Source: Planctomycetota bacterium (GTDB taxonomy: Bacteria > Planctomycetota > PUPC01 > JACPCR01). From it: a DNA stretch of 33,653 nucleotides. Position numbers and translations under genes: made by a program. Below the pieces are notes generated by a model, which was given only the letters and a program-made list of their open reading frames with translations, had not been told where the DNA came from and made no database searches. Position 1 is the first letter of the stretch. Each line of letters starts with the position of its first letter. Location: NCBI GenBank assembly GCA_030740295.1, contig JASLXP010000315.1:1-33653 (forward strand), given 5' to 3'. Below, piece by piece: positions 1 to 33,653 of the stretch.

Positions 1-40
1 GGGGCGCGCGACCCGGGGCGTTTTCTTTCTTCACTGCTCT

Positions 41-68
41 GGGTTGTGGGGGGGGGTTGGGGGCCCCC
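41..68. repeat. G-rich low-complexity tract at the window edge
   Basis: Runs of three, nine and five G occur at 41-43, 48-56 and 59-63, and the last run is followed directly by five C (64-68). The sequence could fold as a G-quadruplex or a short GC hairpin. Because it lies at the start of the window it could equally be an assembly or sequencing edge effect. Nothing coding is visible in 1-187. Confidence 0.5.
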
Positions 69-153
69 GCGCCCTGTAGCAACTCCTTACGTAACAATGG
101 ACAACCTTCTCCTCTCCCGATTTGACCAACGAAGCTCGTGACCGGCGCAAGCG

Positions 154-183
154 CTGACACCCTGACACCAGATTCCTGACACC
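154..183. repeat. Three CTGACACC direct repeats upstream of the first gene
   Basis: CTGACACC occurs at 154-161, 162-169 and 176-183. The first two copies are adjacent and the third follows a 6-base spacer. The cluster ends 4 bases before the ATG at 188 and occupies the place where a Shine-Dalgarno sequence would be expected; none is seen. It may be a small interspersed repeat or a protein-binding site. Its role is unknown. Confidence 0.55.
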
Positions 184-187
184 CCAC

Positions 188-1798
188 ATGCTCCTTCCTT
201 ATTCTCGCCTGTTGTTTCTATCGTCTGCTCTGCTCTACGCCGCCCCCGCGGACATACCAGATGTCCTGACCGAGGAATCCGGCAAGTTTCAGCGTCTGCT
301 GGCCAGCCCGGTTCCAGAGCTTCGCATCGAAGGCGCCCAGGGGGCTTCTCACCTCAAGCTCCAGTCACTCGAGCCGAATCTGATACAGCTTCTGAAGGAC
401 AAAGACCCACAGGTCAGGCGGGAGGCGGCCAAAGCTCTCAGCCGGTGCGGTACCTGGAAGGCCGTGCCTGGCCTGATCAGCCTGCTCGGTGAAGATTCGA
501 GTTGGCCCGTCCGGGAACACTCACTCCTTGCACTCCGTCAGATCTCCGGACAGCTCACTCCGGGCCTGGCGAAGCCATCGTGGGAGAAGTGGTGGACTTC
601 GACGAGTCTTAAAGAAAAGCAGAAGCGGCTATTCGCCGAAATGGCGAGCCCGGACCCGGACAAACGCCTCGCAGCCGCGCGTTCCCTTCGCTGCATGGCG
701 ACACCGGAATCGGAAGCGCAGATTCTCGAGCTGCTTGAAAAGAGCAACCTTATCGGCCCCGAGCAGAGGGCACTGCTGACCGAAGCACTCGGCCGCATCG
801 GAACCGGCCGCTCGATGCCCTACCTTTTGGGCCGGGCGAGCGCAGGCGACCGCGCCGCGGCATGGGCCGTTGGACAACGAGGCGGCAAGGAGGCAGAGGA
901 CGCTCTGCTCAAGGGATTCCGGCGCAATCGGAGTATGGATTTCATGCTCAATCTTGACCGGGTGAAGTCAGGCAAGTGCGGTCCGTTCGTTGCCGTATTG
1001 TGCCGAGAGTTGCCTTCACTGATTAACAACTCGCAGCGGTCCGAGGACGTCCGCTTCGACCCATCGCCGCGGCAGCGGGTCACCGCGAACCTTATCCGCC
1101 GATCGGGACGGGGCCCCGCCCTGGTCGATCTCGTGCTGAAGCAATTGGAAGGAACGGTGGACGTAAGCTCAGTTCCGAAGGACCTGAGGCCGATGTTGAA
1201 TCAGATGTGCACGGTCGTGCAGCCGGGGTTCATCCGTGAAGGCTTTGGCTCTTCCGCGTGCCTGCTCACCGCGCTTTATCACGTGGCCGACGACAGATCC
1301 ATCGCGCCCCGGCTGGTTGCCCAGCTCAGGAATCCATCCCTCATCGTCAGGATTTACGCCGCGCTTACTCTCGGCAAATTGAAAGCGCCTGAAGGAATCG
1401 CTCCGGTGATCGCAATCATCAGGGAGGGTTATCCCTTCTCCGATTCCACTGCGCTCGCTTCGGGCAAGCACACGTCCGTTTTCCGCGATGTTAACGGCAA
1501 ACGGAAGCGGCAGAGCCAGACGATCCGTTGGCTCGGATACTTCTGCATGGCCCTGGGAAGAACCGGCACGGTAACCGCCAGAAAGGCGCTCGAAGAATTC
1601 GCCGTCAACCTGAAGAGACCCCGTGACGTCCGGTACGGCAGCGTTGTTGGACTGGGATTCATCGGGTCAAAGGAGTCGCTTCCCGCTCTTCAGAAAGCCG
1701 CAGCAGAAGACCCGATCTGGATGGTTGGCGATACGGCAAAGCAGACGATCTCAAGGATTCAAGGGTCGGTTCTCGCGTTGAGCCTGGAGAAAGATTGA
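188..1798 (+). CDS. Secreted HEAT-repeat protein
   Basis: This 536-residue protein begins with a hydrophobic signal peptide (about residues 1-21, with an APA cleavage-type site at 19-21), so it should be exported. The rest is mostly paired amphipathic helices of HEAT type. Clear examples are residues 58-88 (IQLLKDKDPQVRREAAKALS) and 92-120 (PGLISLLGEDSSWPVREHSL), with more near the C-terminus around the motifs LVAQLRNPSLIVRIYAALTL and RKALEEFAVNLKRPRDVRYG. A tryptophan-rich stretch (SWEKWW, 131-136) separates the N-terminal repeats from the rest. HEAT repeats form a solenoid for protein binding and suggest a scaffold or adaptor rather than an enzyme. The next long + strand gene also begins with HEAT repeats after a signal peptide, so the two may act together. 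The partner is unknown. Confidence 0.85.
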   Translation: MLLPYSRLLFLSSALLYAAPADIPDVLTEESGKFQRLLASPVPELRIEGAQGASHLKLQSLEPNLIQLLKDKDPQVRREAAKALSRCGTWKAVPGLISLLGEDSSWPVREHSLLALRQISGQLTPGLAKPSWEKWWTSTSLKEKQKRLFAEMASPDPDKRLAAARSLRCMATPESEAQILELLEKSNLIGPEQRALLTEALGRIGTGRSMPYLLGRASAGDRAAAWAVGQRGGKEAEDALLKGFRRNRSMDFMLNLDRVKSGKCGPFVAVLCRELPSLINNSQRSEDVRFDPSPRQRVTANLIRRSGRGPALVDLVLKQLEGTVDVSSVPKDLRPMLNQMCTVVQPGFIREGFGSSACLLTALYHVADDRSIAPRLVAQLRNPSLIVRIYAALTLGKLKAPEGIAPVIAIIREGYPFSDSTALASGKHTSVFRDVNGKRKRQSQTIRWLGYFCMALGRTGTVTARKALEEFAVNLKRPRDVRYGSVVGLGFIGSKESLPALQKAAAEDPIWMVGDTAKQTISRIQGSVLALSLEKD

Positions 1799-1839
1799 TG
1801 CGGCTGAAGAGAGGTCGGCTGGAAGTTCTCCGGCTTTTA

Positions 1840-1885
1840 GATTGTATGCAAAATGTCTACAATTGTATCACTGAGGCATACAATC
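1840..1885. promoter_or_regulatory. Palindrome cluster, probable operator
   Basis: A perfect 10-bp inverted repeat GATTGTATGC / GCATACAATC occupies 1840-1849 and 1876-1885. Between its arms lies the perfect palindrome TACAATTGTA (1858-1867). The word ATTGTAT occurs at 1841 and 1862 and, inverted, at 1878. The block is more AT-rich than its surroundings and ends at the ATG at 1886. This is the layout expected of a binding site for a dimeric repressor, such as an autoregulating antitoxin. No regulator gene is intact here, so the function is inferred. Confidence 0.5.
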
Positions 1886-2053
1886 ATGATCCAGTTGGAT
1901 GGATGGCTTCGGCCCCACAAGACCAGCTCTCAGGAAATCGACAACCTGCTGGCGATCGGCCGACCGCGAATTAATTCCGTATCCGAGCTCGACAGAATTC
2001 GGGCCGATCTCAGCACCTCACCAAGCCTTACTGGCCACGTAGGACTTGTCTGA
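1886..2053 (+). pseudogene. Fragment resembling a HEPN-type small protein
   Basis: This 55-residue frame opens with MIQLDGWLRPHKTSSQEIDN. The WLRPHKTS...EI.NLL pattern resembles, from memory, the start of small helical HEPN-like proteins found in toxin-antitoxin or abortive-infection loci. Those are usually well over 100 residues. After about residue 25 the resemblance fades and the frame stops, overlapping the 3' end of the opposite-strand gene at 2028-2297. It is therefore best read as an N-terminal remnant. The frame also opens upstream at 1853, but that start lies inside the palindrome cluster. It could instead be a chance short ORF. Confidence 0.35.
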
Positions 2054-2297
2054 TTTCAGCGTCATCGGGTGCCAGGTCAATAATCAAGTCACCTCCGCGA
2101 AGAGAAACATAATCCTTGGGGCCATAGTTTACTCGCCACACGAACCCGCCGTTCTCCACAATCTGTGAGATCGTGATTAAGCTATCTGCGACATCTAATC
2201 CAAGCTCCTTTGCTCTACGATTTGCTGCCGCAAGTGCTTTCGCCAGCGAAACCGCCAGGTTGTCATCAAGGATATCGGAATTCAGGGTTGTGCTCAT
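2028..2297 (-). CDS. Small conserved-looking hypothetical protein
   Basis: This is an 89-residue acidic protein with no signal peptide. Its N-terminal half is helical (NLAVSLAKALAAANRRAKEL), and its C-terminal half has strand-forming stretches ending in GGDLIIDLAPDDAEIRQVLR. It has the best ribosome-binding site in this part of the window, AAGGAGG at 2305-2311 (complement) with a 7-base spacer, which supports real translation. Its ATG overlaps the TGA of an upstream frame (ATGA), so it looks translationally coupled to the remnant at 2266-2463. Size and context suggest an immunity or antitoxin-like partner in a small accessory locus. I do not recognise a named family. Confidence 0.55.
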   Translation of the reverse strand: MSTTLNSDILDDNLAVSLAKALAAANRRAKELGLDVADSLITISQIVENGGFVWRVNYGPKDYVSLRGGDLIIDLAPDDAEIRQVLRGQ

Positions 2298-2463
2298 TGC
2301 TCCGCCTCCTTCGGCAGGTCAAGGATAGTACGAAATTCACCATCAGCAATATGAACCCTCCTTCCTCGTGGCCATCTCTCGAGCCAGGCTGAGATTCGGA
2401 CCAGGCATCACGTAGTGCTTTCTGAACAGAGCGTGCTCCAAGGATCTCATCATATCCTGACAT
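2266..2463 (-). pseudogene. Frameshifted or truncated small gene upstream of the 89-aa gene
   Basis: The frame starts MSGYDEILGARSVQKALRDA and runs into a GHEEGGFIL motif. This reads like the N-terminus of a small JAB-like protein family I recall from similar genomes. Directly after that motif the frame turns into an unnatural basic tail. A neighbouring frame, by contrast, gives sensible protein (HIADGEFRTILDLPKEAEQ) and ends in a TGA that overlaps the ATG of the gene at 2297. The simplest reading is a frameshift near 2350-2365, with the original gene coupled to the next by an ATGA overlap. Alternatively two short frames overlap by chance. Confidence 0.4.
2305..2311 (-). promoter_or_regulatory. 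Strong Shine-Dalgarno of the 89-aa gene
   Basis: AAGGAGG on the minus strand lies 7 bases before the ATG at 2297. It lies within the 3' end of the upstream frame, as expected for two coupled genes, and it fixes the start of the 2028-2297 gene. Confidence 0.65.
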
Positions 2464-2557
2464 AAACGGTGAGTTTGCTGAGATGTGTTCTCGAATTCAA
2501 CAGGGCAAACAGTGTTCAGTTGTAACTGAGATGAGCTTGCAGCAGTGGCTGAATAGT

Positions 2558-2578
2558 GCGTAATACGTGATACGTAAC
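2558..2578. repeat. Three degenerate heptamers (GCGTAAT type)
   Basis: The sequence reads as three 7-base units: GCGTAAT, ACGTGAT, ACGTAAC. They are related to the clearer heptamer array at 30461-30502. The array is 62 bases upstream of the gene at 2641 and lies in a 177-base gap where I see no other structured feature. Confidence 0.45.
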
Positions 2579-2640
2579 AAGAACTGCAATGCTTTACTTT
2601 TGGCAGCCACGCAAACCCCAGTCATCTATAATCTCAGCCA

Positions 2641-5031
2641 ATGAAGTTACCAAACCTGTTGCTGCCCATCTTTGTCCTGGCGTCTGCTGTTTCTCTACAC
2701 GCTGAATCAAACGGACCAGTCCCTCAGCCGACTGTCTTCGACCAGTTCCGCAAGAAGCCGACGGCGGCTATCGCGCTGCGACTTGCCAGAGAGGGGCTGT
2801 CTGACCCATCTGATTTGCGGATGGGGTTGATGCTTCCGGAGAAGGCCACGCGGCTCCTTGCCTGGGCCCTACACCGCTACCCGAATCCTGCGTTGCGAAA
2901 GGAATTGGAAAGCATGCTGCGATCGCCCGATCAGGTGGCTGGCTATTGGGCGGCCATGGCCCTGGGTCGCATTGGTGATTCGGCAAGCATCCCTGCCCTG
3001 GCCGCGCAGCTTCCCGACAAGGCAGATGGCTTCTGGGAAGTAAGCCGTGGCGGCCCCGACCGGCGGGAGAGAACCCTCTACTTCAAGTACGTCTGGAATA
3101 AGAAGCAGAAGAAGAATGTCCGCAGACCAACGGACGCCCCTCCGGAAATGCCCAATGTCCGCGTTGCATACGCTTCCGTCGAAGCGCTCGGACAAATCGG
3201 AGACGAAGAAGCTCTGGAGATTTTGATGCGCGAGGCGAAACGTGACCATTATCTGATCCGCTACGGCGCGGCCCGAGCGCTCGGGCGCATGAGGCATCAG
3301 CCGGCAAAGAAAGTGCTGAAAACGATGAGCGAAAAAGATCCCGTGCTGGTCGTTCGCGCCGCCGCAAAAGAATCACTGCAAAAGCTTGCGGGCGCAGGCT
3401 CACGAGCTTCGGCGCCGCGAGGGCTGCCGTCTTCGATCATCTTTATCAAGACGGAGGAACGGACCGAATCCAACCTTGGCTTCCGGGATTCCTACCCGTA
3501 TCCGAAGACGCCGTGGTACGCTCACGGCCAGAACCTCTATTCCCTGACGCCTCCGCAGCCGGACGGCATCCTGAGGAATCTGACAAATCTGAAAGACGGA
3601 GCAGTTCAGGGCGCTGAAATTTCCTGGGACGGCAGGAAAGTTCTCTTTGCGATGAGGAAGCACTTCAAGACCGATGGCTTTCACATCTACGAGATGAATG
3701 TGGACGGTTCCGGTCTGCGGCAAATAACATCGGGCAACTGCAATGATGTTGACCCGCACTACCTGCCCGATGGGAAGATCGTCTTCTGTTCCGACCGGAC
3801 CGGATATCGAGAGTTTTATCACCAGGAACGCTCGCGAGTGCTTTACACGGTGGAAGCGGACGGCAGTGACGTTCAGCAAATCACTTTCAATCCCAATTCG
3901 GATTTCGAGCCTTACGTGCTGAACGACGGGCGAATTCTCTACGCCAGTTACCGCTTCTACGGCCAGGACGGCGGGCCGGGCGCCGTGCCGGGCGACAAGC
4001 GCACGGGGTTGGGCCGCATCGAAACAGTGCTCCGGTCGGTCCTGCCGGATGGATCGGGGGACCAACTGTTTTATGGCAGCATGCGAGGCGGCTTTTTCAG
4101 CACGCTCCTGCCGATGCCTTACGCCAATCAGTTTCAGACCACTGCGCACCCGCGCACGAAACAGATGGTCGGCGTGTCCGTCAGCTTTTCCCGGCTACTG
4201 CCCGATGGGCGAATGGTCTGCGTTACGCCGTCGGGCCTCACCGTCATCGATACGGCCGCGGACCCTACGGACTGCGAACTCCCGCTCTATCCGGAGATCA
4301 TGAACCTGGCAGGCGGCGAAGAAGTCTACATCCACAGCTTCGACGACCAGAACCCCATAGGACGCTTCACGTCGCCTTATCCGGCAGGAGGCGACTGGGT
4401 GTTTGTTTCCTACGCGCCGTGGCACGACACCCGCTGGAACGGTTACGGCCTTCACCTGTTAAATCTGAAAACGCGAGAGCTGCGCCTGGTCTACGACGAC
4501 CCTGACCTGAGCGATGTCGACCCGATCGCCGTTGCCCCTCGCGCTCGTCCGCCGGTCATTCCTCCGGTCAGAAAACCGAACAGCTCGAACACGGGCTTCG
4601 TCGTCTGCCAGTCCGTCTTCAATTCCGATTTGCCATTTGACCGGACGAAGGTGGCCAGCGTCCGCGTCCTCGAAGCAGTGCAGATGGGCATGGCCATCAA
4701 TGCAAACGGCGGCTTCGAGACGCGCGTCCTTGCCTCGGTACCGCTGGCGAAGGACGGTTCATTTCACGTCGAAGTGCCGGCCGACACACCGATCCGTTTC
4801 GAGTTGGTCGACCTCGATGGCAAGACTCTGGTTCACGAAACGGCTTTCAGCTACGTCCGTTCCGGCGAGCGGAAGGGCTGCATCGGATGCCATGAGCCCA
4901 AAGCCCGCGGCGTGCCGAACAGTTTTTCGGATGCGTCACTCCGGCCGCCGTATAAAGCGCTGCGCAAACGGGGTGACTTGATCTACGAGGGCTCTAAGCG
5001 AGCTTCCTTCAATTACATTTTCAGGGAGTAG
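2641..5031 (+). CDS. Secreted HEAT / TolB-propeller / c-haem protein, hydrazine synthase alpha-like
   Basis: The 796-residue protein has a signal peptide (about 1-21, ending LHA). HEAT-like repeats follow at about 70-130 and 170-250 (VRVAYASVEALGQIGDEEAL, LIRYGAARALGRM). A region of TolB/WD40-like blades begins near 315 with DGRKVLFAMRKH, DGFHIYEMNVDGSGLRQITS and LPDGKIVFCSDRTG. The C-terminal part carries one CXXCH haem-c motif (C747, C750, H751) after the sequence SGERKGCIGCHEP. This order resembles the family annotated as hydrazine synthase alpha-subunit-like, which is widespread in PVC bacteria that do not perform anammox. It is probably a periplasmic redox or binding protein. The beta and gamma subunits are absent and only one haem site is visible, so hydrazine synthesis is not supported. 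Confidence 0.8.
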   Translation: MKLPNLLLPIFVLASAVSLHAESNGPVPQPTVFDQFRKKPTAAIALRLAREGLSDPSDLRMGLMLPEKATRLLAWALHRYPNPALRKELESMLRSPDQVAGYWAAMALGRIGDSASIPALAAQLPDKADGFWEVSRGGPDRRERTLYFKYVWNKKQKKNVRRPTDAPPEMPNVRVAYASVEALGQIGDEEALEILMREAKRDHYLIRYGAARALGRMRHQPAKKVLKTMSEKDPVLVVRAAAKESLQKLAGAGSRASAPRGLPSSIIFIKTEERTESNLGFRDSYPYPKTPWYAHGQNLYSLTPPQPDGILRNLTNLKDGAVQGAEISWDGRKVLFAMRKHFKTDGFHIYEMNVDGSGLRQITSGNCNDVDPHYLPDGKIVFCSDRTGYREFYHQERSRVLYTVEADGSDVQQITFNPNSDFEPYVLNDGRILYASYRFYGQDGGPGAVPGDKRTGLGRIETVLRSVLPDGSGDQLFYGSMRGGFFSTLLPMPYANQFQTTAHPRTKQMVGVSVSFSRLLPDGRMVCVTPSGLTVIDTAADPTDCELPLYPEIMNLAGGEEVYIHSFDDQNPIGRFTSPYPAGGDWVFVSYAPWHDTRWNGYGLHLLNLKTRELRLVYDDPDLSDVDPIAVAPRARPPVIPPVRKPNSSNTGFVVCQSVFNSDLPFDRTKVASVRVLEAVQMGMAINANGGFETRVLASVPLAKDGSFHVEVPADTPIRFELVDLDGKTLVHETAFSYVRSGERKGCIGCHEPKARGVPNSFSDASLRPPYKALRKRGDLIYEGSKRASFNYIFRE

Positions 5032-5055
5032 GAGGGAGCGTGGGTGTAGCGGCTA

Positions 5056-6171
5056 CTACCGTCCAGCGCCGGGGCGGGTGGTCGAATGATAGTTGCGATA
5101 GACGAGAGCCCTGCCTTTGGAGTCTACGTTTGTCCAGCACGCGATGTAACCGTGAATGATGTCCTCCTCCGGGTCGTACCAGGCGCTCAGGTTCTTCATG
5201 CGATCATTCTCAGGCTTCAGTATCTCCGGCTGGTTGTCTCCGTACAGATCCCATTTCAATCCGTCTTTCGAATGGATTCTCCAGATGGCGCTTGGTTCCC
5301 ACTTCTCAGAGACCCAGCAGAACCAGCCGTGTCTTCCGGCGCGAATGACATGCGGAAATATCATGCTTTTGCCCTGGAGCGCCATTGGCAGCAGATTCAC
5401 GATCTTTCCGTCTCTGCGATGAAAGTGCCACTTGCCGCCGTCCGCCGAGTAGAGCAGAGCCAGGCATCCTCGCCTGGGGTATTGGTTGGAAAAGAACAGA
5501 AACCGGTTTTCCAGCGGTGACGACCGGTTGAGCTTTGCAGGCTTCGCAGGCTGATAGAACAGACCCCGTCCATCCGCCCACCGGGGAGGCTTCCCGGGGC
5601 CGAACTCGTCGTAGATTTCGCCTTTCAGCATACCTTTGTAGCGCCAGCTTCCCGGCTCTCCCGTCTTTGAGGAAAGAAAGGCCGGATAGACGCGGCCGCC
5701 CCGCGGAGGGTAACCGTCGCTGACGTGAGCGATGACGAAGTAGCCGTCCTTCCTGTCATAGGCCACCGAAGGGCGGGTGAACCGTCGCTTGCCGGCCAGC
5801 TTCCCGTCCGGCCCCTTAACGTCATCTATGATCCCGTTGGGGATTGCGATTTGTGGCTTACTGAACTGTGTGGGGCTTGTTCCGATGAACCGGGCAATCC
5901 CATCTTCGTTCGCACCGCCGATAGTACTGTTCCAGAACTCGAATCGATCCCTGGTCCTGCGGATCAGAGTCGAATAGCTGCCGGACAGAGAAGGCACGAA
6001 CCGGAACGGTCCATCCCAGTTCTTCGCCTGGATTGTGCGCGACTCCTCAGGCGACGTCGGCTCCCCGTCAGCCCGAGCTGAGAACCATGAGAAAAAGAGG
6101 CAGCACAAGAATATCGGCACGCTTATTCGGCCATACCCCAGCCAATTAACTGCCCGATGATGATCATCCAT
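5056..6171 (-). CDS. Secreted beta-propeller protein, glycosidase-like fold
   Basis: Starting at the ATG at 6171 gives 371 residues with a good signal peptide: a hydrophobic core at 17-30 and an ARA cleavage site at 32-34. A longer frame to 6300 would need a TTG start and would bury that signal, so I reject it. The body has repeated strand-turn blades with aromatic and Asp-rich loops (RDRFEFWNSTIGG, LLYSADGGKWHF, WRIHSKDGLKWDLYG, WYDPEEDIIHGYIACW). This resembles five-bladed propellers of the GH43/GH32 type or sialidase-like proteins. I cannot place catalytic residues with confidence, so enzymatic activity is open. It converges with the haem protein gene (24-base gap) and diverges from the permease gene. 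Confidence 0.6.
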   Translation of the reverse strand: MDDHHRAVNWLGYGRISVPIFLCCLFFSWFSARADGEPTSPEESRTIQAKNWDGPFRFVPSLSGSYSTLIRRTRDRFEFWNSTIGGANEDGIARFIGTSPTQFSKPQIAIPNGIIDDVKGPDGKLAGKRRFTRPSVAYDRKDGYFVIAHVSDGYPPRGGRVYPAFLSSKTGEPGSWRYKGMLKGEIYDEFGPGKPPRWADGRGLFYQPAKPAKLNRSSPLENRFLFFSNQYPRRGCLALLYSADGGKWHFHRRDGKIVNLLPMALQGKSMIFPHVIRAGRHGWFCWVSEKWEPSAIWRIHSKDGLKWDLYGDNQPEILKPENDRMKNLSAWYDPEEDIIHGYIACWTNVDSKGRALVYRNYHSTTRPGAGR

Positions 6172-6327
6172 GACGTTACTTTTCAGCGGAGACCTGTTGC
6201 TGTCTATAGCAGGTGAAGCATTGATTCTGAACGCACCATCTTTATCCTTCCATAACTTTATCAAGGTAACAGGAAAAGCAAATGACGGAGACTTCGCCAA
6301 GTACCTGCCTCACCAGCGGAGGCCCGC
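6172..6327. promoter_or_regulatory. Divergent promoter region
   Basis: These 156 bases separate the divergently transcribed propeller gene (start 6171, -) and permease gene (start 6328, +), so both promoters must lie here. I see a weak imperfect inverted repeat at 6192-6214 (ACCTG..GCT / AGC..AGGT) that could be an operator. GGAGG at 6318-6322 is the permease ribosome-binding site. No convincing -35/-10 pair stands out. Confidence 0.4.
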
Positions 6328-8436
6328 ATGAATAGTTCAAAAGAGCCTGTACTGCTGAAGAAGGAACTCGGACTGCTGCGGGTTTATGCCATTGCAACCG
6401 GTGCGACGCTCAGCTCAGGGTTCTTCCTGCTGCCCGGGCTCGCATTCAAAGAAGCCGGGCCGGCGATAGTGCTCAGTTACATTCTGGCTGTGGTACCTCT
6501 GATCCCTGCCATGTTCAGCATGGTCGAACTGGCCACCGCCATGCCTCGTGCCGGCGGAGCCTACTTCTTCCTCGATCGCAGTATGGGGCCGCTTGTCGGT
6601 ACGATTGGTGGAGTCGGGACCTGGCTGGCTCTCATGCTCAAAACTGCCTTCGCCCTCATTGGGATGGGCGCTTACATCCGCATCTACTTCCCGGAAATGC
6701 CCATTGTTCCAGCCGCGGCCGTTCTCGCGATTTTATTCAGCGGCGCCAATCTGCTCGGTGCGAAGAAAACCGGCTCCGTTCAAATCTTTCTTGTGTGTGG
6801 TCTGCTGGCCATCCTGTGCTGGTTCATTGGAAGCGGCGTCACTAAAGTTGAGCCAGCCCATTTTTCAGATTTCTTCAGCGTCGGTTTCAATTCCATCCTT
6901 GGAACTGCCGGCCTGGTCTACATAAGCTATGTCGGGGTGACCAAGGTGGCCAGTGTCGCGGAAGAAGTAAAAGACCCGGAGCGTAATCTACCATTGGGCG
7001 TGTTTCTGTCCGTGCTGACCTCGGTCGTCGTTTATGGGCTTGGCACATATGTCATGGTCGGAGTGGTTGCGCCTGAGAAACTCTCGGGCGACCTGACGCC
7101 AGTGGCCTCTTGCGCGGAAATCCTGGCGGGATCGTGGGGAGTCGGGCTCGTGACCATTTCGGCTCTCTTCGCTTTTTCCGCGGTGGCCAATGCCGGGATA
7201 CTGAGTGCATCACGATACCCTCTCGCCATGAGCCGGGACCATCTCATCCCCGGTTACTTCAAGAAATTCAACAAACGCGGCACGCCTTCGGCAGGCATAT
7301 ACGCAACTCTTGCGGTGATCCTGGTCGTTATCTTCGCCTTCGATCCGATGAAGATCGCCAAGTTGGCCAGCGCTTTCCAGCTCTTGTTGTTTGCGATGAT
7401 TTGTATGGCCGTCATCGTCATGAGGGAGAGCGGGCTGGAGTCCTACGACTCCGGCTACCGTTCACCGTTTTATCCCTGGATGCAGCTTCTGGGCATTGTG
7501 ATTCCCGGCGCAATCATCATGGAGATGGGGCCTTTGCCAGTGGTGTTTTCTTTTGGCCTTGTCGCGGTTGGGGCAGCCTGGTACTTCTATTACGCACGGA
7601 CTCGCGTTATCCGGCACGGGGCCATATTTCATCTTTTCGAACGCTTCGGCCATCAGCGTTCCGAGGGGCTTGACCGTGAGCTGCGCGGCTTCCTGAAAGA
7701 CAGGGGCCTTCGAGAAGACGACCCTTATGACGAAGTCATCGCGAGCGCGTCCCTGATTGATCTGGACGAATCCATCAGCTTTGAGGAATTGACGGACAGG
7801 GCCTCTGAGCTCCTCGCCGAACGTCTGCCGACGAGTGCGAAAGAAATCGCCGAAGGGTTCCTGCAGGGCACGCGGGTGGGCGCGACGCCCGTGTCCAGCG
7901 GCGCGGCATTGCCGCACCTCCGTTTAAACATTCAGAGCAAACCATTGCTGGTGATCGTTCGTAGCGGGCCCGGGTTACACATCCAGGTGCCCAGCCTGGA
8001 TTACAGCGAAACATACGAAGAACTGGTCTACGCCCTGTTCTTTCTGGTGAGCCCCGAGGACGAAGCCGCCAAACACCTGCGGATTCTTGCCGAACTGGCA
8101 AAACACATCGACCGCGACGACTTCATGAGCGACTGGCACGCCGCGGCCGATGGGCTGGAACTGAAAGAATCACTCTTACGCGAAGAACGGATGTTGCGGC
8201 TTGAATTGTCCCGTTCCACCAAATCGGAAACGCTCATCGGCTACGCTTTGCGGGACCTTCGACTTCCCGCAGGCAGCCTGATAGCTCTTGTCGGCAAGGG
8301 CAACGAAAACATCATTCCGGACGGCAATACGGTACTCGAGGAAGGCGACCATCTCTGCATTATCGGAAACTCGAAATCCATCCAGGAACTCCAGGAGCGG
8401 TATGCGGGCCCCAAGGAGCCTGCAGAGGTGGATTGA
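6328..8436 (+). CDS. APC-family amino acid permease fused to PTS EIIA-like and TrkA-C domains
   Basis: The 702-residue protein starts at an ATG with GGAGG five bases upstream. Residues about 15-430 form a multi-helix membrane region of the APC superfamily. The first helix carries the typical glycine-rich entry (GATLSSGFFLLPG, 25-37), and the EVKDPERNLPLG loop is characteristic of amino acid permeases. About 467-605 is a cytoplasmic PTS EIIA type-2-like domain. Its conserved phosphorylatable histidine appears to be H530 in AALPHLRL. About 621-692 matches a TrkA-C (RCK C-terminal) ligand-binding domain (LRDLRLPAGSLIALVGKG, EEGDHLCIIG). Likely role: proton- or sodium-coupled amino acid uptake gated by phosphorylation and/or a small ligand. 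The substrate is unknown. Confidence 0.9.
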   Translation: MNSSKEPVLLKKELGLLRVYAIATGATLSSGFFLLPGLAFKEAGPAIVLSYILAVVPLIPAMFSMVELATAMPRAGGAYFFLDRSMGPLVGTIGGVGTWLALMLKTAFALIGMGAYIRIYFPEMPIVPAAAVLAILFSGANLLGAKKTGSVQIFLVCGLLAILCWFIGSGVTKVEPAHFSDFFSVGFNSILGTAGLVYISYVGVTKVASVAEEVKDPERNLPLGVFLSVLTSVVVYGLGTYVMVGVVAPEKLSGDLTPVASCAEILAGSWGVGLVTISALFAFSAVANAGILSASRYPLAMSRDHLIPGYFKKFNKRGTPSAGIYATLAVILVVIFAFDPMKIAKLASAFQLLLFAMICMAVIVMRESGLESYDSGYRSPFYPWMQLLGIVIPGAIIMEMGPLPVVFSFGLVAVGAAWYFYYARTRVIRHGAIFHLFERFGHQRSEGLDRELRGFLKDRGLREDDPYDEVIASASLIDLDESISFEELTDRASELLAERLPTSAKEIAEGFLQGTRVGATPVSSGAALPHLRLNIQSKPLLVIVRSGPGLHIQVPSLDYSETYEELVYALFFLVSPEDEAAKHLRILAELAKHIDRDDFMSDWHAAADGLELKESLLREERMLRLELSRSTKSETLIGYALRDLRLPAGSLIALVGKGNENIIPDGNTVLEEGDHLCIIGNSKSIQELQERYAGPKEPAEVD

Positions 8437-8471
8437 CGTAGCCCTGCTGATCTGCCTGGATGCCAAAAGGA

Positions 8472-8486
8472 GGGGTCAGCGACCCC
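8472..8486. terminator. Possible weak terminator hairpin after the permease gene
   Basis: GGGGTC-AGC-GACCCC forms a 6-bp GC-rich hairpin 35 bases after the permease stop. No T-run follows, so it is not a classical intrinsic terminator and may only be an mRNA 3' end or pausing structure. The rest of 8437-8646 shows no gene. Confidence 0.25.
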
Positions 8487-8646
8487 GCGAGATTCGGTCC
8501 CAGAGCGTAACTTCGGACGGAATCATCCACATGCTCAGAGTGACCGGCAGAGCGTTCCTCCGAATGAGGGTGTGGATTGTTCGAACAGGCTCTCAGTCAG
8601 TATCATCCATCCCGGAAGAATCGTCTCCCGACAGCCTGCAAAGACA

Positions 8647-10329
8647 ATGCGGATCAACCCAGAGATTTCTATGGTCGCAATCACCGTGGCCCTTTTGCTG
8701 CACGGGGTGCTGTTAGCTGAAGATGCCTTCGTGGTCTGGCAGACTTCGCCGTGGATGCCTCTCGAGCCGGAGGCCCAAATCGAAGAGTCCGCGATGATGC
8801 CGGGGGCATTCGTCCCAGCGAAGTCCGGCACAGACACCGCTCTGCCATTTGAAACTTCCGGCCCGGCCTGGCAGGCCCTTGCCCGGCTCGCCATGAACGA
8901 ATACCAGGCGGTCGTTCTCAACATTCGAAATAACGGGCCGCGAACGATCTTATTCAGTATCGACGAAGCGCCTCTCCTCAAAGCTGTGCCCGGGCTGAGC
9001 ATCGAGATGCGCCGTTCCTTCACGGAACCCATCTGGCAAGTTCCTGAAATGTCGCTGACCAAAACCGTCGAGGATCCGGGCGAGTTTGGGAAGCCCGGAC
9101 GCAACGGCGAGCCACTCTACAAGATGGGGCCGAAGCGAGTCCTGGCCGTGCCTGGACGCCAGGTACGCCAGGTGTGGCTGATTCTCCATACGAAGGCTGT
9201 CAAGCCCGGGCTCTATCGGGGTGAAGTTCCCATCGTTCCGCTTAACAGGGATATTCCATCGCGGCCAGTCAAATTCGCGGTCCGGGTCTATCCCTTTCGG
9301 CTTCCCGAACATGCGGAGCTCGGCGTCTACAACTGGGACTACGGTACCGACGAAGGCGCGCTCAGGCAGATGATCGCGCACAAGGTCAACACTTTCATGG
9401 TGACCTGTTTTCCTTATGAGCTGAAGGCCGACGGCGATGGCAACGTGAGTGGGAAGCTGTATTCGGCCGATCAGATTCGGCGTATCGAGAAGTACTGTCC
9501 AACGGCCAGGTACATCGGCAGCTACGGCACCTTTGAGGGAATGGTCGAATGGGCGAGGGACAACGGCGTGCAGTACATGAGCGACGATTTTGTCCGCATC
9601 TTTTCAAAAACCCTGATTTACATTCGCGAGTACTACAAAAAACTGGGCATCTGGGATCGGGTCGTCCTCCAACACGTGGACGAGGTCCACGGCGGCGAAA
9701 TCAACTGGGTGGAAGATCTCGGCCCCATTGCACGAAACGTAGACCCGAAGATGCGTTTCGCGATCTCCCTGATGAGCAGTTGGGACGATATCCGGCGAAT
9801 GGCGCCGTACACGGATGTCTGGCTGTTCCGCGGCGGGCGTTATGGCGACTTGGATTTCTGGGCCAGGCAGGTCCAGCGGGGCAGCACGGAATGGATGTTT
9901 CACGTCGGAAATGTCCTTCGCGGTTCACCCCCGCTCTCAGCCAACCGTGCCCGGCCCTGGGTAGCGTGGCGCATCCAGGTGATCGGCATTGCAAGTTTCA
10001 ATTATTACGGGGCAGTGTGGCGGCCGGGCAGCAACCCGGTCACTGTCCGAGGATGGGAGGCCCTGCGCGAGGGCGTGCAGGACTGGCAGTACTTCAATCT
10101 GCTCCGGAAGGAAGCAAAGAAGGCGCGCATTGCAGGCCACAAGAAAGAGGCCGACCGGGCCGAAGGGCTGACCGAAGAAATCATCTACGGCCTGCTGGGC
10201 CCGTACCGCCACTCGCCGAAAGTTTATATCACCAATCACCACGTGGTCAGCCACTACATTTACCGTGGGCGACACCGCGTCGCGCAGGAGATCGTGAAGT
10301 TGAAGAAACTGAATGGGGGAGAGCAATGA
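8647..10329 (+). CDS. Secreted DUF4091-domain protein (glycoside-hydrolase-like)
   Basis: Taking the ATG at 8647 gives 560 residues with an N-terminal hydrophobic segment (MVAITVALLLHGVLLA, residues 9-24) as signal peptide. ATG 8671 is an equally good alternative start, while the GTG at 8572 would add an unneeded leader. The C-terminal third carries the hallmark of DUF4091 proteins, WEALREGVQDWQYFNLLRKE beginning at W470. Upstream are an N-terminal beta-sandwich region and a central TIM-barrel-like part (HKVNTFMVTCFPY, VVLQHVDEVHGGEINW). DUF4091 proteins are thought to act on glycans, but the reaction is not established for most. The gene overlaps the next by 4 bases (ATGA), so the two are translationally coupled. 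Confidence 0.82.
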   Translation: MRINPEISMVAITVALLLHGVLLAEDAFVVWQTSPWMPLEPEAQIEESAMMPGAFVPAKSGTDTALPFETSGPAWQALARLAMNEYQAVVLNIRNNGPRTILFSIDEAPLLKAVPGLSIEMRRSFTEPIWQVPEMSLTKTVEDPGEFGKPGRNGEPLYKMGPKRVLAVPGRQVRQVWLILHTKAVKPGLYRGEVPIVPLNRDIPSRPVKFAVRVYPFRLPEHAELGVYNWDYGTDEGALRQMIAHKVNTFMVTCFPYELKADGDGNVSGKLYSADQIRRIEKYCPTARYIGSYGTFEGMVEWARDNGVQYMSDDFVRIFSKTLIYIREYYKKLGIWDRVVLQHVDEVHGGEINWVEDLGPIARNVDPKMRFAISLMSSWDDIRRMAPYTDVWLFRGGRYGDLDFWARQVQRGSTEWMFHVGNVLRGSPPLSANRARPWVAWRIQVIGIASFNYYGAVWRPGSNPVTVRGWEALREGVQDWQYFNLLRKEAKKARIAGHKKEADRAEGLTEEIIYGLLGPYRHSPKVYITNHHVVSHYIYRGRHRVAQEIVKLKKLNGGEQ

Positions 10330-12296
10330 ATTTCCGATTCCTCCCTCTGCTGTTCGGTCGATTACAGCGAAATGGAAATAACTTGACGGATTTCTGTAGC
10401 CCCGGAGGGGCGAAAGCATGTAGCCCCGGGCGCAAGCCCGGGGATGAAGAGCAAAGACGAAATCCAGCCCCGGAGGGGCGGAAGTGGCCTTTCTGCGGAG
10501 TCTGCTTTCGCCCCTCTGGGGCTGGATCTGCCGTGACTTCCGAATCCTGGGGCTTGCGCCCCAGGCTACATGCTTCCGCCCCTCCGGGGCTAAATCCGTC
10601 AATCTATTTGCTCTGGGCTGTACTGGCCGCCTCCGTCAGTGCCGAGTTCACTCCGTTTGGCCAGTCGCTTATTTCCAATGGCGGCTTCGAGCATGGTAGT
10701 TCCCTGACGACGCGCACTCCCGATCATTGGCACCCGGGTCGGCCGGAATGGCAGGCTGCATTTGTCCTGTTCCCCTTAAAAGACGCCGGGGGAGAAGCAT
10801 TCGCCGCCATTCACCTTCGCGGGAAGTGGGACGGCAGCGATTGGGTGACCGGACCCTTCCCGCTGTGGCCGGGCGGCAAGGGGGAAGTGGATCTCAAGGT
10901 CTCGGTCCCCGAGCCAGCAGCGAAACTCGAATTGATCCTGGAAGGCGTTTCCACATGGCCGGTCTCGAATCAGAGCGGGACATACAAATTTGTAGTGCCC
11001 GCGAAATATCCGCCCGGCAAAGATGCATTGTTGCGTCTGAAAGACTTCAAAGGTGCTACGAAGCCCGGAGCCATAGAAAACCTTCAACTCCGAATTCTGA
11101 CGGTTGCCGGCGGCGGAATGACCGAGTTTGCGAAAGAGCATGGCCATGCCGTCTGGGGGCGGGATGGCAAAGATGGGGACCACACGATTTCCGCAGTTGC
11201 TCCCGCGCCGTGGAATCACGCTGCCTGGCACAGCAGTGCTTTTCTTCTGAAACCTTCGACTGCCTATCGCCTGGCCTTTGACTACAGGTCCACTGCGCTG
11301 GTCCGGAAAGCCATCGGGCTGACACCCGGGGGCAACTGGAGTCTGCCCGCCACCGGGGGGCGTTGGTCTCACAGAGAATTCCGCGTTGTCACTCCGGACA
11401 CGGCCAAAACCGCGCGAGCGATCATCCAGAACGCATCGTTTGGGAATCCGACTGCCGCCGGCGATTGGAATACGTCGCACATCACATTCAAAAACGTGTC
11501 CCTTCTTGAAAGTCCGGCAAAGGAGCAGCCCTTCTACAAACTGTTTGAAAAGGCCAGGGAGGCAGCGGGCATGCTTGACTTGGCCGCGCGCCCGATAAAG
11601 TCCGGGGACGACCCGGTGACGTGGACCCGATCGGAAGTGCTCAAGCAAGTAGGGGCTCTGGAGAAGAAAGTCCAGGCCATGGTCGCCTCATATCCGCCGA
11701 AAGATCCGCAAGAAACACTGGCCCTCATCGGTGAAGCGCAGGCAGTCTTCGACAAGATCCGCGGCCGGCCCTACTGCTTGTGGCTGCCGGACCTCTCTTC
11801 CGGCTTTCCATTGAATGCGTTTCCGAATTCATCGAGGAGTGTGCTCGTCGCGCCTGACGTTGGCGGGGCGGGAGCGCCGGTGGATCAGTTCGACCCTCTG
11901 AAGGAAGAAGCCAAAATCGAAGAAGGCATTGAAACAGCCGACATCGGCGGCATGCAGGTCTCGGCCAACGACCAGGGCGATATCCGCATCCGCGCGCCAA
12001 AGGAGGAGCCCGTCAGCTTTGCTGTCGGGTTTACCAACTACACGGCCGAAGCCCTCAGCTACGTGGCTCAGGTAGAAGGTGAGATAAAGCTCGAGTACCT
12101 CAGAGGCCGCGGCAAACTGCTTCCCGGAAAGAAGCAGCCGGCAACCATTCCCGTCGAAGGGGAACTGCAGGAGGTCGTCTTCTCAGAGGGGGAAACGACG
12201 TTTCTGTGGATCACCTGCAATACCGGCGGGAGTCTGGATCTGATCAGCATGATGAAAAATCACGGCCATATTTCTGCCAAGATCATCTGGAAGTAA
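10326..12296 (+). CDS. Secreted carbohydrate-binding-like protein with a repeat element in its N-terminus
   Basis: The frame runs from the ATG at 10326, overlapping the previous stop as ATGA, to 12296 (656 residues). Residues 1-10 (MNFRFLPLLF) look like the start of a signal peptide. Residues about 20-93 are encoded by a 220-bp palindromic repeat and look like non-protein sequence rich in Pro, Gly, Arg and Cys. A signal-peptide-like stretch (LLWAVLAASVSA) then resumes directly before the mature part. From about 115 the protein shows two jelly-roll-like domains of CBM type (LISNGGFEHG; AWHSSAFLLKPSTAYRLAFD), then a helical linker and a C-terminal strand-rich domain. I see no catalytic motif. 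Translation may really begin later (TTG 10608), or export may be impaired. It lies between two DUF4091 genes and is likely a partner. Confidence 0.7.
   Translation: MNFRFLPLLFGRLQRNGNNLTDFCSPGGAKACSPGRKPGDEEQRRNPAPEGRKWPFCGVCFRPSGAGSAVTSESWGLRPRLHASAPPGLNPSIYLLWAVLAASVSAEFTPFGQSLISNGGFEHGSSLTTRTPDHWHPGRPEWQAAFVLFPLKDAGGEAFAAIHLRGKWDGSDWVTGPFPLWPGGKGEVDLKVSVPEPAAKLELILEGVSTWPVSNQSGTYKFVVPAKYPPGKDALLRLKDFKGATKPGAIENLQLRILTVAGGGMTEFAKEHGHAVWGRDGKDGDHTISAVAPAPWNHAAWHSSAFLLKPSTAYRLAFDYRSTALVRKAIGLTPGGNWSLPATGGRWSHREFRVVTPDTAKTARAIIQNASFGNPTAAGDWNTSHITFKNVSLLESPAKEQPFYKLFEKAREAAGMLDLAARPIKSGDDPVTWTRSEVLKQVGALEKKVQAMVASYPPKDPQETLALIGEAQAVFDKIRGRPYCLWLPDLSSGFPLNAFPNSSRSVLVAPDVGGAGAPVDQFDPLKEEAKIEEGIETADIGGMQVSANDQGDIRIRAPKEEPVSFAVGFTNYTAEALSYVAQVEGEIKLEYLRGRGKLLPGKKQPATIPVEGELQEVVFSEGETTFLWITCNTGGSLDLISMMKNHGHISAKIIWK
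10383..10602. repeat. 220-bp palindromic element inside a coding region
   Basis: The ends are inverted repeats, TTGACGGATTT at 10383-10393 and AAATCCGTCAA at 10592-10602. Inside, the motif TAGCCCCGGAGGGGCG appears near the left end and its reverse complement near the right. GGGCGCAAGCCCGGGG and GGGGCTTGCGCCCC motifs form further hairpins. The whole unit is an imperfect long palindrome, like a paired REP (REPIN) or a MITE. I see no target-site duplication. It shares its ACGGATTT terminus with the element at 19359-19594. It stays open in the frame of the surrounding gene. Confidence 0.75.
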
Positions 12297-12298
12297 AA

Positions 12299-14929
12299 AT
12301 GACCCGTTGGCTCACGGCTGCATTTCTGATTCTCGCCCCGCTCCAGGGCGATTCCTTTTACTCGGCACGGGAGTGGACAGGCTCGATCACTTCCCGCAGT
12401 TTGGAGCACCCTTCCCACAAGACGTTCCATTACGAGGGACAATTCTCGAACGACCTGGTCAGCTACCGCATCGGTTATTCCGCGTGCGTGGAGGCGGTTC
12501 ATCAGCAACCGGACCTGGCGGCCGTTTCTGACGCTCTGGATCTGGCGGAGCCCGAACCGGAAATCGACCTCGATGAATTCGAGGACGAGACTGCAACCAA
12601 ACAGAAACGAAAGGGCTACAGCAGCTCCCGCCAGGTCGCCTTCCCGGATCCAAGCAAGGGCACTGACTTTGCCCCGCTCGGGCTCCTCGATCTGCCTTTC
12701 TGGGGATGGCGGAGCAGCGGCTTCATCAACGTAAAAGTGAACCGATATGACATCGTGCTTGCCCGGCCGAGATTCAAGGTGCTGCGGGCCAGGGGCAAAG
12801 ATGCTGCGCTCCAGGTGACCTGGCCGATCCAGGATGCGGACGTGGTTCAGACTTTCGTGCTGCGCGACGGGGACGATAAGCTGCTCCTTGAGATCAAGAT
12901 CGTTCCTTACACTGAAGAGATTGAAGAGCTGACTATCAGCTTCGGTTACCAGATGTCCGGAACATCGCAGCTCTGGACGCCCCGCGGTGAAGGCGCCGCG
13001 AGCGATGCCACCCGGCGGTACCCCGGTACCTGGACAGTCTTGCCCGGCAGCAAAGGCAAAGGGCCAGGCGCCTTGCTCTGGCGCAAGGTCGAGGGCATGA
13101 GGTCGACCATCAGTGGCGCGGCCCGTTTCGACTTCAAGTACCCTCCGAGCCACAGGGAAGCGCATTTTGCCATCTGGGCATTCCCCAAGGCTCTGGACGA
13201 ATCCGCGGCTCGATACCTGAAAACACATGCCGCCGCGTTCGGCAAACAGATCTCCGCGTTTGCTTCTGCCGGCTGGAAGGCCGGTGGAACGGCGGTCATC
13301 CTGCCGCGGCGGCCCACCGGTTCAGAATTCTCGTTTACAGAGAACGATGCGCGGGATGGCTTTGCCCTTTATTCCGTGCCGCTCTTTGACCGCGTGCTGA
13401 TAGACACCGTGCCCTGCAAAGAGCAGGTCATCGAATCGATGGAGACCTCTGCCGCTCGCGGGACGGCCGTGCCAATGAGTTTCGTGCTCTTTTCGGAACG
13501 AGCGTTGAGCGATCTCGAGGTCTCCGTGGCCGGGCCTCTGACCGGAGCCAAGGGGCAGATCGCTCGGGACGCCCTGGACCTTCGGATGGTAAAAGTATGG
13601 CGACAGCGAGTGGCCGGAATCCTCCACGAGGGGGACCTGACGCGTCGTCCGACGCCCGAACTTCTTGTAACCGATGATCGAATGGATTCCCTGCCGCGAA
13701 TGCCGCGCCGGGACGTGTTGACGACCTCGATGCCGGCCGGAACATCCCGGCAATTCTGGCTCACCGCACGCATTAGCGAGGACGTACCGGCAGGTGATTA
13801 CCGGGGCGAGATTCTCATCAAGACATCCGAAGGTCGCCAGCGGCGACTGCCCATCCGCATCCAGGTGCAACCGTTCGTCCTCCGGCGGCCGCAGAACAGA
13901 ATCTTCGCACTCGACTTGCCGCTACGGCCGACCGTCAAGAAGAAGGAAGGCCCGTGGAGCGCGGTACCTGCTGCGCTCTACAAGAAGTACCTCAAAGATA
14001 TTCGGGAACACGAAATCAACGTCGTTGGCTTTCCTGTGGTTAGCGATTCGGCGGACGAAACGCTCGAGCTTCAAAGAGCTGCCGGCCTGCTTGCAGGCCC
14101 TCTGCTTGTCCTAAATCCGCCCGGCCCCGATGAAGATAGTTCCCCTGAGCAATCGGAAAAGCACTGGAAGGCTCTGGCCGGCAGGTGGAAAAAGCGCGCT
14201 GCCGAAGCCGGCGCATCGGGTCCGCTCTTCGGTTTCACCAACTGGGGGGAGTCATCGAAGCAGGCATGCCGGCTTCTCGCCCGATCGGGCCATCGAACTC
14301 TCGCCTTCCTGAACTGGAAGGAAGCGGAGTCGCACGACGGGCTCGTCCAGGTACCCGTAATCGAGCATTCACGGCGTGGCCGAGGCGTTTTCCTGGAAGC
14401 CCGGGACCTGTGCCGCGAGCAGAATGGCTCGCCCCTTTACACCTGGCCGGCCTGGGCGGAGAACCCGAAGTTGAACCGCCTCCTCGCGGGGTTCTATCTA
14501 TGGACGGCCCGATTCGACGGCTTCGTTGCCCGCACCTACCAGATGGTTGAAGGCGATGCCTTCGATTTCACGGACGGGAAGGCCCGGGACCGCTGCCTTG
14601 CCTGGCCATCGGAGGATGGCCCGATCCCGACGCTGCAATGGGAGGCATTGCGCGAAGGCATCATGGATTACTGTTACGTCCACACCCTCGCGCTGCAGTT
14701 GGCTGCGGCAGAAAAAGCCGGGGGGGAAAGGGCTGGAGCGGCACAACAGATTCGGACAAAGCTATCTTCGTTGCTCGAGAAATATTCCCACGAGGCCACA
14801 TACCTCTGGGGGACGTATTCGCCACAGTCGTACAATTTTCCTTTCGCTTTCCGGTCGGTCTCGAATGCGACCTTTGCCGCGGATCGGAAGCAAATCGAGA
14901 GTTGGATTCTTGAATTGGGAAAGGATTGA
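12299..14929 (+). CDS. Second secreted DUF4091-domain protein
   Basis: ATG 12299 lies two bases after the previous stop and starts a clear signal peptide (MTRWLTAAFLILAPLQG), giving 876 residues. The longer frame from 12206 lies inside the upstream gene and is rejected. After a long strand-rich N-terminal half, with an acidic low-complexity patch (EPEPEIDLDEFEDE) followed by a basic one, the C-terminal part carries the DUF4091 signature LQWEALREGIMDYCYVHTLA around W781. A central region with GDYRGEILIKTSEG matches the beta-sandwich that usually precedes the barrel in this family. With the 8647 gene it brackets the carbohydrate-binding-like gene, so the three probably form one operon for an extracellular polysaccharide. 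The substrate and activity are unproven. Confidence 0.8.
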   Translation: MTRWLTAAFLILAPLQGDSFYSAREWTGSITSRSLEHPSHKTFHYEGQFSNDLVSYRIGYSACVEAVHQQPDLAAVSDALDLAEPEPEIDLDEFEDETATKQKRKGYSSSRQVAFPDPSKGTDFAPLGLLDLPFWGWRSSGFINVKVNRYDIVLARPRFKVLRARGKDAALQVTWPIQDADVVQTFVLRDGDDKLLLEIKIVPYTEEIEELTISFGYQMSGTSQLWTPRGEGAASDATRRYPGTWTVLPGSKGKGPGALLWRKVEGMRSTISGAARFDFKYPPSHREAHFAIWAFPKALDESAARYLKTHAAAFGKQISAFASAGWKAGGTAVILPRRPTGSEFSFTENDARDGFALYSVPLFDRVLIDTVPCKEQVIESMETSAARGTAVPMSFVLFSERALSDLEVSVAGPLTGAKGQIARDALDLRMVKVWRQRVAGILHEGDLTRRPTPELLVTDDRMDSLPRMPRRDVLTTSMPAGTSRQFWLTARISEDVPAGDYRGEILIKTSEGRQRRLPIRIQVQPFVLRRPQNRIFALDLPLRPTVKKKEGPWSAVPAALYKKYLKDIREHEINVVGFPVVSDSADETLELQRAAGLLAGPLLVLNPPGPDEDSSPEQSEKHWKALAGRWKKRAAEAGASGPLFGFTNWGESSKQACRLLARSGHRTLAFLNWKEAESHDGLVQVPVIEHSRRGRGVFLEARDLCREQNGSPLYTWPAWAENPKLNRLLAGFYLWTARFDGFVARTYQMVEGDAFDFTDGKARDRCLAWPSEDGPIPTLQWEALREGIMDYCYVHTLALQLAAAEKAGGERAGAAQQIRTKLSSLLEKYSHEATYLWGTYSPQSYNFPFAFRSVSNATFAADRKQIESWILELGKD

Positions 14930-15093
14930 GCACGGCAGATTGCCTGACGTGAATTGACTTCGCAAAACCTGACTCCGCTTGTGAATATCGATTCGCTACC
15001 TGACCATACCGGCCTCGGCGAATGGGTCTGCTCGCTCGAACAGCTCGGCTCTGAACAGCTTTTTTCAAGGAACGCATCCGTAGAGGACATCGT

Positions 15094-18000
15094 GTGATCA
15101 TTTCTCGAATCATTCTTACTACGGCATTAGCCTGCACGGCACCGGTTTGCGGCGAAGTCATAATTGCACAGACAGGGAAGACGCTGGAGCTGTCCAACGG
15201 AGCAACAAGGCTCGTCGCCCAGATGGAGAACGGGCGCGGTCGAGGGTTCGGTCTCTTCCACCAGGATTCGAGGCAGAAACTGGCATCCGTCAGAATCGGC
15301 GGAGAAGGTGGATGGGACGCGAAGCTCACCGGCTCCGTTGCCCAGGGGAACCAAGCCGGCTCTCTTACGTTCTCTCGCATCCAAGCGAGTGGCGCTGGCG
15401 GCAAGCCGACCTTCCATGATGACTCGGTGATGCGAGTCGAGTTGCGGGGTTCATCATCGTTCCCCATCGTCACCTTTCGCCTGGTTTTGGACAGATCAGG
15501 CAGCCCTGCCCCGGCCAGATTCCTTGCCTGCCAAATGGCCGACGCGCAGTTCCTTTATCGGGGTGGATTTCAAACGCCACTTCCCACGGTCGACCCATTT
15601 GCGGCGAAGGCTCTGACCTCGGAACTGCCTTTGGGGGCTTGCCCGGTACCGGCGATTGGGCTTTGGAATCCTGATAGCGCTACCTTTGTCGGATACGAAT
15701 TTCAGGAAGCGCGAGGCTCGAACAAGACGAGCAAGCATCTCCTTACTGCCTGCCGGGTTTCGGCAGCGGGAAGCACATCCTTCGCCCTCATCATTCCGAA
15801 AAAGAAAACTCCATTCGTTGTCGAAAGCCGCTTCAGACTGATCTACTCGACGGAGCTTCCTACGACCAGATCTCCAAACGAATTCGTTCTGGATCATTTC
15901 TGGCGGAACTACCGTGGCCGCATTCCGCGCGTGCCTGAGGTCAACGACCTGGGCTGGATGCCGAGACGGGAAGATTTCGTGCCGGACGACCGGACCAGCT
16001 CGGCACTGCTGCGGCGCGTCCAGAAATCCACAGCAGAGGAAGGCCTGCTTTTCACCAATGGGGCCCTTCTGGTTCAAGGCGACAGCCGGGGGATTCTGAA
16101 CCTGTTTCAAAGCAAAGGCTCTGCACGACAGCAGGCGGCATTGAAACAGTGGCGCATCCTCGAGTCCAAGGCGATCCGAAAGCAGATTAAGGGCGACAAG
16201 TGCGTTTTCTGGCGAAGCCCAATTGAAGGCGAGTACGAAGCATGGGCAGGCGGGAAAGCGGCCGCGACCGTGGACAGCCCTCACACCTGGAGCATTGGAG
16301 CATCCCTTCTGGCCATTTACCAAAACCAGCGCAACAAGGGCCTGCTCGAAGCCATCGATGGAGTCTTTCGGTGGACGCGCCACTGCTCTTTTACGCGTGC
16401 AGGGGATGTATCGGCGCCCGGGGCGGCTTCCGCGCCGGCCGCGGTCAGAGCATCCACTGATTTCCTGATGGGCTTTTATCACGCGTTCAAGAATGAGCCC
16501 GACCAGACGCGCCGCAAAATGGCAGAAGAAGCTATCCGGCTCGGACGCGCAATCCTCTATCGAAATCTGGCCATCTACACGGGCGACCCGGATGAAACGG
16601 ATACTCTCGATCCGACCTTCCTCATGCAGAGCGACAGCTCCCCGGAATCGTTCGGCATGGTGAGCTGGAACAATACGAGCGAATTGATCCGGTCGATGGC
16701 GCTCTATCACGTCGAGACAGGCGACCCAGTCTTGAAAGCCCTGGTGCATGGCGCGCTGGAGCGTTGGCCACTTGGGTCCGAGAGCGATGGGCTCCACACG
16801 ATTGAAAGCCTCGTCTCGTTCCGTTCGCACGGAGCGGCAAAAGGAATCCGATTCGGTTTGCGCGCTCCTGGCGACCGGCTCGCGGAGTATCTCCAGCCCA
16901 TCGGGGCTGCCCGTTTGCGAATCCTCTGCGGACAAAAGCAGGCACTGGTCTTCGGCGCGGACTCGACCCCGGCAGGCATCAAGGACTACCGTTTTCAGGA
17001 GCCCGGGAATATCTCCTTCAAGCTGTCCTCGCGCACAAAGAGGCCGGTGGAAATCATCATCACTTCACCTTTCCGAAATCTGAGGGGAAGGCAAGCCCGT
17101 CTCAATGGCAGGCCGGCAGATGCAGAAGCGGTGGGCCGGCACGGTGAGCATGTTGTCATCCGGAAGGTCCGCACCGGGGATGTCATTTCGATCGGTGAGG
17201 TGAACGGCTCAGCCACTGAGACCGTGAAGCTGCCGCTGACCGCAAAGACCGGTGACGGTTGGGATGAGTTCCGGTTTATCCAACTTACTGGTTCCGGGGC
17301 AGCGCCTCGCACAGTCGATACGAGTTGGCACCGTGGAGACTCCTGGGCCGGGCTTACAGAAGGAATCCATTTCGCGCACGGTGTGCCGTTCCGGCTCGAT
17401 ACGCGCATGGCCTTCGATGCCACGCCGGGCCCATTGAAAATCAAGATCGGGAAAGGTGTAACTTCCGCATTCCTCTTCGCTTCGACTTCCCAGCCGCCGG
17501 TCATCGAGGCGACCGATGCGAAGGGCGGGCAGAAGAAATGGAAGCTGAAGGAGCGTCTCCCCGCGTTGAGCTCCGGGCCAATCAGAAGCTGGCGAATAGA
17601 CGTATATCCGATCCGCCTGACGAAATCGGCCACCCCGATCTCACTCCAGATCAGCGGCAGTATGCTGGTCTTTGCCGTGACAACGCATCCGGGAAAATGC
17701 GCGGCTCTGGAAAATGCCCTGGCCCGGGCGGAAGAGAGTCGAAAGGCACGAGAGGCAGAGGTCAGGGCAGCAAAGGCTCTTCAGTTGGCGAAGCAGCGCA
17801 TCATCCCGGAATCACGTGCGAGAGTACGGGCGGCCATAAAGGGGAAGGTCGTTCGGATCGCGTTCGTCCCCCCGCACGAGGCATACACTGAGATCCTGCG
17901 GGACGCCTGCACCAGGCTCGGCCTGCCTCCGGTGATGCTTTCGGAACAGAACCTCATCGACCCGAAAGAATTCAATGCCGGCCGTTACCCGATAGCCGTT

Positions 18001-19314
18001 TATTCGGCGCCCGAGACCTTCGTGCACACGGTCAAGCAGCCCGGTGATGGGGCCGAGGCGCTGAAGAAATATCTCAGGGACGGCGGATGCCTGGTCGTGG
18101 CTGCACGGGGCTACCCTTTCTACTATCCGATGGAGCTCAAGGACGGAAAGCTGGAGCGGATCGAAGGCGCCCGGCACGCGGAGGTGTGCGGAGCGCTGGA
18201 AATCCCAATCAATTTCGGCCCCGTGCCGAAACTCGAAGCCATACCCAGGTACGAGCTGGTCGATGGTCAGAAGATGTTTTCACACCTGCCGCAAACGTTC
18301 CGCTACGTCGCGTCCGTTGGGGGCCCTTACCGGATACCACACGCTGGTGGCCTACCGAAAGGAGACATCTTCCGGCCAATGATGCGGTTGACCAGCCTGG
18401 CTGCCAAAACCTCAGAAGTCGTGGCCGCGACCATCGATCACCACTGCAAGAGCTACAAAGGCGGCCGCGCGGTCGTTCTCTGGGGCAATATTCTTGCCCA
18501 GGAAATCGGCCCGGACATAGCGATCGATCTGATGACCCACGTGGTCTGCACGGCTCGCCTGAAACCGGAGCCACCGCACCGGCCTGTCGCAGCAATTCTG
18601 CCCCGCGATATGGGCGGTCACGAAAAGGCCATTGCCCGCGCCTGCGCATCAACCGGCCTGAAAACCCGGGCTCTGACACTGGAGGAATTTGCCGATCCTG
18701 CGGAGTTCAATCCGCGCCGGTATCCCATCGCAATCCATGCGGTGGGGGGCGAGGATTTCATCGATAAGATTCCCGGCCGGTCCGAACTCTGGCGAGTGTA
18801 CGTCGACTACGTAAAAAGCGGCGGCCTGCTGGTGGCCTGCGGCAACATGTGGCAGTTTTACTACGCGGGAACGATTGACCGGAAAGGCCAGTGGCGCCAG
18901 CAACACGATCGGGAGCAGCTCATCCTGAATGGCCTTGGTCTGACAGGCGGTTTTGGCTTCGGCCGTAATCCGGGCTCAATGAAACTGAGGTCACTGCCCG
19001 GCCAGGATGTGATTAAGTTCAGCTCACCCATCCCGCTCCATACCATCCACTTCAGTCAGTATCGAGCAATCAGCGCGGGTGAGATGCAGGAGGGCAAATT
19101 CATCCCCATCGCCCGGGTCGTCGGTGGCGGCGGCCAGCCCTTCGGCGGCTACGTCATCGCCAATCTTCGTCTCAGCGAAAACAAACACAGCGGGGGAGAG
19201 GTCATCTGGTTCTGGGGCAACCTTCTTGACAACGAGCGCAGCCATTCCCTCTTGAACCAGGCCATCAAGTACGCGTTCGAACGCCGCAAGAGATTACTCT
19301 CTCCCAGTCCATAG
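15094..19314 (+). CDS. Very large secreted protein with alpha-toroid region and duplicated amidotransferase-like domain
   Basis: A GTG start at 15094, with GAGG shortly upstream, begins a signal peptide (MIISRIILTTALACTAPVCG) and a 1406-residue protein. The first ~250 residues look like a beta-sandwich. About 270-580 is helix-rich and resembles an (alpha/alpha) toroid of the six-hairpin type seen in many polysaccharide lyases and glycosidases. Strand-rich segments follow to about 860, then a basic coiled stretch (ARAEESRKAREAEVRAAKAL). Residues ~916-1050 and ~1163-1330 are two copies of one Rossmann-like domain. They share DP.EFN..RYPIA and YL.DGGCLVVA / YVKSGGLLVACG, reminiscent of class I glutamine-amidotransferase or ThuA-like folds. 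No catalytic Cys-His-Glu triad is evident. It is probably part of the same glycan-processing set. The gene is separated by 164 bases from the operon upstream. Confidence 0.65.
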   Translation: MIISRIILTTALACTAPVCGEVIIAQTGKTLELSNGATRLVAQMENGRGRGFGLFHQDSRQKLASVRIGGEGGWDAKLTGSVAQGNQAGSLTFSRIQASGAGGKPTFHDDSVMRVELRGSSSFPIVTFRLVLDRSGSPAPARFLACQMADAQFLYRGGFQTPLPTVDPFAAKALTSELPLGACPVPAIGLWNPDSATFVGYEFQEARGSNKTSKHLLTACRVSAAGSTSFALIIPKKKTPFVVESRFRLIYSTELPTTRSPNEFVLDHFWRNYRGRIPRVPEVNDLGWMPRREDFVPDDRTSSALLRRVQKSTAEEGLLFTNGALLVQGDSRGILNLFQSKGSARQQAALKQWRILESKAIRKQIKGDKCVFWRSPIEGEYEAWAGGKAAATVDSPHTWSIGASLLAIYQNQRNKGLLEAIDGVFRWTRHCSFTRAGDVSAPGAASAPAAVRASTDFLMGFYHAFKNEPDQTRRKMAEEAIRLGRAILYRNLAIYTGDPDETDTLDPTFLMQSDSSPESFGMVSWNNTSELIRSMALYHVETGDPVLKALVHGALERWPLGSESDGLHTIESLVSFRSHGAAKGIRFGLRAPGDRLAEYLQPIGAARLRILCGQKQALVFGADSTPAGIKDYRFQEPGNISFKLSSRTKRPVEIIITSPFRNLRGRQARLNGRPADAEAVGRHGEHVVIRKVRTGDVISIGEVNGSATETVKLPLTAKTGDGWDEFRFIQLTGSGAAPRTVDTSWHRGDSWAGLTEGIHFAHGVPFRLDTRMAFDATPGPLKIKIGKGVTSAFLFASTSQPPVIEATDAKGGQKKWKLKERLPALSSGPIRSWRIDVYPIRLTKSATPISLQISGSMLVFAVTTHPGKCAALENALARAEESRKAREAEVRAAKALQLAKQRIIPESRARVRAAIKGKVVRIAFVPPHEAYTEILRDACTRLGLPPVMLSEQNLIDPKEFNAGRYPIAVYSAPETFVHTVKQPGDGAEALKKYLRDGGCLVVAARGYPFYYPMELKDGKLERIEGARHAEVCGALEIPINFGPVPKLEAIPRYELVDGQKMFSHLPQTFRYVASVGGPYRIPHAGGLPKGDIFRPMMRLTSLAAKTSEVVAATIDHHCKSYKGGRAVVLWGNILAQEIGPDIAIDLMTHVVCTARLKPEPPHRPVAAILPRDMGGHEKAIARACASTGLKTRALTLEEFADPAEFNPRRYPIAIHAVGGEDFIDKIPGRSELWRVYVDYVKSGGLLVACGNMWQFYYAGTIDRKGQWRQQHDREQLILNGLGLTGGFGFGRNPGSMKLRSLPGQDVIKFSSPIPLHTIHFSQYRAISAGEMQEGKFIPIARVVGGGGQPFGGYVIANLRLSENKHSGGEVIWFWGNLLDNERSHSLLNQAIKYAFERRKRLLSPSP

Positions 19315-19358
19315 CGGCGGATCCGCAGCGGCTAGACTAGTAGTCAAGACGTGGGTGT

Positions 19359-19594
19359 TTTTACGGATTTCAGGGGCAACGCCCCGCCGGTTTGCCTAGC
19401 CCAGCCCGGAGGGCTGGGAAGTAATAAAGCACAATCAGAGGGGCAAGGCCCCGATCATTTGCACGGCTGACCTGCTGCAAATGGCCGGGGCGTTGCCCCT
19501 GAATGGCAATCCTTCTCTAAACCCAGCCCGTTGGGCTGGGCTAGGCAAAGGTCCGGGGCTTTGCCCCTGAAAATTGTCTTTCAAATCCGTAAAA
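19359..19594. repeat. 236-bp palindromic element with 12-bp terminal inverted repeats
   Basis: The termini TTTTACGGATTT (19359-19370) and AAATCCGTAAAA (19583-19594) are perfect inverted repeats. Moving inward, TTTGCCTAGCCCAGCCC on the left is matched by its exact reverse complement on the right, and GGGGCAAGGCCCC and CGGGGCGTTGCCCC form the centre. The element can therefore fold into one long branched hairpin. It shares ACGGATTT ends and a GC-hairpin interior with the element at 10383-10602. No transposase is encoded, so it would be a non-autonomous (REPIN/MITE-like) unit. Confidence 0.78.
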
Positions 19595-19658
19595 TTGCCT
19601 TTGTCTCGGCCTACTAGGTGGGGGTTGAAGCTTCATCTTTCTCTTCGACTTAATCTCT

Positions 19659-19732
19659 GCCCCGGAGCAATCTGGGAGTAAGACGAAGCCAGTCTCACGT
19701 TTGCCTGGACGGCAGCCATCACCATCCGGGGC
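19659..19732. ncRNA. Possible structured RNA leader
   Basis: GCCCCGGA (19659-19666) and TCCGGGGC (19725-19732) form a perfect 8-bp outer stem. Inside are CTGG/CCAG or AGAC/GTCT pairings and a TGCC-TGGAC-GGCA hairpin, so a three-way junction is possible. GCAATC follows directly after each arm of the outer stem. It resembles a small riboswitch or regulatory leader in shape but matches no class I can name. An 8-bp inverted repeat can occur by chance in a window this size. Confidence 0.25.
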
Positions 19733-19775
19733 AAGCAATCAGTATGAATCCTGTCATGCTCCCTTTTACCTCAAA

Positions 19776-19781
19776 TAAAAT
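19776..19781 (+). promoter_or_regulatory. Candidate -10 box for the sigma gene
   Basis: TAAAAT stands in an unusually AT-rich block (19770-19795) about 50 bases upstream of the sigma gene start. No good -35 hexamer lies 16-18 bases further upstream. The sigma gene could instead use its own ECF-type promoter, which I cannot identify. Confidence 0.25.
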
Positions 19782-19809
19782 TTTCGAAATATTTGAAGGG
19801 AAACCACTG

Positions 19810-19829
19810 TGCCCTATGTATTAAGGGCA
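19810..19829 (+). promoter_or_regulatory. Hairpin covering the sigma gene ribosome-binding site
   Basis: TGCCCT (19810-19815) can pair with AGGGCA (19824-19829) across an 8-base loop. The only good Shine-Dalgarno for the sigma gene, AAGGG at 19823-19827, lies in the 3' arm, seven bases before ATG 19835. The stem would lower translation unless opened. It is short, so confidence is limited. Confidence 0.35.
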
Positions 19830-19834
19830 TGAGC

Positions 19835-20479
19835 ATGGCAGCCAGGACGTCTCATATGCCAGAAGATCTGCCGGATTTAGCCGCAAAGACCAAAGCCGCA
19901 GGACCTGAAGATCTCACCGAGCTTACCGACCAGCAGCTCATGGTGCGTATTCGTGCCGAAGATGAGTGCTTTCGTGAGCTGGTTGGCCGGTACGAGCGTT
20001 CCGTGTTTCTGATGGCCTATGGCATGCTCGGAGCACGCCATGATGCCGAGGAAGTAGCGCAGGAAGCCTTTCTGGCGATCTACAAGAATGCTCATTTGTT
20101 TAAGCCCCATCTGCCGTTTTCATCGTGGTTTTACACAATCGCAAGCAACCTCTGTAAAAACGTGCTGCGCTCCAGAAAACGAAAAACTCTCAGCATCAAT
20201 GTCGAAGGCGCGCCTGAACCCAAGGCCGACGATGACATTAATCCACTGAAGGTGCTGCAGGACAGGTCCACCCGCGACCTGCTCAAAGAAGCTTTGAATT
20301 CCCTTGCCCCCAAATACTCGATAGTCCTCATGCTTCGCTATGGCGAGGGCTGTTCTTATGAGGAAATCGGCGAACAACTGGGGCTGACTCTCAGCGCTGT
20401 GGATACCAGGCTCTACCGCGCCAAGAAACAGCTCAAAGTCATACTCAAAAGATACGGTATTGAAAACTACCCGTTTTAG
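19835..20479 (+). CDS. ECF-type RNA polymerase sigma factor
   Basis: The 214-residue protein has the two sigma-70 regions of the extracytoplasmic-function group. Region 2 spans about residues 45-115, with the polymerase-binding and -10-recognition signature HDAEEVAQEAFLAIYK (69-84) and the aromatic SSWFYTIASN. Region 4 spans about 150-205, with the helix-turn-helix CSYEEIGEQLGLTLSAVDTR. Start choice: ATG 19835 has AAGGG at seven bases, ATG 19829 is too close to that site, and TTG 19793 is unlikely. The next gene begins four bases after its stop and encodes a membrane-bound anti-sigma factor, the standard pairing for such sigma factors. Its regulon is unknown. Confidence 0.9.
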   Translation: MAARTSHMPEDLPDLAAKTKAAGPEDLTELTDQQLMVRIRAEDECFRELVGRYERSVFLMAYGMLGARHDAEEVAQEAFLAIYKNAHLFKPHLPFSSWFYTIASNLCKNVLRSRKRKTLSINVEGAPEPKADDDINPLKVLQDRSTRDLLKEALNSLAPKYSIVLMLRYGEGCSYEEIGEQLGLTLSAVDTRLYRAKKQLKVILKRYGIENYPF

Positions 20480-20483
20480 TCCC

Positions 20484-22298
20484 ATGAACTGCAAACAGAT
20501 CGAGCCCATCCTGAGCCGGCACGCGGACGGAGAAACCACCCGTTCCGAAGCCGAGATCGTGCGCAAGCATCTGGTGCAATGCTCTCACTGCGAAGATCGC
20601 TTCAGAGAGTTTCAGACCGCCGGGTTCATGCTGCAGCAGTTTTATGACGACCTGAATGCTCCGGAAGGCGTGGCCGACCAGATTCTCGACCGCGCCCGTG
20701 AGCAGCTCTTCCAGGAGGCGTGCAAGCCCAGCATCTTCGATTCCATCGACCCGGTCGTCCGCCATCTCTCACAACATCGCCAGAAATGGCTGGCCTCCAT
20801 CGCCGCACTGCTCCTCGTCGCGCTTCTGGTTCAGTGGTTCGCTGTGCCGCCGGCTCAGACTCTGAGTGAAGGCCATATTTCATACGTTAAAGGTCAGGTC
20901 ACCCGGCAGCTACCGGGCGCGGATGTATGGTCGCAGTTTAGCGGATCGGGATTCCTCCTGCCCGGCGGCGCTCTCAAGGTTCTCGAGGGCGGCAAGGCCA
21001 GGGTGGATTTCATTGGCCAGGGCAGCATCCTGCTCAACGAAGGCTCGACCCTCAAACTTGAACACTCTTCCTATACCAACGGCCTGGTTGCCCAGCTCAA
21101 TCAAGGCGAGGCGTTTCTTGACCTGGTGAGCTCCCCTTCCGGCTTCGTTTTACGAACACCCGCCGGCAACGTCACTGGCAACGGGGCGGCGGCGAATGTG
21201 AAAATTATCTCTGAAGAAGAAATCCACGAAGTATGGCGGCCCCGCTTCCATCTGCTGCCGTCCGCTTACGCCGCGGCCAACGTTAAGGTCGTCGTCACAG
21301 CCAAAACAGGATTGGTAAAAGTGCGCACCGAGCGGGGCGAAGCCTCGGTCTACGCGGGCACACAAATGACTCTCATCCCGGGGAATGTGCCCGGTCCGAG
21401 CGTCCCCGCCAATATCGGCAGATCCATTGCCTGGACAGAAATCGAAACACAGGTGGCCGCCCATCAACAGGCGATTGCAGAACCGATTGATGCAGCTCCC
21501 GAGCCGGACACAGAAATCGCGAACGCCACCGCACCAATGCCTGAAGTAACACCGGAGGTCGAACCGGTGCTGCCCGCGGAAGAAGAAGAACTGGCCCTCA
21601 ATCTCTATCCGCCCGTCATTCTTCAAGCCCTTCCGGAGGTCGGCAAGGTGACCATCAAGTGGGTCGATGATGGCGCCACCACTCGCGAAGTGGCCGGTTA
21701 CGATATTTTCAGAATGGCCGTCGATCCCGACTCCCAGCCTGAGAAAATCAATGATGAACTGATACCTTCTCTCCTGCTTGAAGGTGGATCAAGAGGCGGT
21801 GTTTACGTCGACACCACGGTGAACGGAAATCAGAAATATGCCTACCATGTGAAGGCATTCGCATCGCTGGAAGATAGCGTTCCGGAAGCCACCAGCCGTT
21901 CCGGTCTGCTCGAGAGCTCTGCGTCCGCGGCCAAAGAAGTCAAAGCCAGTCAGGATTTCACGGTCACCTTAACCGGCTGGTCGAGCAAACCCGAAAGTAT
22001 CGCGCACATGCTGGTGCAGAAATGGCATCAGGGCCGGTATGTCGGCCACGTGTTCTCCGTCAAGGCGGGTGATTCGATCGGCAGTTCTATGAGAGTTCTG
22101 GTGCAGAGCGGAGAGGGCGTCAAGAGGCAGGAAGTCGATTTCACGACTGGTTTCATCCTGGTCGATCTGAAAAAGGGACGCCGCATCGTAAAGGGAGGCA
22201 AGCTCCGCGAAAACGCCACGGCAGTCACACTCCCCACACTCACGGCCGTCCTCCTGACGCCCGACGGCAAAGAGATTGAATGCTCACGACGTCCGTGA
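20484..22298 (+). CDS. Membrane anti-sigma factor with FecR and fibronectin-III-like domains
   Basis: The ATG at 20484 gives 604 residues. The cytoplasmic head (1-100) has a zinc-finger anti-sigma motif, H29-X3-C33-X2-C36, with C3 as a likely fourth ligand. This is the element that sequesters the neighbouring sigma factor. One transmembrane segment (102-121, WLASIAALLLVALLVQWFAV) follows. The extracytoplasmic part has a FecR-type strand-rich domain (about 130-310; GSGFLLPGGALKVLEGGKAR, GFVLRTPAGNVTG), a Pro/Glu-rich spacer, an FN3-like domain (about 370-470; KVTIKWVDDG, VAGYDIFR, YAYHVKAF) and a C-terminal strand-rich domain. The TTG at 20460 would overlap the sigma gene and is less likely. 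The role is to sense an envelope signal and release the sigma factor. No TonB receptor is nearby. Confidence 0.85.
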   Translation: MNCKQIEPILSRHADGETTRSEAEIVRKHLVQCSHCEDRFREFQTAGFMLQQFYDDLNAPEGVADQILDRAREQLFQEACKPSIFDSIDPVVRHLSQHRQKWLASIAALLLVALLVQWFAVPPAQTLSEGHISYVKGQVTRQLPGADVWSQFSGSGFLLPGGALKVLEGGKARVDFIGQGSILLNEGSTLKLEHSSYTNGLVAQLNQGEAFLDLVSSPSGFVLRTPAGNVTGNGAAANVKIISEEEIHEVWRPRFHLLPSAYAAANVKVVVTAKTGLVKVRTERGEASVYAGTQMTLIPGNVPGPSVPANIGRSIAWTEIETQVAAHQQAIAEPIDAAPEPDTEIANATAPMPEVTPEVEPVLPAEEEELALNLYPPVILQALPEVGKVTIKWVDDGATTREVAGYDIFRMAVDPDSQPEKINDELIPSLLLEGGSRGGVYVDTTVNGNQKYAYHVKAFASLEDSVPEATSRSGLLESSASAAKEVKASQDFTVTLTGWSSKPESIAHMLVQKWHQGRYVGHVFSVKAGDSIGSSMRVLVQSGEGVKRQEVDFTTGFILVDLKKGRRIVKGGKLRENATAVTLPTLTAVLLTPDGKEIECSRRP

Positions 22299-22322
22299 TG
22301 TCAGGAATCCCGACTAGATCGA

Positions 22323-22358
22323 ATGCCACCCCGGAAATATCCTGGTGTGGCATTTTTT
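22323..22358 (+). terminator. Strong intrinsic terminator after the anti-sigma gene
   Basis: ATGCCAC (22323-22329) pairs with GTGGCAT (22347-22353). The stem continues inward through CC..GG and ends in an AT-rich loop, and six T follow at 22353-22358. It begins 24 bases after the anti-sigma stop. An apparent ATG at 22323 belongs to this hairpin and is not the start of the next gene. Confidence 0.85.
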
Positions 22359-22391
22359 GTGATACGTAGCCCAGTGGGACACCCGCTCCTG

Positions 22392-23588
22392 ATGAATTTC
22401 AAGAATCCATTCTTCGTCACACTCCTCATTCTCACGGGCGCTCTCCATGCCCAGCAGAACGCAAGAGATGCCAGGATTCTGTTGGAGCAGGTAGCCAGAG
22501 AAAAAGAGGTGGCCCGGCAGATGGCCATCGAGGAGATCAAATCCCAGTGGAGCGTCGCCAAATCCCTTTCTAACGACGGTGTTGATGAGGCCGCGTTGCA
22601 GGCACTTGAAAGCCTCTCAGCCACCCTCGAGGCCGCGCCGAAATCCAGCGAGGTGGCTGCCATCAATCGGAGCACGGCTGCGGAGCTTATCAAGATTCGA
22701 AAGCGGCTCGCCGACCGGAAGACTAAGATCATAAAGCTGCAGGGCGCCCAGGCTGCCACCGTCATTGAAGCTGAACGGAGGCGGGCAAGGACAACGCAGG
22801 ATGCACAGGTTCGCGTCCTCCTCGGCAATGCGCAACGCGCGTACGACAGCCGCAACTACAAAGCGGCATCGAAGTACAGCGAACGCGTCCTCGCCTTAAG
22901 CCCGGGCAACCGCCAGGCGGCCAGTATGAAAAGACTGGCGTTGCAGGAGAGCTACAGCGACCGCATCTCCCGCATCCACCATACTCGGACCAGTTCGAGG
23001 ACGGATATTCTCACCTCCGCGCAAGAGGCATCCATCGTGCCCAATCCGGGGCAGGTGATGACCTATCCGAACGCGGCCCGGTGGCGACAAATTTCTGCAA
23101 GACGGAAAAAGTACCGCCAGTCCAAGGTCAAGCCGCCCGAGCCGTGGGAGGTTGAGATCAGAGACAGCCTCAAGCTGCCACTCTCGTTCGAATTTGAGAA
23201 TACGCCGCTCCAGGATGTCCTGGCATTCATGCAGGAAGCGACCCACGTCAACATCATTCTGGATCGCAGCGCGGTCGGCGATGCCAACGAGCCCATCACG
23301 CTTGCCGTCAACAAGATGACCGCCAGGGCCGCGCTGGACTGGGTCGTGCGCATGGTCGATCTGGAATACGCCTTCATGAACGAAGCCGTTTTTGTCAGCA
23401 GTAAAGCCCAAATCGCCAAGTTTCGTCCCAAGCAGACCCACCTCTACGATCTGGACGAAATCCTCAACCTGCCCGGCGGCCTGAGGGCAGCAGGCATGAG
23501 CAAGCAGGAAGCCGCGGAAGACTGGGTGCGCTTCCTCAAAAAAGTGGTGGAGGCCAAGACCGGCAAACCAACGTCAACTCTGGAATGA
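22392..23588 (+). CDS. Exported coiled-coil protein with secretin N-terminal / STN-like domain
   Basis: ATG 22392 yields a 398-residue protein with a signal peptide (residues 1-20, ending ALHA). Residues ~22-135 are charged and coiled-coil-like. About 147-176 resembles one TPR unit (AQRAYDSRNYKAASKYSERV). About 258-340 matches the short N-terminal fold of secretins and TonB receptors (LKLPLSFEFENTPLQDVLAF, then INIILDRS-like and ALDWVVRMVDL stretches). After YDLDEIL the protein ends soon, without a secretin pore domain, so it is not a complete secretin. It may be an accessory subunit or a signal-relay protein. The terminator lies in only 93 bases between it and the anti-sigma gene, leaving little room for a promoter. 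No Shine-Dalgarno is visible. Confidence 0.7.
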   Translation: MNFKNPFFVTLLILTGALHAQQNARDARILLEQVAREKEVARQMAIEEIKSQWSVAKSLSNDGVDEAALQALESLSATLEAAPKSSEVAAINRSTAAELIKIRKRLADRKTKIIKLQGAQAATVIEAERRRARTTQDAQVRVLLGNAQRAYDSRNYKAASKYSERVLALSPGNRQAASMKRLALQESYSDRISRIHHTRTSSRTDILTSAQEASIVPNPGQVMTYPNAARWRQISARRKKYRQSKVKPPEPWEVEIRDSLKLPLSFEFENTPLQDVLAFMQEATHVNIILDRSAVGDANEPITLAVNKMTARAALDWVVRMVDLEYAFMNEAVFVSSKAQIAKFRPKQTHLYDLDEILNLPGGLRAAGMSKQEAAEDWVRFLKKVVEAKTGKPTSTLE

Positions 23589-23636
23589 GCCGTATAGCTT
23601 GCAGTCGATCTTGAAAGCACAGAGCCAGGTTGCTGG

Positions 23637-23720
23637 GGATGCTGGATGCTCGATACTGGATTCTGGATTCTGGATACTGGATACTCGATACTGGATGCTC
23701 GATACTGGTTATTCGATGTG
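23637..23720. repeat. Heptamer array, left arm (GGATACT / GGATTCT / GGATGCT / CGATACT)
   Basis: Twelve consecutive 7-base units fill 23637-23720. The first ten fit the pattern SGATDCT closely and the last two are degenerate. The reverse complement of the same unit family makes the array at 23804-23873. The array is open in one frame, which creates a false N-terminal extension of trmI. Confidence 0.85.
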
Positions 23721-23803
23721 GCAACGCCTCTGCCGTGTCAGCGCGGCTGCGTGAGGGTTGTTGTTCGTTGTTGGCATTGGCCGTCCTCACAGTCTCATCA
23801 GGC

Positions 23804-23873
23804 AGCATCCAGCGCCCAGTATCGAGAATCGAGCACCCAGCATCCAGCATCCAGTATCCAGAATCCAGTATCA
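23804..23873. repeat. Heptamer array, right arm (AGTATCC / AGCATCC / AGAATCC)
   Basis: Ten consecutive 7-base units, the inverted form of the left array, run from 23804 to 23873 and end 9 bases before the trmI start codon. The 83-base spacer between the arms carries a GTGAGG/CCTCAC pairing and no gene. Together the two arms could form a hairpin or cruciform of about 237 bp. Confidence 0.85.
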
Positions 23874-23882
23874 CCACCTGCC

Positions 23883-24719
23883 ATGTCCAGCCCTGAATCC
23901 AGCCACTACACCAAACCGATTATCGAAGAAGGCGACGTCATCGTCCTCTGGACGACCGACAACCGGAGCCGTACGGTCCGTGTGCTGGCGAACGTCAATC
24001 ACCAGACGCATCTTGGCGATCTGGCCCTCAAGGAACTCATTGGCCGGCAGGTCGGCTGCCGATTCGATCTGCAGAAAGGCTGGGGACTCGCCCTTCCGCC
24101 GGCCCTCGAAGATCGCATTCGGGTCATCCGCCGAAACACGAATATCCTCTACCCGAAGGACATCGGCATCATCCTGATGAAGCTTGTCATCGGACCCGGC
24201 TCGAGGGTCATCGAGTTGGGCACCGGCTCGGCCGCGATGACAAGCGCGCTGGCGTATGCCGTCTCGCCGGGCGGCACGGTCCACACTTTCGATATCTGCG
24301 AGGACTATCTCAAACCTGCGGAGAAGAACTTTCGTCGCTCCGGGGTGATCAGTAACGTTGAATTCGCCATCCGCGAACCGGCAACACCGCTCCAACTGGA
24401 GCCCGTCCATTCGATCGTGATGGACATCCCCGAGCCGTGGACTGAAATCGAAGTCGTCACCAATGCGCTCGTAAAAGGCGGCAGGCTGGTATCACTGAAC
24501 CCGACCTACAATCAGATTGAAAAGATGGCAAAGGCCATGGCACAACAGGGCTACATCCTCATCGAGTGCATGGAAACCATCTTCCGTCACATCGTGCCGG
24601 TGGAAGGCCGTGTGCGTCCATCAAAAATCCCCGTCCCGCACACCGAGTTCATGCTCTTCGGCGTCAAGAGCGATGAAGAGATTTCGGAGGAGACGGAACA
24701 GTACTATTCCGACAGATGA
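23883..24719 (+). CDS. trmI: tRNA (adenine(58)-N(1))-methyltransferase
   Basis: The 278-residue protein matches the TrmI family, which methylates N1 of A58 in the tRNA T-loop using S-adenosylmethionine. An N-terminal small beta domain (about 14-75, EEGDVIVLWTTDNRSRTVRV) precedes the Rossmann methyltransferase domain. Motif I is VIELGTGSAAMT (109-120), with an Ala where the family usually has a second Gly. The acidic cofactor-binding residue is in HTFDIC (D137), and the substrate-side motif is MDIPEP (D181), corresponding to the usual LDLP-type motif. The RNY.PKD.G loop (RNTNILYPKD) is typical. Length is normal for bacterial TrmI. I place the start at 23883, because the open frame further upstream is heptamer repeat. 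It is a housekeeping gene in an otherwise accessory-looking region. Confidence 0.9.
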   Translation: MSSPESSHYTKPIIEEGDVIVLWTTDNRSRTVRVLANVNHQTHLGDLALKELIGRQVGCRFDLQKGWGLALPPALEDRIRVIRRNTNILYPKDIGIILMKLVIGPGSRVIELGTGSAAMTSALAYAVSPGGTVHTFDICEDYLKPAEKNFRRSGVISNVEFAIREPATPLQLEPVHSIVMDIPEPWTEIEVVTNALVKGGRLVSLNPTYNQIEKMAKAMAQQGYILIECMETIFRHIVPVEGRVRPSKIPVPHTEFMLFGVKSDEEISEETEQYYSDR

Positions 24720-24749
24720 GCGGAGGGATACTCGCTGGTGGCAGATTCC

Positions 24750-24799
24750 CTCGCGGCTCCCATGGGCGGACGATGCTTTGGGAAGCTTCCCATCGCGAG
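24750..24799. repeat. Nested palindromes downstream of trmI
   Basis: CTCGCG (24750-24755) and CGCGAG (24794-24799) enclose two perfect palindromes, CCCATGGG (24759-24766) and GGGAAGCTTCCC (24780-24791). The group could form a branched hairpin in the 3' end of the trmI mRNA, but it has no T-run. Each part alone is within chance expectation. Nothing else is apparent in the 273-base gap up to the next gene. Confidence 0.3.
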
Positions 24800-24992
24800 A
24801 AACTCGAAATGGTGGTGAATGTGCGCTTGTCGAGAGTTTTCTGAAGAAGAAACCCAAACTGCTCAACCATCTAGCAGGGCGGAATTCACGAGATCCGTTC
24901 CCTGCTGCCGAGTCCCGGTGTATAAAGTCGACTTCTTACGAGAGAATATTCGCCAGCAGTTTGCGGCAACGCCAGACCCAAACCGGAGAACC

Positions 24993-27479
24993 ATGAACAT
25001 AGAGATGAACCAATCACACAGGCACGGCGCGCTTCACGCCATTGCAGTCCCCATCGTCCTGAGCGCTCTCTTCGGGCACGGCACACTTGTCGCCGAAGAC
25101 AAGCCACTGGTCTTCGACTATCCCGGCTTCCGTGCCGGATGGATCGTGGTGGCCGACATGCCCGGCCATATCGGAACCAACTATGCCAGTTGGCGGCTGA
25201 ACAGGACGCATACCACGCGCTACGCGGCTGAATTCCTCCAGCGTTATATCCAGCTCGTGACGGGCGAGAAGCTCGGCATCGTTTCAGCCACGCACGCGAC
25301 TGCGGCTCCCTATCGGCCGATCATCCTCCTGGGCAAAAGCAAACTCACTGAGTTTGTGGAAGCCGATCGCCGCAAGCTTCCGCCGGAAGGCTTTATCATT
25401 CGCCGTAAGGACAGACAGGTAGCCATCGTTGGTGAGATCGCTCCTGAGGATGACATGCCCGAATACCGCGGCGCGGATCGCGGCACTCTCTTCGGCGTCT
25501 ATGAGTTCCTGGAACGGGTCTACGGTGTCCGCTGGTACTTCCCCGGGGAGCTGGGTGTGCACATCCCAAAGAGGAAACACGTTGCCGTTCGAGCACTCGA
25601 TATCACCAGTGCTCCTCACTATCGCATGCGTCTCGCCGGTTTGCGTCCGGCGATTGAGCCAGGGCCGTTTAATGATCTGCATCCCTGCACCCGGTCTGGG
25701 AACACCACCGGATTCTGGACGAACCACACCTATTTCAACTGGTACAAATACGTGGATGAACATCCGGAGATTTTTTCGGTCGATGCGAACGGCAAGCGCA
25801 ACGTGACCAACAAAGCGCCGCAACGAAACGCACAAAACCACGTCAACTTTCTGCATCCGAAAGTACTCGAGCTTGATATGCAGCGTCTCAAGGAGTTCGA
25901 GGAAACCCGTGCGAGACACTGGAACTACAGCCTCTGGCCGAATTCCCGCTACGTCCGCTTCTTCCCTCGCGACAATGAGAATGTTTACCCCGACATGTCT
26001 CCGGCCAGCCGGGCGCTCTGGACCCCGGATCGGGAAAACTCGACTCTTTCGGAAGTCATCTTTGGATATGCCGCAAAGTTTGCCCGTGCGGTGGGGAAAG
26101 AGTACCCGGGCAAGCGCCTGGCTTTCCCCTCTTATGCCGGCTATCTCTATCCCCCTTTGACCGTGAAGATGCCGGACAATGCGGACGTGCTCATCTGCAC
26201 GGTGAAAGGCAACTCGCTGCTCGTCAGCAAGTCCCACTGGGATCACAACGTGGACGTGGTGAATCAGTGGTACGAGCATCTGGGAAAGGATCGGAGCCGC
26301 GTCTTTCTGTGGGAATACTTCTGTTATCCGATCCACCATCTTCAGCTTTATCCGCACGTGATGCAGCGCTGGCTGCAGGTCTGCCGGGACAAGGTGATGG
26401 GCGCGTTCAACAACGGCTTCCCCAATCGTGGGGGCTACAGCATGAAGTACCGCCTCTCGATTCCCAACGGCTGGATATGGCACCAGCTTCTCTGGAATCC
26501 GGATGCCGACGTGGACGCTCTGCTGGACCGTTTCTGCAAAGACCTCTTCGGCCCGGCCGCACCGGCAATGTCGCAAGCTCTCAACATGAGTATCAAGCAG
26601 TACGAGACTGCGGCCCGAAAATTGACCCTCAATCCCGGGGCCAGCTCGTACATCCATCCACGGCACCTTTACGGTACGGTGTACCCGAAGCAGTTCATGG
26701 CTCTCCTTCGAGCCGAGGTGGGCAAGGCACGTAAAGCCGCTAAGCCCGATTCCATCCAGGCACGCCGCGTGACGTTCTTTGCCGAAGCCTTTGATGAAAT
26801 GTTCAAAGAGGCCGACGAGTTCTACAAAGCTTTCGGGCCGCCTCCGAAACAGTCCGTTCCCAAGATTAACCAGCGGCCAAAGATCGACGGCAAACTGGAT
26901 GACCCGGCCTGGAAGGACACGAAAACTTTTGGTCTTGGCGGTTGGAGAACGGGAAGGACCGAAGAAGCTGCGACGGCTGTTTATCTGGCCCACGACGACA
27001 AGACACTGTTCGTCGGGGCAAGATTTGACTGTCCTGATGCGACCAAACTCATCGCTAACGGCTCGCGCCGCGATGACCCTGCAATCGCCAGGGATGACTT
27101 TTTTGCCGTAGACCTGGACGCGGTCACCCGGGGCACTCTCGACCTGCCGAGCTTCTTCCGAATCATGGTCAATCCCTCGGGGCAGGTCGCGGATGGTGTC
27201 AAAGTCGTGCCACTGGTGGACCGCAATCTCCACCGCTCCGCGTGGTATGACTTCTGGAATCCACCAGACATCGAAGCCGCATCCCACAAAGCCGAAGACC
27301 ACTGGTCCCTGGAACTGGCCATCCCCCTGGCAGCTCTCGGGGAACGGGACGGGAATGTGCGTGCACAGTTCGTTCGCCAGAACCGTTCCTCCCACCGCGG
27401 CCTCTATTCCTGGTCGCCCATGCTAATGGAGAGCTACGAATACGACTTGGCCAGAATGGGTTTTCTGGAGTTTGAATAG
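24993..27479 (+). CDS. Secreted DUF4838 protein with C-terminal CBM9-like domain (first copy)
   Basis: ATG 24993, with GGAG upstream, gives 828 residues with an N-terminal signal segment (about 14-34, AIAVPIVLSALFGHGTLVA). The longer frame from 24819 adds non-signal sequence and is rejected. The N-terminal part resembles the alpha-glucuronidase-type N-domain (YAAEFLQRYIQLVTGEKL, GTLFGVYEFLERVYGVRWYF). A DUF4838 catalytic-barrel-like region follows (FFPRDNENVYPDM, VFLWEYFCYPIHHLQLYPHV). From about residue 624 (KINQRPKIDGKLDDPAW) there is a CBM9-like sugar-binding domain to the C-terminus. It is likely an extracellular glycoside-hydrolase-related enzyme of unknown substrate. The gene at 30664 has the same architecture. 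Confidence 0.82.
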   Translation: MNIEMNQSHRHGALHAIAVPIVLSALFGHGTLVAEDKPLVFDYPGFRAGWIVVADMPGHIGTNYASWRLNRTHTTRYAAEFLQRYIQLVTGEKLGIVSATHATAAPYRPIILLGKSKLTEFVEADRRKLPPEGFIIRRKDRQVAIVGEIAPEDDMPEYRGADRGTLFGVYEFLERVYGVRWYFPGELGVHIPKRKHVAVRALDITSAPHYRMRLAGLRPAIEPGPFNDLHPCTRSGNTTGFWTNHTYFNWYKYVDEHPEIFSVDANGKRNVTNKAPQRNAQNHVNFLHPKVLELDMQRLKEFEETRARHWNYSLWPNSRYVRFFPRDNENVYPDMSPASRALWTPDRENSTLSEVIFGYAAKFARAVGKEYPGKRLAFPSYAGYLYPPLTVKMPDNADVLICTVKGNSLLVSKSHWDHNVDVVNQWYEHLGKDRSRVFLWEYFCYPIHHLQLYPHVMQRWLQVCRDKVMGAFNNGFPNRGGYSMKYRLSIPNGWIWHQLLWNPDADVDALLDRFCKDLFGPAAPAMSQALNMSIKQYETAARKLTLNPGASSYIHPRHLYGTVYPKQFMALLRAEVGKARKAAKPDSIQARRVTFFAEAFDEMFKEADEFYKAFGPPPKQSVPKINQRPKIDGKLDDPAWKDTKTFGLGGWRTGRTEEAATAVYLAHDDKTLFVGARFDCPDATKLIANGSRRDDPAIARDDFFAVDLDAVTRGTLDLPSFFRIMVNPSGQVADGVKVVPLVDRNLHRSAWYDFWNPPDIEAASHKAEDHWSLELAIPLAALGERDGNVRAQFVRQNRSSHRGLYSWSPMLMESYEYDLARMGFLEFE

Positions 27480-27589
27480 GCGGGTAACGGCCTGAAGCCG
27501 TCAGGGCCTTCATTTCCTGTTTGTCGAGACTCGCGTCCGCGGTTTTGATTTGGGACAGCTCAACGTCTCTCCCACCACAGGCCCGCGTC

Positions 27590-29221
27590 ATGCCGCCCTG
27601 GCTGAAGACACCCCTGGCTTTTTTTGTCCTTGCCTGTGCACTCTCACTTGGATTGCGGTGTATTCAATTCACGCGCGTCGATATCTGGCAGGACGAGGCG
27701 AACGAGGTGTTCATAAGTGAAGGCACCTGGGGCGAGACGGTGGAACGCATTCGCCAGTCAGAGATGCGTCCCCCGCTGCGCTATTTCTTTCTGAAGCTCT
27801 GGTTGCTCGGCGGCAACGGCACTCATTATCTGCGTCTTCCTTCGCTGCTGTTCTCTGTCCTCGCGACCGGTATGTTTTATCTGGCCGCTCGGATGCGTTT
27901 CGAGGAAGACACTGCTCGCATCGCGTCGGTGCTGATGGCATGCGCATCGTTTCCGATTTCCTCCGCGCATTTCTGCCGTTCCTACAGCATGGATCTTTTC
28001 GTGACTGTGGTGGCCGTCCATGCTTTTCTGAAGCATGTGGATCGTGCGGACCTGTTGCACCGGATTTACTTAATCGCCGCATCCGTTGTTGCTGCTTACA
28101 CCACCTATTTCTTCGATTTCGTTCTGCTCTTGTTTGTTGTGCGGGAGTTGCTGAATCTGCGAGGAGCGCCGGAAAGTTGGAAGGAAATTGCCGCCGCACT
28201 GGTCCCGATCGGTGTGCTCACATCGCCGCTGCTTTTCCTTGCTCCCGAACAGATCCAGAACGCCCGGGCAAACGCCTGGCACTCTTCCGGCGCGGATGCC
28301 GGTCAGTTTGTGACATACTTTCAGGTCTTGACCGCGGGTAGAATCAAGAACTGGGATTTCACGCCGCTGCAGAATCTCACTTCACTCATCTTTATCGGCC
28401 TGGCGTTGGTTGGTGCGCGCCGAGTCTGTACGGAGAAGGAAGGCGCATCGGGTTGGCTCAGCGGGCAGAAGTTCTTTTTCCTTTGGTTTGCTGTTCCGGT
28501 CGGAATCATCTTCCTGTTTTCACTTTTCTCGATTGGTCTGTTCACCATCCGGACCATGATTATTTTTTCGCCGGCCTTTTACCTGTTGGCCGGGCTGGGT
28601 ATCGTGCAATTCAAATCGCTCCGTATCCAGATCATTCCTGTAATTTTTCTATGCGGAATCAATATCTATTCCTTTACTGATTCGGCAGACCTACGTTACA
28701 TCACCAACGGCTCTCGCAAGGCTGCGGAGTACATCACAGCTCATATTGGGGAAGACGAATGGGTGGTCCACCATACTCACTTTTCCTATTTCCCATTTCG
28801 CCTGTATCAGCCGGGCCTGTCGAATCGTATCCATCAGGAATCAGTCCCGTGGCATTGGGGAGCTGCGCAGGTCCCCGCGGATCATTTCGTGCCCACCCTT
28901 ACAAGCGCTCGCGCACTGCCCGGAATCTGGTACGTGCGAAAAATGAATGACTACAAAGAAAAGTATGAGGACTGGAAGCTCCAGCTCGAAGACCTGGTCC
29001 GGCCGTGGAATCACAACGACGAAATCACCGGCGCGTTTATCGCCGGCCAGCGGATTCGATCCGGTAATCTGGTACTGACGCACTACACTCCACGCTTCAT
29101 GAAAGGGAAGACTCCTCTTGAGAAACACATCATCGCTGAACTCAGAGCATTGCAGAAACTTTATACCTTTGAGGACCCGCGTATTCTGAAGGGGCTGGAG
29201 GAGGCCGGCGCATTCGAATAG
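27590..29221 (+). CDS. Membrane glycosyltransferase, GT39/ArnT-like
   Basis: ATG 27590 gives 543 residues with a hydrophobic first helix. TTG 27521 would add a polar leader and is less likely. The protein has about ten membrane helices. It carries the acidic Asp-Glu pair of polyprenyl-phosphate-sugar-dependent transferases in the first outer loop (IWQDEANE, D35-E36), followed by the family's PPL-aromatic motif (MRPPLRYFFLKLW, 59-71). The C-terminal 130 residues are soluble and would be extracytoplasmic. Such enzymes move a sugar from a lipid carrier to protein, lipid or polysaccharide on the outer face of the membrane. The acceptor cannot be told. It lies 111 bases after the DUF4838 gene on the same strand. 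Confidence 0.75.
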   Translation: MPPWLKTPLAFFVLACALSLGLRCIQFTRVDIWQDEANEVFISEGTWGETVERIRQSEMRPPLRYFFLKLWLLGGNGTHYLRLPSLLFSVLATGMFYLAARMRFEEDTARIASVLMACASFPISSAHFCRSYSMDLFVTVVAVHAFLKHVDRADLLHRIYLIAASVVAAYTTYFFDFVLLLFVVRELLNLRGAPESWKEIAAALVPIGVLTSPLLFLAPEQIQNARANAWHSSGADAGQFVTYFQVLTAGRIKNWDFTPLQNLTSLIFIGLALVGARRVCTEKEGASGWLSGQKFFFLWFAVPVGIIFLFSLFSIGLFTIRTMIIFSPAFYLLAGLGIVQFKSLRIQIIPVIFLCGINIYSFTDSADLRYITNGSRKAAEYITAHIGEDEWVVHHTHFSYFPFRLYQPGLSNRIHQESVPWHWGAAQVPADHFVPTLTSARALPGIWYVRKMNDYKEKYEDWKLQLEDLVRPWNHNDEITGAFIAGQRIRSGNLVLTHYTPRFMKGKTPLEKHIIAELRALQKLYTFEDPRILKGLEEAGAFE

Positions 29222-29293
29222 TTTGCAGCACAGTTGGCACCGCCCTGAGGCACTCGGTCAGCAAACCTCCAGCATGCTGCTACGATAAAATCC

Positions 29294-30466
29294 ATGCGAC
29301 TTGAAGAAATTCAGAACCATATCTCCAGCCTCGGTCTCGCGGGTTGGCTGCTTTATGACTTTCAAGGTTCTAATCCCATCGCTCGAAGTGTTGCTGACCG
29401 CGACATGTCGAACGTCACCCGTCGGTGGTTCTGCTTTGTTCCTGAAGAGGGCCCCCAACGCTGGCTTTACCATGCAATAGAATCCTCAGCCTTCGAGGGG
29501 GCCGACGGTGATCATTTCACCTATGGCCGGTGGCAGGATCTGGTTAAGCAGGTCGCAGAGATCGTCGGCGGCGCGGGGCCCATTGCTGTCGAATATTCCC
29601 CAGGGGGCGAGATCCCGTACATCTCACGGGTCGATGCTGGCACGATTGAATTAATTCGCGGCCTCAATCTTGAAATCGTCTCTTCCGGGGAGCTTGTTCA
29701 GCTTTACGAAGCGCGCTGGTCATCCGATCAGCACGCGGCCCATATGAAAGCCGCCGAAATCCTCCTGGAAATTAAAGAAAGAACTTTCGATTTTGTCCGT
29801 ACGCGCATCGGCAACGGCGAGCCGACCACGGAATACGAAATTCAATCTGAAATGATGAAGATGTTCGGGGAGAACAATCTCGTGACCCAGTGCCCGCCCA
29901 TCGTCGCGGTGAAGGCACGCACGGCTGACCCGCACTATCTGCCCACTGATTCGCAGAGCCAGTCTCTCGACAAAGGCGATCTGTTGCTGCTCGACCTATG
30001 GGGAAAACTTGATGTCCCCGGCGCAGTCTATGCAGACATTACGTGGATGGCCTGCCTCTCATCGCAACCGAAGCAGGAACATCGAGATGTTTTTGAAATT
30101 GTGCGCGCTGCAAGAGACCGCGGGATCGAGTTCTTGCGCGATGCCTCAATGGTCAACGCACCGGCCGGGTACGAAGTCGATGACGCAGTGCGCAAGGTTA
30201 TCGATGACGCGGGATACGGTGACTCTTTCTTCCACCGAACCGGTCACAGCATCGGCATCCAGGACCACGGGAATGGCGCGAACATCGACAACTACGAAAC
30301 ACACGACACGCGCCGCCTGGTGCAGGGCGTTGGCTTCAGCATCGAACCGGGGATCTATCTGACCGGCGATTTTGGTGTGCGCACTGAGATTGATGTCTTT
30401 ATGGGGCCGGAGGGGCCGATGATAACGACGCTGCCGCTGCAGAAGGAGATAGTGTGCCTGGCGTAA
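29294..30466 (+). CDS. M24-family metallopeptidase, Xaa-Pro aminopeptidase/dipeptidase-like
   Basis: The 390-residue protein has a creatinase-type N-domain (about 1-140) and a pita-bread catalytic domain. All five expected metal ligands are visible: D234 (LLLLDLWG), D248 (YADITW), H318 (RTGHSIG), E351 (SIEPGIY) and E365 (VRTEID). It should therefore be an active di-metal peptidase that cleaves X-Pro bonds, acting in the cytoplasm because there is no signal peptide. The ATG at 29294 has no clear Shine-Dalgarno. The stop codon (30464-30466) is part of a heptamer repeat array, which suggests that the array grew into or replaced the original 3' end. Confidence 0.88.
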   Translation: MRLEEIQNHISSLGLAGWLLYDFQGSNPIARSVADRDMSNVTRRWFCFVPEEGPQRWLYHAIESSAFEGADGDHFTYGRWQDLVKQVAEIVGGAGPIAVEYSPGGEIPYISRVDAGTIELIRGLNLEIVSSGELVQLYEARWSSDQHAAHMKAAEILLEIKERTFDFVRTRIGNGEPTTEYEIQSEMMKMFGENNLVTQCPPIVAVKARTADPHYLPTDSQSQSLDKGDLLLLDLWGKLDVPGAVYADITWMACLSSQPKQEHRDVFEIVRAARDRGIEFLRDASMVNAPAGYEVDDAVRKVIDDAGYGDSFFHRTGHSIGIQDHGNGANIDNYETHDTRRLVQGVGFSIEPGIYLTGDFGVRTEIDVFMGPEGPMITTLPLQKEIVCLA

Positions 30467-30502
30467 TGCGTAATGAGTAATGAGTAATGAGTAATGAGTA
30501 AG
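30461..30502. repeat. Heptamer array (GCGTAAT / GAGTAAT)
   Basis: Six consecutive 7-base units are present: GCGTAAT twice, GAGTAAT three times, then GAGTAAG. The first unit overlaps the last codon and the TAA stop of the M24 peptidase gene. The type matches the degenerate units at 2558-2578 and has the same period as the arrays at 23637-23873. Confidence 0.85.
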
Positions 30503-30561
30503 TGTGCCCGTGGAGACCTGACCAATTCGTGTCGCTTTTTGCATGCTCGAAACTTGCGCTT

Positions 30562-30573
30562 GATTCCGGAATC
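30562..30573. promoter_or_regulatory. 12-bp perfect palindrome upstream of the second DUF4838 gene
   Basis: GATTCCGGAATC is a perfect palindrome about 90 bases before the start at 30664, at a plausible operator position. Several palindromes this long are expected by chance in a window of this size. The rest of 30503-30651 shows no other clear signal. Confidence 0.25.
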
Positions 30574-30651
30574 TCGATTACCATTGGTCCGTTCCAAGCA
30601 CCGGATCATATTGTCAATGGGAGGTACGCGAGGATGCACCCGGTCATCAGC

Positions 30652-30657
30652 AAGGAG
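30652..30657 (+). promoter_or_regulatory. Shine-Dalgarno fixing the second DUF4838 gene start
   Basis: AAGGAG lies six bases before ATG 30664, the start that gives a signal peptide at the N-terminus. It rules out the longer frame from 30502, which would start at the end of the heptamer array. Confidence 0.7.
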
Positions 30658-30663
30658 ATAGCT

Positions 30664-33438
30664 ATGCGCCGAATGCAGGTCACGATGTTGCTGCTGGCAG
30701 CGGTGATGATCGGTTCGTCGGGCCTTCATCGCTCGTTGGCCGAGGAACTGCGCGGCCCGGCGCGTCTTGTGGAGAACGGCCGGGCCAATGCGGTGATTGT
30801 GGTGCAGAAGGTGATCGAGGAGCGGCAGGTGGCTGTGGACGAGTTCAGCTTTCCCGGCAACAAGAACGTTCCGCCCATGCAGTGGGCACAGATGCTTCAG
30901 AGCTATATCGAACGCATCACGGGTGCGAAACTGCCGATCGTCGAGAACCGCGCCAAAGCAGAGGGACCGGCCATCCACGTTGGCCTTACCGATTTCGTGG
31001 CCGGACTGAATCTGCCGTTCGACAAGCACGACCGGGACGCGATCTTTCTGAAGCGTGCCGGCGACCAAGTCGTGCTGGTCGGCGTCGACGACTGGGGCAG
31101 CGAGATGGCGGTGTACGACTTCCTGGAACGTGTCTGCGGCGTTCGCTGGCTCCAGCCGGGCGAGTTGTGGGAGATCGTGCCGGAGACCCCAACGCTGACG
31201 GTGGACAAGCTGGAGGTTGTCGAGGAACCCTCGTTCAAGTCGCGCATGTTCAGTGGCGTCCTGGCGAGCGGCATGCCGAGAGAGGTGTGGAAAGAAGGCT
31301 GGGCATGGATGAAGAGGAACCGCATCCGGGCCCGGTACAAGTTCCATCACTCCCTGGGATTCATCATCACGCCCAGCAAGTACGCCAAAGAGCATCCGGA
31401 GTACTTCCCGTACTTCGGCGGCGAACGCCACGTGCCGAAGAATGACCACGCCGGGCGCAGGGGGATCCAGCCCTGCCTGACCAATCCGGATGTGGCTGAG
31501 CTGTGCGCACAAGCGGCACGCGATTTCTTCGACACCTATCCGAAGGCGCACGTCTTCAGCATGGGCGTCAACGATATGGGGGGATTCTGCGAGTGCGAGC
31601 CCTGCAAAAAGGCCAATAAGGGGGCCGGGTACGATGATGCCGGCAAGAAGAATTACTCGTTTGTCTACTTCTCCTTCCTGAACAAGGTCTGCCGCGAGGT
31701 GGCCAAGACGCATCCGGACCGGAAGCTCGGCTGCATGGCCTACGCCAGCGGCACCTCCGTCCCGCCGCCCTTCAAGCTCGAACCGAATCTGGTCGTGTAT
31801 GTCCAGCCCAATGACTATTCCCGCTATCACTTCGACAAGAAACTGCAGGCCTGGAGCCGGAAGCAATTCCGCGAGTGGTCCGAGCGTGTTGAGACGCTGG
31901 CCGTCTACCTCTGGAGCCATGGCCGCGGCATGTACATCCCCAAGATGCCACTCAAGTCGATCGAAGCGTACCTGCGGATGGCCTATGCGCACGGCGCCCG
32001 GGGATTCTACAGTGAGGAGTATCCCAACTGGGGACTGGATGCGCCGGAGCTGTACATCAAGGTTCGTCTCTTGTGGGATATCGAGAGCTCGGCGGACGAG
32101 TGGCTCGACGAATTCTGCGCTAAAGCATTCGGCAAGGCCGCCACGCCGATGACCGCGTTCTATCGCCTGAACGAGAACATCTGGAATACGCATGATGCGC
32201 CCGCGTTTTCCTCGGTCTGCGAATATCCCTCCAAGCCGCGTGACCAGTTCGCAATCTACACGCCGGCGAAGGTCGACGAAGGCAACCAGTTCCTGAATGA
32301 GGCGTTGCGTCTCGTGGTCGACGAGAAAGCGCGAAAGAGAGTGCTTCAGGTAAGGAAGTGTTTCCGCCTGACCGAATACTACGCGCTCCGTGAATTCGTT
32401 GCCCGCAGCATGGCGGATTGCGAGGCATTGACGCCAGCCAAGCTGGTCGAATTCGTGAGCGCTCTCAACAGCATGCAGCATCTGACCCATGGGGTCGAGG
32501 CGCTGATCTTCGACCAGTTCCGGGATGATTACTACAGCTTCTTTCAGGGCCTGATGGTTGGCCGAAACTGGAAATCCGGTCCGCGCGCAACCGTGGTCTC
32601 CATGGACCCCTATTACTATGAGGCGAGCGGGATCATCATCGAGAATCTTGTGAAAGCACAGGTCAACGCCGGTGACAAGGAGGCGGGAGGGGACTTGGCC
32701 TCGGCGCTTCGTGCCCGGATGGATGGGATAAAGAGTTGCGTGAACGAACAGGCGCTGAACCCGAAGACTCCCCTCGCGGTCCAACCGGCGTGGGACATCC
32801 TGAAGCAGCAGCTCGACAACTACCTGAAGGGGGTGACCGTGGCCGGCAGGATGAAGAACCGGCCCGCCATCGATGGGCGTGCCGACGAAGCGGACTGGCA
32901 GCGTATCTCTTCTATCGGCCTGATGCACAACATCTCAAGGAAGGGCTACGGGACAAAGCTGGTCGACATGACCAGCGTCAGGATCGGCTACGACGACGAC
33001 GCCCTCTACATCGCCTACGTCTGTGATGAAGACACGAAGAAACTGATCACCAAGTACGAAGGGCGCGACACTTCGGTCTGGAGGGATGATTGCGTCGATT
33101 TCGTGCTGTTCCCCCCGGGAACGCCAAAGAGCGATTTCTTCCATTTCATCGTTAACAGTGCCGGCGCGTGCTACGACTCGATCGGCAACCACGACAAGGA
33201 ATGGAACGGCGAATTCCAACTGGCGACAGGCAAGGATGCAGGAACGTGGACGGTCGAGATGGCCATCCCCTGGAAGACGCTGGGAACAAAGCCGGCGTCC
33301 GGAGAGGTGTGGCGGGCCCAGTTCGGCAGGGCAAATATCACCGGCGGAGGTGGCCCGGAAAGCATGGTCTTCTCCGCGTGGGTGCCGAGCACTTCGTTCA
33401 ACAATGCTGACTATCTTGGGGTAATAACGTTTGAATAG
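30664..33438 (+). CDS. Secreted DUF4838 protein with C-terminal CBM9-like domain (second copy)
   Basis: The 924-residue protein begins with a signal peptide (about 1-26, core TMLLLAAVMIG). The N-terminal alpha-glucuronidase-like domain has MLQSYIERITGAKLPIVENR and MAVYDFLERVCGVRWLQPGE. The DUF4838 region follows with its conserved VNDMGGFCECEPCKKAN motif, here with three cysteines, and VYLWSHGRGMYIP. From about residue 725 to the end is a CBM9-like domain (MKNRPAIDGRADEADW, VRIGYDDDALYIAYVCDE). The layout matches the gene at 24993, but the two sequences differ widely, so this is an old duplication or separate acquisition. It is probably an extracellular glycan-active protein. The substrate is unknown. 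Confidence 0.85.
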   Translation: MRRMQVTMLLLAAVMIGSSGLHRSLAEELRGPARLVENGRANAVIVVQKVIEERQVAVDEFSFPGNKNVPPMQWAQMLQSYIERITGAKLPIVENRAKAEGPAIHVGLTDFVAGLNLPFDKHDRDAIFLKRAGDQVVLVGVDDWGSEMAVYDFLERVCGVRWLQPGELWEIVPETPTLTVDKLEVVEEPSFKSRMFSGVLASGMPREVWKEGWAWMKRNRIRARYKFHHSLGFIITPSKYAKEHPEYFPYFGGERHVPKNDHAGRRGIQPCLTNPDVAELCAQAARDFFDTYPKAHVFSMGVNDMGGFCECEPCKKANKGAGYDDAGKKNYSFVYFSFLNKVCREVAKTHPDRKLGCMAYASGTSVPPPFKLEPNLVVYVQPNDYSRYHFDKKLQAWSRKQFREWSERVETLAVYLWSHGRGMYIPKMPLKSIEAYLRMAYAHGARGFYSEEYPNWGLDAPELYIKVRLLWDIESSADEWLDEFCAKAFGKAATPMTAFYRLNENIWNTHDAPAFSSVCEYPSKPRDQFAIYTPAKVDEGNQFLNEALRLVVDEKARKRVLQVRKCFRLTEYYALREFVARSMADCEALTPAKLVEFVSALNSMQHLTHGVEALIFDQFRDDYYSFFQGLMVGRNWKSGPRATVVSMDPYYYEASGIIIENLVKAQVNAGDKEAGGDLASALRARMDGIKSCVNEQALNPKTPLAVQPAWDILKQQLDNYLKGVTVAGRMKNRPAIDGRADEADWQRISSIGLMHNISRKGYGTKLVDMTSVRIGYDDDALYIAYVCDEDTKKLITKYEGRDTSVWRDDCVDFVLFPPGTPKSDFFHFIVNSAGACYDSIGNHDKEWNGEFQLATGKDAGTWTVEMAIPWKTLGTKPASGEVWRAQFGRANITGGGGPESMVFSAWVPSTSFNNADYLGVITFE

Positions 33439-33528
33439 TGGACAGGGATCGTTGGAAACGCCATGTTGGCTTCACCCACTGGCAGCAGTTGTTACGATAG
33501 TCGCGATACACTGTCAGAAGGATTTCAG

Positions 33529-33653
33529 GTGACCAGAGCATCGCTATTTCTCGCCGTAGTGACCGCCTTCAGCGCTCCTCTCTTCGGGGAACCTCCGCGC
33601 AGGCTGTTCTCCGAGGTCTTGGCGCCGTCCGTTCTGGAAGTATCGGCACCCGC
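33529..33653 (+). CDS. Start of a secreted protein, cut by the window end
   Basis: A GTG at 33529 is preceded by AGAAGGA at a six-base spacing. It opens a frame that stays open to the window end and encodes a clear signal peptide, MTRASLFLAVVTAFSAPLFG, followed by EPPRRLFSE. Only about 41 residues are visible, so no family can be named. It lies 90 bases after the second DUF4838 gene on the same strand, and the gap shows no terminator. Confidence 0.6.
   Translation, partial: MTRASLFLAVVTAFSAPLFGEPPRRLFSEVLAPSVLEVSAP

Follow-up and report, generated by a model that had tools for sequence, protein, structure and literature searches.

A palindromic element lies in frame near the 5' end of a gene for a secreted-type protein in the window, the whole 33,653-nt stretch of Planctomycetota DNA that was analysed. 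We consider it likely that the gene has received, and tolerates, an in-frame insertion of a REP-like mobile palindrome in its export signal, and that the insert is read through from ATG 10326. In related genomes the element has relatives that form a family of inverted dimers and are found beside Y1 transposase genes, and in one of the genes carrying such a dimer the start codon ahead of it is conserved. The features of the locus are listed in Table 1.

Table 1. Coordinates of the host gene and of the palindromic element in the window.
Feature	Position	Strand	Remarks
Upstream ORF	8572..10329	+	Ends in a TGA that overlaps the ATG of the host gene
Host gene, ORF P0001, 656 codons	10326..12296	+	Secreted-type protein without Pfam match; element at codons 13-99
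N-terminus of host gene preceding the element, MNFRFLPLLFGR	10326..10361	+	12 codons; codon score resembles that of the gene body
Complete inverted-repeat element including outer arms (TACAGC...GCTGTA)	about 10363..10622		Self-alignment
Core dimer, 194 bp	10398..10591		Length and matches in relatives
Left arm, Rfam RF01687 (Acido-Lenti-1)	10398..10443	-	46.8 bits, gathering threshold 37
Right arm, Rfam RF01687 (Acido-Lenti-1)	10546..10591	+	49.8 bits, gathering threshold 37
The element's right terminal repeat, translated as YLLWAV	10605..10622	+	First half of the hydrophobic core of the signal peptide
Host-encoded remainder of the signal peptide (LAASVSA followed by E)	10623..10646	+	12-residue hydropathy 2.23 across the element/host joint

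An earlier note, made from the sequence alone, had described a palindrome that passes through the host gene in this frame without a stop. This is confirmed: the strand from 10326 to 10640 folds at -196.8 kcal/mol, compared to a mean of -120.3 kcal/mol for shuffled sequences (z = -14.6), and none of 100 shuffles folds as low. The very stable hairpin begins about 37 nt after the start codon, where it could hinder translation. The note placed the element ahead of a resuming signal peptide, but its limits of 10383-10602 were too narrow, as the element spans about 10363-10622 and the residues YLLWAV are themselves element sequence. The outer 35-nt arms are identical at 24 of 35 positions. If the TACAGC...GCTGTA ends are read as those of a TA-inserting MITE, the insert would be 258 nt, that is 86 codons. 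A candidate role of the outer arms as an independent MITE could not be established, as one copy of the arm pattern turned up when nine genomes from the nearest class were scanned. The window was also searched for repeats and tRNAs, with nothing further that bears on the element.

Of the six reading frames of 10383-10602, three have no stop, where 2000 base shuffles average 0.73; an open frame thus comes with the repeat and is unremarkable on its own. The codons of the element are unlike those of the host, as would be expected of an insert: they score -0.264 per codon, whereas 48 blocks of held-out gene body all score 0.066 or more. The 12 host codons in front of it score 0.336 per codon, compared to 0.263 in the gene body, and the approximately 550 codons 3' of the element are intact and show coding-like codon use. 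ATG 10326 and the stop of the upstream ORF overlap as ATGA, and the start is preceded by GGGGGAG. Because of this overlap the element is located inside the coding sequence, 5' of the signal-peptide core, and the overlap together with GGGGGAG favours ATG 10326 over TTG 10608 as the start.

The core dimer consists of two units in inverted orientation, an arrangement seen both in the window and in relatives. Two candidates were scored in each of 392 Planctomycetota genomes, and 32 of these genomes had a match to the dimer; RF01687 has at least 39 to 146 matches per genome in each of five related genomes. The dimers are similar in length, 189-200 bp in 83 of the 112 measured, with a full range of 181-242 bp in the first set. 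Moreover, among 30 loci with Y1 transposase genes in related genomes, half-dimers flank the transposase gene on both sides in seven and on one side in four; they have no match elsewhere within these loci and none in 19 control loci from other genomes. RF01687 itself is present in six of the 30 loci. All three transposases that were tested pass the IS200/IS605 model NCBIfam NF033573, and they miss the cut-off of 80 of the REP-transposase model NF047646 (21.0 bits, 21.4 bits and no match). Because half-dimers flank IS200/IS605-type Y1 transposases, we read the "RNA" RF01687 as a REP-like mobile dimer, which suggests that this small-RNA family of Rfam is a transposase-associated repeat. Three of the four hairpins in the window carry the tag GTAG and the fourth carries TTAG. 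When the dimers of relatives are counted together with the window, 116 of 224 arms have GTAG and 61 have ATAG at the inner hairpin, and 9 of 224 have GTAG at the outer one. Since the tag is variable in relatives, we call the units REP-like rather than GTAG REPs; the standing of our main interpretation is independent of the tag.

For the body of the host gene, two protein searches, in each of which about 8000 candidates were scored, recovered only P0002, a protein from a second assembly that represents the same gene at 99% identity and includes the element's right half, again in this frame. No homologue of the body was found in genome contigs, nor, at E 0.001, in any of 392 Planctomycetota genomes, and the two genomes of the nearest family gave a single match with E 0.23 and three stops. 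Thus, protein, contig and Planctomycetota genome searches contain no element-free homologue of the window's gene. The element peptide had no match in viral contigs. Three further proteins, P0003, P0004 and P0005, have in common only this element and a hydrophobic core after it; at the protein level both outer arms are found in P0003 and P0004 and the right one in P0005, and LLxAVL is shared by four proteins that are otherwise unrelated. At the DNA level, one outer arm is found again in a further genome (G001, locus L054). When the loci of G001 were scanned for the arm as a motif, the two arms of the window and a chance match were all that was returned; the arm at L054 was missed.

We then asked how often the reading frame through such a dimer continues into a signal-peptide-like core, called from hydropathy with a threshold chosen after the first cases had been seen. 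This is the case for 18 of 112 dimers, the window included; 14 of the 18 are among the 49 dimers of one planctomycete genome, G004. By contrast, none of the 38 dimers in a second set, drawn from further genomes of the G004 family, passes in frame, and two are blocked. Signal-peptide insertion as a general feature of this family is thus not borne out, and the habit is lineage-specific. The claim of the earlier note that such repeats seldom sit inside open frames holds for most genomes sampled but not for G004, and REP-type repeats within genes are more common than it implied (PMC3733652). In the first set of 74 dimers, 21 long frames lead on to a hydrophobic core, and 18 of them stay open through the element, compared to 10 of 31 other long frames (Fisher p = 1.5e-4; 1.4e-4 without the window's rows); the baseline is 98 open among 444 element frames. 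The first set was counted after removal of the duplicate loci L002, L005 and L006; 22 dimers were accepted as pairs in which both arms match at normal spacing, the pair at L079 (308 bp) being excluded. The dimers at L077, L169 and L181 lie at places also found by the peptide search, and L077 is among the 18 cases. From the second set three of 41 dimers were removed as duplicates or as cut by the locus end. Partial matches, 82 in the first-set search and 53 in that for the 38 dimers, were excluded from the frame counts.

The starts of these genes were also inspected. In 11 of the in-frame cases the upstream ORF uses a different frame; five of these, the window among them, have a start ahead of the element that overlaps the stop of that ORF by -1. 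This count skips upstream ORFs in the gene's own frame, which leaves out L051, L053 and L077, where the upstream ORF ends 3-12 nt ahead of the start. At L138 of G004 the element lies four codons after the start, and in 23 of 25 genomes, G004 among them, this start overlaps the upstream stop; the coupled start ahead of the element is conserved. The earlier note had proposed to check whether homologues lack residues 20-93, and for two G004 genes of the same arrangement the relatives do lack the insert: none of 19 relatives compared at L154 and none of 24 at L138 carries the element.

How could the arrangement be explained otherwise? An unlikely alternative is that the element is effectively 5' untranslated, with a start within or after it and the upstream ATG unused. 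GTG 10533, TTG 10554 and TTG 10608 do occur in frame, the peptide from TTG 10554, MRPRLHASAPPGLNPSIYLLWAVLAASVSA, would read as a signal peptide, a possible start 3' of the element is present in four of the 18 in-frame cases (L027, L084, L134 and L157), and Di Nocera and colleagues have argued that many N-terminal REPs are extragenic (PMC3733652). However, GTG 10533 and TTG 10554 lie within the stable hairpin without a clear ribosome site, and the restart at TTG 10608 considered in the earlier note would leave the core without a charged n-region. ATG 10326, coupled to the upstream stop and equipped with GGGGGAG, is in contrast a normal start, and the conserved coupled start of L138 is likewise 5' of its element. 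Silencing of the host gene, the open frame being a relic, was also among the options of that note. A strong hairpin between start and core and element codons that differ from host codons speak for it; we nevertheless consider it very improbable, given the intact, coding-like codons downstream, the intact P0002 with the right half-element in frame, and an in-frame passage that exceeds the baseline among comparable loci. Least credible of all is a genuine small RNA (Acido-Lenti-1) that overlaps the gene by chance. RF01687 is filed in Rfam as an sRNA gene, and the paper describing it lists RNA as "y" and cis-regulatory as "n" (PMC2864571), but dispersed, multicopy inverted dimers of similar length beside Y1 transposases have the anatomy of a REP-like repeat.

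Of the three options in the earlier note, an export signal lengthened by an inserted peptide, with predicted read-through, is thus the best supported. The element would be a non-autonomous, probably mobile inverted dimer of REP-like double-hairpin units that inserted in frame a few codons into the gene of a secreted protein. Initiating at the coupled ATG 10326, ribosomes would read through the hairpin and produce a preprotein in which about 86 extra residues separate the N-terminus from the hydrophobic core, whose first residues would be provided by the terminal repeat of the element. After export, signal peptidase would be expected to remove the extra residues along with the signal peptide, so that the mature protein would be unchanged and the insertion tolerated. 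More tentatively, it is possible that REP-like dimers of some Planctomycetota lineages have signal peptides as a niche, where in-frame insertions between N-terminus and core are repeatedly kept, through cleavage of the extra peptide or transposon targeting, and where element ends can encode core-preserving residues; we hold this with less than even confidence. If true, signal peptides would be a safe haven for a mobile element, yielding long mosaic export signals.

The locus shows where a gene may absorb a mobile palindrome of 200-260 bp without loss of its product. It makes testable how much additional N-terminal peptide and mRNA structure bacterial export can bear, and whether transposition or selection places repeats in signal peptides. 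Gene calling is affected as well, since both the start site and the signal peptide can easily be misassigned in genes of this type. Published precedents exist for intragenic REPs and for one signal peptide built from a repeat; repeated invasion of signal peptides by such repeats was not found in the literature searched.

Like GTAG REPs, REPINs/BIMEs and REPtrons (PMC3733652; definitions in PMC6006769), the elements described here form inverted dimers with many copies in relatives. As in these systems, units flank Y1 transposase genes and some copies lie inside ORFs, including their N-termini (PMC3733652), and GTAG precedes three of the window's four hairpins. The differences are that the units are double hairpins that build dimers of about 196 bp, with GTAG ahead of the inner hairpin in about half of the arms and seldom ahead of the outer one, that the transposases tested fit the IS200/IS605 model and not the REP-transposase model, and that insertion inside signal peptides recurs. 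Both window arms exceed the gathering threshold of RF01687, which we read as a transposase-associated DNA repeat and not as an independent sRNA. Rickettsia palindromic elements are by description similar in being palindromic repeats in frame within protein genes, and excerpts of the literature report N-termini decorated with RPE-1 as expressed (PMC3733652, PMC2229807); they differ in their host, and the excerpted descriptions mention no signal-peptide habit. Finally, the Yersinia RU-2/YPAL repeat in YPO1552 is, in the portions of its descriptions consulted (PMC2759123, PMC2229807), presented as a single locus of this kind, whereas here many unrelated genes are concerned and the insert lies between N-terminus and core.

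A long palindrome lies near the 5' end of an ORF in the window (see table for coordinates). The strand that carries it folds at -196.8 kcal/mol, compared with -120.3 ± 5.2 kcal/mol for shuffled sequences (n=100). The earlier note had recognized the palindrome correctly but placed it at 10383-10602; aligning the region to its own reverse complement extends the inverted repeat on both sides. The outer arms of the element, 35 nt each, are identical at 24 positions, and the right one is translated as YLLWAV. Hence the signal-peptide-like stretch that the note saw resuming beyond the repeat is of mixed origin: one half (YLLWAV) belongs to the element and the other (LAASVSA) to the host.

Coordinates of the features discussed (window unless stated otherwise)
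Feature	Positions	Remarks
Host ORF	10326-12296	656 codons; no Pfam match
Palindromic element	~10363-10622	inverted repeat
Host protein body	10647-12296	long and intact
Permease-like ORF	6328-8436	
Second REP-like cluster	19360-19500	between ORF ending 19314 and ORF starting 19793
Heptamer repeat	23637-23720	spans called start (23646) of GCD14-like methyltransferase ORF
In-frame dimer of G004 locus L083	2013-2204	within single 1219-codon ORF

The host ORF starts at ATG 10326. This codon shares bases with the TGA that ends the upstream ORF, and GGGGGAG lies ahead of it. The 12 codons ahead of the element have a host-like codon score of 0.336, using a score trained on twelve ORFs. The element itself scores -0.264, lower than any of the 48 overlapping blocks in the gene body (at least 0.066) or of the 364 in the twelve training ORFs (at least -0.10), which is what is expected for inserted DNA. 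If the terminal TAs of this one site represent a target duplication, the inserted piece would be 258 nt long, a whole number of codons (86), leaving MNFRFLPLLFGRLLAASVSA-EF as the reading of the empty site.

In the searches made, the sole homologue of the host protein body was P0002, the same gene in a second assembly (99% identity). Its residues 1-8 are an unrelated MLKPSSSW, followed by the right half of the element; this start may reflect a contig end, a misassembly or a rearrangement. For three otherwise unrelated database proteins (P0003, P0004 and P0005), similarity to the host protein is confined to the element and the opening residues of a hydrophobic core. The core's hydropathy is 2.29-2.65 in this set. 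For the permease-like ORF the best matches among 10 genomes searched (55-77% identity) were in G001, the genome of a planctomycete relative, and the planctomycete origin of the window is deduced from these matches. Two further repeats were seen in the window: a second, different REP-like cluster with TAGCCCAGCCCGGAGGGCTGGG- and GGGGCAACGCCCC-type arms, and a GGATGCT/GGATACT-type heptamer repeat.

Both arms of the element match the Rfam family RF01687 (Acido-Lenti-1) in opposite orientation, with 46.8 and 49.8 bits (cut-off 37). Four planctomycete genomes and one acidobacterial genome contain at least 43, 44, 60, 146 and 39 matches, lower bounds from 150 candidates scored per genome, and zero matches were found in 14 control genomes. 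In the family of G004, a second relative, 32 of 60 genomes have matches, and the distribution is therefore patchy. The matches are often arranged as -/+ pairs, and a profile made from 34 such dimers recovered 77 matches in full and a further 82 in part. Of the 112 dimers analysed, 83 measure 189-200 bp. At eight G004 loci (L139, L140, L144, L145, L152, L153, L155 and L161) the contig ends within about 250 nt of the match start, where palindromes may have broken the assembly.

Each strand and frame of the full dimers was then scored for at least 150 open codons directly after the element, for openness through it and for a core, defined as a 12-residue hydrophobic stretch (Kyte-Doolittle of at least 1.9) within the next 45 residues. 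The hydropathy threshold was picked after inspection of the first set and left unchanged for the second. In the first set (74 dimers), 52 frames are followed by an open run of this length. Of the 21 with a core, 18 pass through the element and 3 are blocked, as against 10 passing and 21 blocked among the 31 that lack one (Fisher p 1.5e-4, or 1.4e-4 when the window is left out). As a baseline, 98 of 444 element frames are open. In 14 of the 18 in-frame cases, no start codon plus charged residue lies between element and core. The second set (38 dimers taken from further genomes in the G004 family) gave 0 passing and 2 blocked frames with a core and 3 passing and 8 blocked without; pooled, the association has a p of 2.8e-4. 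The in-frame cases come from G004 (14 of 49 dimers), G001 (2 of 9), the phylum sample (1 of 6, locus L027) and the window itself, with 0 of 47 elsewhere (G004 versus second set, p 1.2e-4). Thus, the association is carried by some lineages only. In G004 locus L083 a dimer in frame separates a hydantoinase A domain from a hydantoinase B domain, as either a linker insertion or a fusion created by the element.

Relatives' genes provide candidate empty sites. The G004 gene in locus L154, where 19 residues (GRFLLMFVVVASISVCAVA) separate the element from the mature protein, is matched in 46 of 60 family genomes, and the element is absent from all 19 non-G004 loci fetched, some of which are perhaps paralogues. 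Translations 5' of the dimers in L154 and L127 share a SPHAPRED stretch that looks like a further in-frame repeat of this genome, G004. The case of L138 is stronger: its gene is matched in 55 genomes, and none of the 24 other loci fetched has the element. An upstream stop codon overlaps the start in 23 of 25 loci, G004 included (ATGA or GTGA in 21, TAATG in 2; the exceptions are L276 and L294). In G004 the element follows this conserved coupled start after four codons, which places it within the coding sequence, provided that G004 still uses that start. Among the 11 in-frame cases whose upstream ORF is in another frame, five (the window, L080, the second dimer of L151, L154 and L138) show a -1 overlap with the upstream stop (binomial p roughly 8e-5 at 3/64, and 8e-4 if the window is excluded).

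We propose that the dimer would be moved by a Y1 transposase. Insertions into mature coding sequence would presumably be lost, and in-frame insertions just after the start of a secreted-protein gene could survive because the extra residues precede the hydrophobic core and would depart with the signal peptide. Repeated insertion into signal peptides was not found among the matches listed in our literature searches.

We counted 69 Y1-transposase matches in 8 genomes and examined 30 of the loci. RF01687 occurs near the transposase in 4 of the first 20 (12 matches) and in 2 of the remaining 10 (2 matches), whereas the five genomes counted above average one match in roughly 116 kb. Dimer-profile arms lie on both sides of the transposase in 7 of 30 loci, on one side in 4 and nowhere else in these loci; they were found in none of 19 control loci, which were taken from other genomes. 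All three transposases tested pass the NCBIfam IS200/IS605 model (65.6-81.7 bits, cut-off 55), and none reaches the NCBIfam REP-transposase model (at most 21.4 bits, cut-off 80), so we rejected the label "RAYT" for the flanked transposase. PMC3733652 describes a GTAG foot as the mark of REPs. GTAG precedes three of the four hairpins in the window; across 224 arms, window arms included, the inner hairpin has GTAG ahead of it in 116 and ATAG in 61; for the outer hairpin, GTAG is seen in 9. This variability led us to reject the label "GTAG REP" as well. Judged against the descriptions in PMC3733652 and PMC6006769, the element nevertheless behaves as a REP dimer (REPIN/BIME) does, and the flanked Y1 transposase resembles the transposase of a REPtron.
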